A stretch of DNA of 44,929 nucleotides from Mogibacterium sp. (GTDB lineage Bacteria; Bacillota; Clostridia; Peptostreptococcales; Anaerovoracaceae). The notes beneath the pieces were generated by a model that saw only the letters and a list, made by a program, of their open reading frames with translations, was not told where the DNA came from and made no database searches. Each line of letters starts with the position of its first letter. Within the stretch, counting starts at the first letter, position 1. This document shows, one piece after another, positions 1 to 44,929 of the stretch. The stretch lies in assembly GCA_017515425.1 (NCBI GenBank), contig JAFWFU010000048.1, forward strand, positions 1-44,929. The letters run 5' to 3'. Both the position numbers and the translations under genes were made by a program.

Positions 1-3
1 AAT

Positions 4-164
4 TTAACTTAGATTAGATTCCACACTCATATGTTTTTTGAGGCTTCCTTCGGAGGTCTTTTTAGGCTGCGTATTTTTCCCAAAACCGATTATTCTATTT
101 TCTTCTGATTATTCCCTTGACTTTTCATAGTTGGTCTCCTTCTATAATCTCAAATCTAAGTTAA
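4..164. repeat. 12-bp inverted repeat pair at left edge
   Basis: TTAACTTAGATT (4-15) is repeated in perfect inverted orientation as AATCTAAGTTAA (153-164). The pair encloses a terminator-like hairpin and, on the minus strand, a 12-codon reading frame (start 128) behind a good AGAAGGAG ribosome site. It could be the ends of a very small element or the remnant of a gene. The left arm lies at the window edge, so its true length is unknown. Confidence 0.4.
40..63 (+). terminator. Rho-independent terminator of a gene left of the window
   Basis: AGGCTTCC and GGAGGTCT pair around a TTC loop with two G-U pairs. A run of T follows on the plus strand. It probably ends a plus-strand transcript that starts outside the window. 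Confidence 0.5.
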
Positions 165-190
165 TTGCGGTTTTGTTCAGTTTTATTCAA

Positions 191-1069
191 TTATAGTTTT
201 TCAACCTCAGTCTTATTCAAAACTTTCCCGCTCCTTATTTTAAACCCGCTGCTGAGCGCCTCCGTAGGACATGCTGTTATGCATTTCCCGCAGCGTATGC
301 ATTCGGCAGAATTAGGCTTTAGGGTCGGGTTCACGTCCATTGGACAGACCTTGGCGCAGACGCCGCAGCTTACGCATTTCGCGCTGTCTATATCCATGCG
401 GTAGACGGCAATAGGATTTAGAAGTCCGTATATGGCACCGAGCGGACACATCAGCTTGCAGAAAAACCTGCTGACGAGCACGCTTCCCGCAATCGTCACA
501 ATGAGGATAAGGGATTTCAAGCCGAACAGCCAGCCTACGACTGCGCGAAGCTCAGGATGAGTCGCAAGTATAGGCAGACCGCCCTCGATAATACCCACAG
601 GGCAGATAAATTTGCAAAAGCTCGGCGAACGGACGCCAAGCCCGCCAAATGCCAGCATGGGCAGCAATATCACAAAGACAGCCAATAATCCATATTTTAT
701 ATAGGTCATCCACTTAGGCAGGTGGAGCTTGGGCGAGGGGATCTTGTGAAGCAATTCCTGCACCAATCCGAAGGGGCAGAGAAAGCCGCAAACCACACGC
801 CCTAGGATCACGCCCAGGGCAAGCACCATGCCTGTCGCATAAAAGCCAAATCTATAGTCGGCGGAATTAGCTCCCGCCTGCATCGCGCCTATCGGGCAGG
901 CGAGCCCTGCCGCGGGGCATGAATAACAGTTCATTCCGGGATTGCAGAACTGCTTCCAGCTCCCCTCATAGAGCCTGCCTCCCGCGAAGTTCTGTAAATG
1001 CGGATTTGAATAGCCGAAAGCCGCTATCTGTATTATCTTACGTTTTATTTCTCTTGTCAGCTTCATCAT
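191..1069 (-). CDS. Polytopic membrane [4Fe-4S] protein, NapH/CcoG-like
   Basis: A 292-aa integral membrane iron-sulfur protein. The N-terminal half has several hydrophobic segments interrupted by Cys-Pro pairs (CPAAGLACPIGAM, CGFLCPFG, CKFICPVG, CKLMCPLG), a pattern of the NapH/NosR-type electron-transfer family. The C-terminal part carries two ferredoxin-type clusters, CVSCGVCAKVCP and CIRCGKCITACP, about residues 232-270. It probably passes electrons between a membrane donor and an extracytoplasmic or cytoplasmic thiol partner. It is the last gene of a three-gene operon with the TlpA lipoprotein and the small CXXC protein, a grouping known from Clostridia. The donor and acceptor cannot be read from the sequence. 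The start is MM; either Met is possible. Confidence 0.88.
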   Translation of the reverse strand: MMKLTREIKRKIIQIAAFGYSNPHLQNFAGGRLYEGSWKQFCNPGMNCYSCPAAGLACPIGAMQAGANSADYRFGFYATGMVLALGVILGRVVCGFLCPFGLVQELLHKIPSPKLHLPKWMTYIKYGLLAVFVILLPMLAFGGLGVRSPSFCKFICPVGIIEGGLPILATHPELRAVVGWLFGLKSLILIVTIAGSVLVSRFFCKLMCPLGAIYGLLNPIAVYRMDIDSAKCVSCGVCAKVCPMDVNPTLKPNSAECIRCGKCITACPTEALSSGFKIRSGKVLNKTEVEKL

Positions 1070-1085
1070 AATTTCTCTGGAATAC

Positions 1086-1235
1086 CTAACCGAGCCCTAT
1101 GCATTCAAGGCAGACCTTGACGGCTTTTCTGAGCACTATAGCCGCTTCTCCATGTGTTGCGCCGTAGACAATCATGCCAATGCCGAGCGCGAGGAACGCG
1201 ATTCTTATGAGATTCCTTACCTTGTCATTATCCAT
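1086..1235 (-). CDS. Small CXXC-motif membrane protein (CD1871A type)
   Basis: A 49-aa protein too short for usual gene calling. It starts MDNDKVRNLI, has one hydrophobic helix (about residues 8-24), and ends with KVCLECIGLG, a CxxC near the C terminus. AGGAAAGG lies upstream of the ATG. It fits tightly between the TlpA gene and the [4Fe-4S] membrane protein gene, 16 bp from the latter. Proteins of this size, motif and neighbourhood are the CD1871A-type CXXC family of Clostridia. A role in thiol/disulfide electron transfer with the two neighbours is inferred from context. Confidence 0.85.
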   Translation of the reverse strand: MDNDKVRNLIRIAFLALGIGMIVYGATHGEAAIVLRKAVKVCLECIGLG

Positions 1236-1260
1236 CCGTCAAAGCCCTTTCCTGTCATAT

Positions 1261-1842
1261 TTAAGACTTCCCGTTGAGATAGTCCTCTATCCTCTTTTTA
1301 TACTCATCAGTCAGAGCACCCACGACGGGCTCTCCAATTAAATTTCCCTCAGAATCGACAAAGATACTCGTCGGCACATACTGCATACTGCTCATATATT
1401 CCACAATTCCACCGGCAGCCTCTATATTCATATAGTCCGCTCCAGCCTGTTCAAGATATTTCAGCGCATTTTTATACTCTGCGGAATTCTTATCTGAGAA
1501 ATTCACATCAATAGGCACGCCTATCATTTGAAATCTGCCATCGTAGCTCCCGCTGATTTTCTGGAGATCCGGCAGTTCCTTTATACAGGGCGCACAGTAA
1601 GTTCCCCAGAAATTTATCATCGTAATATCGACGTCGGCAAATATAGCCTGCGTCACCTCATTCCCATTCAGATCTACCGTAGTAAATTCAGCAATCTTCT
1701 CGGTCTTTTTCTCGGAGCCGCCGTCAGTGCCTTCTGCTTTGCCATTTTCTTCTCCTGCGCCGCTTCCCCCGCAAGCCGCGAAGATAGCCATGGACATCGC
1801 CAAAACCGCAATAAGCGCAATCAGTCTTTTTTTCATTTTCAA
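1261..1842 (-). CDS. TlpA-like thioredoxin-fold lipoprotein
   Basis: A 193-aa secreted thiol oxidoreductase. The N terminus is a lipoprotein signal (KKR, hydrophobic core, FAAC with lipidated Cys24), then a Gly/Glu/Lys-rich tether to about residue 50, then a thioredoxin-like fold. The redox motif is W-G-T-Y-C83-A-P-C86, followed by the KELPDLQ helix. The YVPTSIFVD stretch supplies the cis-Pro. It acts on the outer face of the membrane, probably reduced by the co-encoded CXXC and [4Fe-4S] membrane proteins. An AGGAAGAG ribosome site precedes the ATG. First gene of its operon; no -35/-10 pair with proper spacing was found upstream. Confidence 0.9.
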   Translation of the reverse strand: MKMKKRLIALIAVLAMSMAIFAACGGSGAGEENGKAEGTDGGSEKKTEKIAEFTTVDLNGNEVTQAIFADVDITMINFWGTYCAPCIKELPDLQKISGSYDGRFQMIGVPIDVNFSDKNSAEYKNALKYLEQAGADYMNIEAAGGIVEYMSSMQYVPTSIFVDSEGNLIGEPVVGALTDEYKKRIEDYLNGKS

Positions 1843-1970
1843 TATCTCTTCCTTTCATTAAGCTTCTAAGATGTCATCTTTTACTTCATTATGCCTCTGA
1901 TATTTCTCCCATTCAGTGACAATATCACCTAGAAGCCTTCACCTCTTGCTGACATAGCAGCCTCTATTTA

Positions 1971-1979
1971 TGGTATAAT
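1971..1979 (+). promoter_or_regulatory. Extended -10 promoter of the acyl-CoA synthetase gene
   Basis: TGGTATAAT, a perfect TATAAT with the TGn extension. The nearest -35-like hexamer, CTGACA (1949-1954), is 19 bp away, so the extended -10 likely carries the promoter. It sits 57 bp before the ATG in the gap shared with the divergent TlpA operon. Confidence 0.55.
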
Positions 1980-2036
1980 ATTTCTCGCATTTATACTGCT
2001 ATTTTAAATATTGTAACATATTAAAGGTAAAAGGGT

Positions 2037-3878
2037 ATGAGTAAAAGATATTCGGATTCGGTATACAGAAGTATCAAGCGTCGTGAACGAGATGTCATTC
2101 AGAGCATGATTAAAGATTTGAAGTCATCAAAGGACAGACGCTATCTGTTCCGCGACAAACATGCGGCCACGGATATTAAGGATATGCTGAATTACAGCGC
2201 GGATAATTATGGCGACCTTCCGCTTTTCATGCAGAAGAACAAGGCGAACGAACCTTTCCGTTCGGTCACATACAGTCAGGTCAGAGATGATGTCAATGCC
2301 CTCGGCACAGCCATGATGTCTCTCGGTTTACATGACAGACATATCGGTTTGATTGGTCGCAATTCTGTCGAATGGGGCGAGTCCTATTTGGCGATTACCG
2401 GCGGCGTCGGCGTAGTGGTACCACTCGACAGAGAGCTTAACGAGAGCGAGCTTCACCAGCTTACAATCAAGGGAGAGCTCGAAGCCGTAATCACCGTAAA
2501 CAATAACTATTACGAGAAATTCAAAAATATCAAGACTGCCGGCGATACCTCGCTCAAATATATTATCAATGCTGATATGGATGATGACGAGGATAAGAAG
2601 GACGGCCTTATCTCCTGGTGGCACCTCCGTGAAGTCGGGCGAAAGAAGCTGCAACAGGGAGACCGCAGCTATTTAGACGCGCAGATAATCAACACGGATC
2701 TCGCGGCTATTCTCTTCACATCAGGAACTACGGGAGTTTCAAAAGGCGTCATGCTCAGCAGCCGAAACCTCATTTTGGATGCCATGCTCTGCCAGACCAT
2801 GATGGAGGCAAAGCCGAAGGATATATGCTTTTCCATTCTCCCAATGCACCATGCCTACGAATGCACGGGCACCTTCCTCGACTGCGTCTACAGCGGGGCA
2901 ACCATAGCATTCTGCCGCGGGCTGAAATACATAAGGAAGGATATTGAAGAGGTCAAGCCCACGATATTGCTGTCGGTGCCGGTTATAATCGAGAATTTCT
3001 ACAACAAGATACTCAGAGCCATAAAGGAAAAAGGCGGGGAGAAGAACTTCCAGCGTTTTCTCATTATGAATCGTGAAGCCAGACGCTTTAAGCTCAAGCT
3101 TCCAAAGGCTGTAACGAAGGATATAGTGGCGCTTTTTGGCGGCAGACTCCATACTCTGATTTCCGGCGGAGCCGCGATAGACGGCACAATCCTCGACTTC
3201 TTCTGCAATGTAGGCATTCGCGCCATACAGGGATACGGGCTCACGGAATGTTCGCCCATAGTGGCGCTCAATCCCGTTAAGAGAAAATACATGAAGAATA
3301 CTTCCGCAGGACATCTCCTTCCGCATACGGAATGTAAGATTTTGAGCCCCGATGACAACGGCATTGGTGAGATATGCTTCCGCGGGCCGACAATTATGAT
3401 GGGTTATTATAAGGATCCCGAAAATACAGCCGCCGTGCTCGACAGCGAGGGGTGGTTCCACACGGGCGATATTGGTTTTCTCGATAAGGATAATTATGTC
3501 TTTATCACGGGCAGAAAGAAAAATGTGATAATCGCTCCGAACGGTAAAAATGTATTCCCCGAGGAGCTTGAAGGCTATCTCCTTGCGCTTCCTATCGTGT
3601 CGGAATGCATGGTATGGGACGGAGAAAACGACAAGAGCACGGAGTTTGAGGGCATACATGCCACGATAAGACCGGATAAAGATGAGCTTGAGCTCAGGCT
3701 TGGAAAAGACTATACGAGGGAGCAGGCAGAAGAACTGCTGGAGGAGGAAGTAGACAAGATAAATGCCGACCTTCCGCGCTTCAAGCGTATAGCCCATATA
3801 ATCGTCCGCGAGCGCGAATTCGAAAAGACTACAACCGCCAAGATAAAACGCTTCGTCGCAGACAACAAGCTCCCCTAA
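2037..3878 (+). CDS. AMP-forming long-chain acyl-CoA synthetase
   Basis: A 613-aa ANL-superfamily adenylate-forming ligase, which activates a fatty acid as acyl-AMP and then acyl-CoA. The P-loop FTSGTTGVSKGV lies near residue 225. The A5-type motif is GYGLTECSP. GWFHTGDIG and the hinge GRKKNVIIAPNGKNVFPEE follow, and a C-terminal catalytic Lys region (KTTTAKIKR) closes the protein. Length and motif order fit the long-chain fatty acyl-CoA synthetase branch; the true acid is unknown. The start follows AAAGG at a 9-nt spacing. Monocistronic, divergent from the redox operon and convergent with the xdh operon. Confidence 0.88.
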   Translation: MSKRYSDSVYRSIKRRERDVIQSMIKDLKSSKDRRYLFRDKHAATDIKDMLNYSADNYGDLPLFMQKNKANEPFRSVTYSQVRDDVNALGTAMMSLGLHDRHIGLIGRNSVEWGESYLAITGGVGVVVPLDRELNESELHQLTIKGELEAVITVNNNYYEKFKNIKTAGDTSLKYIINADMDDDEDKKDGLISWWHLREVGRKKLQQGDRSYLDAQIINTDLAAILFTSGTTGVSKGVMLSSRNLILDAMLCQTMMEAKPKDICFSILPMHHAYECTGTFLDCVYSGATIAFCRGLKYIRKDIEEVKPTILLSVPVIIENFYNKILRAIKEKGGEKNFQRFLIMNREARRFKLKLPKAVTKDIVALFGGRLHTLISGGAAIDGTILDFFCNVGIRAIQGYGLTECSPIVALNPVKRKYMKNTSAGHLLPHTECKILSPDDNGIGEICFRGPTIMMGYYKDPENTAAVLDSEGWFHTGDIGFLDKDNYVFITGRKKNVIIAPNGKNVFPEELEGYLLALPIVSECMVWDGENDKSTEFEGIHATIRPDKDELELRLGKDYTREQAEELLEEEVDKINADLPRFKRIAHIIVREREFEKTTTAKIKRFVADNKLP

Positions 3879-3929
3879 CGCAGCAACGCAATATAACAAG
3901 ACTTTGTTTTATGCCTTTATAAAATCTTC

Positions 3930-3963
3930 AAAAAAAACCATCCCCGCGTGAAAGCGCGAGGAT
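3930..3963 (-). terminator. Terminator of the xdhABC-hydantoinase operon
   Basis: ATCCCCGCG (3940-3948) and CGCGAGGAT (3955-3963) pair with one mismatch around TGAAAG. On the minus strand the stem is followed by GG and eight T. It lies just behind the stop of the acidic protein gene, so it marks the operon end. Confidence 0.85.
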
Positions 3964-3969
3964 AATTTG

Positions 3970-4698
3970 TTACTCTATGATAATCTCGTCACATTTGAGG
4001 GTTACATATTTAAAGCCCTTGTCCTCGTTGTCTAAAAGCATATGGACTTCGAAGGCTCCGTCTTTGAAATACAGCTCGCAGTCGGCGAGGTCGCAGTCGG
4101 TTTCTATATCTCCGTCCTCATCTGTCCCACTGTTTATTATCGGTTCCTCGTTTTCAATAAGCTCTGCATTCTTGAAAACAGCCTTCTTCTTCGTCTGCTC
4201 GCCTTCGTCATCCCAAACCACCAGCTCCATAACATAGTCACCATTCACTAGAGCGGCGCCCGTGATATATTCAGCCACTAGATCGTCGAGACTGTCAGCG
4301 AGCTCCTCATATTCCTCGGGAAAGAGCTCGTCATTTTCCTCAAGCAGTCTGTCCGCCTCGGCGTCAAGCTCATCAAACTTCTTCTCATTTTCGGCTTCCT
4401 CCGCCTCGAGCCTGTCATAGACGCTCTGCGGAAGGAGTCCGAGAGCAATCAGCCTCGGATCAACCGACTCTCTCACCCATTCAGGTATATCCTCATCAGG
4501 ATATTCGAGCGCTTCCTTATACTCTTCCTCGAAGTCGATAGCGCTTCCCTCTTCTTCGCTCAAATATTTTTCGAGCATTTTCTGATAGAGCCCGACCATA
4601 TCCTCATCTGAATATTCCTTGTCCTCAATCGGCTCAAACATGTCGATATTCCCGAAAGACTCCAATAATATATGCCATTCCTTTGTAAAAATCCTCAT
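3970..4698 (-). CDS. Acidic protein of unknown function, possibly DUF4085-like
   Basis: A 242-aa soluble, very acidic protein with many Glu/Asp clusters and no signal peptide or membrane segment. The N terminus MRIFTKEWHILL resembles the start of DUF4085 proteins; that assignment is from memory and tentative. The middle (about 95-140) is predicted helical and Glu-rich. The last 100 residues look beta-rich (YVMELVVWDDEG, ELYFKDGAFEVHML). GGAGG precedes the ATG. It is the last gene of the xdh-hydantoinase operon, 64 bp after the hydantoinase gene, but nothing in its sequence ties it to purine metabolism. Confidence 0.75.
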   Translation of the reverse strand: MRIFTKEWHILLESFGNIDMFEPIEDKEYSDEDMVGLYQKMLEKYLSEEEGSAIDFEEEYKEALEYPDEDIPEWVRESVDPRLIALGLLPQSVYDRLEAEEAENEKKFDELDAEADRLLEENDELFPEEYEELADSLDDLVAEYITGAALVNGDYVMELVVWDDEGEQTKKKAVFKNAELIENEEPIINSGTDEDGDIETDCDLADCELYFKDGAFEVHMLLDNEDKGFKYVTLKCDEIIIE

Positions 4699-4762
4699 CT
4701 TGACCTCCGTCTTATCTCGCAGCTATGCTTTTAAAATCAAATATCTTTTTCACAGCCATTTA

Positions 4763-6154
4763 TTAAATCAGACTGCTGATTCCGCGCCTGAGATACCGCC
4801 CCGCACCCTTGCTGCCGAGAAATACATTATCCTCGACTATGAGGTTGCCGCGGGCGAATACCTTTTCAATCCTTCCCGTGAGATTGAAGCCTTCGTAGCA
4901 GGTATAGTCATTTGCGCCATGCATATCATCTATCGTGAGGATATGCTTTGCCTCGGGATTGAAAACGACTATATCTGCGTCTGCGCCGGGTATGATTGCT
5001 CCCTTTTTAGGATAGAGTCCGAAGATGCGCGCCGGCTCCGTGCAGCAGTATTTGACGAGCTGCGGCAGGCTTATCCTTCCCTTAGAAACTCCCTCGGAAT
5101 ACATGATTGGAAGCCTCTCTTCAACCCCCGGGGCGCCGTTCGGGCATTTTCTGAAATCGTCCTTTCCCATCTGCTTTTGCTCTTTAAATGTGAAGGGACA
5201 GTGATCCGTCGCAACGACGTCTATCATTCCGTCCCTGGCAAGCGCTGCCCAGAGCGCGTCATTATCCGCCTTCTTTCTCAGAGGCGGAGACATTATTGCC
5301 TTTAGTCCCTCTTGGTCGTCACTATAGGCTTCGTCCGTGAGCGCAAGATACTGCGTGCAGGTCTCTACACCGAAATGTTTCTGTCCTGATTCCCTTACCT
5401 TTATGACTTCCTTTAACCCTGCCTCGGAAGATAGGTGTACCACATATGCGGCTGCCTCTCCCGCCGCCTTCGCGATATGGAGCAGGCGGCTCACCGCCTC
5501 AGCCTCGGCGTCCGCAGGTCTTGCCAAGGGATGATATTTAGCCTGCAATTTGCCCAAAGCTCCGAGCTCAGCCTTTGTCAGCTCAACCAATGCGTCATTT
5601 TCACAATGCGCAGGTATCACCAAGCCCTCATCTGCGGCTGTTTTCAAAATCTTAAACAGCCATTCGTCGTCAATCATATTGTCGCCATATGTCATATAAG
5701 CCTTCCAGCTTGTAATGCCCTCGCGCCTCGCAATCTGCTTCATCTCTTCCAGCTTGGAATCATTCATAAGCTGGAGGACACCGTGAAATCCATAGTCTAT
5801 TACAGCATGTCCGTCCGCGAGCGCATGGTATGTATCGACCTGGTGCATAAGAGCTGCGTCGCCGGGAGCAAATGCCATATGGTCGACGACTGTGGTAGTT
5901 CCACCGCAGGCGGCTGCGATCGTTCCGCTCGTCCAATCGTCGCAGGCTCTTGTAAATCCCACGTCCAAATCCATATGCGTATGCACGTCAACCGCGCCCG
6001 GCAGCAATAGTCTTCCGCTTGCGTCTATTATCTCCGAATCAGCGCATTCAATATCCACGCCAACGCACTCGATAGTCTCTCCGTCTATCAGCACATCAGC
6101 CTTATACATATCCGCCTCAGTTACAATATTCGCATTTTTTATCAGTTTTTTCAT
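4763..6154 (-). CDS. hydA: Dihydropyrimidinase/hydantoinase-family cyclic amidohydrolase
   Basis: A 463-aa amidohydrolase with a complete binuclear metal site: H58 and H60 (DVHTHMD), K151 (the lysine that is carboxylated in the family, SWKAYMTY), H183 (PAHCEND), H240 (VVHLSS) and D317 (ATDHCPF). The family hydrolyses cyclic ureides such as dihydropyrimidines, hydantoins or allantoin. Length matches dihydropyrimidinase and the E. coli YgeZ/HyuA type, which also lies beside xdhABC. That shared context suggests ring opening of a purine or pyrimidine catabolite. The substrate cannot be decided from sequence. It is separated from xdhC by an intercistronic hairpin. Confidence 0.88.
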   Translation of the reverse strand: MKKLIKNANIVTEADMYKADVLIDGETIECVGVDIECADSEIIDASGRLLLPGAVDVHTHMDLDVGFTRACDDWTSGTIAAACGGTTTVVDHMAFAPGDAALMHQVDTYHALADGHAVIDYGFHGVLQLMNDSKLEEMKQIARREGITSWKAYMTYGDNMIDDEWLFKILKTAADEGLVIPAHCENDALVELTKAELGALGKLQAKYHPLARPADAEAEAVSRLLHIAKAAGEAAAYVVHLSSEAGLKEVIKVRESGQKHFGVETCTQYLALTDEAYSDDQEGLKAIMSPPLRKKADNDALWAALARDGMIDVVATDHCPFTFKEQKQMGKDDFRKCPNGAPGVEERLPIMYSEGVSKGRISLPQLVKYCCTEPARIFGLYPKKGAIIPGADADIVVFNPEAKHILTIDDMHGANDYTCYEGFNLTGRIEKVFARGNLIVEDNVFLGSKGAGRYLRRGISSLI

Positions 6155-6177
6155 ACGATAATCCTAACAGTAAGAAA

Positions 6178-6217
6178 ATATTCGCCGCCCGAATTCATTG
6201 AAATATATGGCGAATAT
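6178..6217 (-). terminator. Intercistronic hairpin between xdhC and the hydantoinase gene
   Basis: A perfect 9-bp inverted repeat, ATATTCGCC (6178-6186) and GGCGAATAT (6209-6217), with a 22-nt loop. On the minus strand it is followed by TTTTCTTACTGTT. It looks like a leaky terminator or an mRNA-stabilising stem that would set hydantoinase expression below that of xdhABC. Confidence 0.55.
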
Positions 6218-6234
6218 CATTGAGAGCAGGCGCC

Positions 6235-6795
6235 TTATTCAAACGGCATTGGATTCGGATATTCCGTAATGCCCTGCGAATTTACAAGCTCGGCTTCCTC
6301 ATTCTTGCCAAGCCTTCTCAGCATGGTCTTTTTGACCGCGCGGAAGATATTTTCATATCCCGTGCAGCGGCAGAGATGTCCCGACAACGCCTTTCTAAGC
6401 TCGTCATCCGTATATTCCCTGCCGGAATTCACTATTTCCCATGATGTCATAATAAATCCCGGAGAGCAGAAGCCGCATTGTATGGCTCCCTCATCTATGA
6501 ATGCCTGCTGAATATCCGAGAGCTCTCCTCCCTCGCCCGTCAGACCTTCGAGAGTCCAGATCTCCTTGCCCTCAGCCCATACAGCCAGGTAGATACAGGA
6601 GTTAAATCCCTCGCCGTCAATTATGACCGTGCAGGCTCCGCACTCGCCAACCTCGCAGCCCTTCTTGACCGAGGTCAGCCTATAGTCGTTTCTGAGCATA
6701 TCCGTCAGCGACGCCCTCACATCTACTATCTTTGAGACCTCTTTGCCGTTTATCTTGCAGTGTACCACCTTGTATTGATTATCCATTGATGACAC
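6235..6795 (-). CDS. xdhC: Xanthine dehydrogenase-type [2Fe-2S] subunit
   Basis: A 186-aa subunit with both clusters of the molybdenum hydroxylase family. The plant-ferredoxin-like cluster uses C47, C52, C55 and C67 (GCEVGECGAC). The second uses C107, C110, C142 and C144 (QCGFC and LCRCTGY). It moves electrons from the Mo site to FAD. The gene overlaps xdhB by 17 bp, so the two are likely translationally coupled. Met4 is an alternative start. It is the third gene of a Moco-FAD-FeS order identical to E. coli xdhABC; the symbol follows that usage. The unrelated maturation factor also called XdhC is a different protein. Confidence 0.93.
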   Translation of the reverse strand: MSSMDNQYKVVHCKINGKEVSKIVDVRASLTDMLRNDYRLTSVKKGCEVGECGACTVIIDGEGFNSCIYLAVWAEGKEIWTLEGLTGEGGELSDIQQAFIDEGAIQCGFCSPGFIMTSWEIVNSGREYTDDELRKALSGHLCRCTGYENIFRAVKKTMLRRLGKNEEAELVNSQGITEYPNPMPFE

Positions 6796-7666
6796 CTCCT
6801 GCCTGTTTAATGGAATTTCGAAGAGCTCGCTCAGCCATGACCACCGAGATATGGCGTCTTAATGCGCGTCCCGCACGCCAGCTGTTACGGGGATTGACGT
6901 CCTCGAGAACAGTCTCGGCGAACTTCTTAATATTCTCTTCATTTATATCCTTGCCGTTTAGGAATTCCTCGGCTGTATATGCTCTCATGGGAATAGGCGC
7001 AGCCACGCCGTAGCCGACTCTGACGCGCTCAATCCTTTTTTTATCCTCGCTGAGCCTCACATTCACCGAGCAACCCGTCGTCGTAATATCCAGGGCGTTT
7101 CTCATGGCGTATTTGATATAGTGTCCGTAACATCTGTCATAGGACTCCTTTGGAATGAGGATTGCCGTCTGAATTTCGGCAGGCTTCAAATCCACCACCT
7201 TCGCCTTGATATAGAAATCCTTGATAGACACTCTTCTGACGCCCTCTGCGCCTGTAATCTCAACAATAGCATCCCATGCCATTAGAGTCGAGGCGGAATC
7301 AGCGGAGGTCACTCCGTTGCAGGTATTACCACCTATTGTGCCTATAGCCCTTATCTGCGGCCCACCTACCATATCGACAGCCTCGCCCAAGACATTTATA
7401 TATTTCTGAATGATTGGGTCGTTAGTGATATGCGAGAAGCTCGTCAGAGATCCGATTCGGATATTCTCCTCTTCATCAATGCTTACGCCCCTCAGCTCAT
7501 CAAGCATATATATGCTGACAAGCTCTACTCCGGCTCGCCTTCCCTCGCGCACCTGAACGAGCACGTCGGAGCCGCCTGCGAGAATCTGCGCCTCTGGGTG
7601 CTCTTGGAGTAGTTCTATCGCGTGCTGAACGCTCTTCGCTTCGTATAATGCTTTTATATCATACAT
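6779..7666 (-). CDS. xdhB: Xanthine dehydrogenase-type FAD-binding subunit
   Basis: A 295-aa FAD subunit of the CO dehydrogenase flavoprotein family. The FAD pyrophosphate loop ILAGGSDVLVQ lies near residue 30, and the second FAD motif TIGGNTCNGVTSAD near 105. The start is MYDIKALYE, preceded by AGGGGGGA; the frame is open further upstream but lacks a ribosome site. It begins 19 bp after the xdhA stop and overlaps xdhC. It takes electrons from the [2Fe-2S] subunit and passes them to NAD+ or another acceptor. Confidence 0.92.
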   Translation of the reverse strand: MYDIKALYEAKSVQHAIELLQEHPEAQILAGGSDVLVQVREGRRAGVELVSIYMLDELRGVSIDEEENIRIGSLTSFSHITNDPIIQKYINVLGEAVDMVGGPQIRAIGTIGGNTCNGVTSADSASTLMAWDAIVEITGAEGVRRVSIKDFYIKAKVVDLKPAEIQTAILIPKESYDRCYGHYIKYAMRNALDITTTGCSVNVRLSEDKKRIERVRVGYGVAAPIPMRAYTAEEFLNGKDINEENIKKFAETVLEDVNPRNSWRAGRALRRHISVVMAERALRNSIKQAGGVING

Positions 7667-7685
7667 ATTGCTGTCCCCCCTTTCC

Positions 7686-10010
7686 TTATTCTTCCTCTGC
7701 GAAGGAATCCCTGATGAGTCCTCCGTCCGTAAATTCACGGAAAAGAGTATGCGGTGAAAGCGGTAGTTCGTTGATATACTGACCCGTCGCATAGCCTATC
7801 GCATTTCGAATGGCAGGCGCCACAGGGCAGGTCGGCGGCTCTCCGAGTCCTTTTGTGCCGTAAGCGCTAGTGGGTTCGTAGTTTTCCACGAACTCAGCAA
7901 CGAGCCTCGGGTGATCCATGAATGATGAGAGCTTATAATCCAGCAGATTGTTATTAAGCGGTGCTCCCGTCTTTTCGTCCCATATCATCTTCTCAGACAG
8001 CGCATATCCTATTCCCATGCTCTGACCGCCATGCACCTGTCCTTCCGCGAGCATGGGGTTGATTACCTGTCCGCAGTCGTGTACGTTTACGAGGTTCAGA
8101 AGCCTCACGCGGCACATCGGAATATCCACCTCGACCTCCGCGAAGCAGCAGCCGAAGGAATACGCGTTGGACTTAATCTGATATGTGGACTCAGCGGTCA
8201 AATGCTGCGAGCCGTCCGTAGTATAGAGCTTTGAAAGCGCGAGCTCTCCAAGGCTCATAAGCTCACGCCCGTCCGTCTTTCTTATAATCATGCCGTCAAC
8301 TATATCGAGATTGTAAACCGGCATACGGGTAAACTGATGTGCCGCCTCAAGCACCTTCTGTTTAAGGAGTTCCGCAGTCTGCCTGACAGAAAAACCGAGG
8401 GTATATGTGCCTCTCGAGGCGTATACACCCGTACCGAATGGGCATATATCCGTATCCTGGTTCGAAACGGGATGTACCATATCAATCGGAATCCCGAGCG
8501 TGTCCGCAATCATCTGAGAAGCCACGGTATCCGCGCCCTGTCCTATCTCGGTCTCACCTATCTGGAACTGCACCGAACCGTCCTGATTCATCACGATTCG
8601 GCATGATGAGGTCTCAAGCGCGATAGGATATACGGCTGTATTGTACCAGAAGGTCGATACCGCGATTCCACGCCTGATGTCGCCCGTCTGATTTTTGTAT
8701 TTTTCAATCTTATCATAATAACCGATTACCTCAGCGCCCTTGTCGAAGCATTGGTTGAAGGTATCGGTATAGAGTTCATTCTTGGAAAATGCGTGAACAT
8801 ATCCCACGGGCATGAGGTTCTTGCGCCTGAACTCCAACGGATCCATCTTCATGGCACGCGCGCAGTCCTCCGCATGGGCTTCCATGGCGAAGCTCGCCTG
8901 AGGCATACCATAGCCCCTCATGGCACCGGCAACCGCCCTGTTTGTATATACGGTCCATGTCTCACCGTCTATATTATCGCAGGGATAGAGCTGCGGAAAT
9001 GCGTTGAGCCCCTTCGCCGCAATCGCATGTCCGTGAGAGCTGTATGCCCCGTTGTTGCACCATGCCTTGAAAGTCCTCGCGGCAAAGCTGCCGTCCTTTC
9101 TCAGCCAAGATGTGATGTGATATTTAATGGCGTGCCTGATTCTATTGCAGATGAAGGTCTCCTCTCTCGAAACGTCGAGCTTTACGAGCCTTCCGCCAAG
9201 CTGTATCGAAATCCAGGCGCAGAGCGGCTCATAGAGCACGTCCTGTTTATTCCCGAAGCCGCCTCCGACGAATGGCTTGATAACTCTGAACTTGCCCCAA
9301 TCCATACCGAGAGCCTGACCGATTACACGGCGCGCGATATGCGGGATCTGTGTTGAGGATACGACTACGGTTCTGTCGCCCTCGCCATAGGCATAGCAGA
9401 TGAAATTCTCTATATGACAGTGCTGCACAGGCTGGGTCTCGTACCAGCCCTCTACCTTTGTCAGCCCTTCCTCTTTGATTGCTTCCTCCACATTACCCAT
9501 ATGTATCTCCGTATGGGCGAGAATATTATTCGGATAATCCTCGTGCAGAAGAGGCGCTCCGTCCTCCATAGCCTCCTGGGCGTCAAGCACAAAAGGAAGC
9601 TCCTCGTAATCCACATTCTCTTCGAGTATGCGAATTGCCTGTGAAGCCGCAACCTCGTCTTCGGCAACCACGGCAGCTATATCGTCTCCGTGGAAGAGCG
9701 GTCTGTCCGTAAGAATGAGCCTGTCGCAAATATCCTGATGATGTGGATCCGTCGACCATGGGTGCCCCGCTGTCGGGAAATAATGCTTCTCCTCAATATC
9801 GAAGCAAGTAAAAATACGAACTACACCGGGAATTTTCTCGGCTTCGCTCGTATCTATCTTTTTAACGATTCCATTGGCAACTGACGAATGCAGAACTCTT
9901 ATGACCAGCGCACCGCGATCGCATAGATCGTCCGTGTATTTCGTTCTGCCCGTCGCCTTATCATAGGCGTCGTGTCTGATAACCGCCTGTCCTATGTATT
10001 TTTTGGACAT
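7686..10010 (-). CDS. xdhA: Xanthine dehydrogenase-type molybdopterin subunit
   Basis: A 774-aa Moco-binding catalytic subunit. Motifs are FVGGGFGNKQD (248-257), AMRGYGMPQ (R365, equivalent to the purine-orienting Arg of mammalian xanthine oxidase) and KGLGEPP with the catalytic Glu at 724. It hydroxylates a purine, probably hypoxanthine or xanthine. AGGGAGG lies upstream of the ATG. First gene of the operon xdhA-xdhB-xdhC-hydantoinase-acidic protein, and divergent from the ygfM/xdhD pair. Whether the enzyme carries a selenium ligand cannot be told from sequence. Retention of Arg and Glu supports true purine hydroxylation. Confidence 0.92.
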   Translation of the reverse strand: MSKKYIGQAVIRHDAYDKATGRTKYTDDLCDRGALVIRVLHSSVANGIVKKIDTSEAEKIPGVVRIFTCFDIEEKHYFPTAGHPWSTDPHHQDICDRLILTDRPLFHGDDIAAVVAEDEVAASQAIRILEENVDYEELPFVLDAQEAMEDGAPLLHEDYPNNILAHTEIHMGNVEEAIKEEGLTKVEGWYETQPVQHCHIENFICYAYGEGDRTVVVSSTQIPHIARRVIGQALGMDWGKFRVIKPFVGGGFGNKQDVLYEPLCAWISIQLGGRLVKLDVSREETFICNRIRHAIKYHITSWLRKDGSFAARTFKAWCNNGAYSSHGHAIAAKGLNAFPQLYPCDNIDGETWTVYTNRAVAGAMRGYGMPQASFAMEAHAEDCARAMKMDPLEFRRKNLMPVGYVHAFSKNELYTDTFNQCFDKGAEVIGYYDKIEKYKNQTGDIRRGIAVSTFWYNTAVYPIALETSSCRIVMNQDGSVQFQIGETEIGQGADTVASQMIADTLGIPIDMVHPVSNQDTDICPFGTGVYASRGTYTLGFSVRQTAELLKQKVLEAAHQFTRMPVYNLDIVDGMIIRKTDGRELMSLGELALSKLYTTDGSQHLTAESTYQIKSNAYSFGCCFAEVEVDIPMCRVRLLNLVNVHDCGQVINPMLAEGQVHGGQSMGIGYALSEKMIWDEKTGAPLNNNLLDYKLSSFMDHPRLVAEFVENYEPTSAYGTKGLGEPPTCPVAPAIRNAIGYATGQYINELPLSPHTLFREFTDGGLIRDSFAEEE

Positions 10011-10297
10011 GCTGAGTCCTCCCTTTTACAATTATTGTCTGCGCAGCCGTAGTCTCAGAGCGGCATATTGAGCATATTGTTTTATGAGACTTATATTAGC
10101 ACATAGTCCGTTAAGATTGTACCAAAATATTTTTTGCGTTTGTTTTCTAAAAATGATACGAGTATTGAAATACTAAACAGTATTGAGCAAAAGATTATTT
10201 TGATACCTTGTTTTTTTTGGTGAAAAAGTTTATTTTTGTAGGTGTAAAGAATGCTTAAATACGATATGTAGAAAGAGTTCATAGACGGAGGTAAAAG
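10011..10297. promoter_or_regulatory. Divergent control region between xdhABC and ygfM/xdhD
   Basis: An AT-rich 287-bp gap that must hold the promoters of two divergent hydroxylase operons. Short repeats stand out. AGTATTGA occurs at 10161-10168 and 10179-10186, the first copy also forming an inverted repeat with AATACT. CATATTG is directly repeated at 10064-10070 and 10073-10079. These TATTGA-type boxes could be sites for a shared regulator. The plus side has a weak TTGTAG-N18-TACGAT pair. Neither promoter is certain. Confidence 0.4.
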
Positions 10298-11098
10298 ATG
10301 GCAGAAAAACTGATTATAGCTCGGACGGCGGAGGAAGCCATTCGCGCCAAGACGGGCGAGAACGTCTATCTTGCCGGCGGCACTGAAATAATGCGTCTGG
10401 GTTCAAGCGTGAAAAGCGACGCCTTTGTATCGCTTCGCAAAATCCCTTCCATGCATGAGATCACAGCCGAAGCAGGCAATGTCTGCATTGGAGCCGCCTG
10501 CACTTTCCAAGAGATCTTAGACAGCGATATTGTTCCTTGCTATCTCAAGGAAGCCGCTAAGTTTATGGCGTCGAGGACTAAGCGCAATATGGCTACAATC
10601 GGCGGCAATATAGCGATAGCCGGAGACGATTCATTTCTCCTGCCTACTCATATCGCGGTCGGAGCGGAGCTTGTCCTCAAGGATTTAAGCGGTGAGGAAA
10701 GAGTATCAATAATCGACTTCCTATCCCAAACGGATAAATACAAGGGCAAGCTGATAAAAAGCGTCTGCCTTCCCGCGGGAAGTATCAGCGTCAAATCTTC
10801 AAGGTCTGCCAATACCGCTCAGAGCCATGCCAGGCTTACCGCCTGCCTCGCTCTGAGAGACGGTCAGTATTCGGCGGCAGCCGCGGTCAAGAACTCAGGA
10901 ATATATAAATTCTCCAAGCTCGCCGCAGCCATGCAGGAAGCTGATCCTTCCGAAGATGATATTATCGCACTCGTGAAGGCTGACGAGAGCATTACGCTCC
11001 AGGACGATTTGCTCTACGGCGGTGCCGACTATAGGAGATACCTGATTGGAATTACCTTCGCGCTGATGTATGAAGAGCTGAAAGGGGGACGTGCATAA
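10298..11098 (+). CDS. ygfM: FAD-binding subunit, YgfM-like
   Basis: A 266-aa flavoprotein subunit of the molybdenum hydroxylase family. It has VYLAGGTEIMRL near residue 25 and ATIGGNIAIAGDDS near 100, the two FAD-contact motifs. It is shorter than xdhB and resembles E. coli YgfM, which lies beside xdhD. GGAGG precedes the ATG at 7 nt. Its last codon overlaps the start of the xdhD-like gene (TAATG), so the two are coupled. The partner has a degenerate iron-sulfur domain, which leaves the electron path from Mo to this FAD unclear. Confidence 0.85.
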   Translation: MAEKLIIARTAEEAIRAKTGENVYLAGGTEIMRLGSSVKSDAFVSLRKIPSMHEITAEAGNVCIGAACTFQEILDSDIVPCYLKEAAKFMASRTKRNMATIGGNIAIAGDDSFLLPTHIAVGAELVLKDLSGEERVSIIDFLSQTDKYKGKLIKSVCLPAGSISVKSSRSANTAQSHARLTACLALRDGQYSAAAAVKNSGIYKFSKLAAAMQEADPSEDDIIALVKADESITLQDDLLYGGADYRRYLIGITFALMYEELKGGRA

Positions 11099-13980
11099 TG
11101 AAGATTCATTGCATTATCAACAGAATAGAAAGACAGTATGACGCAGATCCCAGAATGCGCCTTCGCGACTTCCTCGTATCTAAAGGGCATTTCGCGGTGC
11201 GCGACTCAGATGACGCGGAGGGATTCTGCGGTTCAGATACCATACTCGTAGACGGTATGCCCGTAATGTCCAACCTGATGATGGCAGGTGAAATCGACGG
11301 CTGTGAGATCCTCACGCCGGGCGGACTCGGCAATACCGAGAATCTGACTATCGTTCAGAAGGCTCTTATCGACGCGGGCGTGGTTCAGTCAGCATATAAT
11401 GCTCCGGCAGCCGCCCTTCTTCTCACATGGCTTTTGGAGAACAATCCGAATCCGAGCAAGGACGATATAAAGGACTGCCTCTCGGGTATTTTCATTCGCG
11501 ACGCAGGATATGAGCATTATTATCTTGCAGTCAAGCTGGCTCAGGAGATGATTAAGGACGGAGAGTATAAGACGGAAACCGCGCCGTCTTTCAGAGATGA
11601 ATATAAAGTCGTCGGCAAGCCGGGCGCAAAGGTGGACGGTCCCCAGCTCGTTTCCGGCGGGCGCGCCTTCGTAGAGGATTTCGTCGATTCAGATACCTGC
11701 TATATGGTCTGCGTCAGATCTCCTCACGCTTCCGCCTATGTGAACAGCATAGATACGGAAGAAGCCATGAAGGTGCCGGGAGTCGTCGAAATTCTGACCC
11801 CGTACAATACGCCTGAAACTCACTATATGCAGGCTGGTCAGGGGGAACCCGAACCTTCGCCCCATGACAGACGTCTCCTCAACCTCAAGGCTCGTCATGT
11901 AGGCGACAGAGTTGCGGCTGTAATCGCTGAGACTCTCGAGGCTGCTATCGAGGCAAGAGATAAGATAAAGGTTGATTGGGAAGTCCTTCCCGCGGTATTC
12001 ACCGTAGAGGAAGCCATGGCGGAGGGTGCTCCCCTCGTTCACGGCGGCCCCGTTGAGTATAGGGCGGGTGCGCCTGACGACCTCGACGAATACAATGCGA
12101 AACTGTCGAAGGATCCCCGTGAGGGAAAGGTTATCTATCAATTCCCTCTGCATGGAGATGTGCAGAAAAATATCGCTGCGGCAAACCACGGCGGCATTGG
12201 AGATGTGGATAAGGCATTTGCCGAGGCGGATGCTGTTGTCGAGGCGACTTTCCAGACCACGCAAATTCAGCATACGCCTCTCGAGACTCATATCTGCTTC
12301 GCCAAAATGGAAGCAGGCAGGCTCGTCGTAGTTGCTTCAACCCAGGTTCCCTACCATGTAAGGCGTATCTGCTCATGGGTTACGGGACTTCCGCAGAACA
12401 GGATTCACGTCATCAAGACGAGAGTCGGCGGCGGCTACGGTTCCAAACAGGATATTCTCGTAGAGGATTTGACGGGATATGCGGCATTTGCCACGGGTCG
12501 TCCCGTCCTCTATCACAATACACGCGAGGAAGAGTTTATCGCGAACTCCACGCGCCACCCCATGCGCGTGCACGTCAAAATGGGCGGTACCAAGGACGGC
12601 AGGCTGACCGCCGTCTATATGGATGTAAAGGCTAATACGGGTCCTTATGGCAACCACTGTCTTACGGTTCCCATGAACAGCTGCTCCAAGACCCTGCCGC
12701 TCTTCAAATGCGATAATATGAAATACGACCTCGAAATTTATTATACCAACTGCCCGCCTGCCGGTGCTTATCAGGGCTATGGTACGCCTAAGGGCACCTA
12801 CGGTCTGATGATGGTAATGTGCGAACTTGCGGAGAAGCTCGGCATCGACTATAAGGACTTTGTGCTGAACAACCATGTAGACGAAGGATATATGCTCGAA
12901 ATTCTAAAGGGTCTCGGAGAAGGACGCGAAGGAAATGTCGTGCCTGTCGGATCCTGCGGACTCAGAGAATGTATTGAAAAGGGCTGCGAGATGATTGAAT
13001 GGGGCAAGAAGGAAGAGTCCCCTGACCCTGATTGGAAGATTGGTAAAGGTTTTGCCATGATTATGCAGGGTTCGGGTCTGCCCGGTCTCGACCACGCTGA
13101 GGCTATCGCCAAGCTGACTACGGACGGTAATGTGATCCTTCACAGCGGCGGTGCCGATATTGGAACAGGGCTCGACACTATTTCCGCTAAGATTGTGTCA
13201 GAACTCATCTGCATAGATATGGATAGGATTACAGTCCTTTCGGGAGATACGGACGGCTCCGTATTCGATACGGGTTCCTATGCCTCATCAGGTACTTTCT
13301 TCTCAGGCGGAGCTTCGCTTGAAGCCACCAAGAAGCTGAAGGAAGCAATGCTAAAGGAAGCCGCTTTGCAAATGGAAGAAGATTCAGCCGACCTTGAGCT
13401 CAGATACCCAGGAGAAGTCCACTCCACCAAGACGGACAAGGTTCTCTCCTACTACGAGCTCTCCCATACAGCCTGCGGCGGAGAGGGTCGCGGCGAAATG
13501 GTCGGTCACGGCGTATTCGTAACGAAGGCTTCATCTGTTCCTTATGGAGCGCATTTCGCTCAGGTAGCGGTCAATATCAAGACGGGCGAGGTCAAGGTTC
13601 AGAAGTTCTACGCACTCCAAGACGCCGGAACTCCTATCAATCCTGAAATCGCGCTCTGTCAGATGTACGGCGCGGCTCTCAAATCCATAGGACATACTCT
13701 CTATGAGGATATGATACTCGACGAGAAGGGAGTCTGTATCAACGCCAATATGACGGACTACGGCGTGCCTATGATAAGCGAGCAGCCTGACGACTTCAAG
13801 GCGGTGCTCGTAGATGTAAAGGACGAATTCGGGCCTATGGGTGCTAAGTCCATTTCCGAAATCGCCTGCAACGGCGCAGCACCAGCCATAGGAAATGCAA
13901 TACATGACGCCTGCGGCGTATGGATAAGAACATGGCCTATGACACCGGAGAAGATACTCAAGGCGCTCGGAAGGTTTTAA
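11098..13980 (+). CDS. xdhD: XdhD-like molybdopterin dehydrogenase with degenerate Fe-S domain
   Basis: A 960-aa protein, about the length of E. coli XdhD. Residues 1-145 have the size and layout of the [2Fe-2S] domain, but seven of the eight cluster cysteines are replaced. Only C44 remains; the others align with D39, D47, S58, S98, N101, I133 and D135. From about 165 on it is a full Moco domain: TRVGGGYGSKQD (441-452), GAYQGYGTPKG (556-566) and GAKSISEIAC with E921. The usual Arg of the RGF/RGY motif is Gln559. E. coli XdhD, as I recall it, has the same losses, so this is a family trait and not decay. A substrate other than xanthine is likely. Confidence 0.88.
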   Translation: MKIHCIINRIERQYDADPRMRLRDFLVSKGHFAVRDSDDAEGFCGSDTILVDGMPVMSNLMMAGEIDGCEILTPGGLGNTENLTIVQKALIDAGVVQSAYNAPAAALLLTWLLENNPNPSKDDIKDCLSGIFIRDAGYEHYYLAVKLAQEMIKDGEYKTETAPSFRDEYKVVGKPGAKVDGPQLVSGGRAFVEDFVDSDTCYMVCVRSPHASAYVNSIDTEEAMKVPGVVEILTPYNTPETHYMQAGQGEPEPSPHDRRLLNLKARHVGDRVAAVIAETLEAAIEARDKIKVDWEVLPAVFTVEEAMAEGAPLVHGGPVEYRAGAPDDLDEYNAKLSKDPREGKVIYQFPLHGDVQKNIAAANHGGIGDVDKAFAEADAVVEATFQTTQIQHTPLETHICFAKMEAGRLVVVASTQVPYHVRRICSWVTGLPQNRIHVIKTRVGGGYGSKQDILVEDLTGYAAFATGRPVLYHNTREEEFIANSTRHPMRVHVKMGGTKDGRLTAVYMDVKANTGPYGNHCLTVPMNSCSKTLPLFKCDNMKYDLEIYYTNCPPAGAYQGYGTPKGTYGLMMVMCELAEKLGIDYKDFVLNNHVDEGYMLEILKGLGEGREGNVVPVGSCGLRECIEKGCEMIEWGKKEESPDPDWKIGKGFAMIMQGSGLPGLDHAEAIAKLTTDGNVILHSGGADIGTGLDTISAKIVSELICIDMDRITVLSGDTDGSVFDTGSYASSGTFFSGGASLEATKKLKEAMLKEAALQMEEDSADLELRYPGEVHSTKTDKVLSYYELSHTACGGEGRGEMVGHGVFVTKASSVPYGAHFAQVAVNIKTGEVKVQKFYALQDAGTPINPEIALCQMYGAALKSIGHTLYEDMILDEKGVCINANMTDYGVPMISEQPDDFKAVLVDVKDEFGPMGAKSISEIACNGAAPAIGNAIHDACGVWIRTWPMTPEKILKALGRF

Positions 13981-14006
13981 TCAATATCGTTTTATAGGAG
14001 AGTATC

Positions 14007-14079
14007 GGAGATATATTAAATGTAACTCGGATATAAGTACCGGAGATATAGGAGATATATTAGAGATAACTCAGATATA
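14007..14079. repeat. Two imperfect 29-bp direct repeats
   Basis: GGAGATATATTA...TAACTC.GATATA occurs at 14007-14035 and 14051-14079, about 25 of 29 positions alike. A shorter partial copy, CGGAGATATA, lies at 14041. They sit in the 3' gap behind the xdhD-like gene, just before the shared terminator. No function is evident. Confidence 0.6.
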
Positions 14080-14093
14080 TGCTAAGAAGAGCA

Positions 14094-14127
14094 AAAGGGC
14101 GTATGGCTTGAAAGTCATACGTCCTTT
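14094..14127. terminator. Bidirectional terminator between xdhD and the molybdenum operon
   Basis: AAAGGGCGTATG (14094-14105) pairs with CATACGTCCTTT (14116-14127), a 12-bp stem with one G-U pair. The minus strand continues TTTTGCTCTTCTT and the plus strand TTTAATATCTC. It lies between two convergent operons and can serve both. Confidence 0.75.
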
Positions 14128-14178
14128 AATATCTCTCAGTTTAGTATTCCTAAGTTTTATAATCGCTCGCTGTTTTTT

Positions 14179-15351
14179 CTAAAATATGAAATCGCCGGAT
14201 TTACCGCCTGTCTTGGAGACGAGATGAATATCTTTAATCTCCATGCGTTTGTCCACAGCCTTGCACATATCATAGACTGTCAGAAGCGCGATAGAGACTC
14301 CTGTAAGGGCTTCCATTTCAACACCCGTCTTGCCTTCTGATTCAGCCGTGCAGACAGCCTTAATCTCGCAGGCTTCCTCGTCGATTTCGAATTCCAGCTT
14401 TGCATTTGTAAGGGCGATAGGGTGACATAATGGTATAAGATCCGAGGTTTTCTTCGTGCCCATAATGCCTGCCAACTGAGCGACCGTAAGGACGTCACCC
14501 TTCTTTATCTTCTTGCCCAGCACGGCGTCCATGGCTTCGGGGCTCATCTTAATGCTGCCCTCGGCTTTGGCAGTCCTCTTCGTGATGTCCTTGCCGCTGA
14601 CATCTACCATATATGCGTTTCCTCTTTCATCAAAATGTGTAAATTCCTTCATCTCAGTTTTCTCCGCCTCGCAGGTCTTTGTTGCAGCATTGCAGACTCT
14701 ATGATTTATAACTTTTCCGCCGCTGATCTCGAGCAGTTCCTCGGAAAATCTCTCCAGCTCTTCTAAATTGTGAGATACCATTATCACCTGCCCCTGATAA
14801 TCGCTCAGCATTTCCTCCATTTCCGTCTGCATTCTTTCTCTCATAAAGCTGTCTAGGGCGGAAAAGGGTTCGTCCAGCAAAATCAGCCCGGGTTCCGTCA
14901 CCATAATGCGGGCGAGAGCAACCCTCTGCTGCTGACCGCCCGAGAGTTCTCCCGGCAGTTTTCTCTCGAAATCTTCCATATTAAACCTGGCGAGCATTTC
15001 GCGCGCCTTGGTCTTATTCTCTTCGGAAGCACCGCCTCTGAGCCCTGCCATAACATTTTTCAGCACGCTCATGGTCGGAAAAAGCGCATAGTTTTGGAAC
15101 ATATATCCGACATTTCTCATCTGCGGCTTCAAGTTTGTCCTCTCGGCAGAGTCAAAGAGAATGCGCCCAGCCATTTCTATCCTGCCGCTATCCACTTCCT
15201 CTATGCCCGCAATGCTCCTGAGTGTCATGCTCTTTCCGCTGCCAGAAGCGCCGAGAATTCCTATCCTCTTCGCATTGCTTTTAATCAGCACGTCGAGCTC
15301 GAATTCGCCTATTTTCTTATGTATATCCGCATATAGTTTCATCATCTGCAT
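14179..15351 (-). CDS. modC: ModC-MoaC fusion: molybdate ABC ATPase joined to cyclic pyranopterin synthase
   Basis: A 390-aa two-domain protein. Residues 1-225 are an ABC ATPase: Walker A GASGSGKS (34-41), Q-loop FQNYALFP, signature LSGGQQQR (136-143), Walker B LILLDEP (156-162). The TOBE/Mop domain usual in ModC is absent. Residues 234-390 are a complete Moa[33 protein letters not shown], and DMCKAVD with D361 and K364, which match Asp128 and Lys131 of E. coli MoaC. One chain thus joins molybdate uptake to the second step of Moco synthesis. An internal ATG with its own GGAG site could also yield free MoaC. Last gene of the molybdenum operon. Confidence 0.9.
14650..14665 (-). promoter_or_regulatory. 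Internal ribosome site and start codon for MoaC
   Basis: On the minus strand GGAG (14665-14662) lies 9 nt before an in-frame ATG (14652-14650) inside the ModC-MoaC gene. Translation from there gives 157 aa, the size of free-standing MoaC, beginning [11 protein letters not shown]. It could supply extra MoaC, which acts as a hexamer. Confidence 0.5.
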
Positions 15352-15371
15352 TTTCCATATAGCGACCTATT

Positions 15372-16076
15372 CTACCATTTTCTAATATTCTTCATCTGCC
15401 TGCCCGCAATCATATTTATGGCAAATACCGCGAGGAAAGCTATGAGCATGACTATGATGACCCAAAATCCCGCAGTCTGATAGTCTCCGTCCTGGATTAC
15501 CATGGCTATCCTCTGAGATACGGTACCCGTCTTTCCCGGGATATTTCCGGCGAGCATTGATGTTGCCCCGTATTCTCCCATGGCGCGTGCAAATGTGAGT
15601 ATCGTTCCGCTGGCTATGCCGGGGCCTGCGGTCGGCACCACTACGCGCCAGAATATCTTGGCGTCGGACATGCCGAGTGTCCTTCCCGCATATACGAGGT
15701 TGGCGTCTATCTGTTCAAAGGCAGCTCGCGCGTTTCTATACATCAGAGGAAACGCGATTACTGTCGCAGCAAGTATGCATCCAAGCCATGTATGCACCGC
15801 TTGGATGCCGAGCTGCTCATCTAAAAACATTCCGAAAGCTCTCCTTCTGCTGAAAATAATCAAGAGGAAAAAACCCGCCACCGTCGGCGGCAGCACCATG
15901 GGAAGAGTAAGAAGTCCGTCAATGACGGACTTCGCCCTGTAATTCATTTTTATTACTTTGCGCGCTGCCCAAAGACCGAGGAAAAAGGATATAGCAGTCG
16001 CCACCACTCCGGTCTTGAGCGAGATCCAGAGCGGACTCCAATCCAGCCTTCCGGCAATTTCAAAGAAATTTCCCAA
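15372..16076 (-). CDS. modB: Molybdate ABC transporter permease ModB
   Basis: A 234-aa inner-membrane permease with about five hydrophobic segments and the EAA loop near residues 135-155 (GRTLGMSDAKIFWRVVVP), which contacts the ATPase ModC. LPMVLPPTVAGFFLL near 60 is typical of ModB. The start codon is TTG behind TGGAGG. It lies between modA and the modC-moaC fusion, with about 20 bp to the latter. Confidence 0.92.
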   Translation of the reverse strand: MGNFFEIAGRLDWSPLWISLKTGVVATAISFFLGLWAARKVIKMNYRAKSVIDGLLTLPMVLPPTVAGFFLLIIFSRRRAFGMFLDEQLGIQAVHTWLGCILAATVIAFPLMYRNARAAFEQIDANLVYAGRTLGMSDAKIFWRVVVPTAGPGIASGTILTFARAMGEYGATSMLAGNIPGKTGTVSQRIAMVIQDGDYQTAGFWVIIVMLIAFLAVFAINMIAGRQMKNIRKW

Positions 16077-16148
16077 TTATGCCTCCAATTTGTATTTAGT
16101 AAGATTCTCAGGCTCGATATGCTCGCCTAGGCTGAAAATTTGTCATTC

Positions 16149-17015
16149 CTACTCCACATCGGTATCAAAGCCATATTTCTGATACAATGCCTTCGCCTCA
16201 TCATTCGTGATAAAGGCTAGGAAGTCAGCAGCCGCAGCATTCTCCACATCATCAGCATCCTTGTTGACTATCTGCGCCACAGGATAGATGATATTTCCCG
16301 TCACATCATAGCCGACAGTCTCAAGGATCTTAACCTTATCCTCATGTCCGACAGTATCTGATAGATAAGTTGTGCCTACCTCGCATGAACCTTCCTCAAT
16401 CGCCGCGAGCACCTTCGATACATTACCCTGCTCGCTGATTTCAACGCCGCCAAGCTGTTCCGAAACCTCAGCAGTCGTAATGGCAGCCGGATCCTCTGCT
16501 TTTCCAAGGAGCCCCAGCTTAATCATAGCCTGGCGAGTGTATTTGCCTACGGGCACGCTCCCGTCGGCGAGGGCGATACTCTTGGCGTTTGCTATATCGG
16601 CAAGCCCCGTAACGGCAGTATCGCTGTCAGGCTGAGTAACCACTACGAGCTGATTGTTCACGACGTTTTGACGCGTTCCCTCAACCACTAAAGCTATGCC
16701 TTCAAGCTCGTCCATCTGCTTCTGTGCAGCGCTGAAAAATATATCGCAGGGAGCGCCTTCCTGAATTTGAGTAAGGAGGGCACCCGAGCTGTCAGCATTG
16801 ATAACAATATCTATATTCTCATTTGCCGCCTCATAGTCAGCCTCAAGCTCTCCCATTACAGCAGAAAGAGAGGCTGCCGCAAATACATTTACACTAATCT
16901 TTTCCGCGGGAGCGCTGCTATCTTCTCCTCCCTCATCTTTTCCGCCGCCACAGGCGGCCATTGCGAATACCATGACAAAAGCCATAACAAATGCTAATAA
17001 TTTCTTCTTCATCAT
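16149..17015 (-). CDS. modA: Molybdate-binding lipoprotein ModA
   Basis: A 288-aa extracytoplasmic binding protein. A lipoprotein signal ends at C22 (FAMAAC), followed by a Gly/Asp/Glu tether. The mature part begins SVNVFAAASLSAVMGE, the ModA signature where the Ser side chains bind the oxyanion. GNVSKVLAAIEEGSCEVGTTYLSD fits the hinge region of the family. It feeds ModB and the ModC half of the fusion. It has its own promoter inside the 3' end of the upstream MOSC-Mog gene. Selectivity for molybdate over tungstate cannot be told. Confidence 0.92.
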   Translation of the reverse strand: MMKKKLLAFVMAFVMVFAMAACGGGKDEGGEDSSAPAEKISVNVFAAASLSAVMGELEADYEAANENIDIVINADSSGALLTQIQEGAPCDIFFSAAQKQMDELEGIALVVEGTRQNVVNNQLVVVTQPDSDTAVTGLADIANAKSIALADGSVPVGKYTRQAMIKLGLLGKAEDPAAITTAEVSEQLGGVEISEQGNVSKVLAAIEEGSCEVGTTYLSDTVGHEDKVKILETVGYDVTGNIIYPVAQIVNKDADDVENAAAADFLAFITNDEAKALYQKYGFDTDVE

Positions 17016-17092
17016 TTCAGTCGTCCTTTCAAACTATCATAATCCGCAAATAATTTATGAAAAATTTGAATGCTTATAGACATTCTTGATGA

Positions 17093-17121
17093 ATTATAGT
17101 CGATTTGTTTTTAAAAAGCAA
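17093..17121 (-). promoter_or_regulatory. Internal promoter for modA-modB-modC/moaC
   Basis: On the minus strand TTGCTT (17121-17116) and TATAAT (17098-17093) are 17 bp apart. The -10 overlaps the stop codon of the MOSC-Mog gene. Transcription would start near 17086 and leave a leader of about 70 nt before modA. It allows uptake genes to be expressed apart from the biosynthesis genes upstream. Confidence 0.65.
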
Positions 17122-18044
17122 TCGCCGTCTCGATCCAGCATTATCGAAAGACCGTGTTCAAGCGGCTCGAGTATATATTCCAGGCATTCCCTGACCGCCT
17201 TGGGGCTTCCCGGCAGATTTATTATGAGCGTTCTCCCCCTCATTCCAGCTGCGCCTCTCGACAGCATTGCTTTAGGAGTCTTAGTCATTGAATATGCCCT
17301 TATCGCCTCCGCTATTCCCGGAGTCATTCTATCGCATACGGCAGTCGTCGCCTCGGGCGTCATATCACGTGGAGACATTCCCGTGCCGCCTGTAGTGAAT
17401 ATGATATTCACCTGTCTTTGATCCGCTAGTCTTACGAGCTCCGCTTTTAATCTCTCAGGCTCGTCAGGCAATAGCAAGCCCTCAACCACATCATATCCCG
17501 CGGCAGAGAGGATTTCTCCGATAAGGGGGCCGCTTATATCTTCCCTCTCTCCCGCTGAGCCCTTATCCGAAAGCGTTATCCACGCCGCAGTAAAGGATTT
17601 GTTCGAATCAGCCTCTATCAATTCCACCTCGTCGCCAGCCTTGACAAGTCCGCCTTCTATCACGACGGTAAATACGCCCTCTCTTGGCATGATACAGTCT
17701 CCGACCTGATGAAAAATGGCACAGTGAGTATGGCATTCCTTTCCTATCTGAGTGAGCTCGAGAATCGCCTCGCCTATTTTGAAGCGCGTGCCGACGGGAA
17801 GAGTCTTTAAATCAAAGCCCTCTACTATGATATTCTCCCCGAAAGCCCCAAACTCTACCTCGGCTCCGCGCGCCATAAACTCTTCAATGCTTTCAAGCGA
17901 TAGGAGACTCACCTGCCTATGCCAATTCCCCGCATGGGCGTCACCCACTATTCCGTGTTCAGGTCTCAGCACTATCGAGTCAGCCTCAGTCTTTGCCGTA
18001 CCCTTCTTTTCACTTTTACATACTGCGATTATTTTCCCTGTCAT
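17094..18044 (-). CDS. MOSC-domain/MogA fusion protein
   Basis: A 316-aa two-domain protein. Residues 1-145 form a MOSC domain (HGIVGDAHAGNWHRQVSLLS, FGENIIVEG, then CHTHCAIFHQVGDCIMPREGVF with three Cys). MOSC domains are found with Moco sulfuration and delivery. Residues 150-316 form a MoaB/Mog domain with TTGGTGMSPRDMTPEATT (217-234) and INLPGSPKAV, as in molybdopterin adenylyltransferase, which activates molybdopterin for metal insertion. Fusions of these two domains occur in other Clostridia. It lies between moaA and modA in the molybdenum operon. Confidence 0.9.
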   Translation of the reverse strand: MTGKIIAVCKSEKKGTAKTEADSIVLRPEHGIVGDAHAGNWHRQVSLLSLESIEEFMARGAEVEFGAFGENIIVEGFDLKTLPVGTRFKIGEAILELTQIGKECHTHCAIFHQVGDCIMPREGVFTVVIEGGLVKAGDEVELIEADSNKSFTAAWITLSDKGSAGEREDISGPLIGEILSAAGYDVVEGLLLPDEPERLKAELVRLADQRQVNIIFTTGGTGMSPRDMTPEATTAVCDRMTPGIAEAIRAYSMTKTPKAMLSRGAAGMRGRTLIINLPGSPKAVRECLEYILEPLEHGLSIMLDRDGDCFLKTNRL

Positions 18045-18113
18045 TTCCTTTTGTCACCCTGCCGGCTTCTCCGTGTCATTTCATTCCCTTTCATCACCCT
18101 GATTGCTTCTTCG
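18040..18113. repeat. Imperfect direct repeat in the moaA to MOSC-Mog gap
   Basis: Two copies of about 34 and 39 bp, both running GTCATTTC...TCACCCTG...GCTTCT.CG, occupy the short gap between moaA and the MOSC-Mog gene and the first codons of the latter. They look like local duplication. Confidence 0.5.
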
Positions 18114-18161
18114 CACTGATATGCCTCTTTGCCGTGCATTCCTCATTTTGAGGGCGAGTCT

Positions 18162-19124
18162 TTAACCACCTATCTCCGCCATTGCATGATGATCTACCTC
18201 TTTTATATTCTCGAAGCAATGTGCCGCAGGTTTGAACCTTATTATCTCCTCAAGAGCCTGTTTCAGCTCCTTATCCCCCTTCTCCAAATACGGACGGATA
18301 AAAACGCCGTCCTCATAGCAAAGGCATGGTTTTATATAGCCCATGGACGTCAGCCTGATTCTATTGCAGCTTTCGCAAAAGCTGTCATTGATTGCGCTGA
18401 TAAAGCCAATGCTTCCTCGCTTGCCGGAAATCCTATAGTATCTGGCGGGGCCGTTTCCATGCCTGCTCTCGTCCGCTTTCATCTCAGGATAAACTTCTTT
18501 TATCCGCCGCATAGTCTCCCTATTGCTTATGCCTTTTTCCGCGTCAGCGATTCCTATGGGCATAAGCTCTATAAACCTTATATCTATGCCCTTGCTGAGA
18601 GCGAAGTCTACAAGTTCGATTACATCGTCCTCATTGAAATCCCTCTGAACTATGCAGTTGAGCTTTGTCTTTATGCCGTGCTCAATGCTAAGTTCAACCG
18701 CTTCCAGGGTCTTTTGCAAATCCCCAAGCCGAGTCATCTCTTTGTACCTCTCAGGCTTCAATGTATCGAGGCTTATATTGATTCCGTCAATTCCTATCTC
18801 CGTCAATTCTTCTAAATGCGGCGCCAATAACTGCCCGTTCGTAGTCATGGTGATTTCTTTGCAGCCTTGGAGTTTTCTCATTCCTCTCAGGAGCTCCATT
18901 AAGTCATACCTCACCAGCGGCTCGCCGCCCGTAATCTTAAACTTGTCTATCCCGAGCTCGATAGCCGCAGAACAAATCCTCAGGATTTCCTCATAGCCCA
19001 AAATCCTGCTCTTATCCACCTTTTGAATACCCTCTTTCGGCATGCAGTATTTGCACCTCAGATCACATCTGTCGGTGACCGATATTCTCATATAGTCTAT
19101 AGTTCTGCCATAGCCATCAAGCAT
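18162..19124 (-). CDS. moaA: GTP 3',8-cyclase MoaA
   Basis: A 320-aa radical SAM enzyme that converts GTP to 3',8-cyclo-GTP, the first step of Moco synthesis. The N-terminal [4Fe-4S] motif has C20, C24 and C27 (TDRCDLRCKYCMP). The C-terminal cluster uses C250, C253 and C267 (FCESCNRIRLT, KPCL). ITGGEPL is the SAM-side GGE motif, and the chain ends in the Gly-Gly typical of MoaA. The start MLDGYGRTIDY was chosen because AGGGAGG lies 11 nt before it. It begins 5 bp after the stop of the MoeA-like gene, so coupling is likely. Confidence 0.93.
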   Translation of the reverse strand: MLDGYGRTIDYMRISVTDRCDLRCKYCMPKEGIQKVDKSRILGYEEILRICSAAIELGIDKFKITGGEPLVRYDLMELLRGMRKLQGCKEITMTTNGQLLAPHLEELTEIGIDGINISLDTLKPERYKEMTRLGDLQKTLEAVELSIEHGIKTKLNCIVQRDFNEDDVIELVDFALSKGIDIRFIELMPIGIADAEKGISNRETMRRIKEVYPEMKADESRHGNGPARYYRISGKRGSIGFISAINDSFCESCNRIRLTSMGYIKPCLCYEDGVFIRPYLEKGDKELKQALEEIIRFKPAAHCFENIKEVDHHAMAEIGG

Positions 19125-19129
19125 AGCGG

Positions 19130-20161
19130 CTAATATCCTCCCTTTCCAAATCCGCAATTAGGATATGTGCAGATATTGCAATTCAGGCATAACCCGCCCT
19201 CTCCGAGCATGGCAAAATCATCTGGCATAAGTATTTCGCCCGCCGCAATCCTCGGCAGGACTATATCGAATATGGTTCTCTTCGCATACATCACACAGCC
19301 CGGAAGCCCCAGCACGGGAATCTTCTCCTCTCCGTAATAGGCGAGGAGAAACATTGCGCCGGGAAGGACAGGCGCGCCATATGTAACAACGCTGCCGCAT
19401 ATATTTCTTATGGCAAGCGGAGTCTTGTCGTCCGGATCCACGCTCATGCCTCCGGTGCAGACTATCATTTCCGTGCCGCCATCAAGCAGCTTTTTAATAG
19501 CCTTCTCTATATTCTCACTATCATCATTCACCGTCTCATGTCCGCAAAGGCTATAGCCGAATTCCTCCAGCTTTTCAACCACAACGGGTGTGAAGGTGTC
19601 CTCTATCCTTCCGTGGAAAACCTCATTCCCCGTCGTAACGATTCCCACCCTGCGGCTTGGAAATGGAATTATATTCAGAATAGGCTCCTCGCCGCAGAGC
19701 CATCTAATCTCTTCCATTTTCTCACGCTCTATAACAAGCGGGATAATCCTCGTGCCGGCTATCCTATCCCCCTTCTTTACAGGGAAGTCGCCATGCCGAG
19801 TTGCTATCATCATCTGTCCGAAGGAATTGATGACCCTGAGTTTCTCCCTGTCAATCTTGAGTAGCCCGTCGCATTCCGCACTTAGTTCAATCTTTCCTTC
19901 CTTAACCTCGCCCCTGCTGATATTAGCACCCTTGCAAATAGTGCAAAGGAGCTCAGCCGCCTCATTCTCGTGCATCATGCTCTCATCATTTTCCCAGACA
20001 TAGATATTATCCTTTCCGATTGAAAGCAAAACGGGAATATCGCATTCCCTGATTACATGACCTTTGCGAAACACCGCGTCCTTCATCACGCCTTTTATTA
20101 TTTGAGTCATATCGTGGCAGATTACCTGTCCGACAGCGTCTTCCGTCTTTATAAGCTTCAT
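19130..20161 (-). CDS. MoeA-like molybdopterin-binding protein with Cys-rich tail
   Basis: A 343-aa protein. The MoCF_biosynth/MoeA-type domain spans about 170-315: RRVGIVTTGNEVFHG, then CTGGMSVDPDDKTPLA, then VLPGAMFLLAYY and VLGLPGCV. The N-terminal 170 residues are unlike classical MoeA domains. The C terminus carries C325, C328, C331 and C336 (CLNCNICTYPNCGFGKG), a CxxCxxCx4C array that could bind a metal or an Fe-S cluster. Similar proteins lie near molybdenum hydroxylase genes in other anaerobes. Metal insertion into molybdopterin is the likely role. Second gene of the operon. Confidence 0.8.
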   Translation of the reverse strand: MKLIKTEDAVGQVICHDMTQIIKGVMKDAVFRKGHVIRECDIPVLLSIGKDNIYVWENDESMMHENEAAELLCTICKGANISRGEVKEGKIELSAECDGLLKIDREKLRVINSFGQMMIATRHGDFPVKKGDRIAGTRIIPLVIEREKMEEIRWLCGEEPILNIIPFPSRRVGIVTTGNEVFHGRIEDTFTPVVVEKLEEFGYSLCGHETVNDDSENIEKAIKKLLDGGTEMIVCTGGMSVDPDDKTPLAIRNICGSVVTYGAPVLPGAMFLLAYYGEEKIPVLGLPGCVMYAKRTIFDIVLPRIAAGEILMPDDFAMLGEGGLCLNCNICTYPNCGFGKGGY

Positions 20162-20182
20162 ATATCCCTAACTCCTGTTTTT

Positions 20183-20310
20183 CCGTCAATTTATACTTTC
20201 CTAGGTCTATACTCCCGTCAATCTATACCTCTTTCAGCCTATGCTTCCGTAAATCAATATTTCCCTCAGTCTGTACGCCCGTCAGTCTATTCTTCCTTCA
20301 ATCTAAAGCC
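20183..20310. repeat. Exact-period 16-bp tandem repeat, eight units
   Basis: Eight consecutive 16-bp units with no insertion or deletion and plus-strand consensus CCGTCARTCTATACTT. Unit 1 starts at 20183 and unit 8 at 20295. The last unit contains the stop codon of the modE-like gene (20303-20305). The units fill the gap to the MoeA-like gene. The units differ from one another, so the array is not a recent slippage product. Confidence 0.85.
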
Positions 20311-20671
20311 CGTGCTTTGCCGCAATCTCAGGAAATCTCCTAGCCGCCGCCTTGGAAAGCTCCGCCTCAAGCTCATCATATACAGCCATCAGTCTATGAC
20401 CCTTTTCCGTCACCTTGGCTGCGCCGCCTGACTGTCCGCCCGCCTGGCGCTCCACTATCTTATATCCCAATTCTTCCTCGCACCGCTTTAATATCGTCCA
20501 GCCCTTGCTGTATGAGAACCCGCATCTCTCGCAGGCATCCCTTACATTGCCGCATATATCTATCTCTCTCAGCAAGCTCACCGGACCGGGGCCGAAGAAC
20601 TTGTTCTCACTGACAAACATCAGCTTTACAGCAGGGTGAAGTATTCCGGCTTCTTTCTTTTTCATAGGCAT
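20303..20671 (-). CDS. ModE-type winged-helix regulator, DNA-binding domain only
   Basis: About 122 aa. It matches the N-terminal LysR-like winged helix of ModE: PGPVSLLREIDICGNVRDAC, then GFSYSKGWTILKRCEEELGYKIVERQ, then GGQSGGAAKVTEKG. The molybdate-binding Mop/TOBE domains of full ModE are missing, so metal sensing must occur otherwise. It is the first gene of the molybdenum operon and probably controls it. The ATG at 20671 has AGAGAG 6 nt upstream. A TTG at 20689 and an ATG at 20665 are alternatives. Confidence 0.82.
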   Translation of the reverse strand: MPMKKKEAGILHPAVKLMFVSENKFFGPGPVSLLREIDICGNVRDACERCGFSYSKGWTILKRCEEELGYKIVERQAGGQSGGAAKVTEKGHRLMAVYDELEAELSKAAARRFPEIAAKHGL

Positions 20672-20866
20672 TTCTTTCTCTCTGCGCAAAATTGTTTAGC
20701 TTTTTGCTATCGCCTTTCTTAAATGTTTTCGAAAAGCTTTTTCGCGACTGCATTTGCAAAAGTTTCTCACGATTGTTATCTCAGTTTTACGGTTGTTTGT
20801 CGCGATTTCTTTTTCTTAGCAAATCGCTTCTCATAATTAAACGGCTCTCCCAAGCCGCTCGCTATA
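20672..20866 (-). promoter_or_regulatory. Long structured leader of the molybdenum operon
   Basis: About 190 nt lie between the predicted transcription start and the first gene. On the minus strand it contains CGGCT-TGGGAG-AGCCG (20857-20842) and GCGATTT...AAATCGC (20827-20802), plus further AGCTTTT-rich stretches. A leader of this length before Moco genes suggests a Moco-type riboswitch or attenuator, but I could not match it to the known consensus. Confidence 0.35.
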
Positions 20867-20871
20867 GATAA

Positions 20872-20900
20872 ATTATATACATCCGCAAAGTATTATTCAA
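20872..20900 (-). promoter_or_regulatory. Promoter of the molybdenum operon
   Basis: On the minus strand TTGAAT (20900-20895) and a perfect TATAAT (20877-20872) are exactly 17 bp apart. It points toward the modE-like gene about 200 bp away. Confidence 0.75.
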
Positions 20901-21179
20901 TCTTTACCACCGACGGTTCAGCATATGTTTCTCTATGCAGGACTATTACAATACTTCTCAATATTATGTAACAAAAAACCAGAAATTTTAATGCAAAAAG
21001 CTGAATTTTATATAATACAAAAATATACAGGGAAAATACTGTTCTTTATCTGAATCATGGGTTAATATATAACAAAAGCGAGTCTAACAATTAGGCAGAC
21101 AAAGATTCGTTTTTCTTCCGCGCAGCCCGACCTCATCGTTTTTATCTTATAGTTGAATGCGATGAAGGGAGGAATGCAT
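20901..21179. other. AT-rich gene-free stretch upstream of the small toxin-like gene
   Basis: No supported gene. It must contain the promoter of the small plus-strand gene at 21180. TTAATG-N17-TATAAT around 20976-21004 is a possible but weak match. CATCG and CGATG form a short inverted repeat just before its ribosome site. Confidence 0.4.
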
Positions 21180-21260
21180 ATGAACATATTAGAACTGCTG
21201 ACTATAGCCAGCTTTACGATTACTGTCTTCCTTTTGGGCAGGAGCTATAGAGAGAAGTGA
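21180..21260 (+). CDS. 26-aa membrane peptide, candidate type I toxin
   Basis: A very small gene with a strong ribosome site (GGGAGG, 7 nt before the ATG). The peptide starts MNILELLTIASFTITVFLLG and ends RSYREK: one transmembrane helix followed by a short charged tail. That is the build of holin-like or Fst/TxpA-type type I toxins. A plus-strand terminator lies downstream, and a minus-strand promoter points back across the gene. That is the usual convergent antisense-antitoxin layout. An in-frame ATG two codons earlier is too close to the ribosome site. Function is inferred from build and layout only. Confidence 0.6.
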   Translation: MNILELLTIASFTITVFLLGRSYREK

Positions 21261-21310
21261 CCAATTTTATTTCTTGACGGAAACATATAAATTGGAATAG
21301 GTCATTTAGT

Positions 21311-21353
21311 GAAGATGAAGCTACTAGTCTGCCGGTAGCTTCTTTTCATCTTC
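21311..21353 (+). terminator. Terminator behind the small toxin-like gene
   Basis: AAGCTAC and GTAGCTT pair around TAGTCTGCCG, followed by CTTTT on the plus strand. Outer arms GAAGATG and CATCTTC extend the stem. It fits as terminator of the 26-aa gene's mRNA and would also fold as a 5' stem in an antisense RNA. Confidence 0.7.
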
Positions 21354-21383
21354 ATTGTAGCATAACAGATTATAAATGTGCAA
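21354..21383 (-). promoter_or_regulatory. Convergent antisense promoter facing the toxin-like gene
   Basis: On the minus strand TTGCAC (21383-21378), an 18-bp spacer and TACAAT (21359-21354) with a TGn extended -10. Transcription would start near 21347 and run antisense through the 3' end of the 26-aa gene. An inverted repeat CCAATTT...AAATTGG (21261-21297) could fold in that RNA. Confidence 0.5.
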
Positions 21384-21499
21384 ATAAGTCTATACTTGCC
21401 ACCAAAAAATCATACACTGTGAAGTTAGTTTTACTTCATGAACTTCCCTTTACAAGTCACTCAGGATCAAAACCCTATTCTTCTGCTCTTTCGTAACAC

Positions 21500-21554
21500 C
21501 ATATAAAACAATAAGGCTCTGAGCTCTCCGCTAAACAGCATCGAGTCGAGCCTT
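21500..21554 (-). terminator. Terminator of the xdhC-like/dehydrogenase/xpt operon
   Basis: AAGGCTC (21513-21519) pairs with GAGCCTT (21548-21554). On the minus strand the stem is followed by ATTGTTTTAT. It lies about 65 bp behind the xpt stop. The stretch 21384-21499 before it holds nothing else I can identify. Confidence 0.5.
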
Positions 21555-21619
21555 TTCTGAATAAATATCATTATTCTGATCGAAAAATCAACTATTTGGA
21601 GAATACTTCATCAACCTGT

Positions 21620-22195
21620 TTACTGCTCTCGGAAATATATCTCTGTGTCAGTCATTTCCTCTATGATTGCCAGGGACTCGACTCTATAGCCCTTTTCCCT
21701 AAGCTTGTCGCCGCCCATCTGAAAGCCCTTCTCTATGGCAGCCACGCAGCCGACAACCTTTGCCCCTGCCTGCTCCACAATCTCAATCAGACCTATCAGT
21801 GCCGAGCCATGCGCCAAAAAATCATCTACAATCAAAATCCTGTCGTCAGGTTTGATATATTCCTTGCCTACGATTACATTGTTGTTGTTCCCATGCGTGA
21901 AGGAATGCACCAAGGTGCTGTAGCAGTCTCCAGAAATATTGGAAGCCTTGTTTTTCTTGGCATATACGACAGGCAGATTCATGGCAAATCCCGCGCTGAT
22001 TGCGATTGGAATGCCCGACGACTCTATGGTAAGTATGCGCGTAATCTCTTCCCCTTCAAACATAGAGGCTATTTCCTCGCCTATCGCCTTCATAAACGGC
22101 GTATCTATTTGTTGGTTCAGAAAGCTGCCGACCTTGAGAACTCCGCCCGGCAGTATAGTTCCTTCTCTGAGAATTTTTTCTTCCATTTTTTTCAT
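21620..22195 (-). CDS. xpt: Xanthine phosphoribosyltransferase
   Basis: A 191-aa type I phosphoribosyltransferase that makes XMP from xanthine and PRPP. The N-terminal part ILREGTILPGGVLKVGSFLN and QIDTPFM match B. subtilis Xpt. TIESSGIPIAIS follows, then the PRPP loop ILIVDDFLAHGSAL and GYRVESLAIIEEM near the end. Met4 is an alternative start. It is the last gene of the operon with the fused dehydrogenase, which links xanthine production to salvage. The 117-bp upstream gap shows no purine riboswitch. Confidence 0.95.
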   Translation of the reverse strand: MKKMEEKILREGTILPGGVLKVGSFLNQQIDTPFMKAIGEEIASMFEGEEITRILTIESSGIPIAISAGFAMNLPVVYAKKNKASNISGDCYSTLVHSFTHGNNNNVIVGKEYIKPDDRILIVDDFLAHGSALIGLIEIVEQAGAKVVGCVAAIEKGFQMGGDKLREKGYRVESLAIIEEMTDTEIYFREQ

Positions 22196-22312
22196 AGTAA
22201 ATACTCCAATCGCTGCAATGAATAAGAAAATATTAGTGTGAGAATATCATAAAACAGGCTTCCAAATCTGTACTATTTTAAATTATTTAAGGTCAGCATT
22301 TTTATCGCCGAT

Positions 22313-25189
22313 TTATTTCTTTGGCTTCCTATAATATGTGTTTTCCATAGGGAGCTTCGTCCTGAGCACCCCGTCTCTGGCATAATAGGCTCCGGCTACA
22401 GCGGGAGCGGCTGGAATCGTCGTAATCTCTCCTATGCCCTTGGCTCCGTAGGCTGCATCGAGCTGCTTTTCCTTCTCTATATGAATCGCATGTATATCCG
22501 GTATATCCGTTGACCTCATAAGTCCGAGAGTTCCATATTTCGCCTTAGGAACGCAGTCCTCTAAGATCCAATCCTCAGTCGCGGCATATCCCATTCCCAT
22601 GAGGACGCCGCCCTCTATTTGCCCGGACATAGCTATGGGATTGACCACTCTGCCCGCGTCGAAAGCGGCATATATATCCGTCACCCTACCCTCTTCATTA
22701 AGAACCGCCACATTTGTCGCATAGGCATATGCTATATGGCTCCTCGGATTCGGTTTGTCAGATCCTAACTCGTCGGTGGGCTCGAAGTATTCATAAGTGA
22801 ATTCCCTGCCGTTCATTCTTTCGAGATTGTCCTCTGTGACGCCCTCTTCGTCCATGGACTTTCTGAGCAGTTTCGCAGCGCCTCTTACCGCCTCTCCCGT
22901 CACCAAGGTCTGTCTCGAGCCTGATGTCGTACCAGAGTCCGGCGCGTTCTCGGTGCTCGATATTCCTATCCTTATCATGGAAATCGGCAGATCAGTCGCC
23001 TGTGCCACGTCCTGGCAGAATACCGTCTGACACCCCTGCCCTATATCGGACGCGGCTGTATACACATATACAACTCCCTCATCTACCAAAAGTCTGGCTC
23101 TGCCTTTATCCGGCAGTCCTACTCCGACGCCCGCATTCTTCATGGCGCAGGCTATTCCAACGCTGTCCTTAGGCGCCTTATCGAAGAACGGCTTTACAGC
23201 CTCGAGGCTTTCTTTAAGCGCCGTCGATACATCAGCAATCTGTCCGTTGGGAAGCTCCATTCCCGGCGCAATCGCATTCCTATATCTTATCTCCCAGGGG
23301 CTGATCCCCACCTTTTTCGCAAGCACATTCAGAAGTGACTCAAGGGCAAATTGGCTCTGACATACGCCGAAACCTCTGAATGCACCGGCTGGCGGATTGT
23401 TGGTATAGTAGCCATATCCCCTTATATCCGTATTATGGTAGTTATAGGGGCCTACGCTGTGAGTGCAGGCGCGCTCAAGCACCGGACCGCATAGACTCGC
23501 ATAGGCTCCTGTATCGAAATTTATCTCGCAGTCGAGCGACGTCAGTATGCCGTTTTCATCACAGCCGAGCGTGAATTTACCGTCCATGGCATGTCTCTTG
23601 GGGTGAACCCTCAGGGATTCCTCTCTGCTGAGTTTCACCTTGACGGGTCTTTTGTAAATCCATGCGGCGAGTGCCGAAATATGCTGGACGGTTACGTCCT
23701 CCTTGCCGCCAAAGCCCCCGCCAATGAGCTGGTTTTCCACTACGACTCTCTCAGGACTATCTTCCCAGCCGAACATATGCAGCACCTCATGCCGCGTATC
23801 ATAGGCGCCCTGGTCGGTTGAAAGTATTTTAACGCCATCTTTGTATGGAAATGATACTGCGCATTCCGGCTCGAGGAAGGCGTGCTCCGTAAAGGGAGTA
23901 TGGAATTCCTCGGTGACGACATATGCCGATTTGGCAAGAGCCTTCGCAGCGTCGCCTCTTCTGACATGTCTCATGGCGCAGAGATTGCCCTCTGCATGAG
24001 CATGAAGCCTCGGCGCGCCCTCAGCCCTAGCCTCGTCTATATTTCTCACAGGCGTCAAAACTTCATATTCCACCTCTATCTGCTTCTTGGCTTCCGCCAG
24101 AATGAAAGGCGTCTCGGCTACTACAAGGCAGATAGCGTCTCCCACCATTCTCGTAGTATCTCCCTCGGCTATAAATACATCCCAATCCTGCTGTATATGC
24201 CCGACCTTGTTTACAGGTACATCATCAGCGGTAAGGACTCCGAGCACGCCGGGAAGCGACTCCGCTTTTGCCTTATTTATCTTCTTCACTATCGCCCTCG
24301 GATAATCCGAACGAACTGCAGATGCGTAGACCATTGGCGGCATATCGCTGTCCACCATGATGCAGGCATTGCAGCCATGCTCACCCTCTCTGTAAATGGT
24401 CTTGCCTATTTCTATCTCTCCATTAGCGAGGGCAGCCTCTATCTTCTCAGTGCTCCAGCCCGCCTGCTCCTTTATAAGCTCGGGCTTATCTATAGGCACG
24501 AAATATTCCTGCCCTATATCGTCAGGATATTTGCCGTAGCCGAGAACTTTTTTCCTCACATCTACTCTGAAAACGCTCTGTCCCACACCGTATTTGGAAG
24601 CGTATTTTGAGTATTTATAGTTTTCGATTCCCGACACCACGGCGGGGTCGTATTTGGTTCCGAATTCGGATATATACTCGTATTCTCCCTCGCTGCCTTC
24701 CGGCGAGAACTGCGCCACGAACTTAATCTCCTCGTCGCCCCTGAGCACGGCAGCCGCCCTCTTTATGCCTTGAATGATTTTCTTATATCCCGTGCAGCGG
24801 CAGATATTTCCCCTGATAGCTTTTTTAATATCATCATCTGTCGGATTCGGGTTTTGGTCTATCAGAGCCTTAGCCGCCATTACCATGCCGGGTATGCAAA
24901 ATCCGCATTGAACGGAGCCGCATGAACCGAAGGCAAATACGAAGGCTTCCTTTTCCTCTTTGCTGAGCCCCTCTACAGTTATGATTCCCTTGCCCTCAGC
25001 CTTTGCAGTAGAAAAGACGCACGCTTTCGTTGCACGCCCGTCGACTATGACGGTGCATGTGCCGCATGCGCCTTCCGAGCAGCCGTCCTTTACCGAATAA
25101 AGTTTCAAATCGTCTCTCAGGTATCTTATCAGAGGCTTATCCTCTTCGACCGCCCTTTTGATTCCGTTTACCGTAAATAAATACGCCAA
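22313..25189 (-). CDS. Fused [2Fe-2S]/Moco dehydrogenase, selenium-dependent xanthine dehydrogenase-like
   Basis: A 958-aa molybdenum hydroxylase with the Fe-S and Moco domains in one chain. All eight cluster cysteines are present: C37, C42, C45, C57, C95, C98, C130, C132. The Moco part has LIGGGFGGKED, GAFRGFGVCQSQ with the purine-orienting Arg, and GAKGIGEITT with the catalytic Glu. This layout and the RGFGVCQ motif are typical of the selenium-dependent xanthine dehydrogenase family; a labile selenium ligand is inferred. A stretch of about 58 residues (226-283, with CNAC at 273-276) interrupts the start of the Moco domain. No FAD gene is adjacent. It follows the permuted XdhC-like gene and precedes xpt. 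Confidence 0.88.
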   Translation of the reverse strand: MAYLFTVNGIKRAVEEDKPLIRYLRDDLKLYSVKDGCSEGACGTCTVIVDGRATKACVFSTAKAEGKGIITVEGLSKEEKEAFVFAFGSCGSVQCGFCIPGMVMAAKALIDQNPNPTDDDIKKAIRGNICRCTGYKKIIQGIKRAAAVLRGDEEIKFVAQFSPEGSEGEYEYISEFGTKYDPAVVSGIENYKYSKYASKYGVGQSVFRVDVRKKVLGYGKYPDDIGQEYFVPIDKPELIKEQAGWSTEKIEAALANGEIEIGKTIYREGEHGCNACIMVDSDMPPMVYASAVRSDYPRAIVKKINKAKAESLPGVLGVLTADDVPVNKVGHIQQDWDVFIAEGDTTRMVGDAICLVVAETPFILAEAKKQIEVEYEVLTPVRNIDEARAEGAPRLHAHAEGNLCAMRHVRRGDAAKALAKSAYVVTEEFHTPFTEHAFLEPECAVSFPYKDGVKILSTDQGAYDTRHEVLHMFGWEDSPERVVVENQLIGGGFGGKEDVTVQHISALAAWIYKRPVKVKLSREESLRVHPKRHAMDGKFTLGCDENGILTSLDCEINFDTGAYASLCGPVLERACTHSVGPYNYHNTDIRGYGYYTNNPPAGAFRGFGVCQSQFALESLLNVLAKKVGISPWEIRYRNAIAPGMELPNGQIADVSTALKESLEAVKPFFDKAPKDSVGIACAMKNAGVGVGLPDKGRARLLVDEGVVYVYTAASDIGQGCQTVFCQDVAQATDLPISMIRIGISSTENAPDSGTTSGSRQTLVTGEAVRGAAKLLRKSMDEEGVTEDNLERMNGREFTYEYFEPTDELGSDKPNPRSHIAYAYATNVAVLNEEGRVTDIYAAFDAGRVVNPIAMSGQIEGGVLMGMGYAATEDWILEDCVPKAKYGTLGLMRSTDIPDIHAIHIEKEKQLDAAYGAKGIGEITTIPAAPAVAGAYYARDGVLRTKLPMENTYYRKPKK

Positions 25190-25231
25190 AACAATTTTCT
25201 CCTTATATATAAATATTTTGAGCGCTGCCTA

Positions 25232-26281
25232 TTACACCACTTCCATCAGCAGCTCCACAGCTCCGCCGCAAATCATTCCTTCTTCCTCTACAGCCTTGCC
25301 GTCCATATCTATATTCATCATATATGGTCTTGTAGATTTGCCTTCGGAAAGCATTTCGAGGGCTTTTTTGATTGCAGCCGCCTCCGCCATGCCGCCGCCT
25401 ATGGTTCCTATTATGCTCCCGTCAGATTTTACAAGCATTCTCGCTCCAACGCCCCTCGGAGACGAGCCTTTCTTAGACACTATGACAGCCATGACTAAAG
25501 GCTCTCTTTCGACTGATAAGAGCTCATTCATTATATCACGCGGGAAACCGAAATTCCTTTTCTTTTTATTCTTTACCTCTATTATCTCCGCCATAATCGA
25601 AACGGCTATCTCCTCAGGAGTCTCGGCTCCAATTTCAAGCCCAATCGGTGTATGAACCGAGTCGATTATCTCCTGCGAAACGCCCGCGTCCGCAAGGCTC
25701 TTCTTAACCATGCCTACCTTGCGCCTGCTGCCTATCATGCCTATATAAGCATGTGGCTTCCCTATGATACTGAGCAGGCATTCTCTGTCATATCTATGCC
25801 CTCTGGTCACTATGATAAAGAAGCTGTCTTTCGTGCCGGGGATCTCAGTAAGCGCCTCTTCAAAGCCCTTGCATATACCTATATCCGCTCCGTTTGCCAG
25901 AGCATTCTGCACGAACGCCTCTCTGTCATCTATGGCTGTTACGCGAAAATTCATCATCTTGGCGATTCTGATGACGGGCATGGAAACATGACCCGCACCG
26001 CAGATTATGATTTCCTTCTCGCTTCCGAGAGTCTCCGAATAAATCCTTACGCCGCCAATCTCCGTCAGTCCGCTGCCTGTTATAGCCGCCGCCTCTTCCA
26101 TATGGACTGAAAAGAAGCCGTCCGATTTTTCCAGCCATGCCGCTTCGCCCGCGGAGATTATTATCTTCTCACCCGCGAACTCTCCCTCGCATACCGTCAG
26201 CATGAGGCATTCGACATTGGTATCCATCTCGTCTATCGCCTCATAGAATTTCATGCCCGATGATTCGCTCATTGTTTTCAT
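25232..26281 (-). CDS. XdhC/CoxI-family Moco maturation factor with permuted domains
   Basis: A 349-aa homologue of the XdhC maturation factor, which binds Moco and directs its sulfuration before insertion into xanthine dehydrogenase. The usual order is CoxI domain, then Rossmann domain. Here the Rossmann part comes first (IIICGAGHVS with GAGH at 95-98, TRGHRYD 159-165, YIGMIGSRRK). The CoxI part is C-terminal (GSSPRGVGARMLV from 272, GTIGGGMAEAAA 292-303, CGGAVELLMEV at the end). The start MKTMSESSGMKF has GGAG 9 nt upstream; a longer reading is possible but lacks a ribosome site. First gene of its operon; the target is probably the dehydrogenase gene 42 bp downstream. Confidence 0.88.
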   Translation of the reverse strand: MKTMSESSGMKFYEAIDEMDTNVECLMLTVCEGEFAGEKIIISAGEAAWLEKSDGFFSVHMEEAAAITGSGLTEIGGVRIYSETLGSEKEIIICGAGHVSMPVIRIAKMMNFRVTAIDDREAFVQNALANGADIGICKGFEEALTEIPGTKDSFFIIVTRGHRYDRECLLSIIGKPHAYIGMIGSRRKVGMVKKSLADAGVSQEIIDSVHTPIGLEIGAETPEEIAVSIMAEIIEVKNKKKRNFGFPRDIMNELLSVEREPLVMAVIVSKKGSSPRGVGARMLVKSDGSIIGTIGGGMAEAAAIKKALEMLSEGKSTRPYMMNIDMDGKAVEEEGMICGGAVELLMEVV

Positions 26282-26400
26282 TATATATACTCCGTATACA
26301 CTCCCGCCTGTCTCAATCTCCATAGATCAGTTTGCACTACCTATGGCAAATATCTGTCTCGTTTTCGTTAGCTGATTTAACACTATCATATTTTAAAGGT

Positions 26401-26431
26401 AAAAAACAGCCGGGAGACACTCCGGCTGTTT
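26401..26431 (-). terminator. rpsT terminator
   Basis: AAACAGCCGG (26404-26413) and CCGGCTGTTT (26422-26431) form a perfect 10-bp stem. It runs into TTTTTT on the minus strand, just behind rpsT. Confidence 0.92.
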
Positions 26432-26468
26432 GCGCATTTAACTTATACGCCTGTGGGGACGGGTGAGA

Positions 26469-26738
26469 TTACTTCGCGTCTAGCGCGTTGAGTTTTCTCT
26501 CGAATCTGCTAATCTTGCGTGAGACTGTATTCTTGTGGAATGTGCCCTTTGCAGCAGCCTGCATGAGCTTCTTCTCAGCATGGCGGAAAGCCTCTCCCGC
26601 CTTAGCTGCGTCGCCTGTCTCAACCGCTGCGAGGAACGCCTTCTCAGCTTCCTTTACATGGTGCTTGACCCTGTTGTTACGAGCAGTCTTTTTGTTGATT
26701 ACGCGGATTCTTTTCTTTGCGGATTTAATGTTTGCCAT
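26469..26738 (-). CDS. rpsT: 30S ribosomal protein S20
   Basis: An 89-aa basic protein starting MANIKSAKKRIRV, the S20 signature, with FRHAEKKLMQAAAKGTFHKN and SRKISRFERKLN at the end. It binds 16S rRNA in the small subunit. Length is normal. It has its own promoter and terminator, so it is monocistronic. The ribosome site is GTGGGGT. It separates the purine/molybdenum island from the following genes. Confidence 0.98.
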   Translation of the reverse strand: MANIKSAKKRIRVINKKTARNNRVKHHVKEAEKAFLAAVETGDAAKAGEAFRHAEKKLMQAAAKGTFHKNTVSRKISRFERKLNALDAK

Positions 26739-26784
26739 TATTTTACCCCACTTTCTTTTTATAATGCATTAATTCGCAAGCGTC

Positions 26785-26813
26785 ATTATATGCCAACAAT
26801 CAGGATAACACAA
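26785..26813 (-). promoter_or_regulatory. rpsT promoter
   Basis: On the minus strand TTGTGT (26813-26808) and a perfect TATAAT (26790-26785) are 17 bp apart, about 47 bp before the rpsT start. Confidence 0.75.
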
Positions 26814-26940
26814 GAGCTTTTTGCTCAAATTTCAATATTTTCGCCATTTTTTCAACTGCCTCACATACATTCTTTCATCTGTCTCTCCCATATGGCTTTA
26901 GATGTTATCAATATTTGCAGCAATTTCCGTGCAGAATATA

Positions 26941-26949
26941 TGTTACAAT
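26941..26949 (+). promoter_or_regulatory. Extended -10 of the PLP-enzyme gene
   Basis: TGTTACAAT, an extended -10 (TGn-TACAAT), 33 bp before the ATG at 26983. No good -35 is spaced correctly. The gene has a GGGGGA ribosome site. Confidence 0.4.
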
Positions 26950-26982
26950 TATCGGTAACTACGCAGAGGGGGAATCCTGAAT

Positions 26983-28014
26983 ATGCTGTTTGGACATGAA
27001 AAAATCGAATTTCTGCATTTGCCTACGCCGCTCGAGAGGCTGGCAAATATATCTGATGATCTAGGCGTAAAGCTATACTGCAAGCGCGACGATTTAACAA
27101 ACCTCGCGACGGGTGGCAATAAGCTCAGGAAACTTGAATACTTCCTAAAGGACGCCCTTGACCAAGGCGCCACCATGCTCATCACAGAAGGCGGTGCGCA
27201 GACCAATCACGGCAGGCTCACGGCGGCAGTTGCCGCAAAGTACGGGTTGAAATCAGCTATTATCACAGCCGACAAATACCCCGGGGAGATAAACGCCAAC
27301 CTCCTTCTTGACGGCATTCTCGGCTGCCCCGTCTATTTCGTTGAAGATATGGAAAGCGGCAGGAAGGCTGTCACTCAGAAATACGAGGCGGAGGGCGAGC
27401 GCGTTTATTATGTCCCCATGGGCGGTTCGAATGAGCTCGGCATGCTCGGCTATGCGGAATGCGCCATCGAGCTTGATGAGCAGGCGAGGACTATGGGAAT
27501 AGATGACTCCACCATTTTTGTCACTATTGGAAGCCTCGGTACCTATCTCGGTATGCTCATAGGGCTGAAATACTGCAATTCAAACCTAAAGCTGCGAGGC
27601 ATAAACGTCCTTCCCTATCCCGGTAGCGGCACGGACAGGGAGAATTTATTTGCGTATATGCGAGGCTATTGGGAGAGGCTTTGCGATTTTTACGGCAGAG
27701 CTTTCGTCTATGCGAAGGACGACTTCGACTCCATGGACTTCGATATTTCCACTGACTATATTCATGGCGAATACAATAATGCCGTAGAGGAAGTGCGTGA
27801 TGTCATGTATTATCTAGCGCGTAAAGAAGCGATTATAATTGACCCATGCTATACGGGAAAGACCTTTGAAGCCATCGTTTCGGAAGCGAAGAGCGGCAGG
27901 ATAAAGTCCGGCGAGAATATCATATTCCTGCATACGGGCGGACTGCCTGGCATTTATACCAAGCACCATAGAGAGGCAATGGAGAGCGAACTGAAATCCT
28001 ATATGCATTTTTAG
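26983..28014 (+). CDS. PLP enzyme of the D-cysteine desulfhydrase/ACC deaminase family
   Basis: A 343-aa fold-type II PLP enzyme. KRDDLTNLATGGNKLRKLEY contains the PLP lysine (GGNKLRK, near residue 47). EGGAQTNHGRLTAAVAAK is the cofactor-phosphate/substrate motif; the usual QSNH reads QTNH. VPMGGSNELGMLGY, TIGSLGTYLG and FLHTGGLPGIY complete the family pattern. The best match is D-cysteine desulfhydrase (D-cysteine to pyruvate, sulfide and ammonia), but ACC deaminase or another D-amino acid lyase cannot be excluded. It is followed 14 bp later by a lysozyme gene. Confidence 0.85.
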   Translation: MLFGHEKIEFLHLPTPLERLANISDDLGVKLYCKRDDLTNLATGGNKLRKLEYFLKDALDQGATMLITEGGAQTNHGRLTAAVAAKYGLKSAIITADKYPGEINANLLLDGILGCPVYFVEDMESGRKAVTQKYEAEGERVYYVPMGGSNELGMLGYAECAIELDEQARTMGIDDSTIFVTIGSLGTYLGMLIGLKYCNSNLKLRGINVLPYPGSGTDRENLFAYMRGYWERLCDFYGRAFVYAKDDFDSMDFDISTDYIHGEYNNAVEEVRDVMYYLARKEAIIIDPCYTGKTFEAIVSEAKSGRIKSGENIIFLHTGGLPGIYTKHHREAMESELKSYMHF

Positions 28015-28028
28015 GGAAGGCAGATAGT

Positions 28029-29237
28029 ATGACCGAAAACAATATCAGAAAAGTATTAAGAGAGGACGGAAGCGACGCGACCAAGGAGCCTGTTTATTTA
28101 AAAGAGGAGCCCAAGGGCGGGAAGCGCAGAGGTGTGCGTCCCGCCAGGAGAAAGAGCTTGAGAAAGAGCTTGAGAAAGAGCTCGAAGAATCGCAAGACAT
28201 TCAACAAATTCACGCTCATAGTTATTCTCGCCTGCATTGTATTGCTGGCAATCATGGTGATAAAAGTGATTTCATATGTAAGCGGCATTTCACATCAAAA
28301 GCTCAGTGGCAAGGGCTTCACCCATAATAAACGCTACGAGGATTGCCTCAAAATAAAGGGCATAGATGTCTCCGAGTTCCAAAAGGAGATTAAATGGAAG
28401 AAGGTCAAGTCCTCAGACGCGGACTTCGTATTCATAAGGGCAGGCTATAGGAGCGCCAAGACGGGCGAGCTCAAAGAGGACGCGAATTTCAAGGATAATA
28501 TCAAGGCGGCTTGCAAATCCGGCATAATGGTGGGCGTATATTTCTACTCGCAGGCTATAAATGTGAAGGAAGCCGAGGAAGAGGCGGACTATCTCGTAAG
28601 CCTAGTAAAACGCTATGATATTGATCTTCCGCTGGTTATCGACTATGAGCTTTATTCAGGCGGCAGATTGGAAAAGGCTATAGAGGCGGAGGAGCTCTTT
28701 GCCGCAGGTCATTTCAATGAGATAGTAACCGTCTTTTGCCGCAGGGTTGAAGAGCATGGATATGAATCCGCAATCTATGGCAACTACGATATGTTCACCA
28801 ACTATATGGACGCGACGCTCATTGATAAAAAATACACTCTCTGGGCTGCGCAGTACGGCGGCAAATGCGACGTGAAGGCAGACTATATGTTTTGGCAGGC
28901 GACGGACTCCGCCGAGATTGACGGCATTGAGGGAAAAGTTGATATGGATTTCTGGTATATAGAGCCCGGCAAGGTCTACCCCACTCGCGCAAAGGGAAAG
29001 AAAAAGCAGACTTCCATAAAAAAATGCGATTTTGAATTTGAATCCGAAACCGTCAAGCTGAAAAATCACAGAGCCGTGCCTGAAATCAGTCTGTCAAAGG
29101 ACGGGAAGAAGCTGAAAAAAGGCAAGGACTATCAGGTCTCATTCATACAGAATACAAAGAACGGCACGGGCTATGCCATAGTCCGCGGGATTAAGAAATA
29201 CAAGGGCTGGACGGCTGTGCCATTTAATATAGAATAA
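28029..29237 (+). CDS. Membrane-anchored GH25 lysozyme
   Basis: A 402-aa cell-wall muramidase. A basic cytoplasmic N terminus includes a threefold 12-bp DNA repeat that gives RKSLRKSLRKS. It is followed by one membrane helix (61-83), then a GH25 domain: IKGIDVSEFQ with D113, PLVIDYE with D205 and E207, LWAAQYGG, FWQATDSAEIDG and VDMDFWY. The last 65 residues (SLSKDGKKLKKGKDYQVSF...GIKKYKGWTAVPFNI) form an Ig-like repeat domain common on clostridial surface proteins. It cuts peptidoglycan outside the membrane, for remodelling or turnover. Confidence 0.92.
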   Translation: MTENNIRKVLREDGSDATKEPVYLKEEPKGGKRRGVRPARRKSLRKSLRKSSKNRKTFNKFTLIVILACIVLLAIMVIKVISYVSGISHQKLSGKGFTHNKRYEDCLKIKGIDVSEFQKEIKWKKVKSSDADFVFIRAGYRSAKTGELKEDANFKDNIKAACKSGIMVGVYFYSQAINVKEAEEEADYLVSLVKRYDIDLPLVIDYELYSGGRLEKAIEAEELFAAGHFNEIVTVFCRRVEEHGYESAIYGNYDMFTNYMDATLIDKKYTLWAAQYGGKCDVKADYMFWQATDSAEIDGIEGKVDMDFWYIEPGKVYPTRAKGKKKQTSIKKCDFEFESETVKLKNHRAVPEISLSKDGKKLKKGKDYQVSFIQNTKNGTGYAIVRGIKKYKGWTAVPFNIE

Positions 29238-29325
29238 AGGTTTATTGCCACCTGCTATCGTTTATTTCGTCATGGTATTTGCCTTAAGCATTGAATTATA
29301 GGTCTCGGCAAGTTAAAATTGCAAC

Positions 29326-30231
29326 ATGAAATTTGAGATGAACGAAAGACGTGGCGAGATATTGGTCGGGACTGCGCTGGCTCTACGCGGTAGCTCCCTT
29401 TTGTTTGCCAAAATAGGAATGCGCACAATGGGGCCCTTCCTTCTAATGGGCTGTCGAAACCTCATAGCATTCGCAATTATAGCTCTGCTGTTCAGAAAAC
29501 AGCTCGTCGGCGTAACGAAGCGAGAGCTCGCGCATTCTGCTCTGCTCGGCTTTGCCCTCTTCCTCTCCATGGCATTTGAGCTCAAGGGATTGCAGACCAC
29601 GACCTCTACTGTTACGGCTTTTCTCGAAGGCACGGCCGTCGTCATGGTGCCGATAATTACCTGCATTCTTACGCGAAGGCTCCCGAGCCGCATGACTATT
29701 ATCTGCTCTCTGATCGCCCTATTCGGAGTGGGCTTTCTCACGCTTAAAGGCGATAGGGTCGGTTTCAGCTCAGGGGAAATCCTGGTGTTGATTGGCGCAT
29801 TTTGGTATTCCACCTCAGTAATCATCACAGACTATGCAGCCAAGAAGGACGACCCCATGCACGTTGCTGTCTATCAGCTCCTCTTCATTTCAATCTTTTC
29901 GCTCATCGGAGCCTTCTTCGTCGAGGAAATCCGGCTGCCCGCGAGCAGTACGGAATGGGGCGCCATACTCGCGCTCGCCATTATATGCAGCGGCGTGGGA
30001 TTTACCATTCAGCCCCTCGGGCAGAAATATACGACGCCGGAGCGCGCAGGTCTTTTGACCGTTGCAAATCCTCTGTCAGCAGCCCTGCTCGGCATTGTTT
30101 TCCTGCATGAAAAAATGACTGCCGGCATAGTCGCCGGAGCCATTCTCATCATCATATCCATAGTATATCCCTATATCGTTCAGGTATTCGCCTCATCTCA
30201 TACCAAGAAATCATCGGGCCCGGCTGAATAA
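29326..30231 (+). CDS. EamA/DMT-family transporter
   Basis: A 301-aa polytopic membrane protein with about ten helices in two EamA repeats. The second repeat has YTTPERAGLLTVANPLSAAL, GIVFLHEKMTAG and GAILIIISIVYPYI, typical of drug/metabolite exporters. The substrate is unknown. Its ribosome site is weak; Met5 is an alternative start. Its 3' end overlaps the convergent MtnA-like gene by 34 bp. No terminator was seen in between. Confidence 0.88.
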   Translation: MKFEMNERRGEILVGTALALRGSSLLFAKIGMRTMGPFLLMGCRNLIAFAIIALLFRKQLVGVTKRELAHSALLGFALFLSMAFELKGLQTTTSTVTAFLEGTAVVMVPIITCILTRRLPSRMTIICSLIALFGVGFLTLKGDRVGFSSGEILVLIGAFWYSTSVIITDYAAKKDDPMHVAVYQLLFISIFSLIGAFFVEEIRLPASSTEWGAILALAIICSGVGFTIQPLGQKYTTPERAGLLTVANPLSAALLGIVFLHEKMTAGIVAGAILIIISIVYPYIVQVFASSHTKKSSGPAE

Positions 30232-31253
30232 TCCGCCAATTTATATGGGTCGAATACGCCTTGGTCGGTGACTACACCCGTTACGAGATTGGGCGGCGTG
30301 ATGTCGAAGGCGGGATAATAGCCCTTTACATTTGGATTCGCCGTCGGCGTTCCCATGGCTTCGAGCACATCAGCGGGGTTTCTCATCTCTATATGCACGC
30401 TGTCAATACTCTGATGTCCCTGATCCGGCGCGCCGCTCACATAGTATGGAACGCCGTGATACTTCGCGGCAATAGCAATCTGATAGGTTCCCACCTTGTT
30501 TACCACATAGCCGTCGCAGCAGATGACATCCGCCGCAGAGGTGAAGATGTCTATTCCTTCATTTTTGATTACTGCAGCAGGCATATTATCGGTAATGACC
30601 GTCACATCAAAGCCCATATCATGACAGACCGTTGCCGTCAGGCGCGAGCCCTGAAAGAAGGGTCTGGTCTCCGGGCAGTACAGCTTTATATCCTTGCCCT
30701 GAGCCCTCGCCTCTCGGAGCATAATGCCTACTATGGTCTCCGCGAAGCATTGCGTCATCACCGCTCCCTTATTCGGAAACAGCTCTGCCAGATAGCGTCC
30801 GGCAATGCCTATGCCCGCATATCTCTTATTGTTCTGCTCAATGGCGAATTCCTTTATCACTTCGGATACGTCAGATATGCCGCCTGAGAGTGCCTCGCGA
30901 GCTGCACTGATACAAGCCTCGCAGATTTTCTGCATACGCCATGTTGTAGTCGGTCTGGCGTGGGAAATCCTATAGGCAGCCTCATCAAGATATGCGAGCT
31001 GCTCCGATTCCCTTTTCCCTCTGCATTCATAGGCTGCCAATGCCATGCCCATTGAACATGCCACATAGGGCCCCGCGCTCTGCGTCACCATATCCTTGAT
31101 TGCCTTCGCCACTTCCTGATGTGAATGACATGATAGCTTTCGCACCTCGATAGGATATATGCGCCTGTCGAGTATATCCACCCTGCCGTCCTCATACCAA
31201 GCGATATTTTCAAATTGCAGCATCCATGCCAAGTCTTTATCCTGTCTATCCAT
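30198..31253 (-). CDS. MtnA/eIF2B-family isomerase homologue with altered catalytic Asp
   Basis: A 351-aa homologue of S-methyl-5-thioribose-1-phosphate isomerase. YCPETRPFFQGSRLTA and VTVITDNMPAA match the family, as does VNKVGTYQIAIAAKYHGVPYYV. The catalytic Cys is kept (C169 in MTQCFAET). The catalytic Asp of the NGD motif is Tyr249 (CCDGYVVNK). Standard MtnA uses both residues, as I recall (Cys160 and Asp240 in B. subtilis; the offset is the same here). It may act on another sugar phosphate or serve another role. The start was set at MDRQDKDLAW behind GGAAGG. The upstream gap is shared with the divergent ABC gene. Confidence 0.8.
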   Translation of the reverse strand: MDRQDKDLAWMLQFENIAWYEDGRVDILDRRIYPIEVRKLSCHSHQEVAKAIKDMVTQSAGPYVACSMGMALAAYECRGKRESEQLAYLDEAAYRISHARPTTTWRMQKICEACISAAREALSGGISDVSEVIKEFAIEQNNKRYAGIGIAGRYLAELFPNKGAVMTQCFAETIVGIMLREARAQGKDIKLYCPETRPFFQGSRLTATVCHDMGFDVTVITDNMPAAVIKNEGIDIFTSAADVICCDGYVVNKVGTYQIAIAAKYHGVPYYVSGAPDQGHQSIDSVHIEMRNPADVLEAMGTPTANPNVKGYYPAFDITPPNLVTGVVTDQGVFDPYKLADYSAGPDDFLV

Positions 31254-31383
31254 AATTCCCTTCCAAATCCTAAAGTATTGCTGCCAAAATAGTATCATTA
31301 AAAATTGTATATATCTACCTTGTTCAGTGCTCTTTAGTGTAAAATATCGTTGTATTTTTATCTTATGCGGTAAAGTCGTTATC

Positions 31384-34300
31384 ATGCTTGAGCTGAGAAA
31401 TGTATCGAAGAATTATAAGACCGGTGCAGAAGTCGTAAACGCGCTCCGAAGTGTCAGCCTCGCTTTTAGAGAGAGCGAGTTCGTTTCGGTGCTCGGACCT
31501 TCCGGCTGCGGCAAGACGACAATGCTGAATATCCTCGGCGGTCTCGACCAATATACTTCGGGAGACCTCATAATAAACGGCGTCAGCACCAAGGAATACC
31601 GCAGCTCCGATTGGGATGCGTATAGGAATGATACTATCGGATTCGTATTTCAGAGCTATAATCTTATATCACATCAGAGCGTGCTTAGGAATGTGGAGCT
31701 CGCGCTGACTCTCTCCGGCGTGAGCCGCGGAGAGAGGCGCAGGCGCGCTATCGAGGCTTTAGAACAGGTGGGGCTCGGAGATCAAATGTATAAGCGCCCT
31801 GCGCAGATGTCCGGAGGACAGGTTCAGCGCGTCGCCATAGCCCGCGCCCTCATTAACAATCCCGACATCATACTTGCTGACGAGCCTACGGGCGCTCTCG
31901 ACACCGAGACGAGCGCACAGGTCATGGACGTTCTAAAGAGAATATCTGCTACCAAGCTCGTCATCATGGTAACGCATAATCCCGAACTTGCAGAGAAGTA
32001 TTCGACGAGGATTATACGCCTTACGGACGGGCGCGTCACAAGCGATAGCAACCCATATGACGCCGGCTCTGCGTCAGCCGCGGGACTCGGACATGAGCGT
32101 CATAAAAAACGCAGGCGCAACAAATCCATGTCCATGCTCACGGCGCTTTCTCTTTCTCTTAACAATCTGATGACTAAGAAAGCGCGCACCCTGCTGACTG
32201 CATTCGCCGGCAGCATTGGCATAATAGGAATAGCCCTGATACTCTCAGTTTCCAACGGCTTCCAAAGATATATCGACAAGCTCGAAGAGGACACACTCGC
32301 GTCCTATCCTCTTACCATACAGTCAGAAACGGCTGATATGACCTCCATGATAACGGCATTCATGGCAAACGCCCAGGACACCAAGGGCGAGGACGCTGAC
32401 GGCAGCATACATGAACAGCAGATCATGACCGACCTATTGGCAAGCGTCGGCTCAAACGACCTCGCCGCATTCAAGAAATATGTGGATTCAAATATGGACG
32501 ACATCAAGGGCTGGTTCAACGCCTATGAATACGGCTACGGTCTTTCGGTATATATTTATTCTACCGATTTAAAATATGGTCCTCTCAGAGTCAGCCCGGG
32601 CTCAATCATGCAGTCCTATATGAACGGCTTTCAGCAAAATAATTTCTCCATGATGAATTCGGATGTATTCTTCCAGCTCATGGACAACGAGGAACTTCTG
32701 AAATCGCAGTATAAGGTCTTAGCAGGCAAATGGCCCGAAAAATATGACGAACTCCTCCTCGTCCTCGACAGCGAGGATCAGCTAAACGACTATATCGTCT
32801 ACACTCTCGGGCTCAGGGATCCTCAGGAGCTCAAGGATATGATAAACGATGTTATGAGCGGAGAGGAAGTCGAAAACAACAACGAACAGCTCGAATGGAC
32901 ATATGAGGATTTTATCGGTAAGGAATTCGCCCTAGTCAATTCCTGCGATACCTATCGGCAGAATTCATCTTATGATGTCTGGGAAGATATGACGGGCGAC
33001 GAGGAGTATATGGAAGACCTCATCAAAAACTCCGAGAAGCTCCATATTACGGGCATAGTCTGCGCGAAGGAGAAAAATAGCGCAAACGCCATGGATTCGG
33101 GCGTCGGCTATCTGCCCGAGCTCACCATGCATATGATTGACTCCGCCAAGGAATCCGATATTGTCAAATTGCAGCTTGCCAATAAAGACATAGATGTTTT
33201 CAGCGGCAAGTCCTTTGAGGAAGTCAGAAGCGACTCGGGCGAGGGTCTCGGATTTGAAGATATGATCAGCATTGACGAAGATAAGCTCGCTAGGGCGCTC
33301 GGCGGCGATATGGATCAAGCGGCTCTTCAAAAGGAGCTTCAGGAAATATCTCGTAATGCCACCACCAAGATAAGCGACGGTAAGGCGACCGATAAGATTT
33401 CGAATGCGGTAAATGAGGATCTCAAAAAAGCCTTCAATGCCATCAATTCAGATTTAGAATCCGCGGCTGCTAAGAATGCCGACGCTTTCACTCTGACAAA
33501 TGAGCTGATAAATACAGCTCTCAAGGATAATCTTTTTTCAAAAAAGAATCCCCATGCCGCAATCCTCAACAATCTGCTCAAAGGCTATGCCAAAGCACTT
33601 AAAGGGGCGAAGGATTCGATAAATCAGGGGATTGCAGCAGCAAATCCTGAGCTTATAGCGGAGCAGTTCGCACAGCAGCTCAGTGCGGGCGGCATTCCAT
33701 TCAGTAAAGATGAGGCTAAGGCTCTCATTGACTCCGTAAACGGGAAAAGCGAGGCCGAGGTGAAGTCCATGCTGGCTGCTATGATGCCTATGCTCGGCGA
33801 AGAGGAACTAACCGCATTTGCTGCCGCTCTTATGCAGGCATCTGCGGCAAGCAATATGAAGGCTGAGGATATATTAAAGACCGCTCTTTCGGGAGTATCG
33901 GAAGCCATGCTTTCATCAGACGAGCTCCAGGACGGAATTGGGCAGTATGCGCTCGCTATTGTTGCCGGCACCAATGTCGGCAAGGCGGTCGGCGACGCCG
34001 TGTCTTCTCTGTCTGATAAATTCCAGGTAGACCCTGCCGGAATAGCCGACGCTTTTACGATGAAAATGGATGAAGAAGAGCTTACAAGACTCATAACAGC
34101 CTATGCCTCGGGCGGCGGAGAGAGCGGCTATGACTCCAACCTCAGAAAGCTCGGATATGCCAATCTCTCCAAACCGACCTCTATATCCTTCTATCTCAAG
34201 GACTTTGAGGCAAAGGAGAATTTCCTGAAATTTATTGATGACTATAATAGGGATATGCAGGACGCCGGAGATGAGGACCTCGTAATCAGCTATACCGACA

Positions 34301-34749
34301 TCACCGGTGTACTGATTAAATCGGTCAAGACTATCACCAACGCCGTCAGCTATGTGCTGATAGCTTTTGTTGCAATATCCCTTATAGTTTCTTCTATTAT
34401 GATAGGCGTAATCACCTATATTTCCGTACTTGAGCGTACCAAGGAGATAGGCATACTCCGCGCCATTGGCGCGTCTAAGCGCGATATATCCCGCATATTC
34501 AACGCGGAGACAATCATAGTCGGACTTTGCGCCGGAGTCATGGGAATAGGCAGCAGTCTCCTTCTCCTAATACCCATTAACAAGCTGCTTATCGGGCTGA
34601 CGAAGATAGCGGCATTAAAGGCTATCCTTCCCTTTTACGGTGGAACGGTCCTAATTATAATAAGCGTGCTTCTGACGGTGATAGCAGGTCTCATTCCATC
34701 CGGCATGGCAGCCAGAAAAGATCCTGTAGTCGCACTCCGAACCGAATAG
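31384..34749 (+). CDS. MacB-type ABC protein: ATPase fused to FtsX permease
   Basis: A 1121-aa fused ABC transporter half. Residues 1-230 are the ATPase: Walker A GPSGCGKTT (38-46), MSGGQVQRVAIARAL near 142, ADEPTGALD near 163. A first helix (about 266-292) is followed by a very large external region of about 690 residues, rich in Ala, Asp, Lys and Glu. The C-terminal FtsX module has three helices and VLERTKEIGILRAIGASKRD. The four-helix build is that of MacB/LolCDE mechanotransmission proteins, which work on extracytoplasmic peptides, lipoproteins or cell-wall enzymes. The start MLELRNVSKNY was chosen by homology; its ribosome site is weak. No partner genes are adjacent. Confidence 0.9.
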   Translation: MLELRNVSKNYKTGAEVVNALRSVSLAFRESEFVSVLGPSGCGKTTMLNILGGLDQYTSGDLIINGVSTKEYRSSDWDAYRNDTIGFVFQSYNLISHQSVLRNVELALTLSGVSRGERRRRAIEALEQVGLGDQMYKRPAQMSGGQVQRVAIARALINNPDIILADEPTGALDTETSAQVMDVLKRISATKLVIMVTHNPELAEKYSTRIIRLTDGRVTSDSNPYDAGSASAAGLGHERHKKRRRNKSMSMLTALSLSLNNLMTKKARTLLTAFAGSIGIIGIALILSVSNGFQRYIDKLEEDTLASYPLTIQSETADMTSMITAFMANAQDTKGEDADGSIHEQQIMTDLLASVGSNDLAAFKKYVDSNMDDIKGWFNAYEYGYGLSVYIYSTDLKYGPLRVSPGSIMQSYMNGFQQNNFSMMNSDVFFQLMDNEELLKSQYKVLAGKWPEKYDELLLVLDSEDQLNDYIVYTLGLRDPQELKDMINDVMSGEEVENNNEQLEWTYEDFIGKEFALVNSCDTYRQNSSYDVWEDMTGDEEYMEDLIKNSEKLHITGIVCAKEKNSANAMDSGVGYLPELTMHMIDSAKESDIVKLQLANKDIDVFSGKSFEEVRSDSGEGLGFEDMISIDEDKLARALGGDMDQAALQKELQEISRNATTKISDGKATDKISNAVNEDLKKAFNAINSDLESAAAKNADAFTLTNELINTALKDNLFSKKNPHAAILNNLLKGYAKALKGAKDSINQGIAAANPELIAEQFAQQLSAGGIPFSKDEAKALIDSVNGKSEAEVKSMLAAMMPMLGEEELTAFAAALMQASAASNMKAEDILKTALSGVSEAMLSSDELQDGIGQYALAIVAGTNVGKAVGDAVSSLSDKFQVDPAGIADAFTMKMDEEELTRLITAYASGGGESGYDSNLRKLGYANLSKPTSISFYLKDFEAKENFLKFIDDYNRDMQDAGDEDLVISYTDITGVLIKSVKTITNAVSYVLIAFVAISLIVSSIMIGVITYISVLERTKEIGILRAIGASKRDISRIFNAETIIVGLCAGVMGIGSSLLLLIPINKLLIGLTKIAALKAILPFYGGTVLIIISVLLTVIAGLIPSGMAARKDPVVALRTE

Positions 34750-34782
34750 GCTTACGATTGCATATTTATCAATCGCAAGCCT
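34748..34782. terminator. Hairpin behind the ABC protein gene
   Basis: AGGCTTACGATTG and CAATCGCAAGCCT pair with one mismatch around CATATTTAT, overlapping the stop codon. No T-run follows, so it may only be an mRNA 3' stem. CCTATCAATC is directly repeated just after it (34792 and 34807). Confidence 0.4.
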
Positions 34783-34810
34783 ATCTATATTCCTATCAAT
34801 CAGAGACCTA

Positions 34811-35671
34811 TCAATCGTCCGTCTCCCAGCTCAGTATCTGCCCTGTTACAGCGTCAATATCCATCTCGTACTCGATCCAGCCGCATATTATTTCAATTTC
34901 ATATACCCATACGCCATGCTCAAAATCGGCTTCAAACTTTGTAATCGTCGAATTCTGAGCCGTAGCACCTTGGATTGAGGCTAGAGCAATCTGAACTATC
35001 TCGTCCTCTGTCTTGAAATTGTTCGTCTGTCCCTGACCAGGTGTAACAATCACCGTCGGAGTCGGAGTATTCGGATTTGTACCGCCCCCGGTATTAGGGT
35101 TGGGATTCGGATTTGTACCGCCTCCGGTATTAGGATTCGGGTTTGTATTTCCCCCGGTGTTGGGGTTTGGAGTTGGATTCGGATTTACATTGTTGCCGGG
35201 ATTAGGACTCGGGCGGTAGCCATTCCTATAGTCGTCATAGTCATCATCGTCGTCATAATAATCGTCATCATAGTAATCGTCATAGTCATCATAATCCTCA
35301 TAACGGGCTTTCTTAGGAATTCTAATCTTGCAGCTTCTCTTTCCGTATCCGCTGGTTCCCCACAGCCTTATGCCGCTTATGGTGATTTTATAAGTCCTGC
35401 CCCTCTTATACTTCTTTATCGTAAAGCTTAAATCATCTTCATCTTTTCTTATTCTGACAGCCTTATACTTCTTCCCTTTGTTATCCTTTACGGTAACCTT
35501 GCAGTTGTTATAGCTGACATCGCCGTGGAAATCCACTTCGATTCTGCCGCCGCCTTTGTGCTCCACATCTTCGATATAAGGCGCTCTTGCGTCCGCGTTC
35601 GTCTGTGATGTGAAGAGCATAGCTCCTACTGTCATCATCATAACAGCAAATTTGATAATTCTCTGTCTCAT
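34811..35671 (-). CDS. Secreted PepSY-domain protein with Asp/Tyr and Pro/Asn linkers
   Basis: A 286-aa exported protein. It has a signal peptide (RQRIIKF, hydrophobic core, SQTNADA) and then a beta-rich domain to about residue 122 with many Lys/Arg. An Asp/Tyr block (about 124-150) and a Pro/Asn/Gly repeat linker (about 152-205) follow. The C-terminal PepSY domain (TEDEIVQIALASIQGA, then GVWVYEIEI, then DIDAVTGQIL) is complete. PepSY domains bind or inhibit peptidases and occur on cell-surface proteins. The Asp-rich block could bind cations. The start has a perfect AGGAGG. The gene converges on the ABC gene. Confidence 0.85.
   Translation of the reverse strand: MRQRIIKFAVMMMTVGAMLFTSQTNADARAPYIEDVEHKGGGRIEVDFHGDVSYNNCKVTVKDNKGKKYKAVRIRKDEDDLSFTIKKYKRGRTYKITISGIRLWGTSGYGKRSCKIRIPKKARYEDYDDYDDYYDDDYYDDDDDYDDYRNGYRPSPNPGNNVNPNPTPNPNTGGNTNPNPNTGGGTNPNPNPNTGGGTNPNTPTPTVIVTPGQGQTNNFKTEDEIVQIALASIQGATAQNSTITKFEADFEHGVWVYEIEIICGWIEYEMDIDAVTGQILSWETDD
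35061..35205. repeat. Repeat region coding for the Pro/Asn/Gly linker
   Basis: ATTCGGATTTGTACCGCC recurs at about 35070 and 35105, with a diverged copy near 35134, each followed by CCGGTRTT. The units are 29-35 bp and encode NPNPNTGGGTNPN-type repeats in the PepSY protein. Unit number may vary between strains. Confidence 0.75.
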
Positions 35672-35815
35672 CTTAAACCTCCTTTTTATCCCTTCTCGTT
35701 TATTATCCTTCTTAAACACTAAGCCTCTTATTATCAAACCCTTATATACTGTTAACGTCTAAGCGAGCTCTTTTATTGCATATTCAAGAAAAAAATTTCA
35801 GATAAAGATAGGCAT

Positions 35816-35867
35816 GGTGCAAAAAAAATCAAAACGCAGCCGCCTCTGCCGTCTTAAACCTTGCACC
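35816..35867 (-). terminator. Probable terminator of the serS operon
   Basis: GGTGCAA (35816-35822) and TTGCACC (35861-35867) pair. Inside, on the minus strand, a small GCAG...CTGC stem runs into TTTTGATTTTTTTT. It lies about 130 bp behind serS. The gap between it and serS (35868-35999) holds no gene I can support. Confidence 0.5.
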
Positions 35868-35999
35868 GCGCGCTGCGCCCTATCCCATTATTTCTTCTAT
35901 TATTTTTCTATTTTTCTGCCGCCGCCTGCTGTTTTCCTGTCAGTATATTATTTCTACGACATTCTGCTATTTCCGCAGCAGTTCGTTATTTGCGAAAAC

Positions 36000-39202
<3,203 letters not shown>

Positions 39203-39299
39203 CTTTATATATACCGTATTCGTTTTTCGCAGCTCCATACCTCGGAATAGCAATTATGTAATTCTGGGTCTGAGCGTAATCCGAGCATAAGAAGTTTCT

Positions 39300-42200
39300 T
39301 TATGCGGCGTCATCAGCGGCAGAGCTGCCTGCCTCATCACCGGCAGTCATATCTGCGTCTGAATTCGCGCCTGCAGCCGCGTCCGCTCCTGCTCCTGCAT
39401 TCGCCTCAGCACCCGTTTCCGCGTCAACACCGGCATTTGCTGCCGAATCACCCGCAGCGGCACCGCTCTCGTTTGCCAGCTTCGCCAGATAGTTCTCAAG
39501 CTGCTTGATATATCTGCCATAGCCTTCCCAATCGCCGTTCTTCTGCGCCTCGATAGCTTTGTTGTACGCATTCTGAGCCTTCTGAATCAGCGACTGCACA
39601 TCATCACTCGCGGCTCCTTCGCCGTCATCAATGCCGTCAATCTTATTCTGCTTATCGCCGGCGTCTCCACCGAAGAGGCTTACGAGAGCCTCGGATAGAG
39701 TCGGCTCGTATGCAATCTTGTCCTGATAGGCGACGATTACCCTTTTGACCTCAGGAATAGCCTGATTCGACGCCTCGAGGTAGACGGGCTCAACATACAT
39801 CAGCGAAGTGCCGATAGGAATTACGAAGAGATCTCCCCTCTTATACTTAGAGCCCGAGGAAGCCCAGAGCGAGAACTCCTTGGAAATCTCAGTGTTCTGG
39901 TCTATCTGCGCCTCTATTTGCATAGGTCCATATATATTCTTATTCTTAGGCATCGTATAGACGATAAGCTGTCCGTAATTGTCTCCGTCGTTACGGCCCA
40001 TCATTATCGCCGTCATATTCTGCTTCGACTTAGGCGTGAAGGGCACCATATTGATGAACTCGGCGCCTTCCTCCGTATCTGGCAGATTGAATACATAATA
40101 GCTCGGCTCCATTTGAACCTGCTCTGTGCCATAGATATGATGAGCTATATCCCAGAGGTCCTCCTTCTGATAGAAAACCTTTACCTCGTCCATATGGTAT
40201 TTGGTATAGACATCAGCCTGAATCTTAAACATGGCGTTCGGATACCTCAGATGAGCTCTGATCTCATCCGAAATCTTGTCCGCGGATTTGAAGAGCTTTG
40301 GATAAATCTTCTGATAAGTTTTTGCGATAGGATCGTCCTCGTCCACCACATAGAAATCCACCGTGCCCTCATATGCGTCCACGACGACCTTGACCGAATT
40401 CCTGATATAGTTGGTCGCGTTGACCTCCTCGTCATAAGGCTCGGAATATGGATATTTGCTGCTCGTCGTATAAGCGTCGAGTATCCAATAGAGCTTTCCG
40501 TCCGCGATAGTCATATAGGGGTCTTCCTCGTAGGAGAGATAAGGCATGATTTTCTTGACCCTGCTTACAACGCTCCTGTTATACATAATCTTCGACTTCG
40601 AGGTGATATTCGACGAGACGAGGATATTGATATTCCCCTCGCGCATAGCATAGAGCACGCGATTGAGAAGATTCAGCTTTATGCCGTGTTCACCCTCATA
40701 CTCCGTATATTTATTCTCGCTTCCGTCAGGATAGTCGAACTCCGCTTCCTTGGTATTTACAATGATATAGTCCTTCGAGAGTTCGCCGAAATAAATCTCA
40801 GGTCTTTTTATCTTAAGCTCTTCGACATTCGTCTCCGGCGGGATATTCCCCTCGACGACATCCGGCTGACCGGAAGCCGTAACCGTATCAACCTGCGAAA
40901 CCGCAACGCCGTAGCCATGCGTGTATTTGAGGTGCTTGTTAATCCATGTATCGGAAATCTTATTCTCGTCAATCTCTCTTGCGGACAGATAGGTCTGCGT
41001 GATATTGCCGTTAATCGTATATCTGTCAATATCCACGTCGTTAAATCTATAGTACTGACGAATGCTCTGCGTCTGGTTGTAGAAATCCTCTACCGGCTCA
41101 TAGTCGTTGATTCTGATATTCCCGATAGTCTCCTCATTGCCCGCAATCGTATCGGCGGTGAGAGAATCGTCCGCCTTATAGGTGGCAACCCTTACATCAT
41201 CAATGCCATAGGCATGTCTCGTGTATTCGATATTGCTCTGGAGATATTTCGTCTCCTTATTGATCTCGTCAGGGCTGACGATAAGCGTCTGAACCAAGGA
41301 GCCCGCGCCCGTTCCGAGTGCATAGACGAGCACCATGATGACGGGGATCTTGAGGAGCTTGGTGATCTCCCCCTTCTTAATATGTATGGCAAGCGTGACC
41401 GCGCCCACAGCAGAAAGAAGCATAATGATTCGATACAGCCAAAGCGTAACATTTACGTCGACAAATCCCGCACCGTATACGGCACCCGTATGTGTATGCA
41501 GAAGGTCGAACTGCATTAGGAAGAAATTGACGCCCAGCATTAGATAGAAAATCACACCGAGGACGATTAGCTTGCCGCTCGCAATCTCCATGAGGTGTTC
41601 GAGATTATTATTATTGATGTCAACCTTGCGGCCCTTCGCCTTCTTGTGATTGCTGTCAAACGCCGTGTCCACAGCCTTCTTGCCGGCTCTGAACATTCTG
41701 CCGACGACGGAATGGTCTATAGGCGTCCTGTAGATAACCTTTGGCTCCGCCTCTTCTTCCTCTTCGGTGATTACGTCCTCTGTCTCTGCAGCCTCGCTGC
41801 GCTTAAAGAAGTCAGGAGTCCTGACGGAAAGAAGATATACATAGTAAATCAGCGTGACGACTGCCATGCCTATGACAGCACCGAGCACTATTCCGTTGAG
41901 CTTATCCAGCCAATCGAGGTTGAAGATATAGAAACCTATATCCTGATTGAACAGAGGATCCTTCAACCCAAATTCCGTCGAATGAGCCGATTTGAGGTAT
42001 ATCAGCCATGTGCCCGCAGAGGCAGAGAATGCCACGAGAAGTCCGAAAACTATCGCGAGCAGCCATGATACCGAGTTTAATTTTTTTGCATTCGGTATCT
42101 CATGCGATTCGATTTTCTTGAAATACCCCTTTTTCAAGGTTCTGAGATAAAACCTCGTCAGGAGAGTCACTATCAAGAATGTAGGAGCCCCAATCTGAAA

Positions 42201-42422
42201 TTCCGTGATGAGCTTCTTCCAAAATACGGAAGTATAGCCAAGGTCTTTGAACCACAGCCAATCGGTGATAAATCCTACAGTCAATAGCAGCATGGTCATT
42301 ACCACACCTATAACCATAAGAATAAGAGACAGTCCCTTGCGAGGTTTTTTGCGCCTGCTTTTGAGCTCGTCTCTTTTTTCTTTTCTCTTTGCCTTTCTTG
42401 CTTCCTTTGTGTATACCGCCAC
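39300..42422 (-). CDS. UPF0182 family large membrane protein
   Basis: A 1040-aa protein of the UPF0182 (COG1615) family, function unknown. A basic N terminus is followed by seven hydrophobic segments in the first 400 residues (for example LILMVIGVVMTMLLLTVGF, WLLAIVFGLLVAFSASAGTW). A large extracytoplasmic part of about 550 residues follows, with the family pattern DDVRVATYKADD, YRFNDVDIDRY, GYGVAVSQVD and PKSKQNMTAIMMGRNDG. It ends in an Ala/Gly/Asp-rich tail of about 55 residues. The start is GTG with AAGGAGG 8 nt upstream; an earlier in-frame TTG overlaps that ribosome site and is less likely. Confidence 0.92.
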   Translation of the reverse strand: MAVYTKEARKAKRKEKRDELKSRRKKPRKGLSLILMVIGVVMTMLLLTVGFITDWLWFKDLGYTSVFWKKLITEFQIGAPTFLIVTLLTRFYLRTLKKGYFKKIESHEIPNAKKLNSVSWLLAIVFGLLVAFSASAGTWLIYLKSAHSTEFGLKDPLFNQDIGFYIFNLDWLDKLNGIVLGAVIGMAVVTLIYYVYLLSVRTPDFFKRSEAAETEDVITEEEEEAEPKVIYRTPIDHSVVGRMFRAGKKAVDTAFDSNHKKAKGRKVDINNNNLEHLMEIASGKLIVLGVIFYLMLGVNFFLMQFDLLHTHTGAVYGAGFVDVNVTLWLYRIIMLLSAVGAVTLAIHIKKGEITKLLKIPVIMVLVYALGTGAGSLVQTLIVSPDEINKETKYLQSNIEYTRHAYGIDDVRVATYKADDSLTADTIAGNEETIGNIRINDYEPVEDFYNQTQSIRQYYRFNDVDIDRYTINGNITQTYLSAREIDENKISDTWINKHLKYTHGYGVAVSQVDTVTASGQPDVVEGNIPPETNVEELKIKRPEIYFGELSKDYIIVNTKEAEFDYPDGSENKYTEYEGEHGIKLNLLNRVLYAMREGNINILVSSNITSKSKIMYNRSVVSRVKKIMPYLSYEEDPYMTIADGKLYWILDAYTTSSKYPYSEPYDEEVNATNYIRNSVKVVVDAYEGTVDFYVVDEDDPIAKTYQKIYPKLFKSADKISDEIRAHLRYPNAMFKIQADVYTKYHMDEVKVFYQKEDLWDIAHHIYGTEQVQMEPSYYVFNLPDTEEGAEFINMVPFTPKSKQNMTAIMMGRNDGDNYGQLIVYTMPKNKNIYGPMQIEAQIDQNTEISKEFSLWASSGSKYKRGDLFVIPIGTSLMYVEPVYLEASNQAIPEVKRVIVAYQDKIAYEPTLSEALVSLFGGDAGDKQNKIDGIDDGEGAASDDVQSLIQKAQNAYNKAIEAQKNGDWEGYGRYIKQLENYLAKLANESGAAAGDSAANAGVDAETGAEANAGAGADAAAGANSDADMTAGDEAGSSAADDAA

Positions 42423-42448
42423 CTTTGCGTCCTCCTTAAACAAATCAC

Positions 42449-42470
42449 AGCGGCAGCGTCTGCTGCCGCT
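42449..42470 (-). terminator. GC-rich hairpin between the acidic protein gene and UPF0182
   Basis: On the minus strand AGCGGCAGC and GCTGCCGCT form a perfect 9-bp stem with an AGAC loop, followed by GTGATTTGTTT and then the UPF0182 ribosome site. It looks like a leaky intercistronic terminator. Confidence 0.6.
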
Positions 42471-42501
42471 GCTGGTTGATTACAACGTCTTGTGTTATTT
42501 C

Positions 42502-44928
42502 TTAGAGCAGCCGATAGCCACCGAAAGAGTTTATATCGCTGAATTTGCTCGTGATATTTTCGATAATCCTATCAATAGCCATGGCTATGCCGCTGTCAGG
42601 TGCTATGTGAAGCACCAGAATTACCGCCAGAAGAACCACGAGGAGCAGCGCGACTAATACGGCAAATATCGTAAGGAAGGTGCTGCCACCATCGATTTCT
42701 TCGTAGTCAGCCTGATCTTCCTGAGGCTCCTCGCCCTCGCTCAAAGCCTTCTTAGCAGCCTCTTCGTAGCCTTTCTTTGCCTCTTCCTTCTTAGCTTTCT
42801 TGGCAGCCTTCTTCGCTTCTCTCTCAGCCTTCTTCGCTTCCTTCTTGGACAGCTTCTCACCTGCGGCGTCAGTGGCAGATCCCGCCTTCGAAACCGCCTC
42901 GGCAGCTCCCGCTGCTGCGGCTCCCGCTACAGCGGCACCCGCTATCTCCGTTCCGTCGAGCCCGAGGCTCTTCGGCTTATCTGCCTCATTACCGAGATCT
43001 ACGCTGAATCCCGTATTTGCGGCGGGTTCAGCCTGCTTCGCAGACAGATCAGAGGTCTCCGGCATACCCACTCTGTAAATGGTAGCGTCCTCAACGGGTC
43101 TGCTTCCTTGGGTAAGCTCCTCAAGAACGGCTGTTGTCGCCTCAGCTTCGCTGCTCAGACCAAATGCAGGCTTTACATCTGCTGAATCTGATAGTGAATC
43201 TGATACCGCTTCTGTTTTAACAGCTGCCTTTCCCAATCCGGCGTCGCCGTCATTGGCAAAATCGTCCAATGTCAATGCGACGGGAGACGATTCGGTTTCA
43301 GCCTCTGTTGCCGTTTCAGTAACTGCCGCTGCTTCTTCCTCTTCCGGAATCTGAATATTTTCGCCCTTTAGTCTGCTGTATTCCTCATCAAGCAGTCTCT
43401 GGAACTCCTCATTCTTGCGATAGAGAGTATAGAATTTGTCTATTTTCTTAGTTGTTTCAGGCTCAGCGTCATCAGAGACCTCTCCGAAGAGCTCCTTCTC
43501 CAGATCCTCGAAAGAAACCGCGTCGCTCACCTTTGCTGCAACATTTTCCACATCAGCCACGTCCCTGACCACAGGAACAGGCTCCGCCTGAGCCGTCTGG
43601 GCCTCAGGAACGGATTCCTTGATAAGCAGAGTCTCGACTCCAGCCGCACCGACCGCAGGCTCTGCGGGCGTTGCCACAGGCTCGGCAGCTTTCTCAAGAT
43701 CCTCTTTTGCAGGCTCTTGAGGCTCTTCGGCTGTCTGCGCTTCTTCCCCGAGTCCGAAATCTGCCGATTCCGTTATGGCAGGCGCAAAGCCTATTATCGG
43801 AGAAATCTTTGCAGCAGAGCCAACAATCGCCGCCTCGTCAAACTTCGGCGTTCCGTCAGCCTCCGGAGCTTCGTCAGCTTTCAAACTCTCCTCAGCCTTA
43901 GGTGTCTCTTCAATTATCAATGTCTCCACAGCCCTCGCTGCTTCGCCTGCTTTCAGTGTTTCCTCAGCTTTTGACGCCGTCTCCGTTGTTGCGTCAAATA
44001 TTGGCGTCCTCTCAGCCTCCGGTGCAGGCTCCGCCTGCGGGAAGTCGAATACCAATCCCTCAAAAGCCTTCTTCTGTGAATCGGATAGGATAGGAGCCGG
44101 AGCATCAATCTTCAAATCCTGAACAGATGGCATTTCCTGAGTCTCTGTCTGAGTCTCTGTCTGTATCTGTGTCGGCGCAGGCTCAAACATAAAGTCCTCA
44201 AGAGCGCGATCCTCTGCCAGCTTTGGCTCCTCAGCTTTAGGCTTGGCTTCCCTTGCAGGAGTAAGCTCCGCAAACAGTGCGTCATCAGCCGGCGTCACCT
44301 CGGGCTCGAATGTGAAATCGCTGCCGAAAGATTCAAATGTGTCGTCTGAATCGCCCTCAGAACCCATATCCACCGCTCCCGTAAGCTCGGACAGCCTTCT
44401 CTTTAGGGCTTCAATCTCTTCCTCCTCATCTGCAGGTGCCGCAATAGTCATGCCCGTATGTCCGGCAGGAGTCTCCGACATCTCTGCAAACAGGTCTTTT
44501 TCATCTATGGCTTGCTCGCCATCGTCTAAAATGTCCGCCTCCACAGCGGCGTCCTCCTCGGCGTCAAAAAGATCTATATCATCATATGCACCTGCCAGGG
44601 TATGAGCATCAACCCTCGACATACGCTGAGTGGCAGGTGAACTTTCTTCAATATCTAAATAGAAGCTTTCATCAAGATAAAAGTCCTCCGCTTCGCTCGC
44701 ATTATTATCCGTAGCAGCAGGTTCCGAAGCAGCCTTTACATCAGCTTCCTCTCTTGACGCTTCAAAAGCCTGCGTCGCCGGCTCTTCTTTAGGTGCTTCA
44801 AATACCTGTACCGGCTCTTTCTCTTTGGTCTGTCCCTGATCTTTAAGGGTACCGGAGTATGCCTGCGTAAGTCCGATCGGGATGAGGCTGATGAGGATGA
44901 TACGGATGTAGTCGATACCGATCTTCAG
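42502..44928 (-). CDS. Very acidic Ala/Glu-rich single-TM protein, open at the right edge (partial)
   Basis: At least 808 codons without a stop up to the window edge. The bulk is low-complexity, rich in Glu, Ala, Pro, Thr and Asp, with repeated EAxETxKA-like segments. A Lys/Ala/Glu helix (SKKEAKKAEREAKKAAKKAK) precedes one membrane helix (STFLTIFAVLVALLLVVLLA) near the C terminus. I recognise no enzymatic domain. An ATG at 44622 has no ribosome site, and the same composition continues upstream of it, so the gene is probably longer. The first visible 30 residues are hydrophobic and unlike the rest (YIRIILISLIPIGLTQAYSG), resembling a MATE transporter. It could be a surface or divisome-type scaffold; function unknown. 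Confidence 0.65.
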   Translation of the reverse strand: MKIGIDYIRIILISLIPIGLTQAYSGTLKDQGQTKEKEPVQVFEAPKEEPATQAFEASREEADVKAASEPAATDNNASEAEDFYLDESFYLDIEESSPATQRMSRVDAHTLAGAYDDIDLFDAEEDAAVEADILDDGEQAIDEKDLFAEMSETPAGHTGMTIAAPADEEEEIEALKRRLSELTGAVDMGSEGDSDDTFESFGSDFTFEPEVTPADDALFAELTPAREAKPKAEEPKLAEDRALEDFMFEPAPTQIQTETQTETQEMPSVQDLKIDAPAPILSDSQKKAFEGLVFDFPQAEPAPEAERTPIFDATTETASKAEETLKAGEAARAVETLIIEETPKAEESLKADEAPEADGTPKFDEAAIVGSAAKISPIIGFAPAITESADFGLGEEAQTAEEPQEPAKEDLEKAAEPVATPAEPAVGAAGVETLLIKESVPEAQTAQAEPVPVVRDVADVENVAAKVSDAVSFEDLEKELFGEVSDDAEPETTKKIDKFYTLYRKNEEFQRLLDEEYSRLKGENIQIPEEEEAAAVTETATEAETESSPVALTLDDFANDGDAGLGKAAVKTEAVSDSLSDSADVKPAFGLSSEAEATTAVLEELTQGSRPVEDATIYRVGMPETSDLSAKQAEPAANTGFSVDLGNEADKPKSLGLDGTEIAGAAVAGAAAAGAAEAVSKAGSATDAAGEKLSKKEAKKAEREAKKAAKKAKKEEAKKGYEEAAKKALSEGEEPQEDQADYEEIDGGSTFLTIFAVLVALLLVVLLAVILVLHIAPDSGIAMAIDRIIENITSKFSDINSFGGYRLL

Positions 44929-44929
44929 G

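What the first reader, a model, noticed from the sequence alone, without database searches (positions are those of the whole stretch)
14179..15351. ModC-MoaC fusion with a hidden start for free MoaC
One reading frame joins a molybdate-import ATPase lacking the usual TOBE/Mop domain to a complete MoaC, with D361/K364 matching the MoaC catalytic pair. An internal ATG with GGAG at 9 nt would also make a 157-aa MoaC. Uptake and cofactor synthesis may be physically coupled at the membrane, with free MoaC completing the hexamer. The missing TOBE domain also removes the usual molybdate feedback site on the ATPase.
Basis: partly seen in the sequence, partly recalled or inferred. Interest (0 to 1): 0.72.

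Follow-up and report, generated by a model that had tools for sequence, protein, structure and literature searches.

The report
Molybdate-importer ATPase fused to MoaC
In one bacterium the gene for the motor of a molybdate pump has run into the neighbouring gene for an early molybdenum-cofactor enzyme, giving one two-part protein and probably a free copy of the enzyme too; a second bacterium shows the same kind of join, probably formed separately, so it is most likely real, but a local gene merger rather than a new machine.

Summary
The minus-strand frame 14179-15351 encodes a ModC-type ATPase without its ~130-aa C-terminal domain, a ~17-aa linker and a complete MoaC, the only MoaC found in the genome. 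The internal ATG with GGAG at 9 nt is there; its Shine-Dalgarno match is typical of unfused moaC genes in relatives. Searches of 349 family, 393 order, 391 class and 398 phylum genomes (overlapping samples, two listings cut) showed one other fusion, G281, in another genus of the family, with a different junction and a strong ribosome site before MoaC. ModC+MoaC together reject one origin (p-AU 8.5e-5); ModC alone (p 0.19) and MoaC alone do not. The sister species has the short ATPase unfused. In one related genus moaC directly follows modC in 13 of 14 loci read. Best reading: a real operon-neighbour fusion, MoaC probably also made alone. MoaC acts before metal insertion, so uptake-synthesis channelling is unlikely. 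The lost domain is not Pfam TOBE even in six full-length relatives, so lost feedback is unproven. No independent reads. New variant of a known kind.

The parts
14179..15351 (-). fused modC-moaC gene, 390 aa from first ATG (387-388 aa if it starts at M3/M4)
   Evidence: open frame; Pfam ABC_tran + MoaC; sole MoaC match in the genome
14704..15351 (-). ModC nucleotide-binding domain, residues 1-216; Walker A 34-41, LSGGQ 136-140, D160-E161, H194
14653..14703 (-). linker, residues 217-233; stands where relatives have a ~130-aa C-terminal domain
14662..14665 (-). GGAG, internal Shine-Dalgarno-like site 9 nt before the MoaC ATG
14182..14652 (-). MoaC domain, M234 to residue 390 (157 aa), internal ATG at 14650-14652
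14260..14271 (-). codons of D361 to K364, MoaC active-site pair (MoaC 128 and 131)
15372..16076 (-). modB, permease, directly upstream
   Evidence: TIGR02141 over cut-off
16149..17015 (-). modA, molybdate-binding protein
   Evidence: TIGR01256 over cut-off
17094..18044 (-). MOSC-MoaB two-domain protein
18162..19157 (-). moaA (start uncertain)
   Evidence: TIGR02666 over cut-off
19130..20161 (-). MoeA-like molybdopterin-binding protein
   Evidence: PF00994
20303..20689 (-). ModE-like DNA-binding protein, HTH part only
   Evidence: TIGR00637 65.5 bits, below its cut-off of 98.5

Best explanation
This is most likely a genuine in-frame fusion of two neighbouring genes of one molybdenum operon. It yields a polypeptide of about 43 kDa: a ModC ATPase without its C-terminal domain, a short linker and a complete MoaC. 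Each half most likely does its ordinary job: the ATPase pairs with ModB and powers molybdate import, and MoaC turns the MoaA product into cPMP. A moaC ribosome site survives inside the fused gene, so a free 157-aa MoaC is probably made as well and could assemble with or apart from the tethered copies. The fusion ties the dose and location of MoaC to the transporter but does not channel molybdate, because MoaC acts before the metal step. Shown: frame, domains, active-site residues, single MoaC match, gene order, second fusion. Inferred: that both halves are active, that free MoaC is made, and that the join arose by deletion or stop loss between adjacent genes.
For: Domains and residues intact; only MoaC match in the genome, beside modA, modB, moaA and MOSC-moaB. 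Second fusion G281: 395 aa, other genus, also its only MoaC match. modC and moaC are neighbours in relatives: moaC starts 8-83 nt after the modC stop in 13 of 14 genus-g50 loci read (14 of the 32 g50 genomes that matched, chosen for strong hits), and 10 and 42 nt after it in G008 and G015; it follows closely in G031. The C-terminal domain is missing in 3 of 29 ModC loci read in the genus: G000, its ModC sister G029 and, on another branch, G031, so it can be lost without fusion. Internal SD -7.3 kcal/mol here and -8.8 in G281, within the range of 19 unfused moaC starts (-3.7 to -10.2), while the candidate modC starts score -3.1 to -3.3. Pairwise against G029: pN 0.15 (ModC) and 0.17 (MoaC), pS 0.74 and 0.72.
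Against: Single draft assembly (53 contigs, about 90% complete), no second genome of the species and no reads; one wrong base at a stop could mimic a fusion. The anti-SD letters used were recalled, not taken from this genome. The pN/pS comparison spans time before the fusion. The unfused sister does not tell whether fusion or domain loss came first. ModC alone and MoaC alone do not exclude one origin for both fusions. Neither MoaE nor a MoaD/ThiS-type protein was found in the genome, so a complete cofactor pathway is not established.
Confidence: 0.72

Rival explanations
1. Functional replacement: MoaC has taken the place of the ATPase's C-terminal domain as a regulator, so that the state of the pterin pathway (MoaC substrate or product) tunes molybdate import.
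For: In both fusions MoaC sits where, or just after where, the C-terminal domain of other ModC proteins begins; no Pfam TOBE match in the genome; no Rfam match, so no recognised Moco riboswitch, in the window.
Against: A single deletion from inside modC into the moaC leader gives both changes at once, so their co-occurrence needs no selection; G029 and G031 lost the domain without gaining MoaC. The lost domain is not shown to be regulatory.
Confidence: 0.1
2. One reading: the fusion physically couples molybdate uptake to cofactor synthesis at the membrane.
For: Tethering at the membrane follows if the full-length protein joins ModB (inference from the ModB and ATPase matches).
Against: MoaC's reaction does not use molybdate; the metal is inserted later (pathway knowledge; cPMP step order in PMC2408646, passages). 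The internal start would release free MoaC.
Confidence: 0.08
3. Assembly or base-calling artefact: modC and moaC are separate genes and a stop codon was lost in the assembly.
For: Only one genome of the species; several linker codons are one base from a stop; the two other C-domain-less ModC genes of the genus end at about residue 217 with a normal stop.
Against: A fusion of the same two genes exists in G281 with another junction; assembly errors are rare per base (general knowledge).
Confidence: 0.08
4. Only the full-length fusion is made; the internal ATG is a relic.
For: 8 of 138 other internal ATGs in window genes have as strong an SD match; the age of the fusion is unknown.
Against: Met and SD are kept exactly at MoaC residue 1 in both fusions.
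Confidence: 0.25

Closest known systems
MoaC fusions to itself, MoaE or MoaB in Archaea (PMC11237513, passages read); NCBIfam MoaC/MoaB, MoaC/MOSC and MoaC/MobA models
   Same: MoaC joined to another molybdenum-cofactor protein; the paper says such fusions could result from frameshifts in conserved syntenic blocks
   Different: Partners there are cofactor enzymes; here it is the transporter ATPase. In the NCBIfam models MoaC is the N-terminal part, here the C-terminal part
Archaeoglobus ModBC-A type transporter (PDB 2onk, ATPase chain of 240 aa; organism recalled)
   Same: Molybdate/tungstate ATPase with no long C-terminal domain (length; absence of the domain recalled)
   Different: No fused enzyme
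[quoted passage not shown]
   Same: Same ATPase class within ModABC
   Different: Carries a C-terminal molybdate-binding domain; here that region is gone
Genes yielding a long and a short product by internal initiation (e.g. Cas11b, PMC11899642, search listing and start of abstract only)
   Same: In-frame internal start gives a C-terminal product
   Different: Shown by experiment there, inferred here

Membership tests
MoaC (cPMP synthase) | Full-length match to MoaC models over cut-off | tested here: met
   PF01967 136 of 136 positions; TIGR00581 and PRK09364 over cut-off
MoaC (cPMP synthase) | Ligand-site Lys, His, Asp, Lys (Lys62, His88, Asp137, Lys140 of M. tuberculosis MoaC2, PMC3602415, passages) | tested here: met
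   K284, H310, D361, K364 fit those numbers by the end points of the 4fdf row (234-387 on 12-163); that alignment itself was not printed
MoaC (cPMP synthase) | Hexamer and cPMP synthase activity | not testable with these tools
   needs protein
ModC molybdate-import ATPase | ABC motifs intact and gene beside modA and modB | tested here: met
   ModA and ModB over NCBIfam cut-offs
ModC molybdate-import ATPase | NCBIfam TIGR02142 cut-off (353-position model) | tested here: not met
   175.6 bits against 285; two full-length relatives (179.6, 197.9) and C-domain-less G031 (176.3) also miss it, so it does not separate this clade; called ModC here by gene context and works-like, not by this model
ModC molybdate-import ATPase | C-terminal TOBE/regulatory domain | tested here: not met
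   absent; no PF03459 in the genome at E up to 1; not matched in six full-length relatives either
Known MoaC fusion families (MoaC/MoaB, MoaC/MOSC, MoaC/MobA) | Match over the bifunctional models' cut-offs | tested here: not met
   184.5 against 285, 200.8 against 457, 141.3 against 606 bits; only the MoaC part matches

The most novel reading that the evidence does not exclude
Twice in one bacterial family MoaC has been fused in place of the C-terminal domain of the molybdate-import ATPase. The enzyme may act as a new regulatory domain that lets the pterin pathway gate metal import, with an internal start supplying free MoaC subunits to form mixed hexamers that cluster transporters.
Probability: 0.1. 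Interest if true: 0.75.

Novelty: new variant of a known kind. Interest (0 to 1): 0.42.

Why it matters
It adds a transporter ATPase to the known fusion partners of MoaC and gives two natural, probably separately formed proteins, plus unfused relatives with and without the C-terminal domain, for testing whether the ModC C-terminal domain is dispensable and whether tethering a cofactor enzyme to the importer changes uptake.

Tried and rejected
Other fusions: the genome search gave open_frame_aa values of 455-768 for several ModC or MoaC rows. Reading the DNA showed stops before moaC in G015, G202, G200, G172, G205 and G272, and ordinary ModC ends, some with long upstream frames, in G1142, G991, G527, G342, G727 and G900; that column was not used as evidence. 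G139 (a stop inside modC) and G124 and G148 (no moaC in the stretch) were also read. Part's output was cut; one search repeats the gene gaps.

One origin for both fusions: ModC alone does not reject it (p-AU 0.19; 56-row quick tree, L080, L122, L123, L124 and L135 dropped of 61). MoaC alone puts the two apart, but its well-supported branches do not rule out one origin (31 rows). ModC plus MoaC rejects it (p-AU 8.5e-5, 31 rows, L080 and L123 dropped); G000, G029 and G281 held together, a group I named after seeing the tree, gives p 0.033. G281 lies on a long branch, where such tests are less safe.

TOBE: no match in six full-length relatives; a profile of their C-terminal region found one unrelated PDB chain at E 0.65. 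No Rfam match at gathering score in the window. Promoter and terminator scans were near shuffle levels (13 against a mean of 9.5, sd 3.1; 8 against 5.3, sd 2.0), with no listed minus-strand promoter just upstream of the internal ATG. In one search the TTG starts of moaA and the ModE-like gene gave near-zero SD values; they are probably wrong starts. One search was an empty placeholder.

Literature: ModC/MoaC/fusion (6 papers), MoaC/fusion protein/molybdenum cofactor/ABC transporter (6 papers), the phrase ModC-MoaC (0 papers) and MoaC domain/molybdate/ATP-binding (653 papers, 8 listed) showed no title on this fusion; passages of PMC11237513 and PMC2408646 were read. Most subscription papers are not held. 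sought ModC regulation, MoaC residues and precedents for fusions and internal starts.

Full report
WHAT IS THERE. The frame 14179-15351 is real, on the minus strand, 390 aa from the first ATG. Pfam finds ABC_tran at 27-163 and a complete MoaC at 248-383. The ATPase motifs and the MoaC ligand-site residues are in place. The genome (1,725,877 bases, 53 contigs, about 90% complete) gives one MoaC match, this one. Upstream on the same strand lie modB, modA, MOSC-MoaB, moaA, a MoeA-like gene and a ModE-like gene; on the other strand, at 10298-13980, lie molybdenum-hydroxylase genes.

THE JUNCTION. The ATPase half ends at about residue 216, where most relatives continue for about 130 residues. MoaC begins with M234. 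Between them lie 17 residues. The ATG of M234 (14650-14652) has GGAG 9 nt upstream. The best match of its leader to a recalled anti-SD is -7.3 kcal/mol; 8 of 138 other internal ATGs in eleven window genes do as well, and the candidate modC starts score -3.1 to -3.3. Among 19 unfused moaC starts of relatives the values run from -3.7 to -10.2, and 10 of 19 are no stronger than the internal one here (for G031 the script found no start).

RELATIVES IN THE GENUS. All 47 genus genomes held were searched with the fusion protein (match list cut at its weak end). 29 ModC loci, this one included, were read: 26 are 347-361 aa counted from the start of the match, and 3 of 29 lack the C-terminal domain (G000, G029, G031). 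ModC matches in G010 (split over contigs) and G045 were not read. G029 is the ModC sister of G000 (support 100/99; 96/98 in the concatenated tree). Its 217-aa ModC ends in a stop, and an unrelated gene whose product contains a GGDEF-like stretch (my reading) separates it from moaC. G031 has a 217-aa ModC with moaC close behind in another frame. In G008 and G015 full-length modC is followed by moaC after 10 and 42 nt. No other genome of the genus gave a listed row spanning both domains.

A SECOND FUSION. In the family search (349 genomes, E up to 1e-40) one other genome, G281 of another genus, matched residues 3-387 in one row. Its protein is 395 aa from the ATG read here: ATPase, a linker that still carries what looks like the start of the old C-terminal region, and MoaC. 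It is that genome's only MoaC match. Its MoaC begins with a Met that has AAGGAG five bases before it, -8.8 kcal/mol, matched by 3 of the 138 window ATGs. Order (393, E up to 1e-50), class (391, 1e-50) and phylum (398, 1e-55) searches, which overlap with each other and with the family set, listed no further spanning row. The match lists were cut, so weak or very distant fusions may be missed; a fusion that keeps the C-terminal domain would show as two rows, and long frames were therefore read by hand.

ONE ORIGIN OR TWO. ModC alone cannot reject a G000+G281 clade (p-AU 0.19). MoaC alone places them apart, but its well-supported branches do not exclude one origin. ModC with MoaC rejects it (31 rows, p-AU 8.5e-5). 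G281 is on a long branch. The different junctions and the unfused sister of G000 point the same way. I take two origins as likely, not proven.

HOW IT AROSE. In 13 of 14 loci of genus g50 (14 of the 32 g50 genomes matched, picked for strong hits) moaC starts 8-83 nt after the stop of a full-length modC; in the 14th it is 1,995 nt away. With that order a deletion from inside modC to just before the moaC ribosome site fuses the genes and removes the C-terminal domain in one step; this fits G281 well. For G000 the domain loss may have come first, since G029 lacks it too. This is inference.

HOW IT MOST LIKELY WORKS. The full-length protein joins ModB as the import ATPase and carries MoaC into the cytoplasm; free MoaC is probably also made. 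MoaA and MoaC make cPMP before the MoaD/MoaE step (PMC2408646, passages) and before metal insertion (pathway knowledge), so molybdate cannot be handed to MoaC. Both halves look constrained (pN 0.15 and 0.17 against pS 0.74 and 0.72 relative to G029), but that comparison covers time before the fusion. A caution: neither MoaE nor a MoaD/ThiS-type protein was found in this genome.

THE MISSING DOMAIN. PMC4031551 (passages) names direct inhibition through the ModC regulatory domain in M. acetivorans. Here the C-terminal region of six full-length relatives matches no TOBE model, and a profile of eight such regions finds no credible solved chain. So what was lost is the lineage's own C-terminal domain, of unproven function. 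The genome has no PF03459 match at E up to 1, while 12 of 14 control genomes have one.

KNOWN OR NEW. MoaC fusions with itself, MoaE and MoaB are described for Archaea (PMC11237513, passages), and NCBIfam holds MoaC/MoaB, MoaC/MOSC and MoaC/MobA models. A ModC-MoaC fusion was not found in the paper searches. It is a new variant of a known kind: modest interest, raised by the second occurrence, lowered by the simple operon-fusion explanation and the lack of reads.

Noticed in passing
whole genome G000 and genus: No MoaE (PF02391) match in 45 of 47 genus genomes, this one included, and no ThiS/MoaD-family match in this genome, although moaA, moaC and molybdenum-hydroxylase genes are present here. 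G008 and G015 have a divergent MoaE-like protein (L137, L136) that finds no relative in the other 45. Many of these genomes are incomplete (18 of 47 pass the 90% completeness and 5% contamination bar; 1 of those 18 matched). How molybdopterin is made here is open.
   Followed up: partly
window 11098-13980 (+): 960-aa xanthine-dehydrogenase-like protein whose Fer2_2 region (residues 75-146) has, read by eye, one Cys where the usual [2Fe-2S] motif (recalled) has four; the preceding N-terminal region also seems to lack most cluster cysteines. It may be a molybdenum hydroxylase that has lost both clusters.
   Followed up: no
window 20303-20689 (-) and whole genome: The ModE-like regulator is only a DNA-binding part, and no Pfam TOBE match exists in the genome, so neither usual protein sensor of molybdate is recognisable.
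   Followed up: partly
window 17094-18044 (-): MOSC and MoaB domains lie in one protein, so this operon holds two two-domain mergers.
   Followed up: no
L139 (G031) 6215-6859 and L138 (G029) 4817-5470: Two further ModC proteins without the C-terminal domain, on separate branches of the genus tree.
   Followed up: yes
Genome search output, open_frame_aa column: Values of 525-768 aa were given for six loci where a stop codon lies between modC and moaC; the column overstates open frames there.
   Followed up: yes
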